A stretch of DNA of 64,000 nt from Schlesneria sp. (GTDB taxonomy: Bacteria; Planctomycetota; Planctomycetia; Planctomycetales; Planctomycetaceae). Below are positions 1 to 64,000 of the stretch, piece by piece. Positions within the stretch are counted from its first letter, which is position 1; every line of letters starts with the position of its first letter. The notes beneath the pieces were generated by a model. That model saw nothing but the letters and a program-made list of their open reading frames with translations. It was not told the origin of the DNA and ran no database searches. The translations under genes were made by a program, and so were the position numbers. The stretch spans positions 1-64,000 of the forward strand of contig JAQGHU010000064.1 in the NCBI GenBank assembly GCA_028291515.1, written 5' to 3'.

Positions 1-124
1 GGAGGTTCTGTCACACAGCCGGGAGGTTCTGTCACACAGCCGGGAGGTTCTGTCACACAGCCGGGAGGTTCTGTCACACAGCCGGGAGGTTCTGTCACAC
101 AGCCGGGAGGTTCTGTCACACAGC
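1..124. repeat. 21-bp tandem repeat, about six copies
   Basis: Units start at 1, 22, 43, 64, 85 and 106 and share the core ggaggttctgtcacacagcc. The copies are essentially identical and the array runs off the left edge, so its real length is unknown. The period is a multiple of three, and the + frame at position 1 reads GGSVTQP repeatedly and stays open to a stop near 220. A coding origin is therefore possible, but no start is visible. Confidence 0.9.
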
Positions 125-141
125 GCCCGATCAGGCCGCCT

Positions 142-373
142 GTCCTCAGGCCCAAGGGGCCGGCAGTTTCCCCAGCCAGGGTCGAAGGCCCTGGAACCGG
201 CCACACCCCAGATCCCGCTTGAGGCCTGTAGGGCCGCTCTTTCCATGGTTCCCGTTTTCGACTGTGAGAGGAACGTCCGGCCCTTCAGGCCTCCCAAAGC
301 ATTTTTTGACGCGGAATTCCTGGGCCTTCGACCCAGGCTAGGAAAACTGCCGACCCTTCGGGCCTGAGGAGAC
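142..373. repeat. Foldback repeat, GGCCTGAAGGGCCGG family, copy A
   Basis: A long imperfect inverted repeat. The left arm (about 142-195, cctcaggcccaaggggccgg followed by an agccagggtcgaaggccc segment) matches the reverse complement of the right arm (about 320-373). A nested inner pair reads gaggcctgtagggccg and cggcccttcaggcctc. A second copy sits at 22252-22535. No gene was found inside. Confidence 0.8.
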
Positions 374-420
374 TCTGCCCGTCGAGTCGCCCATTCAGAG
401 GTTGTGTCATGCAATCTCAA

Positions 421-454
421 AAATCCGTGTTCATCCGTGTCAATCCGTGGCTCG
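421..454. repeat. Solo arm of the CACGGATTGAA inverted-repeat family
   Basis: It carries modules atccgtgttcatccgtgtca and atccgtggct, the same as the right arm of the paired elements at 27.9, 30.8, 37.8, 48.2, 53.3 and 58.2 kb. No matching left arm lies upstream. It falls in the leader just before the Dph6-like gene, so reading-frame extensions that use it as N-terminal coding sequence are suspect. Confidence 0.75.
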
Positions 455-517
455 CCTTATCTTCCTCTGTCGCTTGGCCCTCAGCCCTCGCCCCTCAGCC
501 ACCAAAAGGTCACCCAA

Positions 518-1195
518 TTGCCCGCGATCCCGATCCTGATGAGCTGGAGTGGTGGCAAAGACTGCTACCTGGCTCTCCACGCCCTGCGTCAGGATCCTCA
601 ATATGAAGTCGTCGAGCTCGTCAGCAGCGTGTGTCGCGAGACCGGTTGTGTCGGCATCCACGAGGTGCGGCGCGAGTTGATTCGCCAGCAGGCCGCATCG
701 CTCGGCCTGCCACTGGCCGAAGTCGACTTGCCGAGCGGTGCGTCGAACCAGGCTTACGAATCTGCTTGGCAGGGGTACTATGCCAAATGGCTGGCGGCCG
801 GGGTGACTCTCGTGGGGTTTGGTGACCTGTTTCTGGAGGACATTCGAGCCTACCGCGAGCAGTTTTTGACGCGGCTGGGGCTGTCGGCCGTCTTCCCGCT
901 GTGGGGGCGTTCCACGTCGAGGCTGGCAGCCGACGCGATCGCAAGTGGAATGCAGGCCGTGCTTTGCAGTTGCGACTCCCAGAGGCTGGGGGCTCAATTC
1001 GTCGGACGAATGTTCGATCTGGAACTGTTGAGGGATCTGCCCGCAGGGTGCGATCCCTGCGGAGAAAACGGCGAGTTTCACACGTTTGTGTTTGATGGGC
1101 CGGGGTTTTCCCAGCCGATACCGTGGCAGCGAGGCGAAGTTTGTCGCCGCGGTTCTGTCGACTTTTGCGATCTGCTTCCGGTACAACATGGGTAA
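518..1195 (+). CDS. Dph6-related ATP pyrophosphatase (adenine nucleotide alpha hydrolase fold)
   Basis: Recognised by the PP-loop SGGKD, by the internal run of the Dph6 (diphthine-ammonia ligase) and MJ0570 family, and by the C-terminal signature DPCGENGEFHTF. Family members activate a substrate by adenylation. In eukaryotes and archaea the substrate is diphthine on EF-2; bacteria lack diphthamide, so the bacterial substrate is unknown. The frame is open from 404, but residues before the PP-loop strand would be translated from a dispersed repeat arm at 421-454. I chose the TTG at 518, which has aaaggt about 8 nt upstream and leaves a normal strand (PAIPILMSWSGGKD). ATG 539 would start inside that strand. 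About 225 residues, normal for the family. The next + strand gene is 67 nt downstream. Confidence 0.85.
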   Translation: MPAIPILMSWSGGKDCYLALHALRQDPQYEVVELVSSVCRETGCVGIHEVRRELIRQQAASLGLPLAEVDLPSGASNQAYESAWQGYYAKWLAAGVTLVGFGDLFLEDIRAYREQFLTRLGLSAVFPLWGRSTSRLAADAIASGMQAVLCSCDSQRLGAQFVGRMFDLELLRDLPAGCDPCGENGEFHTFVFDGPGFSQPIPWQRGEVCRRGSVDFCDLLPVQHG

Positions 1196-1262
1196 GAAGA
1201 TGTCAAAGGGTGCGGCTCGACGGAGTCTGCCTCTGCCGGTCGATTGATTTGAAAGAGTACTA

Positions 1263-1937
1263 ATGCCTCAGCCGAAGTTTCAGTTTTTGATCAGCCTGTT
1301 GGTGTACACGGTCATCATCCGACTGTTGCCGTACGTCTTGATGAATTGCGATATCAAGTCTGACCCTTCGGTGCTGTACTACCCCTGGAACTTCTCGCCG
1401 TTGACGGCTGTGTGCCTGTTTGGTGGTGCGTTCCTGGCAAACCGACGCCTGTCGTTCGTGCTGCCGCTGGCCACGTTGTTGATCAGCGATGTGGTCATCG
1501 CGTTGGTCTCGGGACATCCGGAATGGGGTTTCCCGCTGACCCCCGAAGGGACGTTCACGATGGCTCGCTTCGGCCGCTGGGTGTTCACCTACGCCAGCTT
1601 CGCACTGGCCGTCGTCCTGGGATCGCTATTAAAGGGACAAAAGCCGAAAGGGCTGCCAGCGAAGGCCCTGGCCTTGGGCCTGTCGTTTGAAGTCGTGTTC
1701 TTCCTGGCATCCAACTTCCTGGTCTGGACAAACTTCGGCATGTCCGAAGCCCCGATCTATCCACTGACCTCGGCCGGACTGCTGACCTGCTACTATGTGG
1801 CGTTGCCCTTCGTCGTGAAGTCCCTGCTCGGTACGACTGCGTTCACGCTGCTGCTGTTCAGCCCGCTGGGTGTTCGAGCCGCAACCGAATCCGACGGCGA
1901 ACAGCACGGCAAGCTGGCACACATCCGCGTGAAGTAA
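1263..1937 (+). CDS. DUF6580 family membrane protein (putative transporter)
   Basis: A 224-residue very hydrophobic protein with about five or six membrane segments. It contains the family pattern NFSPLTAVCLFGGAF near residue 43, then LISDVVIAL and a late segment with SNFLVWTNFG and LLTCYYVALPF. These match the DUF6580 putative transport family, which resembles ECF transporter S components; the substrate is not known. ATG 1263 is preceded by aaagag at a suitable distance. It may be co-transcribed with the Dph6-like gene upstream. It ends before a strong hairpin shared with the converging DUF1501 gene. Confidence 0.8.
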   Translation: MPQPKFQFLISLLVYTVIIRLLPYVLMNCDIKSDPSVLYYPWNFSPLTAVCLFGGAFLANRRLSFVLPLATLLISDVVIALVSGHPEWGFPLTPEGTFTMARFGRWVFTYASFALAVVLGSLLKGQKPKGLPAKALALGLSFEVVFFLASNFLVWTNFGMSEAPIYPLTSAGLLTCYYVALPFVVKSLLGTTAFTLLLFSPLGVRAATESDGEQHGKLAHIRVK

Positions 1938-1966
1938 GCGAACGCGGCCGTCGCAATGATGAATAA

Positions 1967-2005
1967 CAAGAGCCCGGATTGGAGTCATTCCAACCCGGGC
2001 TCTTG
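1967..2005. terminator. Bidirectional hairpin between converging genes
   Basis: Arms 1967-1983 and 1989-2005 pair over 17 bp with one mismatch around a 5-nt loop (gtcat); the core is caagagcccgg / ccgggctcttg. It lies between the stops of the DUF6580 gene (+) and the DUF1501 gene (-), where a shared terminator would be expected. There is no long T run. Confidence 0.75.
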
Positions 2006-2030
2006 AGTTGCCTTGAGGGAGGCAGTTGCT

Positions 2031-3332
2031 TCAAGCGAATAGCCCATCGACCGGCTTGCCGCCATCGACGATCTTCATCGGCCGGCCCAGAGGGCTCATG
2101 TTTTCCTTGGAGGGATTGACCTCCAGCGACTTGCAGATCGAGCAGAACAGGTCAGGCACGCTGACCGGATCTTTGACCAGGCCGGTCCCATCCTTCGACG
2201 TCTCACCGATCACCTGCCCACCCTTCACGCCTCCACCAGCCAGTAGCGCATTGAAGTTGCGAGGCCAGTGATCGCGACCTGTCCGCGGGTTGACTCGCGG
2301 CGTCCGTCCGAACTCGCCGGTCCAGACAATCAGCGTCTTATCGAACAAGCCACGTTGCTTGAGGTCCGCAATCAACGCGGCCAGAGCCGGATCACACTGG
2401 CGAGCCAAACCCTTCACGGCATCGAAGTTGTCCTGATGAGTATCCCAGTTGCCCAATCGCACCTCAACGAACGTGACCCCCGATTCAATCAGCCTGCGAG
2501 CCAGCAGGCACCCACGACCGAAGTCTGTGTTGCCATAGCTCTCACGAGTCGCCGCCGATTCATGGCTGAGATCAAACGTCTTGGTGAGCGGACTGAGGAC
2601 CAGCTTCGAAGACTTATCAGTGATGCGGCGATGATTCTCGACAACGGTCGCTCCCCCTTGAGACGCGAACTCATCTTCGAGCTGATCGAGCAATCCCAAG
2701 CGCCGCTTGAAGCGTGATTCGTTGACGGTCATCGCGACGTTCTCAGGCAGCTTGCCCGGGTTAGCCACGTGGAAGGGTTCGTAGTCGACTCCCAGGAAGC
2801 CCGCGCCGCTGCCGCCGATCCCGGCCGCACGCCCGTTACCTATCGAGACCACCGCCGGGAGTTCACGTTCGGCATGCGAGAGTTCATGAGCGAGATTACA
2901 CCCGAGGGCAGGGTGCTTGATCGAGCCCGAGGGAATGTAGCCGGTATGCATCTGATAGACGGCTCGATCGTGCTGACCTTCCTTGTTGGTCATCGATCGA
3001 ATGACCGCGATATCCTGCATCTGCTTCGCGGTCTCTTCCCAGCCTTCGGCGATTTGAATGCCCGGCGCGGCCGTGCTGATCGCTTTGGTTGGCCCGCCAC
3101 TATCGGTGCCGGGCTTGGGATCGAAGGTCTCTAACTGAGACGGACCACCCTGCATGAACAGCAGGATCATGGCTCGGCCCTGCTTGCGCAGATCGGCCGC
3201 TTGAGCGGACATCACGTCGTGAAAGTTGAAGGCCCCCACCGCGGCGGCAGCCGATGTCCCATAGAGGAACCCTCGCCGAGAAACGGATTGCCGCTTGAGC
3301 GTGACATCTTCGTGCCAGGAGAATGCAGACAT
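2031..3332 (-). CDS. DUF1501 domain protein (secreted, Tat-type leader)
   Basis: A 433-residue member of the DUF1501 family, distantly related to sulfatases and alkaline phosphatases and very abundant in planctomycetes. The N terminus has a twin-arginine leader (SVSRRGFLYGTSAAAAVGAF). The family block MILLFMQGGPSQLETFDPKP follows, and later RGCLLARRLIESGVTFVEV and a TGEFGRTPRVN motif. ATG 3332 is preceded by ggag at 8 nt and gives a cleaner start than the upstream TTG at 3350. It lies immediately downstream of the DUF1549/DUF1553 gene (stop at 3351), so the two form an operon. Such pairs are thought to act outside the cytoplasmic membrane; the substrate is unproven. Confidence 0.9.
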   Translation of the reverse strand: MSAFSWHEDVTLKRQSVSRRGFLYGTSAAAAVGAFNFHDVMSAQAADLRKQGRAMILLFMQGGPSQLETFDPKPGTDSGGPTKAISTAAPGIQIAEGWEETAKQMQDIAVIRSMTNKEGQHDRAVYQMHTGYIPSGSIKHPALGCNLAHELSHAERELPAVVSIGNGRAAGIGGSGAGFLGVDYEPFHVANPGKLPENVAMTVNESRFKRRLGLLDQLEDEFASQGGATVVENHRRITDKSSKLVLSPLTKTFDLSHESAATRESYGNTDFGRGCLLARRLIESGVTFVEVRLGNWDTHQDNFDAVKGLARQCDPALAALIADLKQRGLFDKTLIVWTGEFGRTPRVNPRTGRDHWPRNFNALLAGGGVKGGQVIGETSKDGTGLVKDPVSVPDLFCSICKSLEVNPSKENMSPLGRPMKIVDGGKPVDGLFA

Positions 3333-3350
3333 GAACAGGACTCCGATCAA

Positions 3351-5198
3351 TCATCGTTTCGAGAGGAACTCGCTGGAGTTCAGTAGACTCCACATCAGGT
3401 CTTCATAGGCTTCGCCGCGCTGGCCGACATCCTTGATGTATGTCTGGCAGATTTCGATCTCGTGCTTCGACGGTTCGCGGGCCAGCACCAGCAGGTAGAG
3501 TTCACCCAACGCATCGCCTTCACGTTTGTTCTCACGCAGGATCTTGCCGAGTCGCGTGTTGTTGTTGGCGGTGAGTGCCGCCCTGAGAGCATTCGAATTC
3601 ATCAGGTACAGCGACTGCGGCACGTTGCCGGTGATGTCGTCCTTGGGGACCGAGGGGTCGACACCGAACAAGAAGTCGAACTGGAAACGAGGTTCGCGCT
3701 GATAGGCACGCGGTCCCCCCATCGCCTCGCGCCCTTCATTGGAGTTTTCGTTGATACCCAAGATCTGAAACAGTGAATTGAACACCAAGTCCGCTCGCAG
3801 TCGCGTTGGCGTGACCGCAGCAAAGGGAAGGGCATCCTCGGCGACGGGCTTCGCGGCCACTTTGCGCTGATAGGTCTGAGTCATTGCGATCGTCCGCACC
3901 AGCCAGCGTATATCGTGGTCGTTTGAAACGAAGCCTTTCGCGAGTGCATCGATCGCTTCGGGGAACCGTGCTGTTCGCGTTGGCCCCATGTCGTCGATCG
4001 GCATGTAGAACCCTTCGCCCAGGAACTCGGCCCAGACGCGGTTGACGATGGCTCGCGCGAACCACGGGTTTTTGCGAGATGTGAACGCATTCGCAACGGC
4101 GGCTCGCCGGCCTTCGTCCGAGAGGCCACGTCCGGGAGACGAGTCATCGACGAAAAACTTGGGCTGGATTAGTTTTCCTTTGGAGGCGGGATCGTTCAGG
4201 TCGGGCATGTAGTGTTCGGTGGAACCTCGTCGAGCCTGATTCGGAACAGGCATCGATTTGATTTCTTCAGCGGTCAGTGCATCATCTTTGTTGCTGTCAC
4301 CCTGCTCGAAGATGCGATCTACTAACTGTGCGGGAATGCCATTACCGGGCAACATCGACGCACGATTTCGCATCTCTTCTTTGGTGATTTTGCCGTCGCC
4401 ATTGCGGTCGTTGAATCTGACGAACTGCTCGGGGTTCTCGCGCATGAAGTCGCCGCGTCCGCGGTCCGCGTTGACCGAGGCGATTTCGAACGCGAGCGGT
4501 TGCTGAGTCTGCCGAACAGCGATGCGAGGGAAGTACGCGGCCAGCTCGTGGAACTGATTGCGTTTCCAGACATCTGAGGGATGATCGTGGCAGTTCGCGC
4601 ATTGCATCTGGATCCCCAGAAAAATGCGGCATGCTTCCGCGGCAATTTCTTCAGATTGACCACCCTGTGCGATCAGCAGCGCGGTCTCGGGATGTTCACG
4701 CACGTCACCGGTGGCGGTGAGCATCGAGGTGACGATCCGATCCCAGCCGACCCCGGAACTCAGTCTAAGCGCCATCCAATGTTCAAAGTCGGCTTGAGCG
4801 ATTCGAGCCCGAATGTCGGTGGCGGGCATGTAGACCACATCGCGCCAGTAGCGAGCCCAATTCTTGCCGTACTCTGGCGATCGCAGCAGTTGCTCGATCA
4901 GTTCTTCGCGTTTGTTCGCTTCGGGGTCGAGTGAAAAGATCGTGACATCGCGCGGCGAAGGGAGTTGGCCTGTGATATCCAGAGTGGTTCGTCGTAGAAA
5001 ATCAGCGTCGTTACAACGGTCCACCGGTGTGACTCCGCTGTGGCGGAGATCGGTCAGGATCAATCGATCGACTTCGGCAGCGACTGTGTTGGAATCAGCA
5101 GGTGCCGACGAAGAGCCCGCAGCACAGACCGCGGCAGTGATGCCGTAAGTCAACGCCAGGGCCAGGCCAACCGAGAACCATCGACTTCGCACGATCAT
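3351..5198 (-). CDS. DUF1549/DUF1553 protein with EF-hand insert
   Basis: A 615-residue secreted protein. It has a signal peptide (residues 1-27, ending AAVCAAG), a DUF1549 domain with EVDRLILTDLRHSGVTP and the QCANCHDHPSDVW cysteine/histidine motif, a central EF-hand-like stretch (FNDRNGDGKITKEE, then GDSNKDDALTAEE), and a DUF1553 half with NPWFARAIVNRVWAEFLGEG and an ALFLVLAREPS-like end. ATG 5198 has aaggag 7 nt upstream. The frame is open 86 codons further upstream, but those codons look non-coding. It is translated just before the DUF1501 gene. The family is known as a planctomycete surface or periplasmic partner of DUF1501. The two EF-hand loops suggest calcium binding. Confidence 0.9.
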   Translation of the reverse strand: MIVRSRWFSVGLALALTYGITAAVCAAGSSSAPADSNTVAAEVDRLILTDLRHSGVTPVDRCNDADFLRRTTLDITGQLPSPRDVTIFSLDPEANKREELIEQLLRSPEYGKNWARYWRDVVYMPATDIRARIAQADFEHWMALRLSSGVGWDRIVTSMLTATGDVREHPETALLIAQGGQSEEIAAEACRIFLGIQMQCANCHDHPSDVWKRNQFHELAAYFPRIAVRQTQQPLAFEIASVNADRGRGDFMRENPEQFVRFNDRNGDGKITKEEMRNRASMLPGNGIPAQLVDRIFEQGDSNKDDALTAEEIKSMPVPNQARRGSTEHYMPDLNDPASKGKLIQPKFFVDDSSPGRGLSDEGRRAAVANAFTSRKNPWFARAIVNRVWAEFLGEGFYMPIDDMGPTRTARFPEAIDALAKGFVSNDHDIRWLVRTIAMTQTYQRKVAAKPVAEDALPFAAVTPTRLRADLVFNSLFQILGINENSNEGREAMGGPRAYQREPRFQFDFLFGVDPSVPKDDITGNVPQSLYLMNSNALRAALTANNNTRLGKILRENKREGDALGELYLLVLAREPSKHEIEICQTYIKDVGQRGEAYEDLMWSLLNSSEFLSKR

Positions 5199-5507
5199 TG
5201 CCGACTCCTTGGAGTCCTGGAGGGCCGCACCGACATCGTCCGAAACGGACTGTCCGCTACTGCTCAGATGATACTTTAAACCCCTGCATCCGCCAAAAGG
5301 TTTCGATGGTGAGGTGGCCCTACAGGAAAAGTTAAGGTAATCGCGGAACTCCACGTCACATCCGGTCTGCCTGCGTTGCGGGAATGGCCTCCCCGACCGT
5401 AAACTTTCAGGGAATCCATACAAACTTCCGATTTCCGCTGTGTTGCCGGACGGCATTCGCTCTCTTCAATGTCCGGCAGCAGCCTGTAAATCCCGAAAGC
5501 GACTTCT
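5199..5507. promoter_or_regulatory. Divergent intergenic region, 309 nt
   Basis: Separates the DUF1549 operon (-) from the zinc-ribbon membrane protein (+), so both promoters must lie here. I see no clear consensus -35/-10 pair, repeat or structured RNA. Confidence 0.4.
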
Positions 5508-7265
5508 ATGCCCGTCAAGGTTCGCTGCTCGAGCTGCGACAAAGTGTTGACTGTTCCCGACGCCGCACGTGGCAAAGCGGTCAAGTGCCCTCAATGCGAC
5601 ACCAAAATCGCCGTGCCGGCGGGCGACGCCGACGATTCCAAAGTCATCAAGCCGAAAAAGAAGCCCGCCGCCGCGGCCGCAGCCCCTAAACCGAAGAAGC
5701 GTGTCGATTCTGAAGACGCCCTGATGGCGCTCGATTTGCGCCGCGCCGAAGATACCAATGCCCGCATTTGCTCGAAGTGCGGTTACGACATGCATGAGCT
5801 GGACGAAGATGAGACGGAATGTCCCAAGTGTGGCTTCGATATCGAAGCAGGGGGCATGGGCGCCAAGGCGAGAAAGCGAGCTCTAAGAGGTCCAGATCCT
5901 GCCGACTTCTATCCGGGCTTGGCCAAGAACGCAGGCAAGTTTGTCGGCAAGAACATCATGCTCGCCTGGCGGACCGATGCCTATACACTGGTTTGCCTGC
6001 TCATTTCACTGTTCTGTGCGTTCATGTATCTGTGGCTCTCGGCGTGGCCACCGCGGGCGTTTTTCGCGCTGTGCTTCTTTGTCTCGTTCCTGGTGATCCC
6101 GGGCTGGCTGTGGTACCTGGATACCGAAGTCATCAAGCTGACTTTGGAACGCAAAGACAAATTCAAGAAGCTCAATTTCGATTTCTTCCTGGCCAGTTCC
6201 AAGGGTGTGATCGGAGTTGCCTGGGCCTTGGTCGGGGCCGGGCCCATTTTGCTGTTGCCCGCCATGTTGGGCTATTACCTGGTCCACTACAGCGGGCAGC
6301 CCGAGTGGATGCTGCCAGTCTGCATCGGAATCGGCTTGTTGCCAATCGTCTGGATGCTGCCCATTACGATGTCTCACATGACGATGCCCATTTCCGTCCC
6401 GGCCTGGATGTTCTGGAAAGTCATTCAATTCTGGGGCCGAACTCTGGGTGGTTGTTCGGTCTGGCTGATGTGGATTCTGGTGACCAACATTCCCAACTTC
6501 GCCGCGGTCGGATTGATCGCCGGGGTGTGGGGAAATGACATTCAAAACATCGTGCAGACGATGGAATCGAATGCGGATATCAATCGCCAACTGCTCGCCG
6601 CAGAGAACGCCCCGAAGGGGAAGAACGCCAAGCCTGTCGACATCACTGCGATCGGCAAGCCCGTTGATGTTGATTTCAAGCCACTGATTGGCCCGGTGAT
6701 CATACTGGTGGTGATGTGCCTGCCAATCGGCTTCATCGCCATGTTTAACATGCGTATCAATGGGCTGTTCACGTATTACTTCCGAGACCGCATGGAACTG
6801 GTGGACAAAGCGAAGGATTACAAGTACGTCGCGAAAGCACGCCGCGATCCGAATGACGATGACGATGTGCCGCGGACGCTGCAACAGGATGCGGTGGAAG
6901 GTGCGGTCGCGACGGTCGTCTGTGCTTTGGTCGGGGTGATCGGCGGAATGCTGTATGGTGCCCTGCAAGGTAAACCGATGATGGCAGCGATTCTCGTCGG
7001 GGGGCTATATGGTTCGTACTTTGCCATGGCGATTGCCCAAATCAACCTGATCGTCACGGGATTCAAAGAAAAGGTTTGGTGGGGTTTGATCGTCTGGTTC
7101 GTTCCCCTAGGTTCCGTGGTTTTCATCATTCAGCATTGGGTGGTTGCACGAAAGACCGCATTCCAACTGATCACTGCCATCGTGCTATTGATGATTTTCG
7201 TGATCGCTGTCACGGTCACAGTTGTGGCTGATGTTGCTGCTGGTGGTGCACCACCAGGAGTTTAA
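5508..7265 (+). CDS. Double zinc-ribbon multi-pass membrane protein
   Basis: A 585-residue protein. Residues 1-40 form a zinc ribbon (C7xxC10 and CPQC). A basic Lys/Ala linker follows, then a second ribbon (CSKCGYDMHELDEDETECPKCG, given here only as key residues C/C...C/C). From about residue 150 it has eight or more hydrophobic segments, with a polar loop near residues 345-380 and another near 430-460. The zinc-ribbon head resembles MJ0042-type or GYF-like heads seen on many planctomycete membrane proteins. No enzymatic motif was seen and the function is unknown. The C-terminal third (GGMLYGALQGKPMMAAILVG) is glycine-rich and membrane-embedded. The + strand gene stands alone, with a convergent neighbour downstream. 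Confidence 0.7.
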   Translation: MPVKVRCSSCDKVLTVPDAARGKAVKCPQCDTKIAVPAGDADDSKVIKPKKKPAAAAAAPKPKKRVDSEDALMALDLRRAEDTNARICSKCGYDMHELDEDETECPKCGFDIEAGGMGAKARKRALRGPDPADFYPGLAKNAGKFVGKNIMLAWRTDAYTLVCLLISLFCAFMYLWLSAWPPRAFFALCFFVSFLVIPGWLWYLDTEVIKLTLERKDKFKKLNFDFFLASSKGVIGVAWALVGAGPILLLPAMLGYYLVHYSGQPEWMLPVCIGIGLLPIVWMLPITMSHMTMPISVPAWMFWKVIQFWGRTLGGCSVWLMWILVTNIPNFAAVGLIAGVWGNDIQNIVQTMESNADINRQLLAAENAPKGKNAKPVDITAIGKPVDVDFKPLIGPVIILVVMCLPIGFIAMFNMRINGLFTYYFRDRMELVDKAKDYKYVAKARRDPNDDDDVPRTLQQDAVEGAVATVVCALVGVIGGMLYGALQGKPMMAAILVGGLYGSYFAMAIAQINLIVTGFKEKVWWGLIVWFVPLGSVVFIIQHWVVARKTAFQLITAIVLLMIFVIAVTVTVVADVAAGGAPPGV

Positions 7266-7376
7266 CTAGCATCCCATTGGCGAGAGCCTCGGGGTGGTGA
7301 CATCGACTGCAGCCGCGCGATGATCTATTTGCTCTGCGCAATGGGTGTCCGATGAGGTTAGCAGCGCGGACCTCCA

Positions 7377-7649
7377 TTACTTGCCTTCGTCGACGGTGAC
7401 CTCTTCCATGATTTGCCATTCTCCGCAGGCGGCAACGCGCAGATCGTCCAGATCGACTTCGATCTCTTCGCCTTCGTCGAGTGGCGTGAAGTAGACGATG
7501 CCGGCCACTTCGCCCTCGCGGTTTCGCCACGCTCCATTTTCAAATTTCGTATCCGAAATCTTGTTCGCCGGAGACCAGCCGATTGGATGGCACCAATGAG
7601 CACCGACCATGGGAGACTGATGCCCGATCTTAATGCGGAAAGCGTCCAT
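7377..7649 (-). CDS. Small acidic conserved hypothetical protein
   Basis: A 90-residue soluble protein with no signal or membrane segment. It is rich in acidic residues in its second half (DEGEEIEVDLDDL). ATG 7649 has a good gaggtg ribosome site 6-7 nt upstream, which is the main support that it is real. Composition matches its neighbours. I do not recognise a family. The last residues (VTVDEGK) end just before a short gap to the convergent zinc-ribbon gene. Confidence 0.6.
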   Translation of the reverse strand: MDAFRIKIGHQSPMVGAHWCHPIGWSPANKISDTKFENGAWRNREGEVAGIVYFTPLDEGEEIEVDLDDLRVAACGEWQIMEEVTVDEGK

Positions 7650-7860
7650 GATTCACCTCGGTGAGAAACGACGGAAATAAAAAACCGACGTGGCTGCCGT
7701 CTTGGGGCTGATGATCTTTCCGAGACGCCGTTGTCAAATCATCTCGGGCGGGTGCAAGGAAGGTGCTGAAACAGTGCATCCCGATATCGAGCCGCCGAAG
7801 ACAGCCTGACGCACCTGATCTTTGTGGAAGCCACGTCGGTTGTAAGATTGCTGCCAGTGA

Positions 7861-8313
7861 CTAACGGGTGGCCGCGTTGATCGCCTGTCGAGTCGACCCG
7901 CCACCCTCGGCCGAGAAGTTCGCGAAGTCCCCGCGACAAACCTTCAAAGCAACACGTTCTGACTCGATCTCCTGAGCTGTACGTATCCCAAAACTCCTGA
8001 GAACGGGGAGTGGTGGACACCAGCCTTGCAGGGCATGCTGCAGGAAGAAACCTTGAACAACTGCTGATAGGAAGAACCAGCGCTTATTCGCGGTGATCCC
8101 CAGGCCAATCCCGGTCAGGGTCAGGATGGGGGCCATCGTCTCCAGACAACGCTCGATATCCCATTCGGCATCGAGTTCGCCCAATCGCCGAGTGATCGCC
8201 TGCGGACCCCGTCGACCGTAGTGTTCAATATTGGCTTCCGTCTGGCGACGAATACGAGCGTTCGTTTCTTCGCAAGTATTGTCGGCAACTCGTTCTGCAG
8301 TCTTGGTCAGCAT
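7861..8313 (-). CDS. DUF2892-like (YgaP-type) inner membrane protein
   Basis: A 150-residue protein. The first ~50 residues are charged and likely helical (ANIEHYGRRGPQAITRRLGE). Two short hydrophobic segments follow (ILTLTGIGLGI and FFLSAVVQGFFLQ). Then come a CPPLPVLRSFGIRTAQEIE motif and an ALKVCRGDF end, the pattern of DUF2892/YgaP-type proteins that are often fused to or encoded near rhodaneses. No rhodanese is adjacent here. ATG 8313 has ggaggg 8 nt upstream. The role is unknown; transport or sulfur-related roles have been proposed for the family. Confidence 0.7.
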   Translation of the reverse strand: MLTKTAERVADNTCEETNARIRRQTEANIEHYGRRGPQAITRRLGELDAEWDIERCLETMAPILTLTGIGLGITANKRWFFLSAVVQGFFLQHALQGWCPPLPVLRSFGIRTAQEIESERVALKVCRGDFANFSAEGGGSTRQAINAATR

Positions 8314-8729
8314 TTCGAAACCCTCCCCACCAGGATGCGAATGTCATTCTCTTCGACAGTTCGTGGAAACTTTATGTCGAGAACGTCACGAGTTGGTGCG
8401 GCATTTTCTGTTCCAACCATCAAGGCGGCTCTTCGCCATTAATTGCGATCCAACAGTGTTAGTTTCTGGTTCGCTTTGCTTTACGAAGTATCAAGCAGTG
8501 CCATTTATGCACAGTTCGCAAATGATTGTGCGGGATGTCGAGTTGAGAGGGTGCCACAGTTTTGGAATCTCGTCCGCCTAGTGCAAAGGCCCGCTTCCAC
8601 CGAGATGAACTCGGTGGGGATTGTCTGATTTGACGAAGCCGATTCTGGACCCCTTCGAGCTTGTCTCGATGGATACGGGCTTCTGCACTACGCCAACAAC
8701 GACCGGATTGAAATTGAAGGAGCCACCCG
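8314..8729. other. Intergenic region upstream of ligD, with a small hairpin
   Basis: A 416-nt gap between the divergent DUF2892-like gene and ligD. It contains a perfect 8-bp hairpin at 8597-8617 (ccaccgag atgaa ctcggtgg). It also has a short gtgccacagttttggaatc segment near 8550 that resembles the outer arm of the repeat at 22186. The ligD promoter must be here but no consensus is obvious. Confidence 0.4.
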
Positions 8730-11402
8730 ATGGGCCTCGTGGAATACAAACGCAAACGTCACTTCACTGAGACACCTGAACCGCGCGGCGTGCAGAACAC
8801 CGTGAGCGGCTCGCAGTACGTCATCCAAAAGCATGATGCCAGCCATCTGCACTATGACTTCCGTCTGGAACTGGATGGTGTCCTCAAGAGTTGGGCTGTC
8901 CCCAAGGGACCCAGCCTGGATCCGTCGACCAAACGACTTGCTGTCCAGGTTGAAGATCATCCCGTCGCCTATGGCGGCTTTGAAGGGATCATTCCCGCTG
9001 GTCAATACGGCGGCGGCACAGTCCTGCTGTGGGATACAGGAACCTGGGAACCGATCGGTGATGCCGAGGCCGGTCTACGCACGGGCAAATTGAAGTTCAT
9101 TCTGCATGGCGAGAAACTCCGCGGCGGCTGGACGTTGGTTCGCCCACGCAGCAATAAATCGAGTGACAAGCCGCAATGGCTGCTGATTAAAGAACGCGAT
9201 GACGAGGCAGACAGCGACACAGACATTGTCGTAGAACAACCACTGAGCGTCGCTTCGGGTCGAGATCTAAGCGGCATCGCTTCCTCCAAGGAACGCGTCT
9301 GGGAATCAAAGGGGAAGAAGGGGGAAGCGAACGCAATGGCAGCCTCGCCGATCGTGAAGGCGACGAGGCGCAAAGTGGCCAAAGCGAAAGTGAGCGACGC
9401 TTCCCAAAAGGAGAGCGGAGTCAAGCAGCCGATGCCGAAGAAGACCGAGGTGCAATTGGCGACGCTGACGGAAAAGCCTCCCGAAGGAGATGAATGGTTG
9501 CACGAGATCAAGTTCGACGGCTATCGCATGATCTGTCGAATCGACAACGGCAAGATCACGTTTACGAGTCGCAACCAGCAGGATTGGACGGATCGTCTGA
9601 GCGGACTCGTGAAAGCCATGGGTCGTATTAAAGCGAAGCAGGCGATTCTTGATGGCGAGGTCGTGATTGTGCAGCCCGATGGAACCACCGACTTCCAATC
9701 GCTGCAGAATGCCTTTCGCGAAGATCGTAGCGGCGACATGAAGTATGTCGTGTTCGATCTGCTCTATCTGGACGGTCGCAGCCTGACCGAGTTGCCTTTG
9801 GAAGAACGCAAGCAATTGCTACAGACGCTGCTCAAAGAATCTGGCGCGAACAAAGCGATTCAATTCTCGGAACATGTCGATGGACGCGGTGACGAGTTCC
9901 AGCAGCAGGCCTGTCGTCTGCATTTGGAAGGAATGGTCTGCAAACGGCGAGACCAGCCGTATCGATCCGGACGAAGCTATGACTGGCTGAAAGTGAAATG
10001 TCTGCACAAAGACGAATTCGTGATCGGCGGCTACACGGATCCCAGTGGTGCTCGATCAGGATTCGGTGCGTTACTCGTCGGATACCATGACGAGCAGGGT
10101 GAACTGCACTACGCCGGAAAGGTAGGGACCGGGTTTAATGAACATGTTCTCGAAGAGCTTTCCGATCGTCTTGAAAAGCTCGAACAGTCGAAGTCGCCGT
10201 TCGTCGATCTGACCGAGAAAAAGGGGGATGTTCGCACCGCGCACTGGATCAAGCCCGAACTGGTCGGCCAGTTCAGCTATGGCAGCCGCACACGCGAAGG
10301 CCGGTTGCGGCATGCATCATTCCAAGGCTTGAGAGAAGACAAGCCCGCCGAGGATGTGACGCTCGATCGGCCGACTCCCATCGCAACGGCGACCAAGCGA
10401 GCAGGCAAGTCTGCGACTGCCAAGAAAGAGACAGCGAAGTCGAAGCGGGCTCCGGCGAGCAAGAGGACCAAAGCGGCCACTGCGAAGGGTGGGCCCACGG
10501 ACACAGATACGTTCGAAGGAGTGCGGCTGACGCATCCTGAGAAGGTGCTGTATCCTGAGGACAAGATCACCAAGCTGGAGTTGGCCGAGTACTACCGCGA
10601 CATTGCCGACTGGCTGTTGCCTCATCTGGTGCATCGACCTGTGGTGCTGGTCCGTTGCCCCGACGGGCAGGGGAAGGAAAGCTTCTATCAAAAACATCCG
10701 GGGGTCGGCAGTCCTGACAACCTGAGACAGATCCCGATCAAGGAGAAGCTGAAGACTGGGAATTATCTACTCGTCGACGATGCGCCGGGATTGATCTCGC
10801 TGGCACAAGTCAGCGCCCTCGAACTGCATGCGTGGGGCTCGCGCGAAGATAAGTTGGAATCACCAGACCGACTGATCTTCGACCTCGATCCAGCCCCCGA
10901 TGTCGCCTGGAGTCAGGTGATCGACAGCGCGAAACAGGTGAAACAGTTTCTAGAGGAACTAGGCCTGCGCAGCTTCGTGAAGACGACGGGGGGCAAGGGG
11001 CTCCACCTGGTCGTTCCCATTGAACGACGACACGACTGGGACGAGGCGAAAGCGTTCTGCAAGCAAGTTGCCGAGTCCATCGAAACGGCCGCGCCCACCA
11101 GATTCACCTCGAACATGTCGAAGGCGGCGCGTCCGAAACGCATCTTCCTCGACTATCTGAGAAACGGGCGCGGCTCGACGGCGGTGATCCCTTATTCGCC
11201 GCGAGCCCGAACGGGGGCTCCGGTCTCGACGCCTCTGGCTTGGGAAGAACTGAGCGAGAAGATGCATTCGGATCACTTCACGATCCGCAACGTCCTGCGC
11301 CGGCTGGCTTCGATCAAACGGGATCCGTGGGAGGAGTTGAGTACAACTCGCCAGAGCCTGACGCAGCCGATCAAGAAACTGAAATCACTGACTCAAGGTT
11401 GA
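8730..11402 (+). CDS. ligD: Multidomain ATP-dependent DNA ligase LigD (PE-LIG-POL)
   Basis: An 890-residue NHEJ enzyme. The N-terminal 3'-phosphoesterase domain (about 15-170) carries HDASHLHYDFRLE with its metal-binding His and Asp residues, and GFEGIIPAGQYGGGTV. The central ligase domain (about 235-530) has motif I with catalytic Lys261 (EIKFDGYRM) and a C-terminal OB fold. The primase-like polymerase domain (about 595-885) has FDLDP with Asp718 and Asp720. Two lysine/alanine-rich linkers (about 190-235 and 545-592) join them. The order matches Pseudomonas-type LigD, not the mycobacterial POL-PE-LIG order. ATG 8730 has gaagg(ag) 8 nt upstream. The Ku gene follows 31 nt after the stop, so the two likely form an operon that repairs double-strand breaks. 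Confidence 0.97.
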   Translation: MGLVEYKRKRHFTETPEPRGVQNTVSGSQYVIQKHDASHLHYDFRLELDGVLKSWAVPKGPSLDPSTKRLAVQVEDHPVAYGGFEGIIPAGQYGGGTVLLWDTGTWEPIGDAEAGLRTGKLKFILHGEKLRGGWTLVRPRSNKSSDKPQWLLIKERDDEADSDTDIVVEQPLSVASGRDLSGIASSKERVWESKGKKGEANAMAASPIVKATRRKVAKAKVSDASQKESGVKQPMPKKTEVQLATLTEKPPEGDEWLHEIKFDGYRMICRIDNGKITFTSRNQQDWTDRLSGLVKAMGRIKAKQAILDGEVVIVQPDGTTDFQSLQNAFREDRSGDMKYVVFDLLYLDGRSLTELPLEERKQLLQTLLKESGANKAIQFSEHVDGRGDEFQQQACRLHLEGMVCKRRDQPYRSGRSYDWLKVKCLHKDEFVIGGYTDPSGARSGFGALLVGYHDEQGELHYAGKVGTGFNEHVLEELSDRLEKLEQSKSPFVDLTEKKGDVRTAHWIKPELVGQFSYGSRTREGRLRHASFQGLREDKPAEDVTLDRPTPIATATKRAGKSATAKKETAKSKRAPASKRTKAATAKGGPTDTDTFEGVRLTHPEKVLYPEDKITKLELAEYYRDIADWLLPHLVHRPVVLVRCPDGQGKESFYQKHPGVGSPDNLRQIPIKEKLKTGNYLLVDDAPGLISLAQVSALELHAWGSREDKLESPDRLIFDLDPAPDVAWSQVIDSAKQVKQFLEELGLRSFVKTTGGKGLHLVVPIERRHDWDEAKAFCKQVAESIETAAPTRFTSNMSKAARPKRIFLDYLRNGRGSTAVIPYSPRARTGAPVSTPLAWEELSEKMHSDHFTIRNVLRRLASIKRDPWEELSTTRQSLTQPIKKLKSLTQG

Positions 11403-11433
11403 CCCAACAAGGTCATATGCAGGAGATTGCGAA

Positions 11434-12300
11434 ATGGCGAAAAAAGCAGCCTCAGTGAAGCCAGCCGGCGAACGCGCCAGTTGGAAGGGTCAACTGAATT
11501 TCGGACTGGTCTCCTTCGCGGTCGAGGCGTTCAACGCTCTCAATCGACAAAAGAGCGATATCCATTTCCATCAATTGCACGCCAAGTGTCACAGCCGCAT
11601 TCACTACCAGAAGGTCTGCCCGATCCACGGCGAGGTCCCTAACGACGAAATCGTCTCGGGCTACGAAGTGAGCAAAGGAAAGTATGTCGAGTTCGATCCT
11701 GAGGAACTCGATAAATTGCGAACGGACAGCGAGAAGGCATTGAACATCGATGCCTTCATCCCACCCGAGACCATCGATCCGCTCTATTTCGACGGACGAA
11801 TGTACTACCTGCTGCCAGCCAACTCGGGATCGCACGAAGCCTTCAGCGTCGTCGTCACAGCGATGGAAAAGGAAGGCCAGTACGGGGTCGGCCGGATCGT
11901 GATGTCCGGCAAAGATCAAATCGTGCTGCTGCGCCCGATGGACGGTCTGTTGCATATGGCCATGCTCAATTACTCAGTCGAGATCCGACCCGCCAACGAG
12001 ATGAAACTCGCAAAGGCCAAAGCCGGTAAAGACCAGGCCAAGCAACTCAAGATCGCTCAGTCATTGATCCAGCAATGGACCGACGACAAGTTCGATTTCG
12101 CACAATACAAAGACGACTACAAACAGCGAGTCGAAAAGCTGATCGCGTCCAAGGTCAAAGGCCGCAAGATCGAAGCCCCAAAAGAAGAGGCCGAAGAACC
12201 GGTCACGTTGAACCTGATGGAAGCACTACAGAAGAGCCTGGCGAAATCCGGTGCGCCCAAGAAGAAGAGTTCGACATCGCGAAAGTCGCGTTCCGCGTGA
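11434..12300 (+). CDS. ku: Ku protein, NHEJ DNA-end binding
   Basis: A 288-residue homodimeric bacterial Ku. Family features seen are the start SWKGQLNFGLVSFAVEAFNA, the HQLHAKCHSRIHYQKVCP segment, VSGYEVSKGKYVEFDPEEL, and the long core ending MKLAKAKAGKDQAKQLKIAQSL. The C terminus is a basic tail (KKKSSTSRKSRSA), of the sort implicated in LigD recruitment and DNA binding. ATG 11434 is preceded by caggaga. It lies 31 nt after ligD on the same strand, the usual bacterial NHEJ pair. It binds duplex ends in the nucleoid and stimulates LigD. Confidence 0.97.
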   Translation: MAKKAASVKPAGERASWKGQLNFGLVSFAVEAFNALNRQKSDIHFHQLHAKCHSRIHYQKVCPIHGEVPNDEIVSGYEVSKGKYVEFDPEELDKLRTDSEKALNIDAFIPPETIDPLYFDGRMYYLLPANSGSHEAFSVVVTAMEKEGQYGVGRIVMSGKDQIVLLRPMDGLLHMAMLNYSVEIRPANEMKLAKAKAGKDQAKQLKIAQSLIQQWTDDKFDFAQYKDDYKQRVEKLIASKVKGRKIEAPKEEAEEPVTLNLMEALQKSLAKSGAPKKKSSTSRKSRSA

Positions 12301-12334
12301 GATGAGAATATGATTCCACTCCGCCACGATGTTG

Positions 12335-12561
12335 TCAGTCCCCTCAGGGACGATCGATAATAGCCCACCGTTTCAACGGTGGGTTAGGCCACAGAAAAAT
12401 CGGCAGTCCCAGAGGGACGACAGACAACTCATGTTAGGCCACAACCAGGATTGTTTCGGATCATCTTGTTCTTTCGTCCCTGACGGGACTGGTCTTATTG
12501 ACATTGTCCTACCCCACCGTTGAAACGGTGGGCTATTATCTATCGTCCCGCTGGGACTCGG
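12335..12561. repeat. Foldback repeat with CCCACCGTTTCAACGGTGGG hairpins
   Basis: The left arm 12335-12392 (cagtcccctcagggacga, then ataatagcccaccgtttcaa and the rest) matches the reverse complement of the right arm 12505-12561. Each arm itself contains a perfect palindrome, cccaccgtttcaacggtggg at 12365-12384 and its variant near 12512-12531. An inner pair reads agtcccagagggacgac and tcgtccctgacgggact. It lies just downstream of Ku and could also end that transcript. Confidence 0.85.
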
Positions 12562-12737
12562 CGGAGCTGGACCAACGGGAAGCCCCGGTTGAAAGTCGAT
12601 CGACTCTGATAGCAATCGCGGCGTGGGCAAACCGGGGTTTCGCGAAACACTCCAATCTCGGCCACCCGTCGCCAGCAGTTTCAACCTTGAGTTATTCTAC
12701 GGAATGGGGCGTGGTAGAATGCGCTGGGAGAACTGCC

Positions 12738-13127
12738 ATGAATGAGCACCAGCGACGTCAATCATTCCGGAAGCAAGGACTATTTGTTGTTGCTGTAGCA
12801 GTTCTGCTCTACGGTGTGTTGAATGTTGTGAGCGGATATCTTTTGAAGGCGGCCCTCCGGAGTGGTGCACGTCGCTTGGTTGAGGTGGTTCTGTTACTTC
12901 CGTGTTATCAGAGAACCGCAATAGTATTCGACGCCTTAGATACACCAGATCCGATATTGGAGCTTGACGCCACGTTTGCCGCAAAGCTAATCATCAATGG
13001 CGGTCTTGCTGTCGAGGACAGGGAAAAACTACGAAAGAAACTAGAACCAAAGGCCGATTCGGCAATTCTTGAGGAAACAAGAACGGTTGCTCGCGATGCG
13101 ATTAAGATTCTCGATGGATCGGGGTAA
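12738..13127 (+). CDS. Small membrane-anchored hypothetical protein
   Basis: A 129-residue protein with one N-terminal hydrophobic segment (about residues 14-32, GLFVVAVAVLLYGVLNVVSG). The remainder is soluble and ends in a charged helix (EDREKLRKKLEPKADSAILEE). ATG 12738 has gggag at about 8 nt. The frame is open upstream into the foldback repeat, but that part is not plausible protein. Base composition is more AT-rich than in Ku or LigD. It is the first of five small + strand genes that look like gene cassettes. No family recognised. Confidence 0.55.
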   Translation: MNEHQRRQSFRKQGLFVVAVAVLLYGVLNVVSGYLLKAALRSGARRLVEVVLLLPCYQRTAIVFDALDTPDPILELDATFAAKLIINGGLAVEDREKLRKKLEPKADSAILEETRTVARDAIKILDGSG

Positions 13128-13140
13128 CAATTGCGGACCG

Positions 13141-13407
13141 AGGGAGTGCCACACAGATGTCGTTTCCGCATTGCCTGTGGGCGACGAAGCGTCGACCACC
13201 TGCGTCGCCGCTGCAGAGCGGGGGACCGGGCTGGCCCAGGCAATGTTCGCGGAGTTGCGGCGCTGGTTGCCAGCGCGCGAAGGGATTCTCTTCATTCGAC
13301 GCGACAACGTGGCCTCGCTGCGCGCTCATCAGAAGATGGGGATGAACGAAGTCGGTCGTTTTGTATTTGCTGGCAGTGAGTTTGCGATTCTTTCCTACAT
13401 CGGGTGA
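13141..13407 (+). pseudogene. GNAT acetyltransferase, C-terminal fragment
   Basis: The frame encodes the second half of a GNAT fold: an acetyl-CoA loop-like ERGTGLAQAMFAELRRWL, then ILFIRRDNVASLRAHQKMGM and a final strand FAILSYIG. The N-terminal strands and helices of a GNAT (about 60-80 residues) are missing. Directly upstream is the stop of the previous gene at 13125-13127, followed by gtaacaattgcggaccgag. No good ribosome site precedes the fragment. I read it as a truncated gene whose 5' part was lost at a junction. The alternative is a short single-domain protein started at a non-ATG codon. Confidence 0.6.
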
Positions 13408-13606
13408 AGCGGAATCGACTGTGGCTCCTCATCACGATCGAATACCAACTCCCAAACGGACGATTCATCGAACGAATACAGTGACCTAAAGGTCGTGACA
13501 CCCACCCGCTAAGTCGTCATGGAATTGCATTCCAGACTCAGTACCCACAACCGGTTCAATACAAAGACATTCAACTGGACGGGAATTCAGCGTTTCGTTC
13601 TCTGAA

Positions 13607-13749
13607 TCCTTCGTGCTCTTCGTGTCCTTCGTGGTGAAAGCATGCTGAACAAGCTAGTTAACTTGATCCGCAGTCGCTGTTGATTCACAGTGTTGGCGTG
13701 TGACGAGCGGTAGAGAATGACCACGAAGGACACGAAGAGCACGAAGGGG
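13607..13749. repeat. Inverted repeat, CTTCGTGTCCTTCGTGGT family
   Basis: Arm 13607-13635 (tccttcgtgctcttcgtgtc plus cttcgtggt) is the near-perfect reverse complement of 13720-13749. The arms are built from a roughly 9-bp module, cttcgtgtc or cttcgtgct. The 85-nt interior carries one copy of the aacttgatccgcagtcg motif also found at 14670 and 44493. No gene was found in 13408-13871. Confidence 0.85.
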
Positions 13750-13871
13750 GAATTTGATGAGCTTTCCAGTCGCTTGATCGGTTGTGCCGTCGAGGTCCAC
13801 TGAATCCTAGGTCCGGGGTTGCTGGAATCTGCCTGCGAGCAATGTTTGGCGTATGAGCTAATGGGGTAGTT

Positions 13872-14201
13872 GTGTTTGCGCTGCGAGTACGCATCAATAA
13901 CGAAGAACCAGTTACCGCGGGCACCGATGATCTTGGTGTGGTCACCGCAACTGTAACTGGCGTCGGTACGCTTGGCCCAAGTTCAGTTCCTCGCCGCACT
14001 AACGAAGGTCAGGAATTCCATTGCCACTTAGGCGGTCTTACAGGTCGCGGATCAACTGTAGAAAACAACCACTTGTTTTGGTTGCAGCAATATGATCTGA
14101 AGGTCGGCGATACAGTGACGATTGAGATTGTCGAAGTCGATTCCGCCAGTCCCGTCGTGGGCTCAAGGGCTGCCAAGAACAGAGAGTCACCGAAGGCATA
14201 A
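13872..14201 (+). CDS. Small conserved hypothetical protein (cassette type)
   Basis: A 109-residue soluble protein starting at GTG 13872. It has an LRVRINNEEPVTAGTDDLGV opening, a GLTGR segment and a strand-rich end LKVGDTVTIEIVEVDSASP. This reads like a small beta fold of a family I have seen as stand-alone planctomycete genes, but I cannot name its function. The first codon is preceded by ggggtag, a weak ribosome site. The stop is immediately followed by ataacaagcggtcaacccga, which resembles the 5' half of an integron attC site. Confidence 0.55.
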   Translation: MFALRVRINNEEPVTAGTDDLGVVTATVTGVGTLGPSSVPRRTNEGQEFHCHLGGLTGRGSTVENNHLFWLQQYDLKVGDTVTIEIVEVDSASPVVGSRAAKNRESPKA

Positions 14202-14268
14202 CAAGCGGTCAACCCGACATTGCGCCGCGGGCAGATTTGGCGTTCCGAATCACGAAAGCGAAGTAGAC
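14195..14268 (+). other. attC-like site remnant
   Basis: The sequence after the previous stop reads cataacaagcggtcaacccg, similar to the R''-L'' half of integron attC sites. Before the next ATG (14277) there is aagtagacc, one base short of the R' consensus GTTRRRY. The intervening stem does not fold well by eye, so it would be degenerate. Confidence 0.3.
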
Positions 14269-14276
14269 CCATACTT

Positions 14277-14654
14277 ATGGCAAACGCACCAGCCGAGATC
14301 TCTTCAGCACACGTCGAACTGCTCCGCGCGGCTTATGCGGCTTTCAACGCGCGGGACATTGATGCCGCCCTCGCCCTCATGACGCCGGATGTGGCTTGGC
14401 CGCGAGCGTTCAAAGGGGGCTTTGTCCGCGGACCGGAAGAGGTCCGTGCTTACTGGACGGAGCAGTGGAGCGAGATCAACCCACATGTCGAGCCGCTGTC
14501 GTTTCACTCGGAGGATGCCGGACGAATCCTGGTCGAAGTGCATCAGGTCGTGCGCGACATGGCAGGAACCCTTTTTGCCGATGATCGCGTTGGTCATCGA
14601 TTCTCAATTGAGCAGGGCCTAATTAAAAGCATGGAGGTCTGTTCGCTTCCCTAG
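14277..14654 (+). CDS. NTF2-like (SnoaL-type) family protein
   Basis: A 125-residue protein with the opening helix and pattern of the NTF2/SnoaL cone fold (LLRAAYAAFNARDIDAALALM, shown here as its key Y-FNARD-DA core). It then has TPDVAWP, GPEEVRAYWTEQWSEI and a beta-rich end VGHRFSIEQGLI. Members are small isomerases, hydrolases or ligand-binding proteins; nothing here fixes a substrate. ATG 14277 was chosen over the upstream in-frame start at 14220, which falls in a non-coding-looking, possibly attC-derived segment. Third intact member of the five-gene cassette-like run. Confidence 0.75.
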   Translation: MANAPAEISSAHVELLRAAYAAFNARDIDAALALMTPDVAWPRAFKGGFVRGPEEVRAYWTEQWSEINPHVEPLSFHSEDAGRILVEVHQVVRDMAGTLFADDRVGHRFSIEQGLIKSMEVCSLP

Positions 14655-14754
14655 GCATTCCGTCTTGACGGACAACTTGACCCGCAGTCGGCGGCGGTTC
14701 ACAGTGTTTGGCGTGTTGATCTCAATCGTCGGCAAGTGACTCTGAACGTTAGAC
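14655..14754 (+). other. attC-like site with aacttgacccgcagtcgg motif
   Basis: The 112-nt gap between two cassette-type genes contains the dispersed motif aacttgacccgcagtcggcg and cagtgtttggcgtgt at about 14670-14722. It ends in gaacgttagacgg, a perfect R'-type GTTAGAC at 14748-14754, only 12 nt before the next start codon. That spacing is as expected for a cassette. The 5' R'' match is poor (ccctaggc). Confidence 0.35.
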
Positions 14755-14766
14755 GGAGGGCTTAGG

Positions 14767-15204
14767 ATGGGTCGCATCGGTGGACTGCACGAAATCCCCC
14801 GCGACGCGTTTGAGCAGGTTATTGCGGGTAGTGAACTTGAACTCCATAGAATGCCCTCGTACGCACTCGACAAGTCGTGGTATGAATTTCATATCGTTTT
14901 TCGAAAGCAGGGGCCGCCACTGAGTCTTGCAGTTTCCGGCGACTATCCAGACCCACAATACCCTTACAGTCTTGATGAATTCGTTACGGGTGATTTTGAA
15001 TTCTATTGCGCTTACGCTTCGCCATCACTGGTTCATAAGATTGCCGACGTGCTGGCCGGGATCGATTCGTCGGATTACGAGCGTTTGGCGAACGAGGTGC
15101 TTGCGGGACGGTATCCCCCCGATGTGATTTTTTTTGGCAGCTTGAAATCCGCCTACACCGAGGTCGCCACCCGAAATAACGCGCTGATGATTTCGATATG
15201 CTAA
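14767..15204 (+). CDS. DUF1877-like small protein (weak)
   Basis: A 145-residue protein starting MGRIGGLHEIPRD, with LDKSWYEFHIVF near residue 35 and a long helix around HKIADVLAGID, followed by YERLANEVLAG. This order (MGxxG start, a short LDKxWxxxHxxxx strand, then helices) resembles DUF1877/YfbM proteins, but the match is by eye and weak. ATG 14767 lies 12 nt after the GTTAGAC. The N-terminal half reads as real protein. The C-terminal end (VATRNNALMISIC) is short for the family and could be altered. Confidence 0.5.
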   Translation: MGRIGGLHEIPRDAFEQVIAGSELELHRMPSYALDKSWYEFHIVFRKQGPPLSLAVSGDYPDPQYPYSLDEFVTGDFEFYCAYASPSLVHKIADVLAGIDSSDYERLANEVLAGRYPPDVIFFGSLKSAYTEVATRNNALMISIC

Positions 15205-15514
15205 TATGTTCGCGAATGATGATTGGGTTGGCTGGCATTGAAACGACCCCGCCGTCAGAGGTTGGCTCTTCTGACTACGCTAGCACCTCGAAACGGTTCT
15301 CGGCTGGACAAAGCTGGCGGATCCCTTAGAATCTAGCTGTCCCGCTCACCTGCCTGGCCACCTTGCCGGGCCTTCCGAGTGGATACCGCACAGTCGACGC
15401 AATCCGTGCGATTGAACTGATTCGCGGCACTCATCCGTTCAGCTCCTTGTACTCGGCTTGCGTCCGCGCTGTTGCTGCTTCAAGATGCGGCGACTGCGCA
15501 ATCGGAGAGACCCA
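15205..15514. other. Intergenic region before tatC, 310 nt
   Basis: No gene, named repeat or strong hairpin was seen. The tatC frame stays open for 19 codons upstream of its chosen start but reads as a Cys/Arg-rich non-protein stretch. The tatC promoter should lie here. Confidence 0.35.
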
Positions 15515-16579
15515 ATGGCGACCGAAAAAGATCTGTTTGATGACTCGACCATGACGTTTGGCGAGCATCTGGAAGTACTGCGGACTCATTTGATCCGGGC
15601 TCTGCTGGGCCTGTCCATCTGCGTCATTCTGGCGTTGATGTACGGCGAGAACCTGGTCCGGCTGATTCGCCAACCGGTCGACGCGGCACTGCGCCGAGCC
15701 AACTTCATCGCCAAGGTGGATGACAACGTCAAAGGTGTCTCCTTCTGGGATTCGATCAAAGGTTGGTTTTTACCGCCCGACACATCGGCGTCGCAACGGC
15801 CAGAGAACGCTCCCCTGGTGACTCCGGAAGCGCGTCGCACGATTTCATTGCAGCTCCCCGCGTATGAATTAGCTGATCAACTGCATCAGGCGGCACCCGA
15901 TAGCTATCCTGCGGCACCGGAAATGTTGAAGGAACGGATGCTGACATTGCATGCTCAGTCCGAGGCGTTTCTGCAGTTTCGCACGGAAATGGATAAGATG
16001 TCTCGGCCGGTCACGCTGAACGTGCAGGAAGCGTTCGTCACTTACATGAAGGTGTCGTTCGTCGCCGGTCTGATCGCGGCCAGTCCGTGGGTGCTGTATC
16101 AGTTGTGGTTGTTCATCGCTGCCGGTCTGTATCCGCACGAGCGCAAGTACATCTATACGTATCTGCCCATGAGCATCATCTTGTTCCTGGGTGGCGTGAT
16201 GTTCTGCTTCTATGCCGTGCTGCCGACAGTGCTGGACTTTCTGTTGGGCTACAATGCTCGCATCGAGTTGACGGCGCAGATCCGGATCTCTGAGTGGATC
16301 AGTTTTGCCATCATGCTGCCGCTGATGTTCGGGCTGAGCTTTCAGTTGCCGCTGATCATGCTGTTCCTGGCGAAGATCAATATCTTCACCGTCGATCAGT
16401 ATCTGGGTCAGTGGCGGATCGCCGTGATGGCAATTGCGATCATCTCGATGTTGCTGACGCCGACGCCCGATCCGATGACCATGATCATGATGATGGTGCC
16501 GCTGCTATTGCTGTATGCGTTGGGCGTCTTACTGTGTCATTGGAGCAAGCCGAAGCCGACGGTTGAGGCGGCGACGTAA
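15515..16579 (+). CDS. tatC: Sec-independent translocase TatC with large periplasmic insert
   Basis: A 354-residue TatC. The start MTFGEHLEVLRTHLIRALLG gives the cytoplasmic head and TM1. The conserved core EAFVTYMKVSFVAGL, PWVLYQLWLFIAAGLYPHER, and LPLIMLFLAKINIF carry TM2-TM6. Normal TatC is about 240-260 residues. Here about 110 extra residues (roughly 60-170, Pro/Glu/Gln-rich) sit in the first periplasmic loop between TM1 and TM2. TatC binds twin-arginine signal peptides with TatA/B, which are not in this window. ATG 15515 has ggagag 6-7 nt upstream. Several neighbours, including the DUF1501 proteins, carry Tat-type leaders. Confidence 0.92.
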   Translation: MATEKDLFDDSTMTFGEHLEVLRTHLIRALLGLSICVILALMYGENLVRLIRQPVDAALRRANFIAKVDDNVKGVSFWDSIKGWFLPPDTSASQRPENAPLVTPEARRTISLQLPAYELADQLHQAAPDSYPAAPEMLKERMLTLHAQSEAFLQFRTEMDKMSRPVTLNVQEAFVTYMKVSFVAGLIAASPWVLYQLWLFIAAGLYPHERKYIYTYLPMSIILFLGGVMFCFYAVLPTVLDFLLGYNARIELTAQIRISEWISFAIMLPLMFGLSFQLPLIMLFLAKINIFTVDQYLGQWRIAVMAIAIISMLLTPTPDPMTMIMMMVPLLLLYALGVLLCHWSKPKPTVEAAT

Positions 16580-16583
16580 CGGT

Positions 16584-16714
16584 TAAGTGGCCTTCTCGCT
16601 CCGCCGAGAAGTAAGCCGATGAGCACAACGCCGTGATCGCCACTCGGTTCCGCTGCTGCCCGGCGCGCGGATTTGCAGTTGGCTTACTTCTCGGCGGAGC
16701 GAGAAGGCTACTTA
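16584..16714. repeat. Inverted repeat, CTTCTCGCTCCGCCGAGAAG family
   Basis: Arm 16584-16617 (taagtggccttctcgctccg plus ccgagaagtaagcc) is the near-perfect reverse complement of 16681-16714. The arms themselves contain a short palindrome (cttctcg...cgagaag). A second small hairpin element, ggcacacggagtgtgcc, follows at about 16723-16739. Confidence 0.85.
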
Positions 16715-16761
16715 AAAGATTCGGCACACGGAGTGTGCCTACTACTTTGGCTACCAAAACA

Positions 16762-16791
16762 AACAGGGCGTCGCATTGGCGAAGCCCTGTT
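16762..16791. terminator. Bidirectional terminator-like hairpin
   Basis: aacagggc / gccctgtt (8 bp) encloses tcgc / gcga (4 bp) with one internal mismatch and a 4-nt loop. It lies between the converging tatC (+) and secreted-protein (-) genes and is followed by gttt. Confidence 0.7.
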
Positions 16792-16818
16792 GTTTGATCT
16801 GTGGACGATCTGCAATCG

Positions 16819-18600
16819 TTATTGCATGTCCTTGGCGAAGTCGGCGGTGACCGAGCCGATGAACTTCAGCACGCATTCGCTGACATCCGTCCAACCTTCG
16901 ACTTTGTTGCCATCCTTCTTGATTTCACCACTGAACAAGGCGTCGCATCCTGCCATCGCTTCGACAGCCAGTTTGCGAACTCGTTCCAGGTCTTTGTCAC
17001 GCTGCTTGATGCGAGCCTTCTCGTCCTTCGTTAGCTTTTCGTCGACCGGCTGAACTTCGGGACGAACGATTTCCATCAACTCGACCATGCGAGTGGCATT
17101 GGCGGTGAAGTAGACGACTCGCGGATCAACAGCGGCAGGAGCAGGTTGAGCCGCTTCCTTGATGGCCGCTTCCAATTCTTTGAGTGCGTCGACACCAGCA
17201 GCACCCCAGACGGTGTCTTTCGATGTGGCGACGTAGATGGTCTGTTCGCCGGGGAACAGCTTCTGGAAGGCGACCTTGCGATGATCGGGGACGCCCACCG
17301 AGTGAACGCTGTAATCGTCGCCGATCTTCTGGATATCCAGTTTGACTTCGCGGCTGGCATTCACTTGTGGCAGCAGCTTGACGATGTCGTCCGCCTTTTT
17401 GCCGTTATCGACGCGAGCTCCACAGATGAATGTGTGCTTGCCATCGCCAGCGGAATGCAGATCCATGAACAGATCCGCCACGCCCAGCGACACGGTGTCG
17501 TTCAGCATATCGATCAGAATGCTGGACGCCGCTTTGACTGCCTTCTTCTGCTCAGGCGTTTTCAAGGTGGCTCGTCGGTCGATCTGCAGCTCCAGAGTCG
17601 GTCGCACCGTCTTGTAGAACTCTTTCAGATGCTCAGTCCGCAGCGTATCCAGCCCGAAATTGATTTTGCCCGAGACGGCAGGCTCTTTGTGAAGCGTGAC
17701 GTTGGCAAAGTAGCTGGACTTCGCAGCCAGTGCCTGAGCACTCTTTTCCAGTTCGGTATTGGGCAATGCGGTTAGACTGAACTCGGCGCGACCCTTTCCT
17801 GCCATCTCTTTGGCACCGATCGTCGTGGTCCAGCCAGCCAGGAATTCATCGATATCCACCACGAAGCGTTCGGCTTCGTTCAGATTCTGTTCCATGGACA
17901 GTTTGCGCAGCGCGAATTCGCTTTTGTCTTCGGTACGCCTGGCCGAGAGGCCCGCTTCGAGTTCCTTGCGCAACTCTTTGAAGTTGGCTTTGCGAGCGGC
18001 GACGTCAGCGGGAGTGGCACTGTTTTTCAACGAAACGGCGACATCGTAGCCTTTCGCCAGCAGCGCGTTCACACCATTGTTCGGGTCGGTAATCGGGTCA
18101 GGAAGTTTCGCGGGGAGGGCTCCCTCTTTTGGCGCGAACGATCCATACCCGTTGAGGTACCGCATGAAGGACGGCTTCCTGGCGGGACCTTTCTTAATGT
18201 TGCCCTGCGTCACGGAGTAGAGGTTTCCCCCTGCAGCGAGCGGTTTGACAGTAAAGCCCATGCCGTTCAAGTTGTTGAGAAAGCTTTCGCGTCCGTCCAG
18301 CTTCTTGACGGGAAAATGCATCTCGTAGTCGACGTTTTTGCCGACCAGGATGTCGATACGAATTGGCTTTGTCGGATCGAGGCCTTCGGCGAAGCTGTCG
18401 AGCAACGGTTCGAGGGTCGTCCCCCATTGCTTCTTCAGCGCTGCAGTCGGGCTGAGTTCCACCAGGTATTTGAGATCAATTTTCAGTTGATCGATGCCGG
18501 GTTGGACAACCTGAATCCTGGCTTCGGATTGGGCCAAAGCGGATTGCACCATCAACAGTGCTGCGGTCAGAGTCAGAAAGAGGGGTTTCCGCACGGACAC
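16819..18600 (-). CDS. Large secreted protein of unknown function
   Basis: A 593-residue protein with a signal peptide (about residues 1-24, LTAALLMVQSALAQ). The mature part is soluble and mixed alpha/beta, with repeated Lys/Leu-rich helices (ELRKELEAGLSARRTE; DEKARIKQRDKDLERVRKL near the end). It has no heme, zinc or hydrolase motif I can see. The start is GTG 18600, decided by an excellent aaaggag 8 nt upstream. It stands alone, facing tatC across a terminator. Proteins of this kind, often found in planctomycetes, have no known role. Confidence 0.75.
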   Translation of the reverse strand: MSVRKPLFLTLTAALLMVQSALAQSEARIQVVQPGIDQLKIDLKYLVELSPTAALKKQWGTTLEPLLDSFAEGLDPTKPIRIDILVGKNVDYEMHFPVKKLDGRESFLNNLNGMGFTVKPLAAGGNLYSVTQGNIKKGPARKPSFMRYLNGYGSFAPKEGALPAKLPDPITDPNNGVNALLAKGYDVAVSLKNSATPADVAARKANFKELRKELEAGLSARRTEDKSEFALRKLSMEQNLNEAERFVVDIDEFLAGWTTTIGAKEMAGKGRAEFSLTALPNTELEKSAQALAAKSSYFANVTLHKEPAVSGKINFGLDTLRTEHLKEFYKTVRPTLELQIDRRATLKTPEQKKAVKAASSILIDMLNDTVSLGVADLFMDLHSAGDGKHTFICGARVDNGKKADDIVKLLPQVNASREVKLDIQKIGDDYSVHSVGVPDHRKVAFQKLFPGEQTIYVATSKDTVWGAAGVDALKELEAAIKEAAQPAPAAVDPRVVYFTANATRMVELMEIVRPEVQPVDEKLTKDEKARIKQRDKDLERVRKLAVEAMAGCDALFSGEIKKDGNKVEGWTDVSECVLKFIGSVTADFAKDMQ

Positions 18601-18797
18601 TGGTCACTCCTTTCGTTCGCGTCGGTCGGCAGGACATCTAAGCAAGTCGATCGGATTCTAACGATGGGGGGCAGGTTGGGGAAGACGCGCGGGTCAGGTT
18701 TAGGCGGCTTACCGCAACCAAATCAGCCTGTCTGGTTAACCTATATCCACTATGTTGGCGTGACTTGGCCGAAGTGACCATGTTTAAACTCTCACTC

Positions 18798-18919
18798 GTC
18801 ATTCCCGCGCAGGCGGGAATCCAGCCATTTCGTATCGAATTATGGACGCCGAGATTTCCACCACTGCAGCATCGACATCGTCCCGCGATTCGCTGGATTC
18901 CCGCCTGCGCGGGAATGAC
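18798..18919. repeat. Inverted repeat GTCATTCCCGCGCAGGCGGG, copy 1
   Basis: Arms 18798-18824 and 18893-18919 are perfect inverse copies (gtcattcccgcgcaggcggg plus aatccag). Each arm is also a small hairpin (attcccgcgcaggcgggaat). Other copies are at 21142 and 59444, with a degraded piece near 25692. The form resembles widespread REP/dRS3-type repeats of other bacteria. It sits 26 nt beyond the sulfotransferase stop. Confidence 0.9.
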
Positions 18920-18945
18920 GGAAAGTAGGAGGGGATGGTGGAAAG

Positions 18946-20115
18946 CTACGACGGAAGTCGGCTGGGATAGCCGTAAAGATCGAAAGACTTCTGCCAGCGT
19001 GAATAGACCTTCCGCATCGTCCCTTCGTCCATGTTGAACGAGTTCTTGCGATATTCGTTCAGTGAAGGAAGCTCCTTCTGCAGAACTGGTGCCACCTTGT
19101 CCCATCCGCCCAGGCTGAGCGCGTCGTAAACCTGTTTCATTTGACTCATTGGATCCGCTTCCAGGTCTTCGAATTTCATTTCGTGCAGGCGGCCGGCAGG
19201 GATCAACTGCTTGGTATTTTCGTAGGTGTCGATGCAGTCGCTGTAGACCTGCAGGATTTCTTCGTCCATCCCTTTGAGATTCGCCGTGCCCAGACCGTTC
19301 TCCAGGAACAATGTCTTTCGAAGATGCATACTGGAGCTGAAGACCGCATAGGGATCGCGATAGATGTAGACGAATTTTGCGTTCGGAAACATTTCCAGCA
19401 GGACGGGAACGCGGAAGGTGTGCGACGGTGATTTCAACACGATCGGCTTGTTGTCTCGCACGGTCAGCTTCTTGACGAACGTCATGAAGGCGTCTTGCCA
19501 GCGGCGGCGTTCGTCGGGCGTTAACTGCTTGAGATCGAAGAAGCGGCACGTTTTATCGGGGGCTCCCTGGTGAGCGAGCATCAGATAGGGAGACATCAGT
19601 GTCAGCAGCAGCAGTGCCATTTCATCTTCCTGCGGCAGGCTCCAGCCCGCAGGAATGTTGTCCATGGGACGCGTTTTCGGCAGCACCCAACCGGTCAGTC
19701 GCGTGACGATTTTCTCGGTCAACAGGAAGTTGCCCGGATACATCACCTGATACAGGTTGGGGTAAGTGAACTGAGGATCGAGCGTCATCAGGTTGTGCAG
19801 CAATGTGGTGCCGCTGCGCCAGTGTCCCAGGATGAAGATCGGTGGATGTTCGATTTTTTGCCGGGCGATCTTGCCGCCGAACAGCACCGATTCCCAAAGA
19901 TCATTCGACGAATTCAGCATGCTCAGGGGCGTGATGGTTGCCATCCGCGGCAACGCAGCCAATCCCATGGGGGGGCGACTGGCGAGTAATCGCAACCACG
20001 TTCCGAATGTCAGTCCATGCCAGACGCAAAAATGGCCCTGTTTTTTCGGTTTGCTTTCGGGCCGGTTGGTTGCGGGTGATTCGGCGATCGGGCTGGTCTG
20101 GGGAGTCGAAGTCAC
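18946..20115 (-). CDS. PAPS-dependent sulfotransferase family protein
   Basis: A 389-residue cytosolic protein. The PAPS 5'-phosphosulfate loop is FILGHWRSGTTLLHN near residue 95, and the 3'-phosphate-binding element is VYIYRDPYAVFSSSMHLR near residue 260. Both are standard for the Sulfotransfer_1/3 clan; the acceptor substrate cannot be read from sequence. Between them is IPAGWSLPQEDEMALL, typical of bacterial members. The start is GTG 20115 with aggaagag about 8 nt upstream. Monocistronic, minus strand. Confidence 0.88.
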   Translation of the reverse strand: MTSTPQTSPIAESPATNRPESKPKKQGHFCVWHGLTFGTWLRLLASRPPMGLAALPRMATITPLSMLNSSNDLWESVLFGGKIARQKIEHPPIFILGHWRSGTTLLHNLMTLDPQFTYPNLYQVMYPGNFLLTEKIVTRLTGWVLPKTRPMDNIPAGWSLPQEDEMALLLLTLMSPYLMLAHQGAPDKTCRFFDLKQLTPDERRRWQDAFMTFVKKLTVRDNKPIVLKSPSHTFRVPVLLEMFPNAKFVYIYRDPYAVFSSSMHLRKTLFLENGLGTANLKGMDEEILQVYSDCIDTYENTKQLIPAGRLHEMKFEDLEADPMSQMKQVYDALSLGGWDKVAPVLQKELPSLNEYRKNSFNMDEGTMRKVYSRWQKSFDLYGYPSRLPS

Positions 20116-20444
20116 TCGGCACTCTTCCTAGTGCGGGTCGCACTTCCGTGTCGCGTTGAAACAGGGGTTAGACACAGTGGGTTTCCGCTCGCGGGACGCC
20201 ACAATCAGGCAGGACGCGCTCTCAAGTGGTGAACAGGGTCGACACCATGCCCATCAGGTCGACACGCGATCCGTCGCAACAGCTTGCGAAGATCCATAAA
20301 TTAGCAGGTTTTCACAGGCCGTGCGAGTACGGATTGCGGGTTTCAGCCCTTCCTATCGACCGCGAGTGATTTCAACTGGAATCATAGAGGTGACGGCGAG
20401 CAACTCGGTTACTAGCGGTCACGTCTCTGATTAAATGGTGATAA
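20116..20444. other. Intergenic region, 329 nt, nothing recognised
   Basis: It lies between the sulfotransferase and GNAT starts and stops on the minus strand. No ORF with a ribosome site, no inverted repeat from the listed families and no strong hairpin was seen. Confidence 0.35.
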
Positions 20445-21014
20445 TCAGGCCAGTCGCTCTTCAAATATCGCGGTTCGGTACATGGTTCGGACGACTCGGA
20501 ACCCGATACTACGATACAGGTCCACGGCGGGCTGATTGGTGGCGGTGACTTCCAGCACGATGCGTTGGCGACGGGCGAGTGCGAAGCCTTCGAGCGACTT
20601 CAAGACGAGGGCTCGACCCAATCCGAGTCCGCGATGCTCGGGAACAACACCCACGTTTTGGATCGCCCCGTTGATTGGTGAGGGACCCAAGCCCTGAATC
20701 GTGCCGCAGTCTTCCGGAATTCCCTGTTGATTTCGACAGACGATTAACCACGTGGCCGGGCCCAGGAAGCTGTCCTGCTGACTGATCTCATGCATCAGCC
20801 TGACGCAACCGAAATACTCGCCCAGACTCGGAAAGACCTCCGCATCCATCTCATCGCGAAAACTGCGATGCTTGGTGAGGGCATGTCGTTCGACATCGGC
20901 CTCATCCCATTCGTTCCAGTCGTACCCTTCAGGCAATTCCGCGATCGGGATCGGCGTGTTCGCCAGATCGATCTCCATGCGGTAGCGTTTGAAGTAGTGC
21001 AGTCGCGTTGACAT
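20445..21014 (-). CDS. GNAT family N-acetyltransferase
   Basis: A 189-residue single GNAT domain. The acetyl-CoA site is VGVVPEHRGLGLGRALVLKSL (given as its V-P-RGLGLGRAL core, near residue 125). It is followed by RIVLEVTATNQPAVDLYRSIGF, the standard strand-helix with N and Y. The N-terminal half binds the acceptor and is not diagnostic; it has some likeness to mycothiol-synthase-type GNATs. The start MSTRLHYFKRYRMEI at 21014 is accepted because the first strand begins there. The gene stands alone. The substrate is unknown. Confidence 0.85.
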   Translation of the reverse strand: MSTRLHYFKRYRMEIDLANTPIPIAELPEGYDWNEWDEADVERHALTKHRSFRDEMDAEVFPSLGEYFGCVRLMHEISQQDSFLGPATWLIVCRNQQGIPEDCGTIQGLGPSPINGAIQNVGVVPEHRGLGLGRALVLKSLEGFALARRQRIVLEVTATNQPAVDLYRSIGFRVVRTMYRTAIFEERLA

Positions 21015-21141
21015 CCTTCGATTCTAAACTACGAAATCGCCTCGTCAAACGCAGCCGATTGCGGTTTCGCAAACGTTTGGCATGGAGTTCTCCGCTGAGT
21101 TCGAAGATGTCGATTTCGACAGCGGACGCTGCTCGATTACT

Positions 21142-21230
21142 GTCATTCCCGCGCAGGCGGGAATCCAGCTACCTGGCAACGACTCCCGCCGTCTCTTGGC
21201 TCTCTGGATTCCCGCCTCCGCGGGAATGAC
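21142..21230. repeat. Inverted repeat GTCATTCCCGCGCAGGCGGG, copy 2
   Basis: Arms 21142-21168 and 21204-21230, with one change (cctccgcg for cctgcgcg) in the right arm. It lies between the GNAT start region and the methyltransferase stop. Confidence 0.9.
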
Positions 21231-21267
21231 GGAAGGTGGAAGTGCGTGAGTTCATCATCAGGGTTGC

Positions 21268-22083
21268 TTACGGCAGCCAAAGCTTTGTTGTGCCTTCCGT
21301 GGTTCGTTGGCGAGCCACTCGACGAGCCTTCAGGCGGACGTACGGGGGGACAAAGCGGCCTCGATAGCCGAAATGGTCGACGGCGGCTTTGTAGTCGGCT
21401 CGGCGAGGCTCGCGCAGGTCTTCCAGCACGAATCCGGTTCTGCAGAGGCCTCCCACCAGTTCGTCCCAGCGATGCAGATATTCGACCGCTCCCGATTCGC
21501 GATACGAGGTGTCTTCAACCTTGGGCAACGGTCCTTCGTGAAAGTATTCGATGCCGACGACGAAGTGATTACGCGGAGTCCGTTCCGTAATCTGCGCACA
21601 AATGGGCTGCTTGTGCTGACTGATGTAGAGGCCACCGTCTCGCAACAGCCGTGCGATCTGTTCGTAGACCGACACGATGCTGGGGACGTAACAGGTGCTG
21701 ACCGGCTGATGGACGATGTCGAAGCTTTCTTCCGGCAGCATCGACAGGTCATCCATCGAGGCTTCGAGCGTGGTGACAGTCAGGCCGCGTCGCGTCGCTT
21801 CACGCCGATCAAGCTCCAGCATGCCGGGGCTAAGATCGACAACGGTGACGTGAGCTCCGGCGCCGGCATACAGGATCGACTGCCAGCCGCCACCCGATGC
21901 TAAACACAGCACATGCAGACCAGCGACGCTGGCGGGGAGCCAATTGCGGCCATCGAGCGCTTTGAGGGGATCCCGAAGCTCTTCGTCAGACGCGACCTTG
22001 GCAAACTGACTACCATCGGACAGCCTGTTCCACGCCGCCTGATTCTGTCGGCGATAGCTGTGCGACGAAAACTCTTTCGACAT
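21268..22083 (-). CDS. Class I SAM-dependent methyltransferase
   Basis: A 271-residue Rossmann-fold methyltransferase. Motif I is VLCLASGGGWQSILYAGAGA near residue 60, the acidic strand end is VTVVDLSPGMLE, and motif IV-like SFDIVHQPVS follows. The N-terminal part YRRQNQAAWNRLSDGSQFAKV is typical of the Methyltransf_11/25 type. ATG 22083 is preferred over the upstream frame start at 22116 because ggaaagg precedes it. A role in small-molecule or tRNA methylation cannot be told apart. Stand-alone, minus strand. Confidence 0.88.
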   Translation of the reverse strand: MSKEFSSHSYRRQNQAAWNRLSDGSQFAKVASDEELRDPLKALDGRNWLPASVAGLHVLCLASGGGWQSILYAGAGAHVTVVDLSPGMLELDRREATRRGLTVTTLEASMDDLSMLPEESFDIVHQPVSTCYVPSIVSVYEQIARLLRDGGLYISQHKQPICAQITERTPRNHFVVGIEYFHEGPLPKVEDTSYRESGAVEYLHRWDELVGGLCRTGFVLEDLREPRRADYKAAVDHFGYRGRFVPPYVRLKARRVARQRTTEGTTKLWLP

Positions 22084-22185
22084 CGGCCTGCGACCTTTCC
22101 TGGAAAAAGCTCGCAACGATTGTGTGCGAACTGGGAAAGTCTACCGCTTGGATGAAGTGTTGTCGTGCTAATTCATCAAGATGAG

Positions 22186-22612
22186 GTGCCACGGTTTTGG
22201 ATCATAGGTATCTACATCTCTCGGACGCATTCGTCTTGGGATGCTTTGGTCTCTGTCCTGAGGCCCAAGGGGCCGGAACTTTGCCCAGCCGGGGCCCTTC
22301 GGCCCCGGACCAGGGCCACTAATAAAATCTCTTGAGGCCTGAAGGGCCGGTCCATTATTTTCATGCATATCTCTCATTCGAATTCGTGCCTGCGGCAGAG
22401 TTCGAGGAACTCATCTTGAATCGGCCCACCCCCTGAAATGTCCGGCCCTTCAGGCCTTTGGAAGTCCAACGATGGGCTTAATTCCAGGGCCGAAGGGCCC
22501 TGGCTGGGCAAAGTTCCGGCCCCTTGGGCCTGAGAACAATGAACAGACGGACGATCACTCATATTACTCTGGCGTAAGATGTGTAGATACCTAACGACTT
22601 GGACCGTGGCAC
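22186..22612. repeat. Nested foldback: GTGCCACGG outer arms enclosing GGCCTGAAGGGCCGG copy B
   Basis: The outer arms 22186-22219 (gtgccacggttttggatcat plus aggtatctacatc) and 22577-22612 are imperfect inverse copies. Inside, 22252-22535 is a second copy of the foldback at 142-373 (ctgaggcccaaggggccgga at left, its reverse complement at right). The outer arm sequence also recurs alone near 8550. Confidence 0.8.
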
Positions 22613-22688
22613 CGAACCGAATTCTGAATCGGACATCAACGCGTGCAGTCATCAAAGCGTAGAGAGCACAATCTCCGATCGCTGCGGA

Positions 22689-22793
22689 TTCAACGCAAAG
22701 GCGCGAAGTCGCAGAGACGCAAAGCAGAGAAAGAGACTACGGCCATTCTGATTGATCAGATCTTTCTTTGCGTCCTTGCGCCTTTGCGTTGAA
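22689..22793. repeat. Inverted repeat, AACGCAAAGGCGC family
   Basis: Left arm 22689-22724 (ttcaacgcaaaggcgcgaag then agacgcaaag) and right arm 22766-22793 (ctttgcgtccttgcgccttt plus gcgttgaa) are imperfect inverse copies built from a 9-bp module. It lies just after the stop of the lipoprotein gene. Confidence 0.85.
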
Positions 22794-22833
22794 AACCTCT
22801 ACTTTTCAATATGGCGACTGCGCAGTTAAATCA

Positions 22834-23157
22834 TTACGACGAGCGGCGCTGACCGCGGATGAATTCGTGCAACTTGCGGATCGCGGGATCCCATTGGCCT
22901 TGCCGTGCTTCGTCGATGTACGACTTCAACTGACGATGAACGGCATCGGGAAGCTCTTTGCTGGAATGCAGTTCTTCGATACGGGCGGCACTCTTGTCCA
23001 AGAGTTCCACTCGACGCGATGCGATGGCCGTGTACAAGGCATCCACAGCCGACATGACTTCGTCACTGGAACCCATTTGCGCGGGGCGTCCGCAACCAAT
23101 GATCATGGAGAGAAGCAGCAGTGTCACCAACGCAAAGCGATGGGCAGGGCGATTCAT
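22834..23157 (-). CDS. Small lipoprotein
   Basis: A 107-residue protein with an N-terminal signal and lipobox: LLLLSMIIGCG, with Cys22 as the lipid-modified residue. The mature part is helical and charged (two predicted helices, EVMSAVDALYTAIASRRVEL and a second with RKLHEFIRGQ). The start is 2 nt after the stop of the DUF1559 gene (TAA cg ATG), so the pair is a translationally linked operon. This DUF1559 plus small lipoprotein order recurs in planctomycetes, with unknown role. Confidence 0.8.
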   Translation of the reverse strand: MNRPAHRFALVTLLLLSMIIGCGRPAQMGSSDEVMSAVDALYTAIASRRVELLDKSAARIEELHSSKELPDAVHRQLKSYIDEARQGQWDPAIRKLHEFIRGQRRSS

Positions 23158-23159
23158 CG

Positions 23160-24224
23160 TTAGAAGTCCCCCATGATTTCGCTGCCGTTTCGAGTCGACA
23201 GGGCGATCCAGGTGAATGGATCGATGAACTGTGACACGAAGCGAACGGACCCGTCCCCCATCAGGATGTGAGCACCGCCGACGTGTTCTGAGTACATCTC
23301 GTCGGTATGCCCAAACGGATTGTTCGGGGCGTGAATAATCACCTGGGGGTGATCGTGCGTATCCGGTCCGCTATGAGCTCCCACCAGACAGCCACCGCTG
23401 TTGCAGTCCGAAGGAAACGGCGGCTTGGGGCAGGTGGCACCGAACGGGACCACTCCGACCCAGGTCTTGTTACTGAGGATCGAACTGTGTTCACCGAGGA
23501 ACACGGTTTGTGACAGCCCATCCGAGACGCTCGCGGAAGAGGTGCGCGAGTTCCGGTAGAACGGTCCGTCGATGACCGCGGGCAGGTTGCCATTGGCGGG
23601 AATCGGTTCGGGAATGGAGAAGTCGTCGTAGTTGGTGACTCGGCCCCAAGGCTGGTGGATGCCCGCATTCGTCAGGTAATGTGAGTGTGCAAAGTAAACG
23701 GCGGGGCTTAGTGGTGTCTGGTTCTTTGGCGCATAAGCCGGCGATCCGTTGTAACGCTCCACGAAAAATCCGTCGCTGCCACCCGTTGCCGACGGACACA
23801 GGAAGGCAGCCAACTTGGTCCGAGCGGCCGTCGCGTTCGCTGCCGACCAACAGGCCTGGTTCAAATCGAACGCCGTGTACAGCGGTGACTGATCGAGCGC
23901 CGGCAACAACAACATTCCCCACGCCAAGCCCGAAGAGCCATTTCCATTGTCGTCCGGATAGGTGACTCCGTTCACCGTTCCTGAAACATACGGATTGCCA
24001 ACATACGCGGGCGGAAAAACTGAATGGCTGTCGTGATAATTGTGCAGCGCCAGCCCCAATTGCTTCAGATTGTTTTTGCATTGAGTCCGCCGCGCCGCTT
24101 CACGCGCCTGTTGGACGGCGGGCAACAACAATGCCATCAGAACAGCAATCACTGCGATGACGACCAGCAGTTCAATGAGCGTAAAGCCTTTTCTGTAATG
24201 ACGTTTCGTTTCTTGTAAAATCAT
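23160..24224 (-). CDS. DUF1559 domain protein with prepilin-type leader
   Basis: A 354-residue protein with a class III (type IV pilin-like) cleavage and methylation site at [11 protein letters not shown], then a long hydrophobic helix and the family run [20 protein letters not shown]. The C terminus has the DUF1559 box [16 protein letters not shown]. This family is very expanded in planctomycetes, but its function is unproven; assembly into a pseudopilus-like or surface structure is a guess. ATG 24224 was chosen; upstream residues to 24284 add only a Asn/Phe-rich tail. First gene of a two-gene operon with the lipoprotein. Confidence 0.93.
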
Positions 24225-24727
24225 GTTTTGATTCCAGTTGAATATTTCAGTTTGTTTTACAAAACTGTTATTTTGAATAATCAAAATATTAAGAATGGAA
24301 TCTACAAATCGTAGAGTGGTACGTCAAGCGGGATCTGCGCCAGACTTCCGATCTTCTGGTGGTTCGGAGACAACTTCGGCATGCGTCAAAAGGTGGATCT
24401 GGCGCAAATAGTTGTGACCGCACCGCAGTGGCGTTTCGGATTGCACCGGTCAGTAACCGACCGACGCGAGCGATTTTCGTGGACGTGTTTTCACGTTCGC
24501 TCAGACGTGTTTTGGGGCCTTGCTCGCAGACGAACGAAATCCGCCCCTCGTGGTTGACGATCGACCCTCAGTTCGCAGCAAAGTCGCCGATTTATCATGT
24601 TTTGCACTCGGTACAGCTTTTGCGAACTATGTTTCCCACAGAACAACCAGGGCGAAGAGGTGGGGTTGCAGCAAAGTCCGACAATCCACCCGTGTCGGCA
24701 GAACCCTGTATTCGCGAGGCACACCAA
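24225..24727. other. Divergent intergenic region, 503 nt
   Basis: It separates the DUF1559 operon (-) from the DUF1571 gene (+). Close to 24224 it is very AT-rich (aaaactgttattttgaataatcaaa near 24260), a likely promoter area. The + frame is open from 24359 but reads as non-protein. No repeat of the listed families was seen. Confidence 0.4.
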
Positions 24728-25678
24728 ATGAAATTCATCGGAACTTTGCTCGTGGGACTCGCCAGCCTGATTGCGTGCGGCGTGGGCCGACTGCTGCCTT
24801 CGCCCCTGACATCAAGTGGTACGACCCAATCAGCCACCTGTGTCGAACCGCAGCAAGTGGTTACGCGGCGAATCGAATTCATCACCGAATCGGCAAACTC
24901 GCTGGACAACCCCCAGCCTTCCATCGCGACAACGTCGAATGATAACCGGGAGGTCGATTCAGAAGCTTTGGTCACTTTGAAGCGCAAAGTTGACCTGCTC
25001 GAAAAGGGAGGGGAATTCCTCGCCGGAGTCGACAGCTACTGTGCGAAGCTGGCGAAGCAGGAAGTTGTTGGCCCCGAACTCCTCGACGAACAGACGATCC
25101 AATTGAAATGCCGCCACAAGCCATTCAGTGTTTATCTGGTCTGGCTGACGGGCGACACGGGGCGTGAAGTGCTATATGTCGAAGGTCAGAACAACGGCAA
25201 GATGGTCGCTCACGACGGCGGCTGGAAAGCTCGGTTGCCTGCGTTTAATCTCGATCCCAATTGCCGCTTGGCCATGCGAGACACTCGTTACCCAGTCACG
25301 GATGCCGGTTTGGCCACCTTGACGAACGTGATGCTGGATCTGCATCGCGAAGACTTGGTGAAAAACCACTTGGCTTCGTGTACGGTTGAAGACGATCAAT
25401 CTTTCGACGGGCGTCCCTGCACTGTTTTCACGACCGTGTACGGATCACCAACTTCATCTTCGATCTATCGCAAGTCGATTACCTACATCGACAATGAATG
25501 GAATTTGCCTGTTCATTCGAAGCACTTCGAATGGCCCGCGGCTGACAAGAAAGTGGACGAAGCGAATTTGGACGATTCGACCTTGGTTGAGTCCTATTCC
25601 TTTACCGAAGTGAAAATGTCCAGCTCGCTGACTGACAGCGACTTTGATCGCGACAATTCCGAGTACCGTTTTCGCTAG
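24728..25678 (+). CDS. DUF1571 domain protein (exported)
   Basis: A 316-residue protein with an N-terminal hydrophobic signal (FIGTLLVGLASLIACGVG). The DUF1571 core follows: FLAGVDSYCAKLAKQE, then QTIQLKCRHKPFSVYLVWLT, GREVLYVEGQNNGKM and a late KSITYIDNEWNLPVHSKHFEW. The family resembles lipoprotein-localisation folds (LolA/LppX-like), but its role in planctomycetes is unknown. ATG 24728 is preceded by gcgaggc. The start Cys (IACG) could be a lipobox, though the context is imperfect. Confidence 0.85.
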   Translation: MKFIGTLLVGLASLIACGVGRLLPSPLTSSGTTQSATCVEPQQVVTRRIEFITESANSLDNPQPSIATTSNDNREVDSEALVTLKRKVDLLEKGGEFLAGVDSYCAKLAKQEVVGPELLDEQTIQLKCRHKPFSVYLVWLTGDTGREVLYVEGQNNGKMVAHDGGWKARLPAFNLDPNCRLAMRDTRYPVTDAGLATLTNVMLDLHREDLVKNHLASCTVEDDQSFDGRPCTVFTTVYGSPTSSSIYRKSITYIDNEWNLPVHSKHFEWPAADKKVDEANLDDSTLVESYSFTEVKMSSSLTDSDFDRDNSEYRFR

Positions 25679-25918
25679 GCATTGCACGACCCTCGTTCCC
25701 GCGCAGGCCTAAATCCTTCGCGCTAACTGAGGTGCGGATTCGACTCGGTCCCCTTCGGATAAAGCGGATCGAATTGCGGTCGTCCGTCTTCACCTCTGAT
25801 TGACCTCGCCCCGAAGTTGCCTTACAGTGTTTACGTCGCAACTTATTGAGGGCACGGTCGATGCGCTTGCCGCAGCGTCCCTGGTCGGAATCAAACGGCG
25901 AACGGAGTGAATTGGCGC

Positions 25919-26425
25919 ATGTCCAGCAGTTTCAGTGGTGGTGAATTTACCGAAGCCGAAACAATGCGTGGCCGAACCTGGCCGTGCCTGCGTCAGTTCT
26001 GTGTCTTCCTGGAAAATCGCGTCGGGCGCTTAAATGACTTGATGCGGCAGGTGGAATCGCTGGACACTCGCGTTCTTGCGATGAGCATCGTCGATTCCGT
26101 CGACTTCGCCATGGTCCGGCTAATCTTTAATGATACCGATCGGGCTCGTGAGAAGCTGGAACTCTCCGGCTTCATGTTCAGCGAAAGCGATGTCGTTGGC
26201 GTCGAGCTTCCCGAGGGGGAACAACCCTTCCACAATATCTGTTCGACATTGATGAAGGCGGAAGTCAACATTCATCATGCCTACCCGTTGCTCTTCCGGC
26301 ATCGGGGCCAGGGGGCCATCGCGATCTTCGTTGATGACGTGGATACCGCGACCAATGTCCTGAATGCGGCCAAACACCGCGTCATTACGGAAACCGACCT
26401 GCAGGACGACGACGAGTTCCTGTGA
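25919..26425 (+). CDS. ACT domain protein
   Basis: A 168-residue cytosolic protein with two ACT-like units: residues about 20-90 (FCVFLENRVGRLNDLMRQVE, VDFAMVRLIFND) and about 95-155 (ICSTLMKAEVNIHHAYPLLF, GQGAIAIFVDDVDTA). ACT domains bind amino acids and regulate enzymes or act as sensors. No catalytic domain is attached, so this is a free regulatory subunit-like protein. ATG 25919 has ggagtg 9 nt upstream and is preferred to GTG 25907. It lies 49 nt upstream of a DUF1501 gene on the same strand, perhaps in one operon. Confidence 0.82.
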   Translation: MSSSFSGGEFTEAETMRGRTWPCLRQFCVFLENRVGRLNDLMRQVESLDTRVLAMSIVDSVDFAMVRLIFNDTDRAREKLELSGFMFSESDVVGVELPEGEQPFHNICSTLMKAEVNIHHAYPLLFRHRGQGAIAIFVDDVDTATNVLNAAKHRVITETDLQDDDEFL

Positions 26426-26474
26426 TCCCCGGTTGGACTTCATCGTCCGATCGTGCACGCGTTGGAGATTTGTC

Positions 26475-27929
26475 ATGCCCCGACCCGAAATCTCAGAAGC
26501 GATCGCTCGCCGGACGTTTCTGAATCAACTGACGGCGGCCTCGACCGCCGCCTTGATGTCTGGTGCGCCGCGCCTGGTGGCCGGCAACGAGCACGAAGCG
26601 GTCACTCATCCCGAGCCGACTGCCGACTCCTGTATCCTGCTGTGGATGGCGGGGGGCATGGCCGCGCCCGAAACGTTCGATCCGAAGCGATACCATCCCT
26701 TCGAAATCGGGACTCCCGTCGACAAGGTGATGAGCACCTTCAAATCGATCGATACTGTCGTCGACAACATCAAAATCTGCGAAGGGCTGGAACAGATTGC
26801 CGGTGTGATGGATCGCGCGACGCTGATCCGGTCACACTACCAGCCTGACTTGGGCAGCATCCTGCATTCGCGGCATCAGTATCACTGGCATACGGGTTAC
26901 GTCCCGCCGCAGACTGTTGCCGCGCCGCACATCGGTGCATGGATGGCACGAGTCCTGGGGCCGCGCAACCCCGTCATGCCCGCGTTCATCAATATTGGTC
27001 AGCGATTGGAAGGGATCGGCGAGAACGAAGAGATCAAGGCGTTCACGCAGGCTGGATTCTTTGGCAGCGAATTCGGACCGATGAACCTGCCCTATCCCGA
27101 CGAAGCGGCTCGCGCGGTCCGGCCACCGAAAGGAATGGAGCCCGGACGCTTTGAAAGTCGACAGAAGCTCTTCCGCAAGCTGCTTGATCAGAATCCCCAA
27201 CGCGATTACCTGAGCGACTATCACCAGCAATCCATGTTGCGATCGCTCGAGAACGCACATCGCTTGCTGAGCTCCAAAGACCGCGATGCGTTTGATCTGT
27301 CGCTGGAACCGAAAGAGAGTTACGAGAAATACAACACGGGTCGATTCGGTCAGGGCTGTCTGCTGGCTCGTCGACTGGTCGAGTCGGGGGCTCGCTTCGT
27401 CGAAGTGACCACCGAATACATTCCGTTCGTGCATTGGGACACTCACGCCGACGGACATGCCGCGGTGGATCGATTGCACAAAGAGATTGACCGGCCGATC
27501 TCGCAATTGATCCTCGACCTGGAATCCCGCGGGTTACTCGACCGGACCCTGGTGATCATCGCCAGCGAATTCAGTCGCGACATGATCATTGAAGGGGTGC
27601 CGGGATCGAACGCGCGCGATCAAGCGACGGCCCCGACCGATATCCTGAAAGAGCCCAAGCACTACGGCCTGCATCGCCACTTCACCGGCGGCACTTCGGT
27701 GGTCATGTTCGGCGGCGGCGTGAAGAAGGGCTTCCTTTACGGCGAAACAGCGGCAGAGCGGCCTTGCCTGGCGATCAAGAATCCAGTCTCTGTTTCAGAC
27801 ATGCATGCGACGATTTTCCACGCGATGGGGATCAGCCCGAAGACGCAATACGAAGTGGAAAAGCGGCCGTTTTATGCGTCGGAAGACGGAAAAGGGAAAG
27901 CGGTGAAAGACGTTTTTAGCCACGGATGA
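26475..27929 (+). CDS. DUF1501 domain protein, second paralogue
   Basis: A 484-residue member with a weak Tat-like leader (RRTFLNQLTAASTAALMSG). The family block ILLWMAGGMAAPETFDPKRY follows, then HWHTGYVPPQTVAAPHIGAW, RFGQGCLLARRLVESGARFV and IIASEFSRD. No DUF1549 partner is adjacent, unlike the copy at 2031. ATG 26475 has ggaga 6 nt upstream. The last few codons and the stop (VFSHG then TGA) are encoded by the left arm of an inverted repeat that begins at about 27913, so the original C terminus has been replaced or extended. Confidence 0.9.
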   Translation: MPRPEISEAIARRTFLNQLTAASTAALMSGAPRLVAGNEHEAVTHPEPTADSCILLWMAGGMAAPETFDPKRYHPFEIGTPVDKVMSTFKSIDTVVDNIKICEGLEQIAGVMDRATLIRSHYQPDLGSILHSRHQYHWHTGYVPPQTVAAPHIGAWMARVLGPRNPVMPAFINIGQRLEGIGENEEIKAFTQAGFFGSEFGPMNLPYPDEAARAVRPPKGMEPGRFESRQKLFRKLLDQNPQRDYLSDYHQQSMLRSLENAHRLLSSKDRDAFDLSLEPKESYEKYNTGRFGQGCLLARRLVESGARFVEVTTEYIPFVHWDTHADGHAAVDRLHKEIDRPISQLILDLESRGLLDRTLVIIASEFSRDMIIEGVPGSNARDQATAPTDILKEPKHYGLHRHFTGGTSVVMFGGGVKKGFLYGETAAERPCLAIKNPVSVSDMHATIFHAMGISPKTQYEVEKRPFYASEDGKGKAVKDVFSHG

Positions 27930-28438
27930 AACACGGATTGAACACGGATAAAGACAAGAATTGTGGGAAAGATGGAAAGGAAAAAGAGCGCGAGATGGGA
28001 TTGCTCCATAGCGATATCACTGAAGCGATCATCGGTGCTGCGTTTGAGGTTTATGGAGTTCTTGGTTACGGATTTCTGGAGCGGGTTTATCAGCGAGCTA
28101 GGCAGGTAGAACTTCAGTCCCGGGGATTCGAAGTCGAAACTGAATCCGACATTCGAGTCATCTACAAGTGCGTTGACGTTGGTTACTATAAAGCAGATCT
28201 CTGGGTCAACCGCTGTGTGATCGTTGAGCTGAAGGTTGCGAAGGCATATTGCAGCGACGACGAACCGCAATTACTGAATGAGTTAAAGGCAACGGGTGTG
28301 CAAGTCGGTCTGCTCGTCAACTTTGGCCGCGTCAAAGTTGATTTCAAAAGATTTGCCTACTAGCGAAGATCCTGCTGTTCTATCCCTTATTAACTCTTTA
28401 ATTCTCTGCCTTTATCCGTGTTCCATCCGTGGCTCACC
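27913..28438. repeat. Inverted-repeat element 1, CACGGATTGAA family, enclosing a GxxExxY gene
   Basis: Left arm 27913-27952 reads tagccacggatgaaacacgg followed by attgaacacggataaag. Right arm 28411-28438 reads tttatccgtgttccatccgt plus ggctcacc. The right arm lacks one module. The 458-nt interior holds the GxxExxY gene and little else. Other copies of the family (30.8, 37.8, 48.2, 53.3, 58.2 kb) hold only 64-125 nt between their arms and no gene. Confidence 0.85.
27995..28363 (+). CDS. GxxExxY family protein, PD-(D/E)XK nuclease fold
   Basis: A 122-residue protein with the defining motif G26-F-L-E29-R-V-Y32. A strand-turn-strand follows with D68 (YKADLW) and E78-L-K80 (VIVELKVAK), the D...ExK triad of PD-(D/E)XK nucleases (PDDEXK_3). 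The fold is established from the family; nuclease activity for GxxExxY proteins is inferred. Length is normal and the frame intact. ATG 27995 follows aaagag at about 7 nt. The in-frame start at 27926 would use repeat-arm sequence. The gene lies wholly between the two inverted arms of element 1, so it is probably cargo or the mobility or control gene of that element. Confidence 0.88.
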   Translation: MGLLHSDITEAIIGAAFEVYGVLGYGFLERVYQRARQVELQSRGFEVETESDIRVIYKCVDVGYYKADLWVNRCVIVELKVAKAYCSDDEPQLLNELKATGVQVGLLVNFGRVKVDFKRFAY

Positions 28439-30206
28439 TCTTGATTTGCCCGTTCTTCGGATTTACCGTGATTCCAAGCTGTTCCGTGTCGTCCACGAAG
28501 AACACGAAGCCGTTGAACATTTCGTCGTAGGTTTGCTGGCCCCAGGGGACTGTTCTTTTGGCATCGGGGTTGTAGGGATTGAAGGCCGAGTTGTCGTAGT
28601 GAGCGATGGCTTCGATCATGGTGCCTTTGGGCAAGCGCTTTTGTCCCGGCTCGATTTCGTAGCCCAGTTGCCATTCGAAGTTGTAGTTGGGGATCTGCAG
28701 CAACGTTTCCCGCGATTTGTCCGGAGCGACGGCGAAGAAGGACATGTCCTTGCCGCGAACGTGCATGTGCGAAAACATCCCCATCAGAGTGATGTCGCGA
28801 TCGAGGGTCTTGCCCGCTTGAATGGCAAAGGCACCATGACCTGGTGGGATCGCGATCCGATGCGGGTCGAGCAGTAGATGTCGCAGTTGCTTCTGGACAG
28901 GTCGTCGAGGAAACCGCAGGCCGACTTGAATCCGACAGGTCTCTTCCTTGCCCGTCGTGGTGTAGTGGATTTGAAGTCCTAACGCAGCCAGTTTCGGAAT
29001 GAGAATCGCCGAGCCGTTGTCGAACCGACCCATATCCATCGGCTGTCCGCCGGGGACGTGACCGGTGATAAAGGTGTGCTCTCCAGCCCCTTTGGGCGTG
29101 ACAAACGCCATGTTGCAATGATGCACAACCGCGGGATTCTGAGGCCGGATTTCAAAGGCTTCGACCCACGTATCCGCCAGGAAGACATGCGGTAGCAACG
29201 CATTTCGATAGGGGACGAACCCCGTGGCCGGGATCGCGTGTTCTTCGAGCATCGTCACGATCAGATCTGGTTCGCCAATCCGCCAGCGGGTTATGGCCTT
29301 CGTTGGTTCTGCGGCTATTTCCGGTGCATCTCCTTCGGCTCGACCCGATCGCACCCAGTTCGCGATCGTTTCTCGCTCGGTCGTGGATAAGGAGGGATCG
29401 TTCTGAAACTTGCCATGCTTGGGATTGGCGAACCAGGGAGGCATCCGCTGATCGGCGACGACTTCGGCGATCATTTCCGCGTGGGACACGGCATCGCGAT
29501 AAGTCAGCAGCGCAAATGGGGCCGCCGTTCCTTCAACGTGACAGTTGATGCATCGCCGCTGCAGGATCGGGGCCACATCTTGATGATAAGTCGCATCGGG
29601 CCGCGTCGTCGACGGTGGCAGCGGCGCCTCAATGGTGCAGCCGTCCACAGCAGTCTCCGCCACCGAGACGCCTTGTCCGGCGAGAGTCTCGCGAATCGCT
29701 TCTTCGAGGTCTCGCCGAGTCGGCTCGGGCCGAGCACCTCCCAGTCGAAGTTGATCGTCGATGCGACCTCGATAGACAAGTTTCCGGTCGGCATCCAGCA
29801 CCGCAACGCCGGGCGTTCGCGTCACGCCGAGTGCCTTCGCGCACGAGAGGTCAACGTCTTTGACGAAGGCAAATGCCGCGTCGAGTTCAATCGCTTGCGC
29901 CGCCATGCCGCGAATCGTGTCATCAGCCCCCACGTTGACGGCGACAAACTGCACGTCTTGAGGTGAATAGCGAGAATCCAAATCGATCAGTTTCGGGATC
30001 GAGCGGCGGACCAATGGGCACGATGTGGTCGTAAAGACAAAGACGTACGCTCGTTTCTTGCCAAGGTCCGCGAGCGTTCGCGGCAACGCGCGGATGTCTT
30101 TGAATCGCATTTCGGGAACGGTATCGCCGATCTTAGGCGGTTGGGCCTGCGTCTGTGCGACTTGACCCAGCATGGCCACAATGAGCAACACCATCGCTCC
30201 GCGCAT
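28434..30206 (-). CDS. Redoxin - cytochrome c - copper monooxygenase-like fusion protein
   Basis: A 590-residue exported protein. After a signal peptide (1-22), residues 25-190 form a thioredoxin/redoxin fold (IGDTVPEMRFKDI; FTTTSCPLVRR with only Cys63, no CxxC). Residues 205-300 are a class I cytochrome unit with CINCH (Cys219, Cys222, His223) and MPPWF as the likely distal region. The C-terminal half has a PHM/DBM-like copper-type II fold (VVHHCNMAF, LQIHYTTTGK, MFSHMHVRGKDM). The role is probably periplasmic redox or peptide/lipid oxidation; the substrate is unknown. ATG 30206 has agggga 7 nt upstream. The stop overlaps the right arm of repeat element 1. Confidence 0.8.
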   Translation of the reverse strand: MRGAMVLLIVAMLGQVAQTQAQPPKIGDTVPEMRFKDIRALPRTLADLGKKRAYVFVFTTTSCPLVRRSIPKLIDLDSRYSPQDVQFVAVNVGADDTIRGMAAQAIELDAAFAFVKDVDLSCAKALGVTRTPGVAVLDADRKLVYRGRIDDQLRLGGARPEPTRRDLEEAIRETLAGQGVSVAETAVDGCTIEAPLPPSTTRPDATYHQDVAPILQRRCINCHVEGTAAPFALLTYRDAVSHAEMIAEVVADQRMPPWFANPKHGKFQNDPSLSTTERETIANWVRSGRAEGDAPEIAAEPTKAITRWRIGEPDLIVTMLEEHAIPATGFVPYRNALLPHVFLADTWVEAFEIRPQNPAVVHHCNMAFVTPKGAGEHTFITGHVPGGQPMDMGRFDNGSAILIPKLAALGLQIHYTTTGKEETCRIQVGLRFPRRPVQKQLRHLLLDPHRIAIPPGHGAFAIQAGKTLDRDITLMGMFSHMHVRGKDMSFFAVAPDKSRETLLQIPNYNFEWQLGYEIEPGQKRLPKGTMIEAIAHYDNSAFNPYNPDAKRTVPWGQQTYDEMFNGFVFFVDDTEQLGITVNPKNGQIKR

Positions 30207-30411
30207 CGTCAATCCCCTGGAAATCGACCGGAATCGAATCACGAACGATCACGATAACCGCACTGGGCGGGAACGCCAATTGGAATGTGGGAATGCATCA
30301 TTCGCCGAGCCATCAACGGCTGCGACTTCACAGATGGTTGTCGACGGCGATAATGTCTCTCAGAGTCGCATTGCGAGAGAAATCGAGTCGAGACTATCAA
30401 CGAGAGAATTT

Positions 30412-30783
30412 ATGGCTAACCATTCACCGCGATTCCTGCAAATCGTGGATGCGGTTCGCGTTAATATTCGCGAGTGTACTGTCAACGAGATTCACGATCG
30501 GCTTAAGCGGGGCGAACAGTTTTTGTTGTTCGACGTTCGCGAAGAGAGTGAGTATGCGGCAGGCCATTTGCCGACTGCGAAGTGGCTGGGGAAGGGGATC
30601 ATTGAACGGGATATCGAATCGGTTGTGCCGGATCCCGATACCGAGATCGTGCTGTATTGTGGTGGTGGATTCCGCTCGGCATTGGCGGCCGACAACCTGC
30701 AGAAGATGGGCTACACCAATGTCATCAGCATGGATGGCGGCTTTCGGGGTTGGAAAGAGTCTGGGTCTGAAATCGTGAAATAG
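30412..30783 (+). CDS. Rhodanese-like domain protein
   Basis: A 123-residue single rhodanese domain. Features are [20 protein letters not shown] and the active-site loop [15 protein letters not shown] with its catalytic Cys, followed by [10 protein letters not shown]. Such proteins transfer sulfane sulfur or sense it. ATG 30412 is preceded by cgagaga. The frame is open upstream to 30172, but that part covers the divergent promoter region with 28434-30206 and is not protein-like. The gene ends 24 nt before repeat element 2. Confidence 0.9.
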
Positions 30784-30806
30784 TCTGGGTCGCGGAGAAA
30801 GAAGTT

Positions 30807-31001
30807 CTTAGCCACGGATTGAACACGGATAAAACACGGATTCGGAGGAAGAGATTAGGAGAAGGAGGGGGAGTTAGAAGAAGCCAGTAGCGTGAATGGC
30901 TTCCACTTTTCATCAAGACGAATTGCGATGCAGATCCAAATCGGAGATCAAGATTTCTTCTCCTCCTAATCCGTGTTTTATCCGTGTTCAATCCGTGGCT
31001 A
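30807..31001. repeat. Inverted-repeat element 2, CACGGATTGAA family
   Basis: Left arm 30807-30842 (tagccacggattgaacacgg plus ataaaacacggatt) and right arm 30968-31001 (aatccgtgttttatccgtgt then tcaatccgtggcta) are perfect inverse copies. The 125-nt interior is purine-rich on the left (aggaagagattaggagaagg) and carries no ORF. It sits just after the rhodanese stop and 40 nt before the next gene. Confidence 0.9.
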
Positions 31002-31040
31002 CCCCTCTTTCGTTTTTAGAAACCCGTCAAGGAAGAAGAC

Positions 31041-32576
31041 ATGACCTCGCTGACTGATGCACTTGAGCGACTGGGGATTGGTTCGCAACCGGATGCTGTC
31101 TGGATCGGTGGCAGCGGGACGGTGGGCTCGGGGGAGGAACTGCGCAGTCGCTCGCCGATTGATGGATCGGTGCTAGCGACGTTTGCCTCGGCGACATCGG
31201 CCAATGTGCCGGCGGTGCTGACGGCCTCGATCGAGGCGTTTCGAACGTGGCGAACTGTCCCTGGTCCACAGCGGGGCGAGTTCGTGCGGCGAGTCGGCAA
31301 CCGGTTCCGCGAGTTCAAAGACGAACTGGCCAGCGTCATCTCGTGGGAAGCGGGCAAGATTACTCAGGAGGCACTGGGTGAGGTTCAAGAGGTCATTGAC
31401 ATCTGCGACTTCGCCGTCGGCCTGAGTCGACAGTTGCATGGACTGACGATCACCAGCGAGCGGCCTCAGCATCGTTTGTCAGAGCAATGGCACCCCTTGG
31501 GGCCGGTGGGCGTGATTACCGCGTTCAACTTCCCAATGGCTGTCTGGGCCTGGAACGCGGCATTGGCCTGGGTCTGTGGTGACCCGGTCGTTTGGAAGCC
31601 TTCGGAGAAGACGCCGCTGTGTGCCATCGCGTGTCAGGCGATTGTGGCGGGTGTGCTACGCGAAATGCCCAACATTCCGCCTGGTGTCTCAACGCTAATC
31701 GTCGGTGGACGCGATGTCGGTGAATCCTTGTCTGTCGCTCCCGAGTTGCCGCTGATCTCGGCCACCGGATCCACGGCGATGGGCCGAGCGGTCGCGGAAA
31801 GCGTGGCGACGAGACTCGGTCGATCACTGCTCGAACTGGGTGGCAACAACGGCATGATCGTGTCGCCCACGGCAGACCTGGACCTGACCATTCGAGCAAT
31901 CGTGTTCTCGGCGGTGGGGACTTGCGGGCAACGTTGCACGACGCTTCGACGCCTGATCGTTCACGAAAGCCTGGCGGATGATGTCGTGAAGCGGCTGCGT
32001 TCCATCTACGATCGGCTGCCGATCGGGGATCCGTTGGAGCAGGGGACTTTGATCGGACCGCTGATCGACGAGCAGGCTTGGTCGGCCATGCATCTGGCCT
32101 TGATCCGCGCCAAGGTCGAAGGGGGCCACGTTCACGGTGGCGAACGCCTGCATGAAGGCGTGCCGTCGGGCGGGGTCTATGTTCGACCCGCTCTGGTCGA
32201 GATCCCCACGGGCGACGGCATTGTGCAGCAGGAAACGTTTGCTCCGATCCTGTACGTCCTGCGATACAAGACATTCGAAGAAGCGATTGCGATTCACAAC
32301 GATGTGCCACAGGGGCTGGCCTCGTCGATCATGACCAGCGATATGCGCGAGGCAGAACGGTTCTGCGCGGCCGCGGGATCTGATTGCGGGATCGTCAACG
32401 TGAACGTCGGTCCCAGCGGAGCTGAAATTGGCGGGGCTTTCGGTGGTGAAAAAGCAACCGGCGGCGGTCGTGAATCTGGCTCGGATAGCTGGAAAGCCTA
32501 CATGCGACGTGCGACGAACACGATCAACTATTCAACTGAATTGCCGCTCGCGCAGGGGATCCGATTTGATATCTAG
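31041..32576 (+). CDS. Aldehyde dehydrogenase family protein (ALDH7-like)
   Basis: A 511-residue NAD-dependent ALDH. The fold signatures are PLGPVGVITAFNFPMAVWAW, GDPVVWKPSEKTPL, the Glu in LLELGGNNGMI, and the nucleophile Cys299 in GTCGQRCTTLRR. Within the superfamily it most resembles ALDH7 (aminoadipate semialdehyde / piperidine-6-carboxylate type). Given the hydroxyproline genes about 3 kb away it could also oxidise alpha-ketoglutarate semialdehyde; sequence alone does not decide. ATG 31041 has aaggaag at 7 nt. Monocistronic, between repeat element 2 and the porin on the opposite strand. Confidence 0.92.
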   Translation: MTSLTDALERLGIGSQPDAVWIGGSGTVGSGEELRSRSPIDGSVLATFASATSANVPAVLTASIEAFRTWRTVPGPQRGEFVRRVGNRFREFKDELASVISWEAGKITQEALGEVQEVIDICDFAVGLSRQLHGLTITSERPQHRLSEQWHPLGPVGVITAFNFPMAVWAWNAALAWVCGDPVVWKPSEKTPLCAIACQAIVAGVLREMPNIPPGVSTLIVGGRDVGESLSVAPELPLISATGSTAMGRAVAESVATRLGRSLLELGGNNGMIVSPTADLDLTIRAIVFSAVGTCGQRCTTLRRLIVHESLADDVVKRLRSIYDRLPIGDPLEQGTLIGPLIDEQAWSAMHLALIRAKVEGGHVHGGERLHEGVPSGGVYVRPALVEIPTGDGIVQQETFAPILYVLRYKTFEEAIAIHNDVPQGLASSIMTSDMREAERFCAAAGSDCGIVNVNVGPSGAEIGGAFGGEKATGGGRESGSDSWKAYMRRATNTINYSTELPLAQGIRFDI

Positions 32577-32669
32577 CGGTTGCTAAGAATGGGACTTATG
32601 CGACCGAGGGGACCGATGATTCAATTGTGATTGAATGTCGTATCAGCGCCGGTCGTTGCCCATGCAAAC

Positions 32670-34271
32670 TCAGAAATAGATCTGCGTCCGGATCCAGAAC
32701 AGATCACTGCTGCGGCTAGTGCGACCCGGCGAGTACATCACCGGGTTTCCGTACATGGCGTGCTGCCAGTCGAAATAGATCTTGGTGTATTTGTTCAAGT
32801 ACCAGTTCACACCCGCGTCGACCGTGTTGACGCGATTCGTCCATTCAGTCGGGTCAGCTAGATTACCGGTAAAGACTTCATTGCCCAGCGTGAAGTGATC
32901 GAAGCGAGCTTGCAGTTCCCAGGCACCGGGGCCTCGTTTTCCAGGACGCAGGTCGAACGGACGCAGCGGTTCGACGAACGTGCGTCGCTCAATCTCTTCG
33001 CCTGTCAGGAAGTAACCGAATTGAACATGGTAGGCGCGTGTGGGGACTCGGACTTTGGTGTTCACGGTCGTCTGCTGGTAGTCATTGAAGCCACTGTCGT
33101 AAGCACCCATCAACGTGAGTTGCTTGTAGTAGTAGGCGAAGTGCAATTCCCACATTTTGCGAATGCCCTGTTCCAGGACATCGTCATTCAGTTTCAAGAA
33201 GGCGGGTGCCGCTTCCAGAGTTCCTTCGCTTTCGGTCGCGTTCGCTGACGTGCGGAAGTACAAAGGCAAGGCGGACTGCGCTTCCAATCCGTACGTGAAC
33301 GAACCACCCAGGTTCAAGTTCTTCAACTGCGGAACGTCGGTCCAGTTCATGAACGGACGCGCGTTCACATAGGCCAGCAAGTCCTTGCTGGCATTCGTGT
33401 CGAAATACGAGTTGCGAGGTCCATTGGCCGCAGCAAACGCGTATTCCATTCGCTCATCCCAGACTTCCCCATGGATCATCGCGGCGAAGTTTCGATTGTA
33501 CCCTTCGTTGATCGCGAAGACCGATCGTTCCACCGTCGTCAGGAACTGATTGCTCAGGGCATACCAGTCGTAGGTGAAGGGGACGCGAAATCGCCCGAGT
33601 CGAAACTGCAAACGAGGATCGTAGTTAAAGTTGAGATACGCATCGAGCAAGTCGAGGCTGCCTGTTCCCTTGTTGATCGAAACGTTGTATTCGATCGGTT
33701 TGGTCAGGCGACCATTGAAGATCATTCGCATCCGCGGAATATAGAACCCGAACTGGTTCGTCGGGTCCATGTGAGATTGCGTATAGGCGCGGGTGTCCAA
33801 CTGTGTTTCGTTATGAAAGTTCAGCGTGAACTCGCCGTCCTCGGTCGACCACTTGAAGCCTTCATGAAACGTCGACTTCGTCTTGTTATCTTTGTCTTTT
33901 GGTAGAGGTTGGTCGGTCCGGATATCTGGCGGTTGATCGCTGTCGTCGGCAGGGGGCAGCCCCTTCAGTATGGACCGGTCACCATTTGAATCGGGGGCTG
34001 GCGGGATCTGTTGCAAAGTGTTGAGTCGCTCGGTCAGCGACTCGTTCTCTTGCATCATGCGATCTAATCGCTCGGTCAACCGACGCTGTGAATCGAGCAG
34101 ACTATCGACGCGAGATTCGAGCGTGTCTGGTTGAGTGCGCGGCTCTGGAGGAACCGGCAGATCTTGAGCGTAGATCGACAGGGCTTGGCACCCGACAAGC
34201 ACGAAACTCCAGACACCGGTGCAACGGCACCAATGCGAAAGGAACTTCGTGATCGTCCCATGCGCAAGCAT
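32670..34271 (-). CDS. Outer-membrane porin (OprO/OprP type)
   Basis: A 533-residue protein with a signal-like N terminus (GVWSFVLVGCQALSIYAQ). A coiled-coil stretch follows (LESRVDSLLDSQRRLTERLDR and so on, about 45-90). A 16-strand-like barrel then opens with FTLNFHNETQLDTRAYTQ and has PRMRMIFNGRLTKPIEYNVS and LQFRLGRFRVPFTYDW. It ends in a C-terminal aromatic, RTQIYF. The match is to the phosphate-selective porin family, but the anion is not assigned. ATG 34271 was chosen over the GTG at 34304; its ribosome site is weak. The gene stands on the minus strand, divergent from the SDR gene. Confidence 0.88.
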   Translation of the reverse strand: MLAHGTITKFLSHWCRCTGVWSFVLVGCQALSIYAQDLPVPPEPRTQPDTLESRVDSLLDSQRRLTERLDRMMQENESLTERLNTLQQIPPAPDSNGDRSILKGLPPADDSDQPPDIRTDQPLPKDKDNKTKSTFHEGFKWSTEDGEFTLNFHNETQLDTRAYTQSHMDPTNQFGFYIPRMRMIFNGRLTKPIEYNVSINKGTGSLDLLDAYLNFNYDPRLQFRLGRFRVPFTYDWYALSNQFLTTVERSVFAINEGYNRNFAAMIHGEVWDERMEYAFAAANGPRNSYFDTNASKDLLAYVNARPFMNWTDVPQLKNLNLGGSFTYGLEAQSALPLYFRTSANATESEGTLEAAPAFLKLNDDVLEQGIRKMWELHFAYYYKQLTLMGAYDSGFNDYQQTTVNTKVRVPTRAYHVQFGYFLTGEEIERRTFVEPLRPFDLRPGKRGPGAWELQARFDHFTLGNEVFTGNLADPTEWTNRVNTVDAGVNWYLNKYTKIYFDWQHAMYGNPVMYSPGRTSRSSDLFWIRTQIYF

Positions 34272-34536
34272 CAACGCGTCCAGGCGAGGGGGTTCTCGCG
34301 GCACCTTGTTTGTGAATGTTGTGTTAAGAGAGGGCGAGATGTATCAGGCTCCCGTGAGACCGAGCAAGACAAAAACATTGGCCGCGCAAGGCGACAGGAA
34401 TTGGCCAATGCCCAATCGACCTGAATTGCCTGCTCATCGGGCGATGGGCAGAATCTGCCGATGTCTGTATCGTGAGTTCCACGTTGCGTTATTCCTGACG
34501 CTCACGACCAATGAAACTACTTCAAGAAGCCAAGTC

Positions 34537-35316
34537 ATGCCCCAACCATTTGCCGGAACCTCATTTGATCTAACTGGCCGAGCCGCTCTGGTGACGGGGG
34601 CCGGTGTCGGGATTGGCAGCGCGACTGCAATGGTGCTTGCCAAAGCCGGGGCGATCGTCGGAGTTCACTATCACTCCAGCAAAGAGGAAGCGGCGTCGAC
34701 ATTGGCGGCCATCGAAAAACTTGGTGGTCGCGGGATCCTGTTGCCCGGCGATTTGACAGATGAAACTGCCGCGAACCGGGTGGTCGATGCGTTCCATGAA
34801 TTCGCCGGTCGGATCGATATCCTGTTCAACAACGCCGGCAATCCGCTGAAACGATCCACCATTGAAAACTGCCCGACGGATTTGTGGAAGCAGGCATTCG
34901 ATGTGAATGTTCACAGCGCGTTCCTGGTCACTCGTCGAGCGATTCCCGCTCTGAAGGCTAGCAGCAACGGCAGCATCATCAACAACCTGTCGCTGTCCGT
35001 TCAAACAGGTGGCTCAGGCGGAGCAGGGCCGTACGCCGCCGCGAAGGGAGCATTGCAGGTCTTCACGCGGACGTTGTCGAAGGAACTGGCCCCGATCGTC
35101 CGAGCCAATGCGATCATGCCGGGTGTCGTGGAGACGCGGCATCACGAAGTTTTTACGACCGCCGAAAAGATGGAAGACTATCGCCGCCAGACGCCGTTGG
35201 GGCGCAACTCACAAGCAGACGAGATCGCTCAGACGGTACTGTATCTGGCCAGTGACGCCTCAAAGTTCGTGACCGGCGGCTTGATCGATCTGAACGGCGG
35301 GCGCTTCTTGCGATAG
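34537..35316 (+). CDS. SDR family oxidoreductase
   Basis: A 259-residue classical short-chain dehydrogenase. The NAD(P) site is TGAGVGIGSATAM, with VHYHSSKEEA after the second strand and a GDLTD motif. The catalytic set is NNAG, Ser in NNLSLSVQ, and Tyr/Lys in GPYAAAKGALQ. It ends in the family GGLIDLNGG. The substrate is unknown. It is close to the convergent hydroxyproline genes, but no direct link is visible. ATG 34537 was chosen by homology to the Rossmann start; the upstream open frame overlaps the porin gene and is not protein-like. The gene has a weak aagaag ribosome site. Confidence 0.9.
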   Translation: MPQPFAGTSFDLTGRAALVTGAGVGIGSATAMVLAKAGAIVGVHYHSSKEEAASTLAAIEKLGGRGILLPGDLTDETAANRVVDAFHEFAGRIDILFNNAGNPLKRSTIENCPTDLWKQAFDVNVHSAFLVTRRAIPALKASSNGSIINNLSLSVQTGGSGGAGPYAAAKGALQVFTRTLSKELAPIVRANAIMPGVVETRHHEVFTTAEKMEDYRRQTPLGRNSQADEIAQTVLYLASDASKFVTGGLIDLNGGRFLR

Positions 35317-35330
35317 GCGCGAGATTGCCT

Positions 35331-36572
35331 TCAATTCAACGTTGCGTACGGTTTCGGGTCAATCGATGTGGGGCGTTCGCAGAGCAGGTCTGCGACCAAT
35401 CGGCCGGTCCCGGTCGCCATCGACAGTCCCAGCATGTTGTGACCGGCGGAAACCAGGACGTTGCTGAACGACTTGAGGCGATCGATGATCGGCAGGCTAT
35501 TGGGTGTCATCGGCCGCCAGCCGTACCATTGTTCGACGATTGGTTCGGCGGTCGGTTCTTGCAGGTAGTGGCTGGCTCCGGAACGCAGCATTTCCATGCG
35601 ACGCGGGTGAATCGAGGAGTCGTAGCCGGCGAATTCCATGATCGAACCCAAGCGATAGCCCGACAGCATTGGTGTCACGGCAACGCGGTGCTCTTCGAAC
35701 ATCAAGGGAATCTTCGGGCACTTCGCGGGACGGGCCATCGTCATCGAATAGCCTTTGCCCGGCTGAATCAGGATCTTGCAACCGAGTTGTTGATTGAGCA
35801 GCGGCGTCCAGGCACCCGTCGCGATGACGAATGCATCCGCTTCGAATTCGCCGGTGCTGGTGATCGCCCGCGTCGCCTGTTGATTCATCGACGCGAAGCC
35901 GCGGAACTCGCAGTTCTCGTGAATCGTCACGCCGCGCGATTCCAATAGTCCTCGCCATGACGACATCAGTTTGTCGGGACGCAGATGAGCGTCACCGGGA
36001 TAATGCCAGCCACCGGCCAGCCCCGTCTTCAATGCCGGCTCTAACTTCGAAACCGCATCCCCTTCATACTTGTCGGCCCGCATCCCGAATTTCTCGGATA
36101 GCAGCTGCACGGTGTGGCCATGATGCTCCATCGCCGCCTTCGTCAGGAACGTGAACAGCAAGCCCAAGGTTTGCCATTCGACATCCAGCTTCTCGGTCTC
36201 GAATAGTTCGTCGTACCTGCGTCGCGATTCGGCAAGTAACGCGTTGATGCCTTGCGCTGCGGCCAGCATGTCCGCTTCATTACAACGGCTGGCGAACCGC
36301 AGCAGCCAACTCCACAGAGTCGGATCGAATCGAGGCTTGATGGAAAACGGCGAGTTCGGGCTGAACATCGCTTTCAGCGTGCTGCCCATCACGCCGGGAC
36401 CGGCTAACGGAAGAACGTGGCTGGGGCTGACATAACCGCAGTTCGCGTGAGACGCTCCACTGCCGACCGTTTTCTGCTCGACGATGGAGACCGTCCAACC
36501 CGCTTGATTCAGATAGTACGCACACGCCGTCCCGACGACGCCGCCGCCGATCACCACTACTCGCTGAGCCAC
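35331..36572 (-). CDS. FAD-dependent oxidoreductase, DadA-like (probable D-hydroxyproline dehydrogenase)
   Basis: A 413-residue DAO-family enzyme. The dinucleotide fold is VVVIGGGVVGTACAYYLNQA. It has the flavin loop GSGASHANCGYVSPSHVL, a central GWHYPGDAHLRPDKLMSSW and the end GHNMLGLSMATGTGRLVADL. DadA-type enzymes oxidise D-amino acids into the quinone pool. The 4-hydroxyproline epimerase 21 nt upstream makes cis-4-hydroxy-D-proline the likeliest substrate. The start is GTG 36572 with ggaga 7 nt upstream; the TTG at 36578 lies too close to that site. Confidence 0.88.
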   Translation of the reverse strand: MAQRVVVIGGGVVGTACAYYLNQAGWTVSIVEQKTVGSGASHANCGYVSPSHVLPLAGPGVMGSTLKAMFSPNSPFSIKPRFDPTLWSWLLRFASRCNEADMLAAAQGINALLAESRRRYDELFETEKLDVEWQTLGLLFTFLTKAAMEHHGHTVQLLSEKFGMRADKYEGDAVSKLEPALKTGLAGGWHYPGDAHLRPDKLMSSWRGLLESRGVTIHENCEFRGFASMNQQATRAITSTGEFEADAFVIATGAWTPLLNQQLGCKILIQPGKGYSMTMARPAKCPKIPLMFEEHRVAVTPMLSGYRLGSIMEFAGYDSSIHPRRMEMLRSGASHYLQEPTAEPIVEQWYGWRPMTPNSLPIIDRLKSFSNVLVSAGHNMLGLSMATGTGRLVADLLCERPTSIDPKPYATLN

Positions 36573-36593
36573 GAACAAATCTCCACAAGCACG

Positions 36594-37604
36594 CTACGCT
36601 CGAATTCCCATTTGAAACGGATCGTCCTGATCCAGCAGCAGTGTCGCCTCGGCATTCACAAAGGCCGAACCTGTAATCCGAGGCAACAGTTGATCGCCGT
36701 CCGTCCGAACAGATCCTTCAAACAAGCTTCCCAGGATGCTTTCCTGACGCCACGTTTGCCCCGGTTGCAGTTTGCCATCCTCGGCCAGACAAGCCAGCTT
36801 CGCTGAGGTTCCCGTTCCGCAGGGCGACCGATCATAAGCGTTGCCGGGGCAAAGGACGAAGTTGCGGCTGTCATTGGCGGGGTCGCCCGGCGGGCCGAAT
36901 AACTCGATATGATCGATCTCGGCGCCATCGGCTCCGGTAATCCCATTCTCGCCCAGAGCATTGCGAATTCGCTTCGTGATGTCGCTCAACCGTTCGGCAT
37001 CGCCAACTCCGAACGGAATCGGATGTCCCATCTTGTCAGATCGGATGCTGAACACAGGATTGGCGGCATGGGCGCGATGTTCGGCATCGACCAGAAAGAA
37101 CCAGTTGCCGCCCCAGGCAACGTCACCCACGACTTCGCCGATCCCGGCGACATCGATGGTGACTTCTTTCGCGAATCGATAGCTGGGAACGTTCTCCAGG
37201 CTGACGCGATTCGCACCGTCGTATTCGAACGTCACGATGCCGACGGGCGTCTCCAGTCGATGCGTTCCGGCCGAGATTCGACCGAGATGCCCCAGCGTCA
37301 CCCCCAGGCCGATGGTGCCATGGCCACACATCCACAGCGGCCCGGCATTGTTGAAGAAAATCACCCCGGCGACGTTGGCCGGGTCGACTGGTTTGCACAG
37401 GATCGCCCCGACCAGCACGTCCGAGCCACGTGGTTCGTTGACGACGGCGCAGCGAAAATCATCGTGCTGCTCGCTGAAAATCATCCGCCGCTCGGCCATC
37501 GAGCCCTGACCCAGATCGGGGAATCCATCGATCACAATTCGGGTCGGCTCACCACCCGTATGCGAATCGACGACGCGAACCCGGCGAATCATGGCATTAG
37601 TCAT
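36594..37604 (-). CDS. 4-hydroxyproline 2-epimerase / proline racemase family
   Basis: A 336-residue member of the proline racemase superfamily. Both catalytic cysteines are present: Cys93 in MCGHGTIG and Cys262 in DRSPCGTGTSA. That argues for an epimerase or racemase and not the Ser/Thr variants that are 3-hydroxyproline dehydratases. The GGEP and HTGGEPTRIV start is standard. It interconverts trans-4-hydroxy-L-proline and cis-4-hydroxy-D-proline. It is first gene of an operon with the FAD oxidoreductase 21 nt downstream. The start ATG 37604 is chosen, but 37592 (MIRRV) is also possible. Confidence 0.92.
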   Translation of the reverse strand: MTNAMIRRVRVVDSHTGGEPTRIVIDGFPDLGQGSMAERRMIFSEQHDDFRCAVVNEPRGSDVLVGAILCKPVDPANVAGVIFFNNAGPLWMCGHGTIGLGVTLGHLGRISAGTHRLETPVGIVTFEYDGANRVSLENVPSYRFAKEVTIDVAGIGEVVGDVAWGGNWFFLVDAEHRAHAANPVFSIRSDKMGHPIPFGVGDAERLSDITKRIRNALGENGITGADGAEIDHIELFGPPGDPANDSRNFVLCPGNAYDRSPCGTGTSAKLACLAEDGKLQPGQTWRQESILGSLFEGSVRTDGDQLLPRITGSAFVNAEATLLLDQDDPFQMGIRA

Positions 37605-37774
37605 CGTGGATCTGCCTTCCCCACCGAAACCTTGCTGTTGGCCTCAACTTAGTCTTGTACACCGTCTCCGGTCGCGTCGCTATGACAGAAAGAGCATGAA
37701 GACGAAGTTCGGCGCCTAGTACTGTCGGCAGCAGCAGGAAGATGCCACGGATCGAACGCGGAGGAGAGGAGAAG

Positions 37775-37922
37775 TAGCCACGGATGCACACGGATGAAAC
37801 ACGGATAAGAAAGAAATGCATGAGCAAAGGAAAGAGATCAGGAGATAGCCCGTCTGAAGTTCAATCCGCCTCTGCTCCTCCTTTCCTAATCCGTGTTTCA
37901 TCCGTGTGCATCAGTGGCTAAT
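37775..37922. repeat. Inverted-repeat element 3, CACGGATTGAA family
   Basis: Left arm 37775-37809 (tagccacggatgcacacgga plus tgaaacacggataag) and right arm 37888-37922 are near-perfect inverse copies. A fragment of another arm (gccacggatcgaacgcggag) lies just upstream at 37744. The subterminal aagaaagaaatgcatgagc recurs in elements 5 and 6. Confidence 0.85.
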
Positions 37923-37978
37923 TATTCAGTCCTCTTCCTTCTCCTGTCTCGTAGGTACCAATCGGTGTCTCAACGAAA

Positions 37979-38002
37979 ACGCCCCGAAAATTTTCGGGGC
38001 GT
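37979..38002 (-). terminator. Rho-independent terminator of the 38.0 kb gene
   Basis: acgccccgaaaa / ttttcggggcgt is a perfect 24-nt palindrome at 30 nt past the minus-strand stop. Read on the minus strand it is followed by a T-rich tail (gttttcgttg). Confidence 0.85.
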
Positions 38003-38031
38003 CTCTTATGGCATGAGTCACAGAACCGATA

Positions 38032-38538
38032 TCACTTCTTCTTCGGTGGTGCTGGTTTCTCGATCTTCAGAGCTTTTTGGAGTTTGGCCATTTCGGCATT
38101 GGCCTCGTCCAGATCGTGGTACATGTCGGCACTCGTGGCTGCGATCTCATCTTGCTTGCCACCCGCAATCGCCTTATCGGCCTTGTCGCAATGAGCGAGC
38201 AGTGTCTTCTGAATCTCTTCAATTTTCGCGATCGACGCCTGCGCTTCTTTGTTGTCAGGCTGCACTTTCTTCAACTCAGCCAGGTTCTTCTTGGCCGAGA
38301 CGACACTGGCGCGTGCGGCGGTCACGTGCTCGGTCGCTGGGGCGGCTGCGGGCTGAGGCGTTTGACTATAAACATAGAGTGAGCGAGCCTGGTTCTGAGC
38401 GTGGTGCTGCCAGCCCATCGTCTCCCAGAAGTTGTAATCGTGGCCTAATGCTTTACCCACTTGGGCGTGCGCCGATTGACCGGCGGAGACCAACATCATT
38501 GCGGCGACAGTCAGTGTTGTTGCTAGCTTCAGATTCAT
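38032..38538 (-). CDS. Secreted, coiled-coil-prone hypothetical protein
   Basis: A 168-residue protein. A signal peptide (1-25, ending SAGQSAHAQ) is followed by a Trp/His-containing segment (WETMGWQHHAQNQ). It is then mostly Ala/Lys/Glu-rich helical (SAKKNLAELKKVQPDNKEAQ and the C-terminal run EMAKLQKAL), with a terminal PPKKK. Likely coiled coil, periplasmic. ATG 38538 has aggggg about 8 nt upstream; the frame further upstream (to 38616) is not protein-like. A perfect terminator follows. The family is not named. Confidence 0.7.
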   Translation of the reverse strand: MNLKLATTLTVAAMMLVSAGQSAHAQVGKALGHDYNFWETMGWQHHAQNQARSLYVYSQTPQPAAAPATEHVTAARASVVSAKKNLAELKKVQPDNKEAQASIAKIEEIQKTLLAHCDKADKAIAGGKQDEIAATSADMYHDLDEANAEMAKLQKALKIEKPAPPKKK

Positions 38539-38779
38539 CTTTCGTGCCCCCCTCAGAAAGTTCATCATAGGTAGCGAATCGCTGCGAGACATATTCACAG
38601 CGTACCCCAGATTCATTTCATCAAAGCGCGTGGTAAATGCTAGATCAACGCTTTAACGACGCGAAACAAGGGCGCGAATATTCGGGTTTCCGCAATTTTG
38701 ACTTAGATTTAGTAATCAAAATTGACAGCTTGCGAAAAATGCGCAGGTTGAATGGTTCTTTCGCAACTGTCTGCGGCAA

Positions 38780-39016
38780 TCAGCGACGGCGATGGCGGCG
38801 ATGCACGACGCGATTGACCTGTTGAGGTGCTGGTGCTGTCGTTCGCATTTGTGATCGGGCGTGATCCTTTTCCCACTGCTCGGATCCGTAGTTGATGCCG
38901 CTCAGATTGTAGCTGCGATAGGGGTTCATCAGACTGATCGGACCCGCCTCGGTCGTGGCCACAGCTAGCACGCCGAGGATCGCCAGGACAAGAAATGAAC
39001 GAATTGCGTTTGTCAT
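38780..39016 (-). CDS. Small secreted basic protein
   Basis: A 78-residue protein with an N-terminal signal (RSFLVLAILGVLAVATTEAG). It has a short mature part with tyrosines (NPYRSYNLSGINYGSEQWEK) and a basic His/Arg end (VHRRHRRR). ATG 39016 has aaggag 6 nt upstream, which supports it strongly. It is downstream of no operon partner and is separated from the 38.0 kb gene by 241 nt, in which no gene was seen. Unknown function. Confidence 0.7.
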   Translation of the reverse strand: MTNAIRSFLVLAILGVLAVATTEAGPISLMNPYRSYNLSGINYGSEQWEKDHARSQMRTTAPAPQQVNRVVHRRHRRR

Positions 39017-39111
39017 GATGGTCTCCTTGGGGATGGTGTGCGAGCGCCCGCCATTCTAATCACATTGATTTCGAATCGTGCTTACGATTGTGAAAGGGCC
39101 CAAAGAATAGA

Positions 39112-39143
39112 ACTGGCCGACCTGAAAATTCAGGTCGGCCAGT
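39112..39143. terminator. Perfect palindromic hairpin after the porin stop
   Basis: actggccgacctgaa / ttcaggtcggccagt around an aa loop, starting 31 nt past the minus-strand porin stop at 39174. No long T run, but it is a likely terminator. Confidence 0.75.
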
Positions 39144-39173
39144 CGGAGTTCTTAGCGTGTCATCAACTGTCGA

Positions 39174-40667
39174 CTAGAACGTGAAGATGGCATCGACGCC
39201 GACCACGGTCTGGTTGAACAGGCCGATGGTCTGACCCTGCGTTCCTGCACCACTGTACTGATCGTGGTTTGGCGACCACATGTGTCGCACTTCAGGACGA
39301 ATGGTCAGGTTGGCGATTGGCTTGTAGTTCAAGCCGTAGGTCCAGGTGTAGTAATCCTGTCCGTCAGCATGGTAAATTTCGGCCCGGGTACCGGCCTTCC
39401 AACGCGTATTGATATCGTAGAACGCGTAGTTGATGAAGCCGACCGAGTTCTGAGCGATGAATCCACCAGCTGCGGTGTTGAAGTCAGCCTGGACATTGCC
39501 CTGGCGAGGAACGCCACCGGCACTGACGGTCAGGTTGCTGTTCAGCACGTCGAACTGATGCACGGTGCTGAATTTGCTGGCCCACTTCTGGGACAGAATC
39601 CAGCTATTGATCGCACCGTCACCACGCCAGCCGAGGTCACCAGCAACCACCGAGTAGGTGAAGTTGGTGTTTTCGTTGGCTTGGTAGACAAAACCACCGA
39701 GGAATGAGCTGCCGGCTGCATACTGATAGAAGCCCGTGTCCATACCCAGCACATAACCGCCGTTGACGGTCAGCTTGTCGTTCACCTTGTAGGTGGCCAA
39801 CGCGCCGGTATGAGTAAATGGCTCGCTATTCCAGAACGTCAACTGACGGCTAAGGAAGAACTGACCGGTCGAAGGGACCACTTCGTAACCGACGATGGTA
39901 TAGAAGTGACCGACTTTAACTGACAGCTTACCGGCAGCGACTTCGGCGTACATCTGGGGCAGAGCCCATTCGTAGATCCCGTGGTCGAAACCGTTCAGGA
40001 AGTCGTAGTGACCGGCATTGACGTTACCGAACGACTGACCTTCGTTACCGTCGACACCGAACATGGCGTCCATACGGAAACCCCAGTCAAGGCCCTTGCT
40101 GCCGTCAGCAACCTTGCCCAGGAAGAAGTATTGCTGATTCAGGTTCAGCTTGCCCCATTCCTTCTGGCTCAGGTAAGGACCGTTACCAGTGAAGGCACCG
40201 TCTGGCTTGTTCTGATAGCCGAACTGAGTATGACCACCCAGGATCCAGCCATTGTCTTTCAGACGGTTGCCGCCGCAGCCGTCATTGAAAATGCTGATCA
40301 GGGTCCAGGGATCACCTAGTTCCCCGGTGAACATACTGCCGCATCGGCTGCCGCAACCACCGCCCGCTGCCGGAGCACATCCTGTGGCGCCGAACACGGT
40401 GTTCGGATCACAAACAGGAGCCGTTGGAATGCATGGCTGCATGGCTGGAGCAGCACATGCTGGCGAGCATCCGCCTGGATTGAGATTCTTCAGCTTGTCA
40501 GCGGCGTCTTGATAAATCTGGTCATTGCAGACCGCCGGGCCGCTTGGATAAGCACACCCTGGATCGGCTGCGTGCAGGGCGCTCGCGGCGAGAATCCCTG
40601 CGCTGGCGATCATCATGGACACGCCGGTCCCGATGTCGACAAATCGCATTTTCCTGAGGCCAAACAT
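39174..40667 (-). CDS. BBP2-type outer-membrane beta-barrel porin
   Basis: A 497-residue protein. A signal peptide (1-34, ending ASALHAAD) is followed by a cysteine-rich, repeated linker (Cys-Pro-Ala-Cys type blocks, about 35-125) that is unusual for a porin. The barrel starts with WILGGHTQFGYQN and has NLNQQYFFLGKV, VKVGHFYTIVGYEVVPS, NSEPFTHTG and a final aromatic VVGVDAIFTF. The family is BBP2/OmpL-like (PF07642). ATG 40667 has gaggag 8 nt upstream. The Cys-rich part may bind or crosslink cell-surface partners in the planctomycete envelope. Confidence 0.9.
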   Translation of the reverse strand: MFGLRKMRFVDIGTGVSMMIASAGILAASALHAADPGCAYPSGPAVCNDQIYQDAADKLKNLNPGGCSPACAAPAMQPCIPTAPVCDPNTVFGATGCAPAAGGGCGSRCGSMFTGELGDPWTLISIFNDGCGGNRLKDNGWILGGHTQFGYQNKPDGAFTGNGPYLSQKEWGKLNLNQQYFFLGKVADGSKGLDWGFRMDAMFGVDGNEGQSFGNVNAGHYDFLNGFDHGIYEWALPQMYAEVAAGKLSVKVGHFYTIVGYEVVPSTGQFFLSRQLTFWNSEPFTHTGALATYKVNDKLTVNGGYVLGMDTGFYQYAAGSSFLGGFVYQANENTNFTYSVVAGDLGWRGDGAINSWILSQKWASKFSTVHQFDVLNSNLTVSAGGVPRQGNVQADFNTAAGGFIAQNSVGFINYAFYDINTRWKAGTRAEIYHADGQDYYTWTYGLNYKPIANLTIRPEVRHMWSPNHDQYSGAGTQGQTIGLFNQTVVGVDAIFTF

Positions 40668-41175
40668 CGTGAACTCCTCTTTAATTTTCACTTACCGACG
40701 GCCGTCTTGGCCGCCAGAACCTACAAAGTCCCGGTGGTGCCACGATCCACGCAGACAGGCGTTGGCCCCAGGCGTGTGCGGCTGAAATCCCGTCAGTCCC
40801 GTCCAGTGAGCGCTGTGAAGGTCGTCAGGTCTCATCCCATATATCGGGTGGCTTTTTTTTTGCTTCTAACGTTTCTGCTATGCCAATTGTGCTCTACGTG
40901 ACCCAAAGTATCGTTACAGGCGGAACGTGTTACGCAGACTGCCTGTGTTCATGGTTGTTTTCAATGCGCTCACTAACCCTGTTTGACGTAACAGACATGC
41001 TGGTAATGAGAAGCGAAAGATGGCAGGTGACTTGCAGTCTGGTTCGAAACGGCTTAAAATTCTGAGTCCCCCACAGGGTGCTGCGGGGATTGAACGGCCA
41101 GAGGATTTTCGGGTTTCCACAGAAGTCCAATTCTGAGCCACGCTCGATGACTCTTTTTCTTCCAGGCAGCGGATC
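40668..41175. other. Divergent intergenic region, 508 nt
   Basis: It separates the BBP2 porin (-) from bL31 (+) and must hold both promoters. A run of nine T is at 40853-40861, preceded by an imperfect hairpin that does not pair well. No gene was seen. Confidence 0.4.
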
Positions 41176-41457
41176 ATGAAAGACGGCATTCATCCCAAGT
41201 ACAACGAGGTCGTGTTCCAGGACACTTCCACGGGTATTCAGTTTGTCACTCGGTCGACGATCAAGACCGATCGTACTTGCGAAGTTGACGGCAAGACGTT
41301 TCCGCTGGTGATGGTCGATATCAGTTCCGCTTCGCATCCGTTCTATACGGGCAAGCAGAAGTTTGTGGACGCCGCTGGCCGCGTCGAAAAATTCCAACGC
41401 AAGTACAATTGGGGCCAGAAAGACGCTGCTCCTGCTGAAGGCGATAAGGCCCAGTAG
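41176..41457 (+). CDS. rpmE2: 50S ribosomal protein bL31, type B
   Basis: A 93-residue protein of the zinc-free (type B, or YkgM-like) L31 class. The pattern [20 protein letters not shown] at the N terminus, FVTRSTI and [20 protein letters not shown] fit it. The Cys motif of zinc-binding bL31 is absent, with only one Cys (TCEVDG). Type B replaces zinc L31 under zinc limitation in some bacteria; here no second copy is in view. The C-terminal tail (about 15 residues, [13 protein letters not shown]) is longer than usual. ATG 41176 lacks a clear ribosome site. It precedes prfA on the same strand. Confidence 0.92.
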
Positions 41458-41597
41458 CGCGGTCGCGTCTGCCTGTGGTATTCGCCGCCAGCCTTCCACT
41501 GGCTGGCGGCTGGAATGCCACTGCTTTGACGCTGGATTGGCGTGAGCATGCGTTGCCCGCCACACCGACCGCCTCCTGATTTCTCTGGCCAACCATC

Positions 41598-42671
41598 ATG
41601 TTTCCCGTGCTCCAGGCCAAGCTCGTCCGCTACGAAGAGCTCGAACGTCTGCTTCAAGACCCGGATGTCCTCGCTGATACCTCGCGCATGCTGGAACTGC
41701 AGCGTGAACATGGCGGCCTGGGTAAGGTTGCTCTGACCGTTCGTGAGTTCAATCAACTCGAAGTCAATCTGGCGACGGCCAAAGAGATGTTCGAATCGGC
41801 AGACGATGCCGAAACGCGCGAGTACGCGCAGGCCGAATGTGCTGAGCTGCAAGCCAAGTTCGATGCACTCCGTGTCGAACTGGAAGACATGGTCACGGCC
41901 GGCGATTCGATCACCCGCGGAAGTCTGATCATGGAAATCCGGGCTGGAACCGGGGGCGACGAAGCCGCCTTGTTCGCCCGCGACTTGTTCGAGATGTACA
42001 CGAAATTCGTCGAGAAGAAGCACTGGAAGTTTGAAATCCTGGAAATCTCGGCGACCGAGCTTGGTGGGCTTAAGGAAGTCGTGCTGTCGATCACCGGGAC
42101 CGGGGCCTATCACCAGTTGCAGTTCGAAAGCGGCGGGCACCGCGTGCAGCGCGTTCCCGAAACCGAAACGCAAGGTCGAGTTCACACGAGTGCCGCCACG
42201 GTCGCCGTGATGGCCGAAGCGACCGACATCGATGTCGAAGTTCGCGACGAGGATCTGAAGATCGATACGATGCGAGCCGGTGGACCTGGCGGCCAGAAGG
42301 TCAATAAGACCGAGTCGGCAGTCCGAATCACGCATATGCCCACCGGAATCGTCGTCCGAATCCAGGACGAAAAGAGTCAGCACAAGAATAAAGCGAAGGC
42401 GATGCGAGTGCTCCGCAGCCGCCTGCTGGAACAGCGGCAAGATCAGGCCAACAAAGAACGGTCCGACTTCCGCCGTACGCTGGTTGGTTCCGGCGATCGC
42501 AGCGAACGGATTCGCACCTATAACTTCCCGCAGAATCGATTGACCGATCACCGCATTAATCTGACGGTCCACAAGCTGGATCAGATCATCGCCGGTGATA
42601 TGGACGACGTGGTGCAGGCGATGGTTAATTACGACCGTGAAGAACGACTTCGCGGTGTGGTGCAGGGCTAA
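41598..42671 (+). CDS. prfA: Peptide chain release factor 1
   Basis: A 357-residue RF1. It has the peptidyl-tRNA hydrolysis motif G231-G-Q233 in [14 protein letters not shown]. The UAA/UAG-recognising P-x-T motif is present as P187-E-T189 (RF1 usually has PAT or PVT), in [18 protein letters not shown]1-class domain order and length are normal. ATG 41598 was chosen. bL31 upstream and prmC downstream make the usual translation-termination cluster; PrmC methylates the GGQ glutamine. Confidence 0.97.
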
Positions 42672-42690
42672 GAGGCGGACCGAAGAGAAG

Positions 42691-42817
42691 GCATTGCAAA
42701 TTGCGAATTGCAAAATGCAAATTGAAAAATGTAAGACAGAAAGCGAAGCGAGTCGGCTCCGTTTTTCAGGTTTCTTCCAATTTGAAATCTGCATTTTGCA
42801 ATTCGCAACTTGCAAGC
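42691..42817. repeat. Inverted repeat, TTGCAAATTGCGAATTGC family
   Basis: Left arm 42691-42724 (gcattgcaaattgcgaattg plus caaaatgcaaattg) and right arm 42778-42817 (caatttgaaatctgcatttt plus gcaattcgcaacttgcaagc) are imperfect inverse copies made of a 9-11 bp module. They lie in the 176-nt gap between prfA and prmC. Reading frames through it (ANCKLQIANC-like) are artefacts. Confidence 0.85.
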
Positions 42818-42847
42818 TCTTTCTGATCCTCATCAACCGAGTGACCC

Positions 42848-43792
42848 GTGGCCGAAGAACCCGCCTCCGCAACGCCAGCGCCTGCCAACGAATGGACGGT
42901 TCGCAAGGTGTTGGAGTGGACCACGGGGCACTTGAAGAAGCACGGCAGCGACACCCCGCGCCTCGACGCCGAGATTCTGCTCGCCTTCGCTCGCGGATGT
43001 CAGCGCATCCAGCTCTACACGGCCTATGACGAAACGCTGACGGATGCGATTCGCGGCAAGATGCGAGAGCTTGTTCAACGACGAGCTCAAGCCGAACCGG
43101 TGGCGTATCTCGTCGGACACCGCGAATTCTTCAGTCTGGATTTCCGCGTCACCAAAGACGTACTGATCCCGCGACCGGACACCGAAACGCTGGTGATCGA
43201 GATCATCGAAGCGGTAAAACAACTGGCGGCCGCGCGTCGCGAAAGCGGCGATACCTCGCCCGTGCGCGTGATTGACTTGTGTACCGGTTCCGGCTGCGTG
43301 GCGGTGAGCGTTGCCAAGCGATCTCAGATGGCCAAGCTGAATGTCCAGATCATAGCGACAGATATCAGTCCCGGGGCACTCGCCATTGCCGCGGAAAACG
43401 CCGCTAAGCATGGCGTGCAAGATCTGATCACATTCGTCGAGGGCGACCTGTTTGCACCGATTGCCACTGATAGTCGGTTCGACATCATCGCCAGCAATCC
43501 CCCGTATATTCCAACTGCCGAGATCGCCACGCTGGATGCAGAAGTTGCCAAGCACGAACCCCTGTTGGCACTCGACGGCGGAGCCAGTGGATTCGATGTG
43601 ATCGACCGTCTGATCGCTGCCGCACCTGATTTTGCAGCTTCCAAGGCGTTGTTCTTGATGGAGCTCTCCCCAGAGCAAGCAGACACCGCCAGTCAGAAGT
43701 TGACCGCTGCTGGCAAGTACACCGATGTCACCGTGCGTAGGGATCTGGCAGCTCGTCCACGCGTGATGAAGGCGAATATTGTGCTCTTGTAA
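42848..43792 (+). CDS. prmC: Protein-(glutamine-N5) methyltransferase, release factor-specific
   Basis: A 314-residue SAM-dependent methyltransferase. It has the PrmC N-terminal helical bundle (TVRKVLEWTTGHLKKH; DTPRLDAEILLAFARGC), then LIPRPDTETLV, VIDLCTGSGCVAVSVAK for SAM and the catalytic N217-P-P-Y220. It methylates the GGQ Gln of RF1 and RF2. The start is GTG 42848. prfA lies upstream, and the gap is filled by an inverted repeat; the pair is the normal translation-termination arrangement. Confidence 0.96.
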   Translation: MAEEPASATPAPANEWTVRKVLEWTTGHLKKHGSDTPRLDAEILLAFARGCQRIQLYTAYDETLTDAIRGKMRELVQRRAQAEPVAYLVGHREFFSLDFRVTKDVLIPRPDTETLVIEIIEAVKQLAAARRESGDTSPVRVIDLCTGSGCVAVSVAKRSQMAKLNVQIIATDISPGALAIAAENAAKHGVQDLITFVEGDLFAPIATDSRFDIIASNPPYIPTAEIATLDAEVAKHEPLLALDGGASGFDVIDRLIAAAPDFAASKALFLMELSPEQADTASQKLTAAGKYTDVTVRRDLAARPRVMKANIVLL

Positions 43793-43836
43793 GCATGTTC
43801 ATTGGATGGTGGGTCTCAAGTCAGCATGCGCTGTGG

Positions 43837-44289
43837 TTAGGCAGCCCGCCGACGGGGTAAGCCCTTAAGCTGACTGAATGGACCATTGTCCCCATCAATG
43901 CCGTAGAGCGCCTCTGTCACACCGTACTGTAGCAGTACGAGGAAGAGCGCGAAGAACGCGCAGGGCAGACATGCGATCCATGGCCGAGCCAAGGCAGGTG
44001 CCCGGCGCTGCAGGATGAGCACATTCGCTAGTGCGGGCGGTCCCAGGAAGAAGATGAGGAGGTGCCCGACATAAAAGGCGGGGCCGAGGAGTCGACGACC
44101 ATCGACTGCGCCCAAGATGATGAGGATTACTAACTCGACGGCAAGCCCAGTGAACACGAAGTACGATCCGACGCGGAGTGGACGCCCTACCGGAGGCCAA
44201 GCGGATGAGATTTGCTGGACTAGGGTCGCATAGATGAGACTCGCGATCAGCGCCGCCGGAAACGAGAATAGTATGCCGAAGAGCTCCAT
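43837..44289 (-). CDS. Small membrane protein of unknown function
   Basis: A 150-residue protein with four hydrophobic segments (about 5-25, 42-63, 70-88, 105-127). It opens MELFGILFSFPAALIASLIY and has a PPALANVLIL segment and a basic C terminus (KGLPRRRAA). It is predicted as an integral cytoplasmic-membrane protein. The start at 44289 is the first in-frame ATG. No family was recognised and no operon partner was seen. Confidence 0.5.
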   Translation of the reverse strand: MELFGILFSFPAALIASLIYATLVQQISSAWPPVGRPLRVGSYFVFTGLAVELVILIILGAVDGRRLLGPAFYVGHLLIFFLGPPALANVLILQRRAPALARPWIACLPCAFFALFLVLLQYGVTEALYGIDGDNGPFSQLKGLPRRRAA

Positions 44290-44356
44290 CGCTGGTCTTC
44301 TCGCCGAACGAACAAGGTAACTTGCCCGCGACTAACGACGGGCTGCCATTCCAAGA

Positions 44357-44397
44357 CGAAACAAGCCCCAGCATATCGCCGGGGCTTGCCTGTTTCG
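44357..44397. terminator. Hairpin downstream of modC
   Basis: cgaaaca / tgtttcg and agcccc / ggggct pair around an 11-nt loop, with a 4-nt bulge on one side. It lies 160 nt past the modC stop and upstream of the membrane protein start. No T run. Confidence 0.5.
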
Positions 44398-44487
44398 ATC
44401 TCAGCTTCACATCGCAGCAGCAGTCAGCAAATCAGCGAGCTTCGCCCGCCACTGATGCGCAATGTTCGGCGGCTGCCGAGCCGCTCG

Positions 44488-44525
44488 GTCAACTTGACCC
44501 GTCGTCGCAGGCGGTTTCCATATCC
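44488..44525. repeat. Dispersed aacttgacccg motif, third copy
   Basis: gctcggtcaacttgacccgt, cgcaggcggttt follows. It matches the motif at 13658 and 14670 over about 25 bp. It sits between modC and the membrane protein gene, with no cassette-like gene beside it. Confidence 0.4.
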
Positions 44526-44559
44526 AAATTAGCTGCTCACTACCCAATTTCGCGGGCCA

Positions 44560-45672
44560 TTAATCATGCGGGATCAAGTGGATCGCTGGTGCCTTCAAAC
44601 TCGCGGTCACATGATCACCGACTTGCAATCGCAACTCTTCGCAGGCGGGTCGGGTGACGAGCGCGGTCAACTCGAAACCACAGTCGAGCGTGATGCGGAC
44701 AAGCGGCCCTTCGGGGACGATCGATTGAATGACCGCTGGCAGATGATTGCGGACGCTGCTTTCGCCCGAAGTCCCTTTCTGGATTGCCACGTCTTCACCA
44801 CGAATGCAGACATGAACCGTTCGCGCAGTCTCTTCGGGTGCCACGGCGAGCAGCGTTGCTGAACCAACTTGAACCGTGGCGAGTCCTTCGTGAACCTTCA
44901 AGATGGTTCCCAACGCGACGGTTTCCACGCCGACGATTCGCGCCACGGCCAGATCGTTAGGCCGAGTGATCACCTGCTGGACCGTTCCCGTCTGTCGAAT
45001 CCGCCCCGCGTCCATCACCACGATCTGATCGGAGAGCGCGATCGCCTCGGTGCGATCATGAGTCACGATCACAACGGGAATCTGAAATTTGACGAGTAGC
45101 CTTCGCAACTGTGTTCGCAGTTGTTCGCGCAGCGTCGCATCTAGTGCCGATAGCGGTTCATCCAGTAACAACAGTTTGGGGCGACGAACCAACACACGAG
45201 CCAACGCGACTCGTTGCTGCTGCCCGCCAGAGATCTGGCCGGGTCGACGATGTTCCAGCCCAACGAGATCGAACAACTGCAGCATTTCGTCCACAACGCA
45301 CAGATCGAGTAGGCCTCGTGATCGATTGCTCCGCAAGCTGTAGCCAATGTTCTCGGCGACAGTCATGTGTGGGAACAGAGCATAGTCCTGAAACAGAAAA
45401 CCGACATCGCGTTGTTGCGGCGTCAGATTAATGCGCAATTCGCTATCGAACCAAGTCTGGCTGGCCACTCGAACTGAGCCGCCGCTTGGGCGTTCCAGCC
45501 CCGCCAGGCATCGCAGCACAGTGGTTTTGCCACAGCCTGAAGGGCCGAACAACGTCGTGACCGAGAACCCACTCGGGATCTGCAGGTCTGCAACGATGCG
45601 TGGGCCGCGCACAAACTGCTTCTCGAACCTGGCCACAAGCTGCGTCTCAGGCAGACTCCGTACGTTGCTCAT
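44560..45672 (-). CDS. modC: Molybdate ABC transporter ATP-binding protein
   Basis: A 370-residue ABC ATPase. It has Walker A LFGPSGCGKTT, the signature ISGGQQQRVALAR and Walker B LLLLDEPLSALD. The C-terminal ~130 residues hold a TOBE/MOP-like domain. ATG 45672 overlaps the modB stop by ATGA, so it is translationally coupled, with gggaga 8 nt upstream. ModC energises uptake of molybdate through ModB with the binding protein ModA. The operon order is modA, two small genes, modB, modC, all on the minus strand. Confidence 0.94.
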   Translation of the reverse strand: MSNVRSLPETQLVARFEKQFVRGPRIVADLQIPSGFSVTTLFGPSGCGKTTVLRCLAGLERPSGGSVRVASQTWFDSELRINLTPQQRDVGFLFQDYALFPHMTVAENIGYSLRSNRSRGLLDLCVVDEMLQLFDLVGLEHRRPGQISGGQQQRVALARVLVRRPKLLLLDEPLSALDATLREQLRTQLRRLLVKFQIPVVIVTHDRTEAIALSDQIVVMDAGRIRQTGTVQQVITRPNDLAVARIVGVETVALGTILKVHEGLATVQVGSATLLAVAPEETARTVHVCIRGEDVAIQKGTSGESSVRNHLPAVIQSIVPEGPLVRITLDCGFELTALVTRPACEELRLQVGDHVTASLKAPAIHLIPHD

Positions 45673-46331
45673 GTCAGGTTCTCCCGTCGACTCAGCGCAT
45701 GCGTGAAGCACAGCACCGTGAACGAGAACCCGACCAACAACAAGGCCGTCCGCCCGGCGGTCGCATAGTCCAAGGCTTGAACATTGTCATAGATGGAGAT
45801 CGAAAGCGTGCGAGTGATGCCGGGGATGTTGCCTCCCAGCATTAACACGACTCCGAACTCGCCCACCGCATGAGCGAACGTCAGCACCAATCCCGTCAAG
45901 ATGCCAGGCCAGCAGAGGGGCAGGGTGACCCGACAGAAGGTTTCGAATCGCGACGCACCCAAGCACCACGAAGCTTCGATCAGACGACGGTCCAACGCCG
46001 CAAAGGCCGCAATAAATGGCCGAATCGCGAAAGGGAGGTTGCCCAGCACCGATCCCAGCAAGATCCCCGCGAACGAAAACGGCAGGCGTCCTCCGGTCAG
46101 TTGCTCGTACCAGTGCCCCAGCGGGCTATGCGGCCCCAGCGCGACCAGCAGGTAAAAGCCCAGCACCGTCGGCGGCAGAATCAGCGGTAGTGAGACGATC
46201 GCTTCGAGAACAAATCGCCCTGGCCAGCGAGACGTCGCCAGCCAGTAGGCCATGGGTAGCCCAAGGACAAGCAGGATGGCAGTGGTGCTGCTGGCCAGCT
46301 GCAGCGTCAACCAGATTGCCTGCCAGTCCAC
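45669..46331 (-). CDS. modB: Molybdate ABC transporter permease
   Basis: A 220-residue membrane permease with five or six segments. It carries the ABC EAA-type loop EASWCLGASRFETFCRVTLP and LPFAIRPF, plus HAVGEFGVVLMLGGNIPG, which is diagnostic for ModB/CysTW-type permeases. The start is GTG 46331 with ggag 8 nt upstream. It is coupled to modC (4-nt overlap). The gap to modA is about 0.8 kb and holds the two small genes described below. Confidence 0.94.
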   Translation of the reverse strand: MDWQAIWLTLQLASSTTAILLVLGLPMAYWLATSRWPGRFVLEAIVSLPLILPPTVLGFYLLVALGPHSPLGHWYEQLTGGRLPFSFAGILLGSVLGNLPFAIRPFIAAFAALDRRLIEASWCLGASRFETFCRVTLPLCWPGILTGLVLTFAHAVGEFGVVLMLGGNIPGITRTLSISIYDNVQALDYATAGRTALLLVGFSFTVLCFTHALSRRENLT

Positions 46332-46389
46332 TCGGTTGCTCCAATTTTGATTGAGGCTAGCTCGTCTGACCCAAGACGGAACATTTCAT

Positions 46390-46854
46390 CTAAGCCGAAT
46401 CGCTCGAAGGCGGGTGCGCTTCAAGCCACTCTGCATCGGCGCGATCTTTCGTACGTCCGGTGTTCCACTTGTTGCGAAGAAGTTCCTCGCGTCCAATGAT
46501 CGGAATTGGAATTTGATCCACTTCAATAGATTTGCGCCGTGGCCAAGCTTCATCAAATGCGACTCCGGTAATTGAAGTCAAGACATCGATCCGGCGTGGC
46601 ACCACTCCAATTTGGAAAACTAACTCTGGAGTGGCGAGGTCAGCGACTGTCAGGCCTTGGAGTGGTGCGCCGAATCGTCGGAGAGCCCGCCAGACTCGTT
46701 GAGCATTCTCTTCAGAGCATCGAATCCAGAGGTCGATATCCCCCGTGGCCCTCGGATAGCCATATGCTGCAAGAGCGTGAGCACCGACGACCAAGTACTC
46801 AGCTCCCTCCTCGTTTAACATGCACAACATGTCGCGGTAGTCGGGATTGAGCAA
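46390..46854 (-). CDS. Nucleotidyltransferase-fold protein (DUF6036-like)
   Basis: A 154-residue protein with the NTase signature GAHALAAYGYPRATGDIDLWI (read as G..A...G.PR.T.DID), then helices and RREELL-like IGREELLRNKWNTGRTKDRADAEWLE. DUF6036/MNT-type folds transfer nucleotides, and several act as toxins or antitoxins of TA pairs. The start TTG 46854 with aaggag 6 nt upstream is preferred to 46884. It overlaps its upstream neighbour (46799-46996) by 56 nt. It lies inside the molybdate operon. Confidence 0.8.
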   Translation of the reverse strand: MLNPDYRDMLCMLNEEGAEYLVVGAHALAAYGYPRATGDIDLWIRCSEENAQRVWRALRRFGAPLQGLTVADLATPELVFQIGVVPRRIDVLTSITGVAFDEAWPRRKSIEVDQIPIPIIGREELLRNKWNTGRTKDRADAEWLEAHPPSSDSA

Positions 46855-46996
46855 TATCTTCTCCTTGCATCGCCCAGGCCTCAATTGTGAGCGGCCAAAC
46901 CATCATGAGTCGCTCAGCTGGCGAGGCGGCTGTCGGTGGCGATGAATCCTCGCGGAGTGACTTGCGCTCAATCGTCACGACGCGATCGGAATGCAT
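46799..46996 (-). CDS. Small partner of the nucleotidyltransferase, antitoxin-like
   Basis: A 65-residue protein rich in Ser/Arg with SPAERLMMVWPLTIEAW and SRLPRHVVHVKRG. This composition and end are, in my memory, typical of short genes found directly upstream of DUF6036 nucleotidyltransferases. ATG 46996 is preceded by gtggag at 6 nt. It overlaps the nucleotidyltransferase by 56 nt, a strong sign of coupled translation. A TA-like pair is an inference. Confidence 0.6.
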   Translation of the reverse strand: MHSDRVVTIERKSLREDSSPPTAASPAERLMMVWPLTIEAWAMQGEDIAQSRLPRHVVHVKRGGS

Positions 46997-47102
46997 GATC
47001 ATCTCCACGTTGGTGCCAAGTCGCTCTCTAGTTAGATCGTATCACGTTCGCATCAATTACAGCAAATCTGCGGCTCCGGCCGCGGCGAAGTTGATGCTGT
47101 CA

Positions 47103-48005
47103 TCAATTCTCCAGCTTCATCGGTTCATCAAACCCATACTTCAGCAGCACCTCACGCCCCGCTTTGGATGTCATGTACTCGCGAACGGCATCGGTAGCCG
47201 CCCGGTCTTTCACCCACGACAGGATCACGCCTGCTTGCTCGATGGGGGGATGAGCCGTCACTGGGATCTGCCAGTAGCGACCTTTCTCTTTTAATGTCGG
47301 GGCCATTGCCAGCGACAGGGAAATGATCCCAATGTCAGCCGCACCGGTCTCGATGAACTGAGCCGTCTGGGCGATGTTCTCGGCCAGGACGAGTTTGTCT
47401 TCGATCTGCTCGTGAATCTCTTGCGACTTCAATGCTGCGAGTGCCGCTCGGCCGTAGGGGGCGTGCTTGGGGTTGGCGATCGCGATCCTTTTGATCGACG
47501 GGTCGATCAAGGTCTGCATCCCTTCCTGTTCCACTTTCAGCGGCGAATCCTTGGGAACCCAGACGACGATATGGCCGACCGCATACCGAAACTCGGACTC
47601 GCGAATCGCCAGATTCTGCTCAATCAACTTCTTCGGGTAGTCGATGTCCGCCGAGAGATACAAATCGAACGGGGCCTTGTTGGAAAGTTGCGCGAAGAAG
47701 TTTCCCGACGAACCGTAGGTCGCCGTTGCCTTAATCTCGGGATGCTCTTTGCCGAACTCGACCAGTAACTCATCCAGCGCGAATTTCAGATCGGCCGCCG
47801 CTGCAATCGCGACTTGATTGGATTGAGCCGTTTCCGCTGGCTTTGCTGGAGCAGGTTTCGTTTCGACTGTGGCTGTCATTGCCGGTGACGAATTGGCTGC
47901 TGGTTTTGATGGAACCGGCTGTCCGCAACCCATCCACGACAATGTCAGAACCGCTGCGAACAGAGACAGCCACCGGGGCTGATATCGACCAAGGAAATGA
48001 ATCAT
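47103..48005 (-). CDS. modA: Molybdate-binding lipoprotein
   Basis: A 300-residue periplasmic binding protein with a lipobox (LTLSWMGCGQ, Cys ~27). A Pro/Ala-rich linker (about 30-65) leads to the binding core VAIAAAADLKFALDELLVEF, ATYGSSGNFFAQL, NKAPFDLYLSADIDYPKKL, and a late GAADIGIISLSLA. This pattern is the ModA/WtpA class of oxyanion-binding proteins. It is the first gene of the mod operon. ATG 48005 is used; the ribosome site is weak. Confidence 0.93.
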   Translation of the reverse strand: MIHFLGRYQPRWLSLFAAVLTLSWMGCGQPVPSKPAANSSPAMTATVETKPAPAKPAETAQSNQVAIAAAADLKFALDELLVEFGKEHPEIKATATYGSSGNFFAQLSNKAPFDLYLSADIDYPKKLIEQNLAIRESEFRYAVGHIVVWVPKDSPLKVEQEGMQTLIDPSIKRIAIANPKHAPYGRAALAALKSQEIHEQIEDKLVLAENIAQTAQFIETGAADIGIISLSLAMAPTLKEKGRYWQIPVTAHPPIEQAGVILSWVKDRAATDAVREYMTSKAGREVLLKYGFDEPMKLEN

Positions 48006-48157
48006 CGCAAACACGTCCAATAGATGAGGGATCACTGCAGCGGCTTCCATGCGATCGATCGACAATTCGTGTTCTGCAGCACGAAAGTGATGATACAACG
48101 CGCGACAGTGGTTTCAAAACGGACAGTCACTCGCGAAACGCGCAGAGAAGACCGGAG

Positions 48158-48290
48158 TTTAGCCACGGATTGAACACGGATGAAGAGTGGGTGATTCAAG
48201 ACAGTGGTGGCTGAGACACATGTTCGATGAATAATCTTCTCCCCTTCGTCTTGATCCGTGTTCAATCCGTGTTTCATCCGTGGCTAAAAA
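48158..48290. repeat. Inverted-repeat element 4, CACGGATTGAA family
   Basis: Left arm 48158-48185 (tagccacggattgaacacgg plus atgaag) and right arm 48252-48290 (tgatccgtgttcaatccgtg plus tttcatccgtggctaaaaa). The modules are in a different order in the two arms, so the arms pair fully only over a part. It lies between modA's 5' end and the GH32 gene. Confidence 0.85.
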
Positions 48291-48403
48291 TGTCTTCGCT
48301 TTTCTGCTCGTACCTTCGTCCGTGGCATCGATTCGACAATTGGCTTGACGGATGTGGCAAGCTACGATGCGGTCTCTGAACGTCATCTCTCTGGAGTCAC
48401 ATC

Positions 48404-50524
48404 GTGCAAAACATTCTGGTGGCTGCGTCTTTGATCGTCTTGTCGTCGTCCCTCTTTGCCGATGAACCCGATCAGGTGATCGGTGATTTCGAAGGCGATA
48501 CCTATGGCGAGTGGAAAGTGACCGGCGATGCCTTCGGGCCGGGACCGGCTCGCGGAACCTTGCCGAACCAGATGGCTGTCGAAGGCTTCGAAGGGAAGGG
48601 GCTGGTCAATTCGTTCTTCAAAGGGGACGCCAGCACCGGCACGCTGACATCTCCCGAATTCACTGTCGAACGAAAGTTCGTGAACTTCCTGATCGGTGGC
48701 GGCAAGCACGAGAACGAAACCTGCATCAATCTGCTGGTCGATGGAAAAGTGGCGCGCACGACCTCTGGTCCAAACGATAAATCAGGCGGAACTGAGCGGC
48801 TCGATTGGCAAGCTTGGGATGTGGCCGATCTGAAAGGGAAACGCGCAATGATTCAGATCGTTGATTCGGCCAAGGGAGGCTGGGGGCACGTGAACGTTGA
48901 CCAGATCGTGCAAAGCGATAAGCGACGCGGGAATCAAATCACCCGCCGTGAATTCGTCATCAACCAGGACTATCTGTTGCTGCCTGTGAAGAACGGTGCC
49001 GCCATGCGACGGATGAAATTGCTGGTCGATGGTCAACCCGTCCGCGAATTTGAGATCGAACTGGCGGATCAGAAGGCGGATTTCGTCGTCTCGTCCGACG
49101 TGCAAGCCTTCAAAGGGAAGACGCTGGCCGTCGAAGTCGCGTTGCCGACGGACTCCAAAGCATTGGACGCGATCGAACTCTCCAAGTCGCCACCGGCGGC
49201 GACCGAATCCGAGCAGCGTCGCCCGCAGTTTCACTTCACCAGTCACCGCGGCTGGCTGAATGATCCCAATGGTCTGGTTTATCTCGACGGGGAATGGCAT
49301 CTGTTCTATCAGCACAATCCGTTCGGCTGGAACTGGGGCAACATGCATTGGGGCCACGCGGTCAGCCGCGATCTGCTCCATTGGCAGGAACTACCTGAAG
49401 CGATCTATCCACATCAATGGGGCGACTGGGCCTTCTCGGGCAGTGCCGTGGTCGATGAGCGCAATACCAGCGGCTTGAAGTCTGGCAATGATCCTCTGCT
49501 GATTGCTGCCTATACCAGTACCGGTCGCGGCGAATGCATCGCATTCAGTAACGATCGCGGCCGGACCTGGAAGGACATCGCCACGAACCCCGTGGTCAAA
49601 CATGGTGGTCGTGATCCCAAAGTCATCTGGCATGCACCGACCAAACTCTGGGTGATGGCCGTCTACGACGAACAGCCGAACGTCGAACAGGGCATCTCGT
49701 TCTATTCTTCCCCCAACTTGAAGGACTGGACCTTCACCAGCCGTATTCCCGGCTTTTTCGAATGTCCCGACTTGTTCGCGTTGCCCGTCGATGGCAAAGC
49801 CGATCAACAGAAGTGGGTGCTGTACGGTGCCGACGGCAAGTACCTGCTTGGTGAATTTGACGGCAAGAAGTTCCACCCCGCTGGCCCCAAGCAACAGGTC
49901 TGGCACGGCAACTTCTACGCAGCGCAAACTTTCAGCGATGCACCGGATGGACGACGAGTTCAGATCGGCTGGGCGAATGGAATCACCTTTCCGGGGCAGC
50001 CATTCAACCAGCAGATGACCATTCCCGTCGAACTCACTTTGCGATCGACACCCGACGGCATTCGGATGTTGGCGTGGCCAGTGAAAGAAGTGGCCGCGGC
50101 AAGCCTGAAGAATCAACTGGCCACCGTACTTAGCATCGATCGTTTGAAGTTGCCTGCAGGTCACCTGAGCCAAGTCCTCAACTCAGGGTCGAGCCTCGAG
50201 TTGTTCGACATGAACTGCGATCTGGAATTGCAGGAGGCAAGCAAGATTACGCTCACGTTCCGAGGAACGCCTGTGGTCTACGATGTGAAGACGCACAAGC
50301 TCTCATGCCGCAACGTCGTGGCCACCGTTGCACCGGTCGATGGTCGATTGGGACTGCGAGTGATCGGTGATCGCGGTTCGCTCGAAGTTTTCGCGAACCA
50401 GGGTCAAGCGGCGATTTCAGTCGGTTATGCACCAGGCGATGGCGATCGAGGCTTCAGCATCATGGCCGAAGGGGGCGAGGCGACTTTGATCAACCCGCAA
50501 TTCGGCGATCTGAAGACCCCGTAA
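48404..50524 (+). CDS. Secreted glycoside hydrolase family 32 fructanase (levanase/inulinase type)
   Basis: A 706-residue exported protein. Signal peptide 1-21. Residues about 25-180 form an extra N-terminal beta-rich domain (IGDFEGDTYGEWKVTGDAFG at the start). The GH32 five-bladed propeller starts at the nucleophile Asp287 in WLNDPNG. The RDP Asp is 404 and the acid/base is Glu453 in ECPD. A C-terminal beta-sandwich ends the protein (GDRGSLEVFANQG). It hydrolyses beta-2,1 or 2,6 fructans. The start is GTG 48404 with ggag 8 nt upstream. The gene is monocistronic. Confidence 0.95.
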   Translation: MQNILVAASLIVLSSSLFADEPDQVIGDFEGDTYGEWKVTGDAFGPGPARGTLPNQMAVEGFEGKGLVNSFFKGDASTGTLTSPEFTVERKFVNFLIGGGKHENETCINLLVDGKVARTTSGPNDKSGGTERLDWQAWDVADLKGKRAMIQIVDSAKGGWGHVNVDQIVQSDKRRGNQITRREFVINQDYLLLPVKNGAAMRRMKLLVDGQPVREFEIELADQKADFVVSSDVQAFKGKTLAVEVALPTDSKALDAIELSKSPPAATESEQRRPQFHFTSHRGWLNDPNGLVYLDGEWHLFYQHNPFGWNWGNMHWGHAVSRDLLHWQELPEAIYPHQWGDWAFSGSAVVDERNTSGLKSGNDPLLIAAYTSTGRGECIAFSNDRGRTWKDIATNPVVKHGGRDPKVIWHAPTKLWVMAVYDEQPNVEQGISFYSSPNLKDWTFTSRIPGFFECPDLFALPVDGKADQQKWVLYGADGKYLLGEFDGKKFHPAGPKQQVWHGNFYAAQTFSDAPDGRRVQIGWANGITFPGQPFNQQMTIPVELTLRSTPDGIRMLAWPVKEVAAASLKNQLATVLSIDRLKLPAGHLSQVLNSGSSLELFDMNCDLELQEASKITLTFRGTPVVYDVKTHKLSCRNVVATVAPVDGRLGLRVIGDRGSLEVFANQGQAAISVGYAPGDGDRGFSIMAEGGEATLINPQFGDLKTP

Positions 50525-50545
50525 TCGTCGATCAACTCGCAGCGA

Positions 50546-50863
50546 TCAAGAGGCAATCGTGTCGGCGGATCCACGATCCCACGCACAGGCGATACGCCGG
50601 ACGACGCGGATCATTTCGGCGACTTGCATGGCCTGGTCTTCGATGCTCGTCAGCGACTGATGAACTTCCGTCGTCGCTGGCGAACGTCCGACCAACTCAC
50701 GGCAGAACCAGACGTGATTGACGATCTCACTGAGCGGTTGAATCAAATCGTGAGTGACCCGGGCGGCCAACTGCTCGACGGATTCCATCGCCAGCCATTC
50801 CAGAAGCTGTTCGGGAGGGACGGCACTGCTGGTCAGGGAGTCATCGGGGGGGAGCTCTGTCAT
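50546..50863 (-). CDS. HisKA-like dimerisation domain without kinase domain
   Basis: A 105-residue protein with the H-box-like LAARVTHDLIQPLSEIVNHVW (H...xP core) near residue 36, a long helix (TTEVHQSLTSIEDQAMQVAEMI) and no ATP-binding (N/G) boxes. The match is to the DHp helices of histidine kinases. It may be a phosphorelay or dimerisation partner, or a fragment. ATG 50863 has gaggtg at about 6 nt. The stop faces the GH32 gene end, 22 nt away. Confidence 0.6.
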   Translation of the reverse strand: MTELPPDDSLTSSAVPPEQLLEWLAMESVEQLAARVTHDLIQPLSEIVNHVWFCRELVGRSPATTEVHQSLTSIEDQAMQVAEMIRVVRRIACAWDRGSADTIAS

Positions 50864-51300
50864 CGGATCACCTCAAGCAATTCTGCGATGGAGATTATGC
50901 AACCTTGCTGCATGACAAAGACGATCTCGCGGCCCGCCTCCAGAAACATACGTCATATTCGGGACATCGGTTTCAGAGGGCAAAATGAGGCACTTGGGAC
51001 ACTCTTTGTTGACGCTGATTAGCTGTAAAATAATGCTGTTATTTGATTTGCGTTCCAAAATGGCTGGCGGAGAGCAGCTTGGAACCCATCAGCGGCATTA
51101 AATTCAGATTATTTTCAGAATCCTCTGGAAGTCCTGTTGAGGCCGGTCGTTGATTCTCGTTTTTCTCCCTGCAAGCCTGTGATCAAGTGTTTACCACATC
51201 TCTGACGGTTCGCTTCTGACTTTCGATGCTTCCGGACATCGAAGGCCGCTCTATCTCACGCCGTCAAAATCCACTCATCTCGCTTCGAGGAGATCTACCC
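50864..51300. other. Divergent intergenic region, 437 nt
   Basis: It separates the HisKA-like gene (-) from the cytochrome gene (+). ttgacg at 51009 with a t-rich downstream stretch (tgtaaaataatgc) is a possible promoter, but the -10 is poor. No gene or repeat was recognised. Confidence 0.35.
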
Positions 51301-52572
51301 ATGTCGTCGACTAGGCAAGGTCCGTCCATACAACAGCAGTTTTACTCCGTTACACCGTGGCTGATGATCTCGGCCATGCTCTTGATGAGCCTTTCCACAG
51401 CATCGGGCCAGCAAAAACCGCCGCCACCACCTCCACCTCCTCCACAACAACCGCCGAAGCAACCACCGCAGGCGATACCGCAGTTTGGCGACCCTGTGAC
51501 CGGTCTGACGGGACAGCAATTGGCGGCTTTCAACGCCGGCAAGGCGGAGTTCACCGACCGTGAATTACCTGCGGATGGATTGGGGCCGATCTTCAATCGC
51601 GACTCGTGCGTTGCCTGCCATTCAGGGCCAGCAGTCGGAGGCAGCAGCAATATCACGGCGACTCGGTTTGGCCGGGTCTCTGGTAGCACATTCGATCCGC
51701 TCACTTCTTTAGGAGGATCGCTGTTACAAGAGAAGGCGATCAGTCCCGAGGGACTGGAGAAGATCCCTGCTCAAGCCAATATCACCGCGCTCCGGCAGAC
51801 CACGGCTCTGTTCGGCATGGGACTGATTGAAGCGATTCCCGACGCAACGATCCTGAAAGGGGTGCGCGCCAAGGCGGTCGATGGAGTGCTCGGCAAGGCT
51901 GCGATGGTGCAAGACGTGGCCAGCGGCAAAACGATGGTCGGTCGCTTTGGTTGGAAAGCTCAACAGGCGACATTGCTGGCATTCGCTGGCGATGCCTACG
52001 TCAATGAGATGGGCATCACGAATCGTCTGTTTCCGACCGAGAACGCTCCGAATGGGAATCTGGATCTGTTGAAGAAGCTCGACAAAGTGAAAGACCCGGA
52101 AGATCCGGTCAATCCGGCGACGGGCAAGGCGGGCATCGATGCTCTGGCCGACTACATGCGAATGCTAGCCCCGCCACCAACACAATCGACAACCGCGTCG
52201 ACCGTTTTCGGAGCGAAGTTCTTTCTGGATTGTGGCTGTACGAGTTGTCATACGCCGTCGATGACGACCGGCAACAGTCCGCTCACCGCGCTCAATAACG
52301 TCACCGTCTCGCTGTACTCCGATCTGTTGCTGCACGATATGGGCAACCTCGGCGATGGCATCGTGCAAGGGGCCGCCAACGCTCATGAGATGAAAACCCC
52401 GCCGCTGTGGGGCGTCAGAGCCAGCGCTCCGTATTTGCACGACGGTCGCGCCAAGACCCTCGACAACGCGATTCAGGCTCATGATGGCGAAGCGAAGACG
52501 TCTCGCGACAAGTACCTGAAATTGTCCGCCGATCAACAGAGTCTCCTTGTCGAGTTCCTGAACTCGCTTTGA
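51301..52572 (+). CDS. Di-heme cytochrome c (DUF1111/thiol oxidoreductase-like)
   Basis: A 423-residue exported protein. A signal-like segment (about 20-37) is followed by a proline run (PPPPPPPPPQQPPKQPP, about 40-57) that acts as a linker. The first heme site is CVACH (Cys103-His107) in FNRDSCVACHSGPAVGG. The second is CTSCH (Cys313-His317) in LDCGCTSCHTPSMT. The family end KTPPLWGVRASAPYLHDGRA is present. Such proteins are periplasmic peroxidase or oxidase-like enzymes related to the DUF1111 group. ATG 51301 has gaggaga 8 nt upstream. It stands alone. Confidence 0.9.
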   Translation: MSSTRQGPSIQQQFYSVTPWLMISAMLLMSLSTASGQQKPPPPPPPPPQQPPKQPPQAIPQFGDPVTGLTGQQLAAFNAGKAEFTDRELPADGLGPIFNRDSCVACHSGPAVGGSSNITATRFGRVSGSTFDPLTSLGGSLLQEKAISPEGLEKIPAQANITALRQTTALFGMGLIEAIPDATILKGVRAKAVDGVLGKAAMVQDVASGKTMVGRFGWKAQQATLLAFAGDAYVNEMGITNRLFPTENAPNGNLDLLKKLDKVKDPEDPVNPATGKAGIDALADYMRMLAPPPTQSTTASTVFGAKFFLDCGCTSCHTPSMTTGNSPLTALNNVTVSLYSDLLLHDMGNLGDGIVQGAANAHEMKTPPLWGVRASAPYLHDGRAKTLDNAIQAHDGEAKTSRDKYLKLSADQQSLLVEFLNSL

Positions 52573-52580
52573 AAGTGTTC

Positions 52581-52708
52581 GTTTAATCGCGTGGGCATCG
52601 CCCCGCGCGTCGCAGTGGATGGACGACCGCAGTTGTTTAACCGGCTTCCGAGTCGCTTCAGATGGAGACCTCAGCGCACGCGCGGGGCGATGCCCACGCG
52701 GTTAAACG
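52581..52708. repeat. Inverted repeat, GCGTGGGCATCGCCCCGCGC family
   Basis: Arm 52581-52610 (gtttaatcgcgtgggcatcg plus ccccgcgcgt) and arm 52678-52708 are imperfect inverse copies. It begins 9 nt after the cytochrome stop. Confidence 0.9.
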
Positions 52709-52942
52709 ACAACAGAATGAAGATTGAGATCGGGGCTCTTGCTGAGTCCTTCTGGCGAAGCGAAAGGGTCACCCTTTCTCGACTTGGCAGGAGTTCCGGT
52801 CTTTTTCTTAATGGTGGCCTCAATCTCATCAGCTAAGATGCTGTTTGTCAGCAGACATCAGCCGCCCTAAGATGGACCCATGATCCGAGCCTGGCATCGT
52901 CGGTCGGGCTTCACTCCAGTGTCCACCAATGAGGTCTCTGCG

Positions 52943-53305
52943 ATGTCTGCACAATCCGTCGAACAACTGCGAGCGAAAAAATGCGTCCCGTGTGAAGGGG
53001 GCGTTCCCAAGCTGACACCTGACGAAGCGGCCGCTCAACTCGCCAGGCTGCAAGGCTGGACGGTCACTCATGACGGCGAACGAATTCGCAAAGAGTGGAT
53101 CGTCAAAAACTTCATGGCCGCCATGAACTTCTTCGGCCAAGTCGCCGAGATCGCCGAAACCGAAGGCCACCACCCCGATCTGCATCTGGTCGGCTATCGC
53201 AACGTCGCTATCGAAATCTGGACTCACGCCATCGGCGGACTGTCCGAAAACGATTTCATCCTGGCAGCCAAGATCGATGAGCTGCCGGTTGAATTGAAGA
53301 AGTAA
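52943..53305 (+). CDS. phhB: 4a-hydroxytetrahydrobiopterin dehydratase (pterin-4-alpha-carbinolamine dehydratase)
   Basis: A 120-residue PCD/DCoH enzyme. The catalytic signature is present: E-GHHPDLHLVGYRNVAIEIW then THAIGGLSENDF (HHPD...Y..V...TH...GL..ND). It recycles carbinolamine pterin after aromatic amino acid hydroxylation. No hydroxylase is in the window. ATG 52943 has gaggt at 8 nt; the frame upstream to 52880 is not protein-like. The N-terminal 20 residues (SVEQLRAKKCVPCEGGVPKL) hold two Cys typical of longer bacterial PCD forms. Confidence 0.93.
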   Translation: MSAQSVEQLRAKKCVPCEGGVPKLTPDEAAAQLARLQGWTVTHDGERIRKEWIVKNFMAAMNFFGQVAEIAETEGHHPDLHLVGYRNVAIEIWTHAIGGLSENDFILAAKIDELPVELKK

Positions 53306-53311
53306 GAAAGT

Positions 53312-53449
53312 CTAGCCACGGATTGAACACGGATGAAACACGGATTAGGAAGAAAGGCATGAGGGAAGGTGGTCGGAAAAAACTGATCTGGCTTTTTGTC
53401 TTCTTCTTATTCCTTGTCCGTGTTTCATCCGTGTTCAATCCGTGGCTAA
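53312..53449. repeat. Inverted-repeat element 5, CACGGATTGAA family
   Basis: Left arm 53312-53350 (ctagccacggattgaacacg plus gatgaaacacggattagga) and right arm 53411-53449 (tccttgtccgtgtttcatcc plus gtgttcaatccgtggctaa) are near-perfect inverse copies. The subterminal aagaaaggcatgag is shared with elements 3 and 6. The left arm starts 6 nt after the phhB stop. Confidence 0.9.
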
Positions 53450-53560
53450 ACCAATCTTCTCTGATTCAGCCGTGATCCGTGGCGAACTTTCACCGTTCCC
53501 GATAGCTTCGTGAGACATCCTGTCTTCTGATTCGGGTCCACATCCACGGCGAGGCTGAAC

Positions 53561-54493
53561 ATGCTGGCGGTCGACGTGCGCGATTTGCGCGTAAAGTATG
53601 GTCGTTTAGAAGCCGTGAAAGGGATTACGCTCGAAATACCACCGGGTGAAGTCTTCGGCTTTATCGGGCCGAACGGGGCGGGTAAGTCTTCGACGATTCG
53701 CGTGCTGGCCACGCTGCAGCCCAAGTTTGAAGGCCGGGCTCGCATCATGGGCCTGGACATCCGGTCCAAGCCGCATCTGGTTCGCGAGAAGATCGGTTAT
53801 GTTCCCGACTTCTTCGGCGTTTACGAAGACCTGACCGCTCGAGAATATCTGCATTTTTTCGCGGCCGCCTATCGCCTGCCTGTTTCCAAACGCAAGGGGG
53901 TCGTCGATGACGTGCTGCAACTGACTGACTTGACCAACAAGATCGATTCGCCGGTCGATTCCTTGTCACGCGGGATGAAGCAGCGGTTGTCGCTGGCTCG
54001 CGTGCTGTTGCACGATCCGGCGGTGTTGCTGCTGGACGAACCCGCTTCGGGACTGGATCCGCGGGCGCGCATCGAGATGCGAGAACTGCTTAAAGCCCTG
54101 AAGGAAATGGGCAAGACGATCCTGATCTCCAGCCACATCCTGCACGAACTGGCTCAGTTGTGCACTCGGATCGGCATCATCGAAGCGGGTCGAATGGTGA
54201 CGCAGGGGTCCGTCGCTGAGATCTACCGCGAACTGGGAGTGCTGAAGATCGTCCATGTGCAGGTCGCTAATCAGACACCCGAACTAATCGCCAGCTTAAA
54301 AGGACTGGCAGGGATCACGCAGGTCGAAGATCAGGCCGATCGCATCTCGATCCGATTCGAGGAAGGGAGTATCGAGGTCGAAGACATCCACGACTTCATC
54401 CACAACCAGGGGGCACGCATCCGCATGTTCCAGCCGGAAGTGATGGATATGGAAACGGCATTCATGAAACTGACCGAAGGGCAGACCGCGTGA
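53561..54493 (+). CDS. ABC transporter ATP-binding protein
   Basis: A 310-residue ABC ATPase. Walker A is IGPNGAGKSSTIRVLATL, the signature is DSLSRGMKQRLSLARVLL, and Walker B VLLLDEPASGLDPRARIEM follows. The C-terminal ~80 residues are an extra regulatory part (ELIASLKGLAGITQVE). It is first of a three-gene operon with two permeases: the next start is GTG 54490 overlapping this stop, and the third is overlapped by ATGA. The ATG 53561 has gagg at 7-8 nt. The complex is an ABC-2 type exporter; the cargo is not known. Confidence 0.93.
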   Translation: MLAVDVRDLRVKYGRLEAVKGITLEIPPGEVFGFIGPNGAGKSSTIRVLATLQPKFEGRARIMGLDIRSKPHLVREKIGYVPDFFGVYEDLTAREYLHFFAAAYRLPVSKRKGVVDDVLQLTDLTNKIDSPVDSLSRGMKQRLSLARVLLHDPAVLLLDEPASGLDPRARIEMRELLKALKEMGKTILISSHILHELAQLCTRIGIIEAGRMVTQGSVAEIYRELGVLKIVHVQVANQTPELIASLKGLAGITQVEDQADRISIRFEEGSIEVEDIHDFIHNQGARIRMFQPEVMDMETAFMKLTEGQTA

Positions 54494-56265
54494 GTGCTCC
54501 CGGATGGTCATTCGGACTGCCGCTGCTGACCAAAGACCTGATCGAGCAGGCCGCGCATCGACGCACCTACATCCTGCGCGTCGTGTATGCCGCCGTGCTG
54601 TATGGAGCAGCGCTCTGGATCTATGTGGACATCTCGGGCGGAGGATCTCAGGCCGAAGTTCTTAGCCGCGGACAAGGTCGGGAAATGTTTCTGACGTTGG
54701 TCGCCGTGCAACTGTGGGCGGTCATCATTCTGCTGCCCGCGATCAGTTCGGGAGCGATCACGTCGGAAAAGGAACGTGACACTCTGGGATTGCTGCTGCT
54801 GACGCAACTCAGTCCCACCACGATCATCCTGGAAAAGCTAATCAGTCGCATGGTGACGATGGGGACGTATCAGCTCCTTTCGCTGCCACTATTCGCCGTC
54901 GTTTACGGCCTGGGCGGCGTCGAACTCTTTGAGATTCTGGCGGCGATCTGGTACTTGGCCTGGTGGAGTCTGGTGATTGGAGCCATCAGCATTGGTTGTT
55001 CGGCCTGGCACCGCACGACCGCCGGGGCCTTTATTTCCGCTTATGCCGTCATGCCGCTGGTGGTCTGCTTCGCGATGTCATGTCAGAGCGTTCTGTCACC
55101 CGCTGTTGCCGAGATCTGGCGGCCCAGTGGCGAGATGTCGGCGTTGCAATATTTTGTCGCCTCGCTGGGGACAATCGTTCTGCTACTGGCAATGTCCGTT
55201 CCGATGCTACTCGTCACTTGGTTCGTCGTAGCGTTTGCTCAAATGCATCTGTTGCAGCGCGCATTCGTCCCGCCGCGCAATCTGCTGCTGGAATTCTTCA
55301 AAGGCCTGGATAAGTTCTTCGAAGATCTAAACAACCAGACCACGAGTGGGATCCTGTTGGTGCGGGATATCGATACGGGACCGATGTTCGATCCGATCGC
55401 CTGGCGTGAAACTCGCAAACGCTCGCTGGGAACCGTTCGATATCTCTTCCGTTTGCTAATCGTCCTGGAAGTGCCATTGGCAATCGCGATTTCCTGGACC
55501 GTGACCGACCATCAGTCGAGTTCATTTGACGGGCCGACGACATTCTTCCTCTGTCTGCTGTGGCCGATTTCCGTGCTGGCGATCGTCGTTCACACGACAA
55601 ACGTGATCTTTGCCGAACGTTCGCGCCAGACTCTTGACGTACTGCTGGTCGCTCCGCTGACGGCACGGGAACTAGTGACGCAAAAGCTGGCGGGCGTTCG
55701 TCGATTGATCGCCGTCCTGTCAGTCCCGTTTCTGACGCTGGTCATCTTTCAGGCGACGTGGACGCTGTATGTCGTTCGTGGCCTGGGTTTGTTTGGTCGT
55801 GGTAGTGACAATGGCAGCGTTTTCGTTCATGAAATCTTGGGGATGGTGCTGGCTTTGATTGCTTACCCGCGCGTCGTGCAGTGGCTATCGTTTCATTTTG
55901 CCTTGCGTGTCAGAAATCAGACGCAGGCCGTGTTGTGGTCGCTGGTGACGATCATCGGGTTGTGCGGTTTTCCCATTCTGGTCGTCGAACTTGTCCGTGC
56001 GATCTCCTCGATTAGCCCACACGACCCCGCTGTCAATTGGATCCTTTGGCTCAGCCCGATCCGAGTCCTGTTTCACAGGATGATTGTCGAAGCTTCCCAA
56101 TGGCCTGGGAGCACTGCTGATCAAGTAGTGCAAGACTATTGGTTTGTCGGTTTGACACTCAATGCGATCACCTGGGTCGGCATTTGGCTGTTACTGAGGC
56201 TTCGTGCGATGCGAGACTTCTCGAGCTTGATGGGTCGCGCCGAACCATCGGGAGCGGAGCAATGA
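54490..56265 (+). CDS. ABC-2 type permease, first subunit
   Basis: A 591-residue membrane protein with about ten or more segments. N-terminal LTKDLIEQAAHRRTYILRVVYA is the cytoplasmic head, then GAITSEKERDTLGLLLLTQLS. The mid-loop carries DPIAWRETRKRSLGTVRYLFR, which recurs in the second permease. ABC-2 and ABC-exporter permeases of planctomycetes share this form. The start is GTG 54490, which overlaps the ATPase stop by GTGA, so translation is coupled. It pairs with the ATPase upstream and with the paralogous permease downstream. Confidence 0.88.
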   Translation: MSAPGWSFGLPLLTKDLIEQAAHRRTYILRVVYAAVLYGAALWIYVDISGGGSQAEVLSRGQGREMFLTLVAVQLWAVIILLPAISSGAITSEKERDTLGLLLLTQLSPTTIILEKLISRMVTMGTYQLLSLPLFAVVYGLGGVELFEILAAIWYLAWWSLVIGAISIGCSAWHRTTAGAFISAYAVMPLVVCFAMSCQSVLSPAVAEIWRPSGEMSALQYFVASLGTIVLLLAMSVPMLLVTWFVVAFAQMHLLQRAFVPPRNLLLEFFKGLDKFFEDLNNQTTSGILLVRDIDTGPMFDPIAWRETRKRSLGTVRYLFRLLIVLEVPLAIAISWTVTDHQSSSFDGPTTFFLCLLWPISVLAIVVHTTNVIFAERSRQTLDVLLVAPLTARELVTQKLAGVRRLIAVLSVPFLTLVIFQATWTLYVVRGLGLFGRGSDNGSVFVHEILGMVLALIAYPRVVQWLSFHFALRVRNQTQAVLWSLVTIIGLCGFPILVVELVRAISSISPHDPAVNWILWLSPIRVLFHRMIVEASQWPGSTADQVVQDYWFVGLTLNAITWVGIWLLLRLRAMRDFSSLMGRAEPSGAEQ

Positions 56266-58202
56266 GCCCCTTTGCTCGCCGTCTGTTCGCGCTGCCAGGT
56301 TCGCTTGGCGACATGGCGACATGGGGCACCGGCAATGTGTTTCCGTTGCTCTCGCGCGAGTTAACCGAGCAGGCGGCCCGTCGACGTACGTTTGTCGTGC
56401 GAGTTGTCTATGCCGTCGTGTTGTACGTCGTCGCGATCTGGATTTTCTATAATCAGGTCGAAAGCTGGTCGAGTCGAACATTCACCGCGCTCGGTCAAGG
56501 GCTACCGATCTTCATCGGACTCGGCTGGCTGCAATTCTTCGGCATTTACCTGTTCCTGCCCCCCATGACCTGCGGCGTGTTAACCGCCGAAAAAGAACGA
56601 GACACCCTGTCGCTGCTGATGCTGACGCGATTAGGGCCCTGGTCGATCCTGATCGGCAAACTGTTCAGTCGTATGATCACCATGGCGTCGTTCATTTGCC
56701 TGTCACTGCCATTGTTCGCCGTGGCGTACAGCTTTGGTGGAGTCGAAGCGACGCAGATTCTAAGTCTTGGCTGGGGGCTGGCGGTCACGTCACTGCAGAT
56801 CGGGTCGCTGGCGCTGGCCTGCTCGGCGTGGTGCCGCACAACGGGCTCGGCGTTTCTCGCGACGTATCTGATCGGGGCCTTTGTCATCGCCGCCCCCAAC
56901 TTTGTCACGCAAGGGGGCAATCTCGATCACTTCGGCATCTTGGAATTCCTGGCCGAATACTGTCGCACGATGGGTTTTGCGGGCGATGAAGTCACGCATG
57001 GGGATGTCACTCTGGTCTTGTTCGGACCTTGGGTATGTCTCGATCAGCAGGCATCCAATCGACCGTTTGCCGCTACCGTGGCGCGAACAGTCCCCATGCT
57101 GCTCTCGGCGGCCGTCTGCCTGTTCTTCGCCCGAGCGATGCTCTGGCGACGCGCGTTCGTGGCACCGTCGAATGTCATGCTGAAGATGTTCCGGTCGCTC
57201 GACACGCTGTTTCATCGACTAAACCAGAACCGGTTGACACGCGGAATCGTGCTGACGCGCGAACATGTCCAACTGCCGCTGTACGATCCGATTCGCTGGC
57301 GCGAAACGAAGAAGCGTTCGTTGGGAACCACGCGATATCTCATCCGCCTGTTGCTGGTGCTGGAGATCCCGGTCCTGTTCGGAATGCTGATTCCGTTCTA
57401 CGGCGACGTCACCTCGAACTATGCGCCGGCATTTGTCGCAGCGTGGATCGTCTGGGTCATCTCCGCTTTGGTCATCGCGATTCACGCCACGGGGCTGATC
57501 GGGCTGGAACGATCTCGGCAAACGATGGACGTTCTGCTGACCACTCCATTGACCAGCGAATCCATCGTGAAAGAAAAGTTCGCTGGGATCTCGCGAATGA
57601 TCGTCGTGTTGTGGATCCCGCTGGCGACGGTCTATCTGTATCAGGTCTGGTGGACAGGTTGGGTCGGCAGCTTCGAACCGAGTGAGATCCTCTTTGGAAT
57701 CTTGCGCGGCCTGCTGGCCATGTCGATCTATCCCTGGCTGATCGCCTGGATCGGATTTCATTTCGGGATGCGCTGTCGCTCGCAAGCTCAAGCGGTCTTG
57801 GTCACACTCAGCGTGCTGACCGCGGTCTGCGTGATTCCCGCGGCGCTCGCTACTTACCTCCATTCGAACGGACTGTGGACACTCGGCGAAATCGGTTGGT
57901 TAAGCCCTGCGATGGTGTTGACGGAGAGTACATATGGTCGCCAAATGTTTTTGGATTACCGCTATTCCAACAATTTCAATAGCTATCTGGCCCTCAGAGC
58001 ATGGGGAGGCCTGTTCTGTCACTTTTTCCTGGCTGGCCTGCTGCTACTCTGGCTGAGACTTCGAGTTCTGAGAACATTTGCTGGCCGACTGGGCCGCAAC
58101 GACGGACAGATCATCGATGACGACGACATCGAACGCCTCTCGGAACTCCGTCGTCAGATCCTCAAAAGCGGGATCTTCCGAACGAATCCGAATGACGAAT
58201 GA
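56262..58202 (+). CDS. ABC-2 type permease, second (paralogous) subunit
   Basis: A 646-residue membrane protein paralogous to its upstream neighbour. The shared blocks are LSRELTEQAARRRTFVVRVVYA, GVLTAEKERDTLSLLMLTRL and DPIRWRETKKRSLGTTRYLI. It differs by an N-terminal extension (SPFARRLFALPGSLGDMATW) and by an acidic C-terminal tail (DGQIIDDDDIERLSEL). It may form a heteromer with the first permease. ATG 56262 overlaps the upstream stop by ATGA. It is last in the operon; repeat element 6 begins right after its stop. Confidence 0.88.
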   Translation: MSPFARRLFALPGSLGDMATWGTGNVFPLLSRELTEQAARRRTFVVRVVYAVVLYVVAIWIFYNQVESWSSRTFTALGQGLPIFIGLGWLQFFGIYLFLPPMTCGVLTAEKERDTLSLLMLTRLGPWSILIGKLFSRMITMASFICLSLPLFAVAYSFGGVEATQILSLGWGLAVTSLQIGSLALACSAWCRTTGSAFLATYLIGAFVIAAPNFVTQGGNLDHFGILEFLAEYCRTMGFAGDEVTHGDVTLVLFGPWVCLDQQASNRPFAATVARTVPMLLSAAVCLFFARAMLWRRAFVAPSNVMLKMFRSLDTLFHRLNQNRLTRGIVLTREHVQLPLYDPIRWRETKKRSLGTTRYLIRLLLVLEIPVLFGMLIPFYGDVTSNYAPAFVAAWIVWVISALVIAIHATGLIGLERSRQTMDVLLTTPLTSESIVKEKFAGISRMIVVLWIPLATVYLYQVWWTGWVGSFEPSEILFGILRGLLAMSIYPWLIAWIGFHFGMRCRSQAQAVLVTLSVLTAVCVIPAALATYLHSNGLWTLGEIGWLSPAMVLTESTYGRQMFLDYRYSNNFNSYLALRAWGGLFCHFFLAGLLLLWLRLRVLRTFAGRLGRNDGQIIDDDDIERLSELRRQILKSGIFRTNPNDE

Positions 58203-58354
58203 GTTTTAGCCACGGATTGAACACGGATGAAACACGGATCAGCAAAGAGGAGAAGAAGATTCAAATTCAGGATCTGACTTCACTTTCTCAATCTGTTTTC
58301 CGCTCATGCATTCTGTCTTTATCCGTGTTTCATCCGTGTTCAATCCGTGGCTAA
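58203..58354. repeat. Inverted-repeat element 6, CACGGATTGAA family
   Basis: Left arm 58203-58240 (gttttagccacggattgaac plus acggatgaaacacggatc) and right arm 58318-58354 (tttatccgtgtttcatccgt plus gttcaatccgtggctaag) are near-perfect inverse copies. It starts immediately after the stop of the second permease. Subterminal ctcatgcattctgtcttt is the inverse of the segment in elements 3 and 5. The rest of the gap to 58642 holds no gene. Confidence 0.9.
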
Positions 58355-58642
58355 GACTCTTGTCTTCGTTGCCGAATTCCTACACGTCGGAATCCTGCGA
58401 TTACTCGGCAACTCAGGCACGGTGCGGAAGTTCTGGTAAAGTCTGCCGACAACTTCCTTCATTCGCCATGTCGCCATGTGGCACGTCCTGACAAGACGCA
58501 GTAGACTTCTGCGAGACTGCGCGATCTCTCGACATCAGATTTCTGCGAACCGTCGACCTCTTTTTTGACGCGGAATGCGTCTCAGCGATAATTCATGCGA
58601 CGTCCAATCTACGATTCCCCCTCGCTCATCAAGAGACATCCC

Positions 58643-59410
58643 ATGGTGACACCGACTCCCGTTCGCTCCGGGTTTCGCGTAGCTGGGCAGGACGCACCGT
58701 CGACGATTTACGCGCATCCACCACTGGTCGAAAGCTGGCTGGGTGTCGACTTCGCGACGCCGGTCGATCTGGCGTCCGCCGGTCTGCAGGCGTTGCGCGT
58801 CCAGTTGGGCCCCGAATGGTTGAACACCTGGAAGCCCGCTGAATTGGGCTCTGCCAAGCAATTGACGAACGTCATGGGCGATCGAGCTCTCCGTCTGACA
58901 CCCCAAGGCTTCGCCTTCGGCTGGCTCGGCTATAGCGGCGAACGCTATCCACGCTACGAATCGATCCGCGACGGATTCGTCTCGGTCTTCACTGCCGTCC
59001 AATCGATGGGAACCAAAGCCGATCAGCCGCGAGTTCCCCACTCCTGGTCTGTCTGTTACCTGAACCGGATCCCGCAAGGCACGGTCTGGTCAACCGCCGG
59101 CGACTGGGGTTTCTTTAGCCTCTGGCAGCCCGTCCCGTTGCAGGGATTGGGCATCGAACCAACGGGCTTTCGCGCGGAATGGGAACTGCCGCTGGAAGCA
59201 GAACGCGGCACGCTGAAGATCAGCTTTCAGCATCGACCGGCCGATGAAACTGAAAACATCTGGATTAATCTGACCGCTCGCGGACCCGTGGAAGATGCCG
59301 AAACAGGTGTCTTCGACGGCTTGGACTACGGCCGCGAAGTGATCGTTCGCAGCTTCAACGATCTGGTCTCACCCGACGCCAAAAAATACTGGGGCGTTCA
59401 GCCACGCTGA
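58643..59410 (+). CDS. Hypothetical protein, possibly TIGR04255-like
   Basis: A 255-residue soluble protein with VCYLNRIPQGTVW near residue 145 and a C-terminal run FDGLDYGREVIVRSFNDLVSP then YWGVQ. This resembles the TIGR04255 family (a large sporadic group whose members end with a similar DxxH/R-V-xxF-x-DL run). The match is by memory and not certain. ATG 58643 was chosen; it has aagag at 7 nt. The upstream in-frame ATG at 58595 lacks a ribosome site. No membrane segment, no operon partner. Confidence 0.6.
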   Translation: MVTPTPVRSGFRVAGQDAPSTIYAHPPLVESWLGVDFATPVDLASAGLQALRVQLGPEWLNTWKPAELGSAKQLTNVMGDRALRLTPQGFAFGWLGYSGERYPRYESIRDGFVSVFTAVQSMGTKADQPRVPHSWSVCYLNRIPQGTVWSTAGDWGFFSLWQPVPLQGLGIEPTGFRAEWELPLEAERGTLKISFQHRPADETENIWINLTARGPVEDAETGVFDGLDYGREVIVRSFNDLVSPDAKKYWGVQPR

Positions 59411-59443
59411 ACAATTAGGGTGGTCGTCTCGGTGCTTCTGTTC

Positions 59444-59570
59444 GTCATTCCCGCGCAGGCGGGAATCCAGTCAATTGGGGGACCGGCTCACCACGGACGC
59501 TGTGAATCGAACGACATGGCATCGAGACCGTCTTGACGACTCGCTGGATTCCCGCCTGCGCGGGAATGAC
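59444..59570. repeat. Inverted repeat GTCATTCCCGCGCAGGCGGG, copy 3
   Basis: Arms 59444-59470 and 59544-59570 are perfect inverse copies identical to copy 1. It lies between two genes whose stops converge. Confidence 0.9.
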
Positions 59571-59619
59571 AGGAACGTAGGTTATGCTTTAGCATATCTC
59601 TTCCGCTCCCTTCACGAGG

Positions 59620-62019
59620 CTAATCCTCGATACTCTCGGCCGCGATCTTCGTATAGATCTCTTTCGCCTGATCATAAGCGGCCTTGGCCGCTGTCCGTTC
59701 TTTTTCGCGGATCTGGTTGACCTTGGAGTTCCAACAGACATCGACCGCTTTCGCACACCAGTCGGCGCTCTTGCGGCTGGCTCGGATCGGTTTGCCATCC
59801 ACTTCGACGAAAATCGGATTGGTATGACACGACGGCAGGATCCGCAACGCCACCCAACTCGACTGCTTCAGATCCAGATCGAACTTCAGGTTGTGGAGTG
59901 AGCCATCCGCAGGGATGTTCTTCGTCTGGACCGACTTCCCGTTGACGATCAGGTCCACGGGAACAGTCCGAGTCTCTCCGATGCGGCTACGTTCCAGATG
60001 CCAGTACGGCTGTTCATCGAGGCGTTTGGCTCGAATTGCTTCGGTTTGCGGCGTTGGCTTTTCGGCCAACAGCGCTGTGGCACCGCAAGTGATACGAACA
60101 GTATCAGCCTTAGCCAGAGACAAGCGACTTGGTTTAGAGGCTTCCTTGTCAGCTTCACCCACACTCAGCCCGTTCAGCTTGAAGTCGAATAAGTGGCTGA
60201 GGCCATCGCCGCAGTAACTGCGTCCCGCTTTCACTCCGTCGATCCACGCTTCATATGTCAGCGGCTGATCCTTGGGAAGCTTCACATAGATGCGGCCGAG
60301 GCCAACTTTCTCGCCATAGATACAGGGAAAATCGGTCTCACCGCTGATCCGAGTTTCCATGCCGCAATTCAAAGTGTGATACCAGATGTTCAGTTCCCAG
60401 ATGGCTGGTGTATCAACAGCCGAGATGAAGTCGCAGACCCCTTGAGTCGTCGTGACGATGAACTCGTTCGCGCCGATGCCGTCAAAGCGTGGCATCGCAT
60501 AGTCGGGCAATGTCGACACCGCCTTGCCGGCCCAACCGTTGGGAGCACCACCCCAACTCCGTTCGACGAATTTGCGAGATCCATCCGGCATGGTATCGGG
60601 CAGAGCCAGACCCCAGCCGCTGTGACTGTAGCCGACCACGCCGCCTTGCATCTGACCCCACTTCAGAACTGGCTGTGTCCAACTGGGCCAGTCTTCCAGC
60701 AGCGTGGTTCCCGGGTAGTCGTCTTCCTGCAGGTTCAGTAAACACAAGTGCCCGGCGTGCGACGATGGAAAGCCCGAGACTTCGACATCGTAGCGCATCA
60801 GATTAGTCGGTCGCGACAGGGCCGATGTCTTCCCTTCGAAGTATCGTTTCTGCGTGTACCAGCAGGGCCCCCAACTGAGCACACAGCCGATGTTCAGGTC
60901 TTCGCCCAGGATGTGGCGCATCATGTCGCCGGGAGTCACCCCTTCAGTCGGACTGTCATAGTGTTTGCAACCGGCCGCGTGAATATGATGATCGCCCGAA
61001 TACCAATCTCGCTTGGCAGCATGAATCCATCGCCGCAATTTCACATCAAAGCGCTGGCTGACGCCGTCGGTTCGCACTATGAGCGGATGCGTATCGACGA
61101 AGTATTCGGGACCGCGCTGCACAACGACGGTGTAGTCACCCGGAGGCAGGTGCACTGATTCGCCGTCCATGCGATAGATCTGTTCATGGAAGAAAAAGTC
61201 AGGAGCCAGTCGGCGATAGACGTTGGGATAGACGCGACCCGACTTGTCGCGAATGGTGAGGGCCGCGGTCGTGGCGGTATCGTCGAAGTCCTTGATTCCC
61301 AGCACCACTTCCACCGAGGGGACGCCAACGAACAGGATCGGGACCGAGTTGCGAAAGCCAAGATCCTGTGTCCCTTGCCCGACATGAAAACCCAACTGAG
61401 CTTCCCGGCGACCGACATCTCGAGTGAACAGTTGAATGATGCGGTATTCCAACTCAAGCCCCGATAGCCCCGCCTTCAAGGGTTGCTTGTCGAACATCTG
61501 AGCGTCGAGGAACCGATTGGGAACGTCGCCAGGTTGAACCAGCTTTTCGTCAGTCATCGGTTTTTCGCGAGCGTTCTTTTTCCCCTGCTGATAGACGGGC
61601 AACAGGTTGGGGCTTTCCGGAACCAGCGGTGCCGTGACTCCCGCTTCGTTGTGAACTTTCACCAGAAACGTGCGCCATCCCTGCTGCACCAGTTCCTTTT
61701 TCACAGGCCCTTCGACGACCGAGACTCGACTTTCCGGGTTGATGCTGACCCCCGCGACACAGTGCTGGTCGAGCACCTTCTGAATCGCTGCGGTACACAC
61801 CGAAGCTCTCTCTAATTGGAATGCTTGCTCAAGACTCTGGCGATCGTCCGCACTGAGTGGAGCGCCGATGAAGTCGAGGGCCTGAATCAGCCGTTCTGTT
61901 GCCGCAATCAGGGGTTGCGTCTCGACCTTCGCGACCGTTGGCCATTTGTCATCGGCGGCGAAACAGTGGCCGATCAGACAGAAAAAGACCAGAACTTGCG
62001 CTGCGACCGAGCGAAACAT
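59620..62019 (-). CDS. Secreted CehA/McbA-type metallohydrolase
   Basis: A 799-residue exported protein. Signal peptide 1-21 (AQVLVFFCLIGHCFAADD). A helical and beta-rich N-terminal half (about 25-330) includes LELEYRIIQLFTRDVGRREA. The PHP-like metallohydrolase domain begins at SGDHHIHAAGCKHYDSPTEG, giving the HxH metal motif; HILGEDLNIGCVLSWG and DWPSWTQPVLKW follow. CehA/McbA enzymes hydrolyse carbamates or phosphoesters; the substrate is unknown here. ATG 62019 has agga upstream. It stands alone on the minus strand. Confidence 0.85.
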   Translation of the reverse strand: MFRSVAAQVLVFFCLIGHCFAADDKWPTVAKVETQPLIAATERLIQALDFIGAPLSADDRQSLEQAFQLERASVCTAAIQKVLDQHCVAGVSINPESRVSVVEGPVKKELVQQGWRTFLVKVHNEAGVTAPLVPESPNLLPVYQQGKKNAREKPMTDEKLVQPGDVPNRFLDAQMFDKQPLKAGLSGLELEYRIIQLFTRDVGRREAQLGFHVGQGTQDLGFRNSVPILFVGVPSVEVVLGIKDFDDTATTAALTIRDKSGRVYPNVYRRLAPDFFFHEQIYRMDGESVHLPPGDYTVVVQRGPEYFVDTHPLIVRTDGVSQRFDVKLRRWIHAAKRDWYSGDHHIHAAGCKHYDSPTEGVTPGDMMRHILGEDLNIGCVLSWGPCWYTQKRYFEGKTSALSRPTNLMRYDVEVSGFPSSHAGHLCLLNLQEDDYPGTTLLEDWPSWTQPVLKWGQMQGGVVGYSHSGWGLALPDTMPDGSRKFVERSWGGAPNGWAGKAVSTLPDYAMPRFDGIGANEFIVTTTQGVCDFISAVDTPAIWELNIWYHTLNCGMETRISGETDFPCIYGEKVGLGRIYVKLPKDQPLTYEAWIDGVKAGRSYCGDGLSHLFDFKLNGLSVGEADKEASKPSRLSLAKADTVRITCGATALLAEKPTPQTEAIRAKRLDEQPYWHLERSRIGETRTVPVDLIVNGKSVQTKNIPADGSLHNLKFDLDLKQSSWVALRILPSCHTNPIFVEVDGKPIRASRKSADWCAKAVDVCWNSKVNQIREKERTAAKAAYDQAKEIYTKIAAESIED

Positions 62020-62125
62020 GATGAGTGTCCTGAGTGGCTACAGTGTCGTCGCGACCCCCGCCGAGGCGGGTTGGGTGTTGCCCGAAGGTGACGGAATTAA
62101 TATACTCCGATCCAGATTAACTTCT

Positions 62126-62635
62126 ATGAAGTCGGTACTGGAATGCGAGGTGCGCCCCTTGTCAGACCAACCAGCGGATCAAGCTATGCATTGCCCCTCG
62201 TTGTTGGAGATGCTCGCCGAGAGCATTCTCCCTCATGCCCGCGAAGAAATCGATCGTCACAAATGGATCGAAAGTGAGAAGGCCCGGCGCGACTTAGGTC
62301 AAAAGGCGGTCGAAGACTGGCTGCGTCGGTTCTGGTGGCGATTCTGTCGCTGGCGACGGCTGGAACATATCGAAGGTCAGCGCTGTTGGAGCGAATTCAA
62401 CGACCTCGATTTTGCCATTCTCCGTCGCATCTCGATGGAACGCGGTCTGCTCGAATCGATCATGGATCGCATGAAGGGCGACGGCACTCATATTCACGAC
62501 AACCTGGAAATCATCCTGTGGGCCTTGGACCAGGGTGAGATCCAGTATCAGCGCGTGGAAGAATTTCTGCTGCTGATTGATATCAACTCCGCTCGACTGC
62601 CTGTGCCTCGCGAACTGCGTTTGACGGTGGCATGA
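62126..62635 (+). CDS. Conserved hypothetical protein upstream of murJ
   Basis: A 169-residue basic helical protein with REEIDRHKWIESEKARRDLG and LRRFWWRFCRWRRLEHIEG, then ISMERGLLESIMDRMKGDGT and EIILWALDQGEIQ. It is a planctomycete family with unknown role, and I recall members beside other genes. No membrane segment. ATG 62126 is used; 62186 is an alternative. The stop overlaps the murJ start (ATGA), so the two are coupled and the protein may help the flippase or its cell-wall context. Confidence 0.65.
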   Translation: MKSVLECEVRPLSDQPADQAMHCPSLLEMLAESILPHAREEIDRHKWIESEKARRDLGQKAVEDWLRRFWWRFCRWRRLEHIEGQRCWSEFNDLDFAILRRISMERGLLESIMDRMKGDGTHIHDNLEIILWALDQGEIQYQRVEEFLLLIDINSARLPVPRELRLTVA

Positions 62636-64000
62636 GTGATTCGCTGAAGAACGTCTCGCGGAACTTGCGTCTCGTCAGCCTCTGCACGTTCATCAGTCGC
62701 ATCTTTGGGTTGCTGCGCGATCAGGCGATGGGAACGCTGTTCGGCGCGGGGCCCGTGCTGGATACATTTACCGTCGCCTTCCGCCTGCCAAATCTGGCGC
62801 GCGTCTTACTCGGTGAAGGGGCTCTGACTACAGCCTTCCTGCCAATCTTCGTCGAAGAACTGAACGAGCGTGGCCGCGAATCGGCGGCGCGTGTGACCTG
62901 GGCCGTCTTCGTCACGCTGGCGGCGGTGCTCTGCGGACTGGTCATCGTCGTGGAACTGGGGCTGGCGGCACTGGTCTCGTTCGTTGATCTGAGCGCGGAA
63001 ACGCGGCTGCTCTGTCAGCTCACGGCGACGCTGCTGCCGTATGTCATTCTGATCTGTCTGGCGGCTCAACTGGGAGCGGTCCTCAACGCATTGGGCCGGT
63101 TCGTCTGGCCGGCACTGGTCCCTGTCGTGCTGAACGTCGTCTGGCTGGCCGCGCTCTGGTGGGTGATCCCGATCTACTGGTCCGATCCCATTCAGCAGGT
63201 GCAGGCCACGTCGGTGTTCGTCGTGGTGGCCGGAGCACTGCAACTGGCGTTTCTGCTGCCCGTCGTCTGGCGCTGTGGGTTTGGGTATCGATCCGACTGG
63301 CGATCGGCGACAGGTGTCGTGGGACGGATCGCTCGCGTGATGTTGCCGGTCGTCGTGGGGCTCTCAATCACCCAACTGAATGGGATGCTCGATAGTTTCA
63401 TCGCGTGGGGATTCGCTCGACCCACAGGAGCCGGCCCGCTGATGCCGCTTCCCGGCTCGCCCGCTTATCCACTTCACGCCGGCACGGCGACTGCGCTATA
63501 TCTGGGACAACGACTGTATCAGTTCCCGCTGGGTGTCTTCGGCGTGGCGTTGGGGACGGTGCTGTTTCCGTTGTTTACTCAGCATGCGCAACGAGGTGAA
63601 TTCGATAAGTTGCGCGGCGACTTGTCGCTGGGGATTCGTCTGGTGCTGGCGATTGGATTGCCTGCCAGCGCTGGGCTGATATTGATCGCTCATCCATTGG
63701 CGACGCTGTTCTTTCAGTACGGCAAATTCGATGCGGCCGCGGCGACGATGACCGGTGACATGATCGTGTGTTATGGGTCGGGAGTGTGGGCGTACTGCGC
63801 GCTGCTGATCCTGCAACGGGGCTTCTACGCCATCGGCGATCGTCTGACACCGATGTATGTCGGGCTGGTCGCGATGTTGATGAATGTGGCGCTGAATCTC
63901 ACGCTGATCTGGCCGTTGGGAGGACGAGGCTTAGCGCTATCAACGGCTCTGGTCGCAGCACTGCAATGCGCGGTGACATGTTTGCTGCTACAGCGAAGAG
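62632..64000 (+). CDS. murJ: Probable lipid II flippase MurJ, 5' part
   Basis: The ORF begins MSDSLKNVSRNLRLVSLCTF and runs in frame to the window edge, giving about 456 residues with many membrane segments. SRIFGLLRDQAMGTLFGAGP and ARVLLGEGALTTAFLPIF are the MurJ/MviN hallmark (G-R...DxxxAxxFG...P-N-RLL-EGA). Later, YQFPLGVFGVALGTVLFPLF fits the second half. MurJ flips the lipid-linked cell-wall precursor; planctomycetes were long thought to lack peptidoglycan, but they have it. The gene is coupled to the upstream hypothetical by ATGA. The 3' end lies beyond the window. Confidence 0.93.
   Translation, partial: MSDSLKNVSRNLRLVSLCTFISRIFGLLRDQAMGTLFGAGPVLDTFTVAFRLPNLARVLLGEGALTTAFLPIFVEELNERGRESAARVTWAVFVTLAAVLCGLVIVVELGLAALVSFVDLSAETRLLCQLTATLLPYVILICLAAQLGAVLNALGRFVWPALVPVVLNVVWLAALWWVIPIYWSDPIQQVQATSVFVVVAGALQLAFLLPVVWRCGFGYRSDWRSATGVVGRIARVMLPVVVGLSITQLNGMLDSFIAWGFARPTGAGPLMPLPGSPAYPLHAGTATALYLGQRLYQFPLGVFGVALGTVLFPLFTQHAQRGEFDKLRGDLSLGIRLVLAIGLPASAGLILIAHPLATLFFQYGKFDAAAATMTGDMIVCYGSGVWAYCALLILQRGFYAIGDRLTPMYVGLVAMLMNVALNLTLIWPLGGRGLALSTALVAALQCAVTCLLLQRR

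Follow-up and report, generated by a model that had tools for sequence, protein, structure and literature searches.

CALINs have been proposed to be degraded integrons, and IntegronFinder 2.0, according to the part of its description used here, requires by default at least two attC sites to report one (PMC9024848). The locus studied here, the gap between ku and tatC on contig C75 of a draft Schlesneria genome, lies within a 64 kb stretch of DNA that was analysed as a whole (the window). It resembles a CALIN, as that part of the description presents it, in combining attC remains and cassette-size genes with no integrase nearby, but differs in holding one complete attC and two half-sites, below the threshold of two, and in that the complete site no longer folds. 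In Xanthomonas, chromosomal integrons with inactivated intI have been described together with CALINs at other loci (PMC12444791, in the sections drawn on here). Our case shares with it a broken intI, attC clusters at other loci and a cassette content that varies among close relatives, yet concerns other bacteria, with sites on many contigs, both single and in series, and a native attC of ~108 nt with outer boxes GCCGAAC/GTTCGGC. An attC covariance model for Planctomycetes also exists and, as far as the cited portion of that work goes, likewise relies on taxon-specific attC sequence and structure (PMC8352920); here a single genus is treated, and sites were scored instead with a model of our own, R1.

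We read the ku–tatC gap as a decayed integron cassette array, a CALIN remnant, with a probability of roughly 0.88. This reading rests on attC remains of two types, on what is left of two tandem GxxExxY cassettes, on ORF3, which by its sequence context is a cassette gene elsewhere, on a gene content that differs between sister species although the site is the same, and on the truncated integrase found elsewhere in the genome. The features of the locus are as follows.

11434–12300, + strand: ku, left border, identified by Pfam/NCBIfam comparison
12738–13127, + strand: ORF1, 129 aa, no family match; attC absent behind it, at most a candidate cassette
13138–13199, + strand: short dispersed repeat at the truncated GNAT end, with copies in G012 and G011
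13196–13412, + strand: GNAT acetyltransferase gene, 3' part lacking the 5' end; the copy at the same locus in G012 has 173 aa
13516–13579, + strand: piece from inside a GxxExxY (PD-(D/E)XK-type) cassette gene, 89% identical in DNA to the cassette on G011 C88
13589–13701, + strand: end of the first GxxExxY cassette and 5' half of its attC, 83% DNA identity; attC 3' half missing
13707–13861, + strand: second GxxExxY cassette, 5' fragment interrupted by an in-frame stop, 85% identity over 13707–13857
13872–14201, + strand: ORF3, 109 aa; of 150 family genomes, 8 (its own included) have relatives
14196–14250, + strand: 5' half of a second-type attC, 3' half absent; type not seen elsewhere in its own genome
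14277–14654, + strand: SnoaL-like gene, at the same locus in G012 with 88% aa identity
14662–14754, + strand (matched on the bottom strand): full-length degenerate native-type attC, R'' GTTAGAC at 14748–14754
14767–15204, + strand: DUF1877-like gene, last of the array; attC absent behind it
15494–16579, + strand: tatC, right border, identified by Pfam/NCBIfam comparison

The five small same-strand genes described by an earlier, sequence-only reading of this DNA, including an NTF2-like protein, a GNAT fragment and a weak DUF1877-like protein, were all located, and profile matches were obtained by Pfam/NCBIfam comparison. The gene at 14277–14654 matched SnoaL_2 (E 3.1e-12), whose protein we take to have the NTF2-like fold. 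The GNAT fragment ends at 13407 and its domain match takes in the domain end only; 69 of its residues align to the 173-aa gene of G012, identifying it as a truncated gene. The DUF1877 match of 14767–15204 lies barely over the cut-off (E 0.00015, 22.4 bits versus 22), and this gene was found in its own genome only among 150 of the family. Neither ORF1 nor ORF3 had a Pfam or NCBIfam match passing any cut-off. The composition claimed to be unlike that of the neighbouring genes differs modestly: GC is 53.7% in the region against 56.7% in the window, the 11th lowest value among 616 overlapping windows. The short repeat 13138–13199, which in the window sits at the GNAT break point, is also shared with G012 and G011, copies being noted at L095 9425 and 12222.

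The R box, the L box and the extrahelical base are the established terms of attC anatomy, and the general form of R'' is GTTRRRY. The 17 attC sites behind our covariance model R1 all lie elsewhere in the genome, none in the window, although these seeds were picked via similarity to the window's own site, with 14655–14775 as query; that search, which scored 40 of 50 candidates, returned 40 matches in the genome, counting the query itself and two further places on C75. Across the whole 64 kb window, R1 gave five matches up to E 10. The best, 14662–14754 (46.7 bits, E 7.4e-11 over 64 kb), is full-length and degenerate, and stands well above background, as the check proposed in the sequence-only reading had sought to establish. 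Its R'' end corresponds to gaacgttagacgg, which had been placed 12 nt before the next start: GTTAGAC at 14748–14754 ends 12 nt before the ATG at 14767 and fits the general R'' form. A half-site match followed at 13672–13701 (20.6 bits), belonging to the half attC of 13589–13701, whose R' GCTGAAC lies at 13644–13650, and another window match at 56655–56720 reached 9.7 bits. With filters off, R1 gave 26 matches up to E 10 in 12.3–15.5 kb, of which 14662–14754 and 13672–13701 were the two below E 0.1; no site below that value was found behind the 12738 ORF, the GNAT gene or the DUF1877 gene. Both attC-like features assigned to the gaps between the genes, at 14196–14250 and 14662–14754, exceed chance.

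Elsewhere in the window, R1 half-site matches at 44303–44405 (20.7 bits, E 0.0022) and 44475–44578 (14.1 bits, E 0.18), in opposite orientations, may represent a second relic; they adjoin an ABC-ATPase-like ORF at 44560–45711, named by eye. A search of 11.4–16.6 kb against Rfam up to E 1 returned no attC family and two matches only, both to Acido-Lenti-1, an RNA that the cited part of its description lists for Acidobacteria and Lentisphaerae (PMC2864571). These matches (RF01687), at 12337–12383 on the minus strand and 12513–12558 on the plus strand, form the two arms of an inverted repeat (45 nt, 93%) that follows ku. At the gathering score, Acido-Lenti-1 was absent from 14 other loci totalling 146 kb, the G012 locus included, and the pair would resemble a mobile palindromic pair more than a lone RNA gene. 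Beyond tatC, the ORF 18765–19037 has the letters 'VIPAQAGIQ...RWIPACAGMT', a pattern presumably as in dispersed palindromic repeats.

Between its outer boxes GCCGAAC...GTTCGGC, the ~108-nt native site has inner boxes AACTTG/CAAGTT, close to which one G is unpaired, and a stem CCCGC/GCGGG. In the 17 sites, 94.4% of cells pair, versus 19–47% when the structure is slid by 1–3 columns. Covariation is weak, with one pair changed on both sides (reached by 47 of 500 shuffles), and the percentage paired was reached by 132 of 500. Because the covariation is too weak for proof, the structure rests on general attC anatomy, the slid controls and single-strand folding. At E ≤ 0.001, R1 matched at least 48 times in the own genome and at least 57 times in G012, counts that, like all genome-by-genome attC counts here, are lower bounds, with 150 candidates scored per genome. 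Matches at this level occurred in 11 of 25 genomes, namely 11 of 15 within the genus and 0 of 10 outside it. Among 50 own-genome matches at E ≤ 0.001 (17 seeds included, opposite-strand echoes left out), 35 score 46.7 bits or more and 15 score lower. Spread over many contigs, singly and in series, these sites are often closely spaced, for example at 98.4–100.9 kb of C60 and 29.1–33.9 kb of C32.

The gap at 13408–13871 is not empty: at 13.5–13.86 kb, two GxxExxY cassettes have left pieces separated by half an attC. The sequence-only reading overlooked these pieces; the stretch matches repeats on several contigs. On contig C88 of G011, a full GxxExxY unit is enclosed by attC sites of 131 and 127 bits; its product is a GxxExxY protein of 123 aa (TIGR04256, 151 bits; PF13366, 147 bits). 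On contig C68 of the same genome, the attC sites flanking such a unit score 40.9 and 120.8. The window carries unit positions 167–230 and 404–511 of one cassette and then 9–159 of the next, joined inside the attC, and its pieces share 81% (30/37) and 85% (22/26) aa identity with the G011 protein, placing them in the family. Within the own genome, full-length GxxExxY protein alignments were obtained on C102, C93 and C67, with flanking attC matches of 28–37 bits for C102 and C67 and an adjacent one of 104.8 bits for C93. In G011 and the own genome, GxxExxY genes next to an attC match or enclosed by such matches were recorded at L129 2100–2660, L130 246–806, L054 7205–7573, L059 2382–2750 and L057 3433–3801. 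A 28-nt perfect inverted repeat (13608–13747) was considered as a MITE carrying half an attC and dropped, its arms being the two end borders of GxxExxY cassettes. Tentatively, and with a chance clearly below even, we propose that GxxExxY genes of this genus, bordered by CTTCGTGTCCTTCGTGGT repeats, move as integron cassettes and undergo tandem duplication, and that their perfect inverted repeats may help break arrays, scattering cassettes to places such as the ku–tatC gap. A limited literature search found no description of GxxExxY as an integron cassette, which does not prove that none has been reported.

The second attC type is represented by cataacaagcggtcaacccg, previously noted after a stop; it overlaps the stop of the 13872 ORF, that is, ORF3, and is the first half of another attC type. 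For 14180–14290, no further copy was found in the own genome, the next match having E 0.83. The stretch behind an ORF3 relative from another genus (L120, 54% aa identity) aligns from window position 14196 with a score of 44, against a maximum of 31 in 2000 shuffles, none of which reached the half-site alignment score, and the site before the L120 gene aligns as well (score 39, shuffle maximum 28). The downstream L120 site folds poorly (z −0.17) and seemingly lacks its end too. The exact 20-nt pattern of the half-site gave no match in the genome collection, from which own-genome records may be left out, and the similarity was therefore established by alignment. Relatives of ORF3 in the 8 of 150 family genomes, own included, come from 8 genera. 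GTTAGGC stands 5–13 nt before the start in 4 of 8 loci of the seven other genomes (L120, L121, L125, L127); the other four have no GTTRRRY within 60 nt before the start, nor does the window's own ORF3, where a GxxExxY fragment occupies that place. Three stretches upstream of ORF3 relatives fold with z of −1.96, −3.52 and −1.78. Among named genomes, seven further relatives turned up, in three Planctomycetaceae MAGs, Alienimonas chondri, Albitalea terrae, Massilia arenae and a Nitrospirae MAG. Of these, L139 and L143 only have GTTAGGC near the start, with flanking letters as in L120 and L121; those of L122, from the same family, are as in the Alienimonas record L142, in line with a probable planctomycete origin of the window. 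As far as such neighbourhoods can show it, ORF3 is a cassette gene in other genomes.

The sequence-only reading had taken the locus for a CALIN-type remnant without integrase, and the attC signal above background and the integrase content of the genome bear this out. None of the 22 tyrosine-recombinase (PF00589) matches in the genome lies on C75, so that no intact IntI stands beside the array. The integron integrase sought elsewhere in the genome was found once: the only match over the TIGR02249 cut-off, on C32 (287 versus 265 bits), covers profile positions 9–231 of 315 in a 390-codon open frame, and the LRHSFATHLL-type C-terminus present in G001, G006 and G012 is absent from the three same-strand frames over 1.8 kb. 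A series of attC sites of the same type as the window's starts ~0.64 kb from this match. The truncated IntI (G000:C32:27468–28422) adjoins a tRNA gene (C32:27468–27538). Since the draft genome consists of 119 contigs, another integrase could be missing from the assembly. Full-length IntI is present in related species; on C188 of G012 it occupies 638–1588, with attC matches in series at 2553–6874.

G012, the closest relative and a sister species (Ku 97%, TatC 96% aa identity), is the sole genome comparable at the ku–tatC site. The spacing between the two genes is 4.25 kb there versus 3.19 kb here; the flanks are 91–93% identical in DNA, and homology ends at 12342 and resumes at 15297. Between these borders, 13196–13412 (86%), 14276–14656 (90%) and the short repeat are common to both, with GNAT and SnoaL in the same order. 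The gap in G012 instead holds a 181-aa ORF that matches nothing in Pfam, a DUF7674 gene, a Clp_N-like ORF slightly below the cut-off, an 81-aa ORF and a SUKH gene, together with an attC remnant of 26.9 bits; ORF1 has no match in that locus. When relatives were compared for cassette gain or loss, as had been suggested, the content thus differed even in the sister species, and the same five genes in the same order were not encountered. Over 14 further loci, beside tatC in 13 other relatives and beside ku in G003, no attC was found up to E 1; ku was not found beside tatC in those 13 (2.6–8.7 kb upstream covered), so these loci say little about insertion.

The comparison also bears on the idea that the gap is a chromosomal hot spot, where small genes and repeats pile up via illegitimate recombination with few cassettes among them and most turnover is not integron-made. 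The blocks shared with G012 end near the SnoaL and GNAT gene ends, another repeat (13138–13199) lies at a break point, and three ORFs have no attC. Elsewhere in G007 and G008, in both of which R1 gave 0 native attC matches, SnoaL has relatives of 77% and 74% DNA identity; together with the GNAT–SnoaL order kept in G012, this suggests that SnoaL may be a resident of longer standing rather than a cassette. The hot spot, which partly overlaps with a decayed array, is nevertheless unlikely as the principal account, given four attC remains in the gaps of two species (window 13644, 14196 and 14662; one in G012) and the occurrence of ORF3 and GxxExxY as cassette genes elsewhere.

The bottom strand of a functional attC folds into paired R and L boxes. 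In 14662–14754, R' and part of the L box are unpaired, and as single-stranded DNA the bottom strand has z +0.65, 149 of 200 shuffles folding at least as well. Both window half-sites likewise fold no better than shuffles (z +0.45 and +1.31), and the G012 remnant has z +1.59. Eleven native sites range from −3.98 to −0.32, with 9 of 11 at −1.48 or lower and two weak (−0.32, −0.81). With the fold of 14662–14754 lost, the array is probably inert and probably no longer mobile. A small array still mobilisable in trans by an incoming outside integrase would accord with the R'' of that site, GTTAGAC, having the GTTRRRY form and with full-length IntI in related species, but is made quite improbable by the unpaired boxes and by a z value outside the native range. 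Such mobilisation is known for CALINs, according to the cited part of the Xanthomonas work (PMC12444791). An origin unrelated to integrons, with ordinary small genes and chance attC-like words, would suit a locus with one complete site only and three ORFs without attC neighbour, but is hardly credible beside E 7.4e-11 for that site and dozens of sites of the same make, some serial beside IntI genes.

Under the decayed-array reading, cassettes would have entered the ku–tatC gap through an active ancestral IntI, the target being either an attC or a secondary site on the chromosome. Exchange of cassettes would have gone on for as long as the integrase worked, and attC sites and genes would later have decayed through deletions and point mutations; expression of some ORFs as ordinary genes may persist. 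That the cassette remains were placed here by IntI is a step we infer. The claim that all five genes are cassettes stands in part: the array remains are real, and ORF1 and the GNAT, SnoaL and DUF1877 genes are candidate cassettes at most. The locus has an attC found by covariance model (14662–14754, genus model R1) and no integron integrase nearby; with one complete site and otherwise half-sites, it falls short of the two sites of the IntegronFinder default, and 'CALIN remnant' is therefore the exact label.

The ku–tatC gap adds a new, unexceptional case to a known class of gene-capture remnants and leaves the understanding of integrons unchanged. It shows how a cassette array wears, with two attC types adjacent, sites halved, genes truncated and the integrase broken elsewhere, while two sister species kept the same site with different cargo. 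A genus-level attC model comes out of the analysis as well, and its results point to integron cargo among the GxxExxY genes.

Follow-up and report, generated by a model that had tools for sequence, protein, structure and literature searches.

Short inverted repeats of a planctomycete genome as probable mini-copies of small mobile elements

In the window, the whole 64-kb (64,000-nucleotide) stretch of DNA analysed here, the short inverted repeats are probably mini-copies of small mobile DNA elements, of which at least two kinds are represented. These repeats are real and non-random: counting at one fixed score, with a span of at most 800 bp and overlaps removed, we obtained 17 non-overlapping inverted pairs in the 64-kb window vs. 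0-1 per dinucleotide shuffle (10 shuffles). The initial annotation had pointed to an inverted repeat at 42.7 kb (42691-42817) along with others, and these are present where it had placed them, the former being recovered at 42694-42815. Its count of nine or more unrelated families held in part: grouping by arm sequence yielded about nine, five palindromic and four modular, but the repeats at 0.14 and 22.25 kb belong to one family, so that "nine-plus" is too many. The one architecture it had ascribed to all of them gave way to two arm designs. In the palindromic-arm group (0.14/22.25, 12.3, 16.6, 18.8/21.1/59.4 and 52.6 kb), each arm is one REP-like palindrome; in the modular-arm group (CACGGAT at six places, plus 13.6, 22.7 and 42.7 kb), each arm is a short word repeated 3-4 times. 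Restriction of the families to the window, which had been held up as a reason to abandon a common process, was not what we found, as their arms are dispersed over the 8.59-Mb assembly, with 107 matches for CACGGAT doublets, 40 for TTGCAAATTGC arms and 31 for ACCACGAAGG arms; in the window itself, CACGGAT-NN-AA-CACGGAT has 21 matches vs. 0.03 expected. The window also carries a perfect 21-bp tandem repeat of 5.9 copies (GGAGGTTCTGTCACACAGCCG) at 1-124, and no rRNA match was found within its 64 kb.

Palindromic-arm families

A relative (G012, 85-93% identical) is syntenic with the entire window. The palindromic copies, listed without strand, are as follows.

143..370: family A, palindromic arms; the same arms also lie around the RAYT genes L014, L015, L016 and L018
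22254..22538: family A, second copy; missing from G012
12347..12549: family B, palindromic arms; each arm has a match to Rfam Acido-Lenti-1, the two on opposite strands
16583..16715: family C, palindromic arms
18797..18920: family D, CGTC-tagged REP doublet; missing from G012
21142..21230: family D, CGTC-type REP doublet; missing from G012
59444..59570: family D, CGTC-type REP doublet; missing from G012
52579..52709: family E, palindromic arms; kept at the same G012 site

Families A-E consist of palindromic REPs set as inverted pairs, the arrangement that defines REPINs, and look like REPIN-type doublets, a known class. The genome harbors 13 Y1 transposase hits, with family A arms around four RAYT (Y1_Tnp) genes, and family A is likely driven by a RAYT, a Y1 tyrosine transposase; a RAYT gene flanked by its own repeats was found only for this family, none being seen for B-E. 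For family D (CGTCATTCCCGCGCAGGCGGGAATCCAG), the match is to REPs of the CGTC-tagged superfamily, the tag being carried at 18.8 kb, with a shorter match elsewhere; a dedicated transposase for this superfamily is not known (PMC3733652). In family B, Acido-Lenti-1 (RF01687) matches at 12337-12383 (-) and 12513-12558 (+), i.e., on both arms, and given these opposite-strand matches, what Rfam lists as an "sRNA" may instead be a REP-like repeat of the DNA. The interior of the family E repeat is also kept in G012 (contig C107, ~50700-50900), unlike the diverged interiors of other shared copies, and this doublet may have been put to use. At L067 (11990-12210), a CGTC-type REP doublet lies within an outer palindrome, GGATTATTCATGG...CCATGAATAATC, and the entire block is missing from G012.

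Modular families and their probable gene-bearing parents

By associated gene, the modular words fall to two proteins, with CACGGAT, CACGAAG and CGCAAAG accompanying GxxExxY and TTGCAAA accompanying the four-helix IVP. The modular copies and genes of the window are given below, with strand for those to which one is assigned.

13540..13607, + strand: first GxxExxY relic, its middle (..PVQYKDIQLD) fused to the C-terminal tail via an internal deletion, by alignment with L003 and the gene
13608..13747: CACGAAG-word right arm, 84-nt spacer and left arm, a tandem-element junction by L003 alignment
13748..13863, + strand: second GxxExxY relic, the gene start with an in-frame TGA (PF13366 29.1 bits, 1 TGA)
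22689..22793: mini-element with CGCAAAG-type words; in G012 also; parent L006 (GxxExxY) elsewhere in the genome
27919..28433, + strand: gene-bearing CACGGAT element, one gene between arms CACGGATGAAACACGGATTGAACACGGAT and ATCCGTGTTCCATCCGTG; orthologous G012 site occupied too
27926..28363, + strand: intact GxxExxY gene (PF13366/TIGR04256) with D62 and E72-x-K74 (numbering from base 28013)
30809..31001: CACGGAT mini-element, 3+3 words; in G012 also
37746..37941: CACGGAT mini-element with compound arms
42694..42815: gene-less IVP-type mini-element, arms of ~43 nt (TTGCAAATTGCGAATTGCAAAATGCAAATTG...), interior of 36 nt; G012 site occupied
48158..48288: CACGGAT mini-element; in G012 also
53310..53451: CACGGAT mini-element; G012 site occupied, interior strongly diverged
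58201..58359: CACGGAT mini-element; orthologous G012 site without a copy

The repeats had been described as carrying no gene, which proved wrong for several: GxxExxY is intact at 27.9 kb and present as relics on both sides at 13.6 kb, and the arms seen at 22.7 and 42.7 kb enclose GxxExxY and IVP genes, respectively, elsewhere in the same genome. Read from the alignments, the supposed "element" at 13.6 kb is the place where two decayed GxxExxY copies, arranged in tandem, meet, as the first relic ends at ~13605 and both the spacer and the second gene start align with L003; with two relics joined in this manner, gene-bearing copies are seen decaying towards gene-less ones. At 27909-27929, the left arm of the 27.9-kb CACGGAT element supplies the final residues (SHG) and the stop codon of the ORF at 26364-27929.

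The same assembly (8.59 Mb, 119 contigs) contains 12 PF13366 and 3 PF05635 places, most of them within inverted arms, with ACCACGAAGGACACGAAGAGCACGAAG arms flanking L001 and L003 (the 13.6-kb family) and AACGCAAAG... arms flanking L006 (the 22.7-kb family). As in MITEs, gene-less copies thus share their ends with a gene-bearing element of the same genome (CACGGAT, ACCACGAAGG, AACGCAAAG and TTGCAAATTG arms; PF13366/PF05635 genes). It is likely that each modular family consists of mobile elements and has a parent that carries the gene, the gene-less copies being MITE-like derivatives of one-gene elements of ~0.45-0.6 kb. Whether the repeats were ends of known insertion sequences had also been raised; they are ends of gene-bearing elements, but the proteins match no transposase family, with no transposase motif (DDE type included) in the five gene-bearing element proteins scanned and only PF13366/TIGR04256 or PF05635/TIGR02436 matched. 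In G000, contigs C21, C22 and C98 have GxxExxY fragments at their ends, adjoining CACAGAG-word arms; the assembly seems to break at these elements.

The 42.7-kb arms are near-identical to those around the IVP gene L010 (interior of 454 nt), which ATTGCAAATTGCGAATTGCAAAATGCAAATTG flanks and which encodes a four-helix protein of the 23S-rRNA-IVS type (PF05635/TIGR02436). The gene-bearing parents L009 and L010 in this genome have the S23/four-helix protein within terminal inverted repeats, as in rRNA intervening sequences (IVS), and the 42.7-kb copy itself lies between two protein-coding ORFs, not inside a 23S rRNA gene. Inverted repeats scoring at least 14 were found at 52/73 IVP loci; IVP arms have self-match peaks at 7, 14 and 21 nt and fit a 7-nt unit at 0.78 vs. 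0.57 in shuffled arms. A planctomycete IVP locus (L343) has ~175-nt arms of GTGGACG heptamers, and cyanobacterial IVP genes (L383, L384, L387, L390-L392) lie in inverted heptamer arrays of AGTTGAC, GTTGATG and GTCATTT. These cyanobacterial arms, we presume, resemble the STRR strain-typing heptamers, and STRR may be the arms of such elements. TAACTGA heptamers have been reported for Beggiatoaceae and Cyanobacteria (PMC4679880); as a candidate for IVP arms they were rejected, with no TAACTGA array in the 11 loci examined.

The process that had been proposed for all families was a common one, with slippage or hairpin copying making the arms and no dedicated enzyme. Repeated words do occur in the arms, some IVP arms being long heptamer arrays, and tandem as well as compound forms are found. 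However, dozens of dispersed copies share nearly unchanged arms, and these arms enclose the same two gene families and follow one word grammar, which renders slippage as the maker of the arms the most improbable of the explanations we considered, whereas it may homogenise words within one arm. What stood of the common process is one construction rule together with a shared nuclease family for three of the four modular families; gene-free slippage did not.

Gene-arm association and covariation of end word with protein

The association of these genes with inverted arms extends well beyond this genome. Of 392 genomes sampled from the phylum, 199 carry PF05635 and 184 carry PF13366, and inverted repeats scoring at least 15 straddle 27/30 GxxExxY and 22/30 IVP planctomycete loci. 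From all genomes, 80 GxxExxY loci were drawn, covering Planctomycetota, Verrucomicrobiota, Pseudomonadota, Bacteroidota, Chloroflexota, Cyanobacteriota, Spirochaetota, Acidobacteriota, Nitrospirota and others plus one Methanosarcinales archaeon; 49 of the 72 testable loci were straddled vs. 28 of 1058 random intervals at the same loci (2.6%), and in a set fetched later 41/60 were straddled with a median arm-to-arm length of 495 bp. At the threshold used, ~30% of GxxExxY loci lack a straddling repeat. A motif-free word test found a 7-mer present at least 4 times, inverted and on both sides, in 83 of 117 GxxExxY loci compared with 8/315 controls, and the top word fits CRCNRAN in 63 of the 117 but in 0/315 control intervals. 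The GxxExxY arm has a grammar of its own, with one CRCNRAN heptamer (e.g., CACGGAT, CACAGAG, CGCAAAG, CACGAAG, CGCAGAT, CGCCAAG, CACGGAA) repeated 3-4 times at ~9-11 nt spacing and inverted at the opposite end, the self-match of the arms peaking at 8-11 nt.

The GxxExxY protein of the window scores 114.9 bits with TIGR04256 (cut-off 35) and 116.7 bits with PF13366 (cut-off 22). Residues D62, E72 and K74 (D...ExK) are invariant in 19 and in 42 aligned sequences, and the wide alignment has G18, G20, E23, Y26, D62, E72, K74, Q86, N103 and F104 as invariant residues. Sequence search returned no PDB match for this protein; its AlphaFold2 model (mean pLDDT 96) has a PD-(D/E)XK fold, with a Foldseek match to 4ic1 (E 5e-5) and Z scores of 10.2 for 4ic1 (SSO0001, Cas4-like) and 8.1 for the Hjc resolvase (1gef). 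Based on the modelled fold and these matches, a predicted role for GxxExxY as a DNA end- or junction-processing enzyme is plausible. In likeness to SSO0001 and Hjc, it has the fold and the D...ExK residues, but it has no sequence match to solved structures and sits inside the inverted arms of a mobile element.

Word and protein vary together. Protein identity correlates with word similarity (Mantel r=0.41; best of 2000 permutations 0.10), and the nearest protein shares the word in 45% vs. 8%; the equivalent Mantel test for IVP was non-significant (r=0.07, p=0.098). Scanning alignment columns over 85 loci paired T at residue 3 with G at base 5 of the word and S/A with A, and T/S at residue 89 with G at base 7 and N with T/A. 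These rules were fixed first and then tried on 44 held-out loci fetched afterwards. The residue-3 rule was correct in 39/44 (majority guess 31), with T3 going with base-5 G in 26/26 and other residues with A in 13/18 (Fisher 1.7e-7), each of the five exceptions having S or A at residue 3; the residue-89 rule was correct in 42/44, with two exceptions (majority guess 32). Since the scored set contains close relatives and paralogues, the proper measure is a test of tree-independent pairs, on a tree built without the covarying columns, rather than the raw count. Base 5 changes at least 18 times on this tree, and among 18 independent pairs residue 3 changed in the same direction in 13 and in the opposite direction in 0 (p=2.4e-4), the next best column giving 9:1; restricted to well-supported branches, there were six pairs, about five in the same direction and none opposite. 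We dropped residue 89 as a reader of base 7: the tree has just two changes at that base, and the link between the two is confounded with descent. In the genome under study, the seven scorable GxxExxY copies obey both the residue-3 and the residue-89 rules. The end word is thus partly predictable from the GxxExxY protein sequence, and this covariation suggests that the protein may recognise the ends of its own element.

Alongside the observed association of genes with arms, the arms common to gene-bearing and gene-less copies, the dispersed copies, the occupied and empty sites described below and this covariation, we consider it likely that the GxxExxY protein binds the heptamer words in both arms and brings the element ends together, whereupon its PD-(D/E)XK site would cut at the paired ends. 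Gene-less copies with a matching word would be moved in trans, and new word families would arise when residues of the protein and all copies of the word change together. Another explanation is that GxxExxY and IVP are passengers, with an unrelated host or IS transposase moving the arms in trans and the protein only regulating or protecting. The elements do lack a transposase motif, the 13 Y1 transposase hits in the genome could act on hairpins, and the Coxiella IVS protein is reportedly apparently not made in vivo (PMC4990558); yet a foreign transposase does not predict that the word tracks the element's own protein across phyla, nor the 13:0 outcome of the independent pairs, and modular arms are not seen at RAYT genes. 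We regard the passenger explanation as unlikely.

Movement, known systems and significance

A comparison of sites with a sister strain had been called for, and G012 provided it in part, some sites being occupied in both genomes and others in one only. G012 lacks the REP doublets at 18.8, 21.1 and 59.4 kb, the family A copy at 22.25 kb and the CACGGAT copy at 58.2 kb, and conversely carries a CACGAAT-word element at a site that is empty in the window; shared are those at 22.7, 27.9, 30.8, 42.7, 48.2, 52.6 and 53.3 kb, and at 53.3 kb G012 has kept the arms while the interior is strongly diverged. At 85-93% identity, these empty-site comparisons leave ragged edges. The gene-bearing copies L001, L002 and L003 are ~90% identical over ~450 bp with unrelated flanks. 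As judged from the sequences, near-identical gene-bearing copies at unrelated sites together with occupied and empty sites indicate that the elements move. A search of plasmid and phage collections for replicon pairs with vs. without an element returned 8 plasmids, no phage and no usable pairs.

Movement also bears on the idea that the arms serve the host as signals in regulation or RNA processing (as terminators or RNase III stems) and that the genes are host regulators binding them. The elements are intergenic, often directly after a stop codon, and the stems of rRNA IVS are RNase III substrates (PMC4990558). Against this, gene-bearing copies lie at unrelated places with unrelated flanks, presence varies between relatives, the interiors of shared copies are strongly diverged, and occurrence is patchy (184/392 genomes of the phylum), so we consider a host-signal origin very improbable, only marginally less so than slippage.

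As to how self-moved elements might transpose, flanking direct repeats were not in excess in 115 GxxExxY and 21 IVP gene-bearing elements, i.e., no target-site duplication was found, and the flanking-repeat scan detected only a dinucleotide inside the arms and no constant insertion rule. Together with the hairpin-like ends, this lack of a duplication makes us prefer a hairpin or single-strand route involving host replication to DDE-type cut-and-paste, a preference that is tentative and somewhat doubtful. That the elements, like rRNA IVS, insert into hairpin loops already present was considered and rejected: in 20 CACGGAT copies, the flanks beyond TAGCC were no more complementary than between-copy flanks (p=0.36).

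Among known systems, REPIN/RAYT (Bertels & Rainey 2011, PMC3116915; Di Nocera et al. 2013, PMC3733652) comes nearest as a working analogue: its inverted doublets are short and numerous, the same repeats border the gene for a small enzyme, and families A and D fit it. In contrast, a GxxExxY or IVP arm consists of tandemly repeated words instead of a single tagged palindrome, and neither gene codes for a Y1 transposase. MITEs of DDE insertion sequences likewise have gene-less copies sharing ends with a gene-bearing parent, but here there is no DDE transposase, no target duplication was found and the arms are repeated words. The IVP elements look like relatives of the 23S rRNA IVS, which also have a PF05635 protein inside terminal inverted repeats at ~0.4-0.5 kb and were already suspected to be mobile remnants (PMC4990558); they differ in that the 42.7-kb copy is intergenic and gene-less and that their arms consist of tandem 7-nt words, mini-copies being present elsewhere, while the GxxExxY elements use an unrelated protein. 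A description of GxxExxY or PF13366 elements was not found in the open literature, subscription journals being mostly outside this scope and priority accordingly uncertain. Quite possibly, though we propose it with reserve, the GxxExxY elements form a separate mobile class whose PD-(D/E)XK protein recognises the repeated heptamer of the ends, with residue and word changing together, the IVP elements having come to the same design independently.

If this is true, the GxxExxY elements would be among the smallest potentially self-sufficient mobile DNA (~0.5 kb with one gene of ~120 codons), new and mutually blind families would keep arising, giving many inverted-repeat families of the same design per genome, and the unrelated IVP protein would have reached that design with 7-nt tandem words. 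The covariation of residue 3 with base 5 amounts to a directly testable code and raises the question of how six or more word copies in two arms change in concert. The GxxExxY and the "four helix bundle" families both comprise small proteins that are widespread and whose role is not settled; were each the single gene of a small mobile element, a large part of all dispersed inverted repeats would be accounted for.
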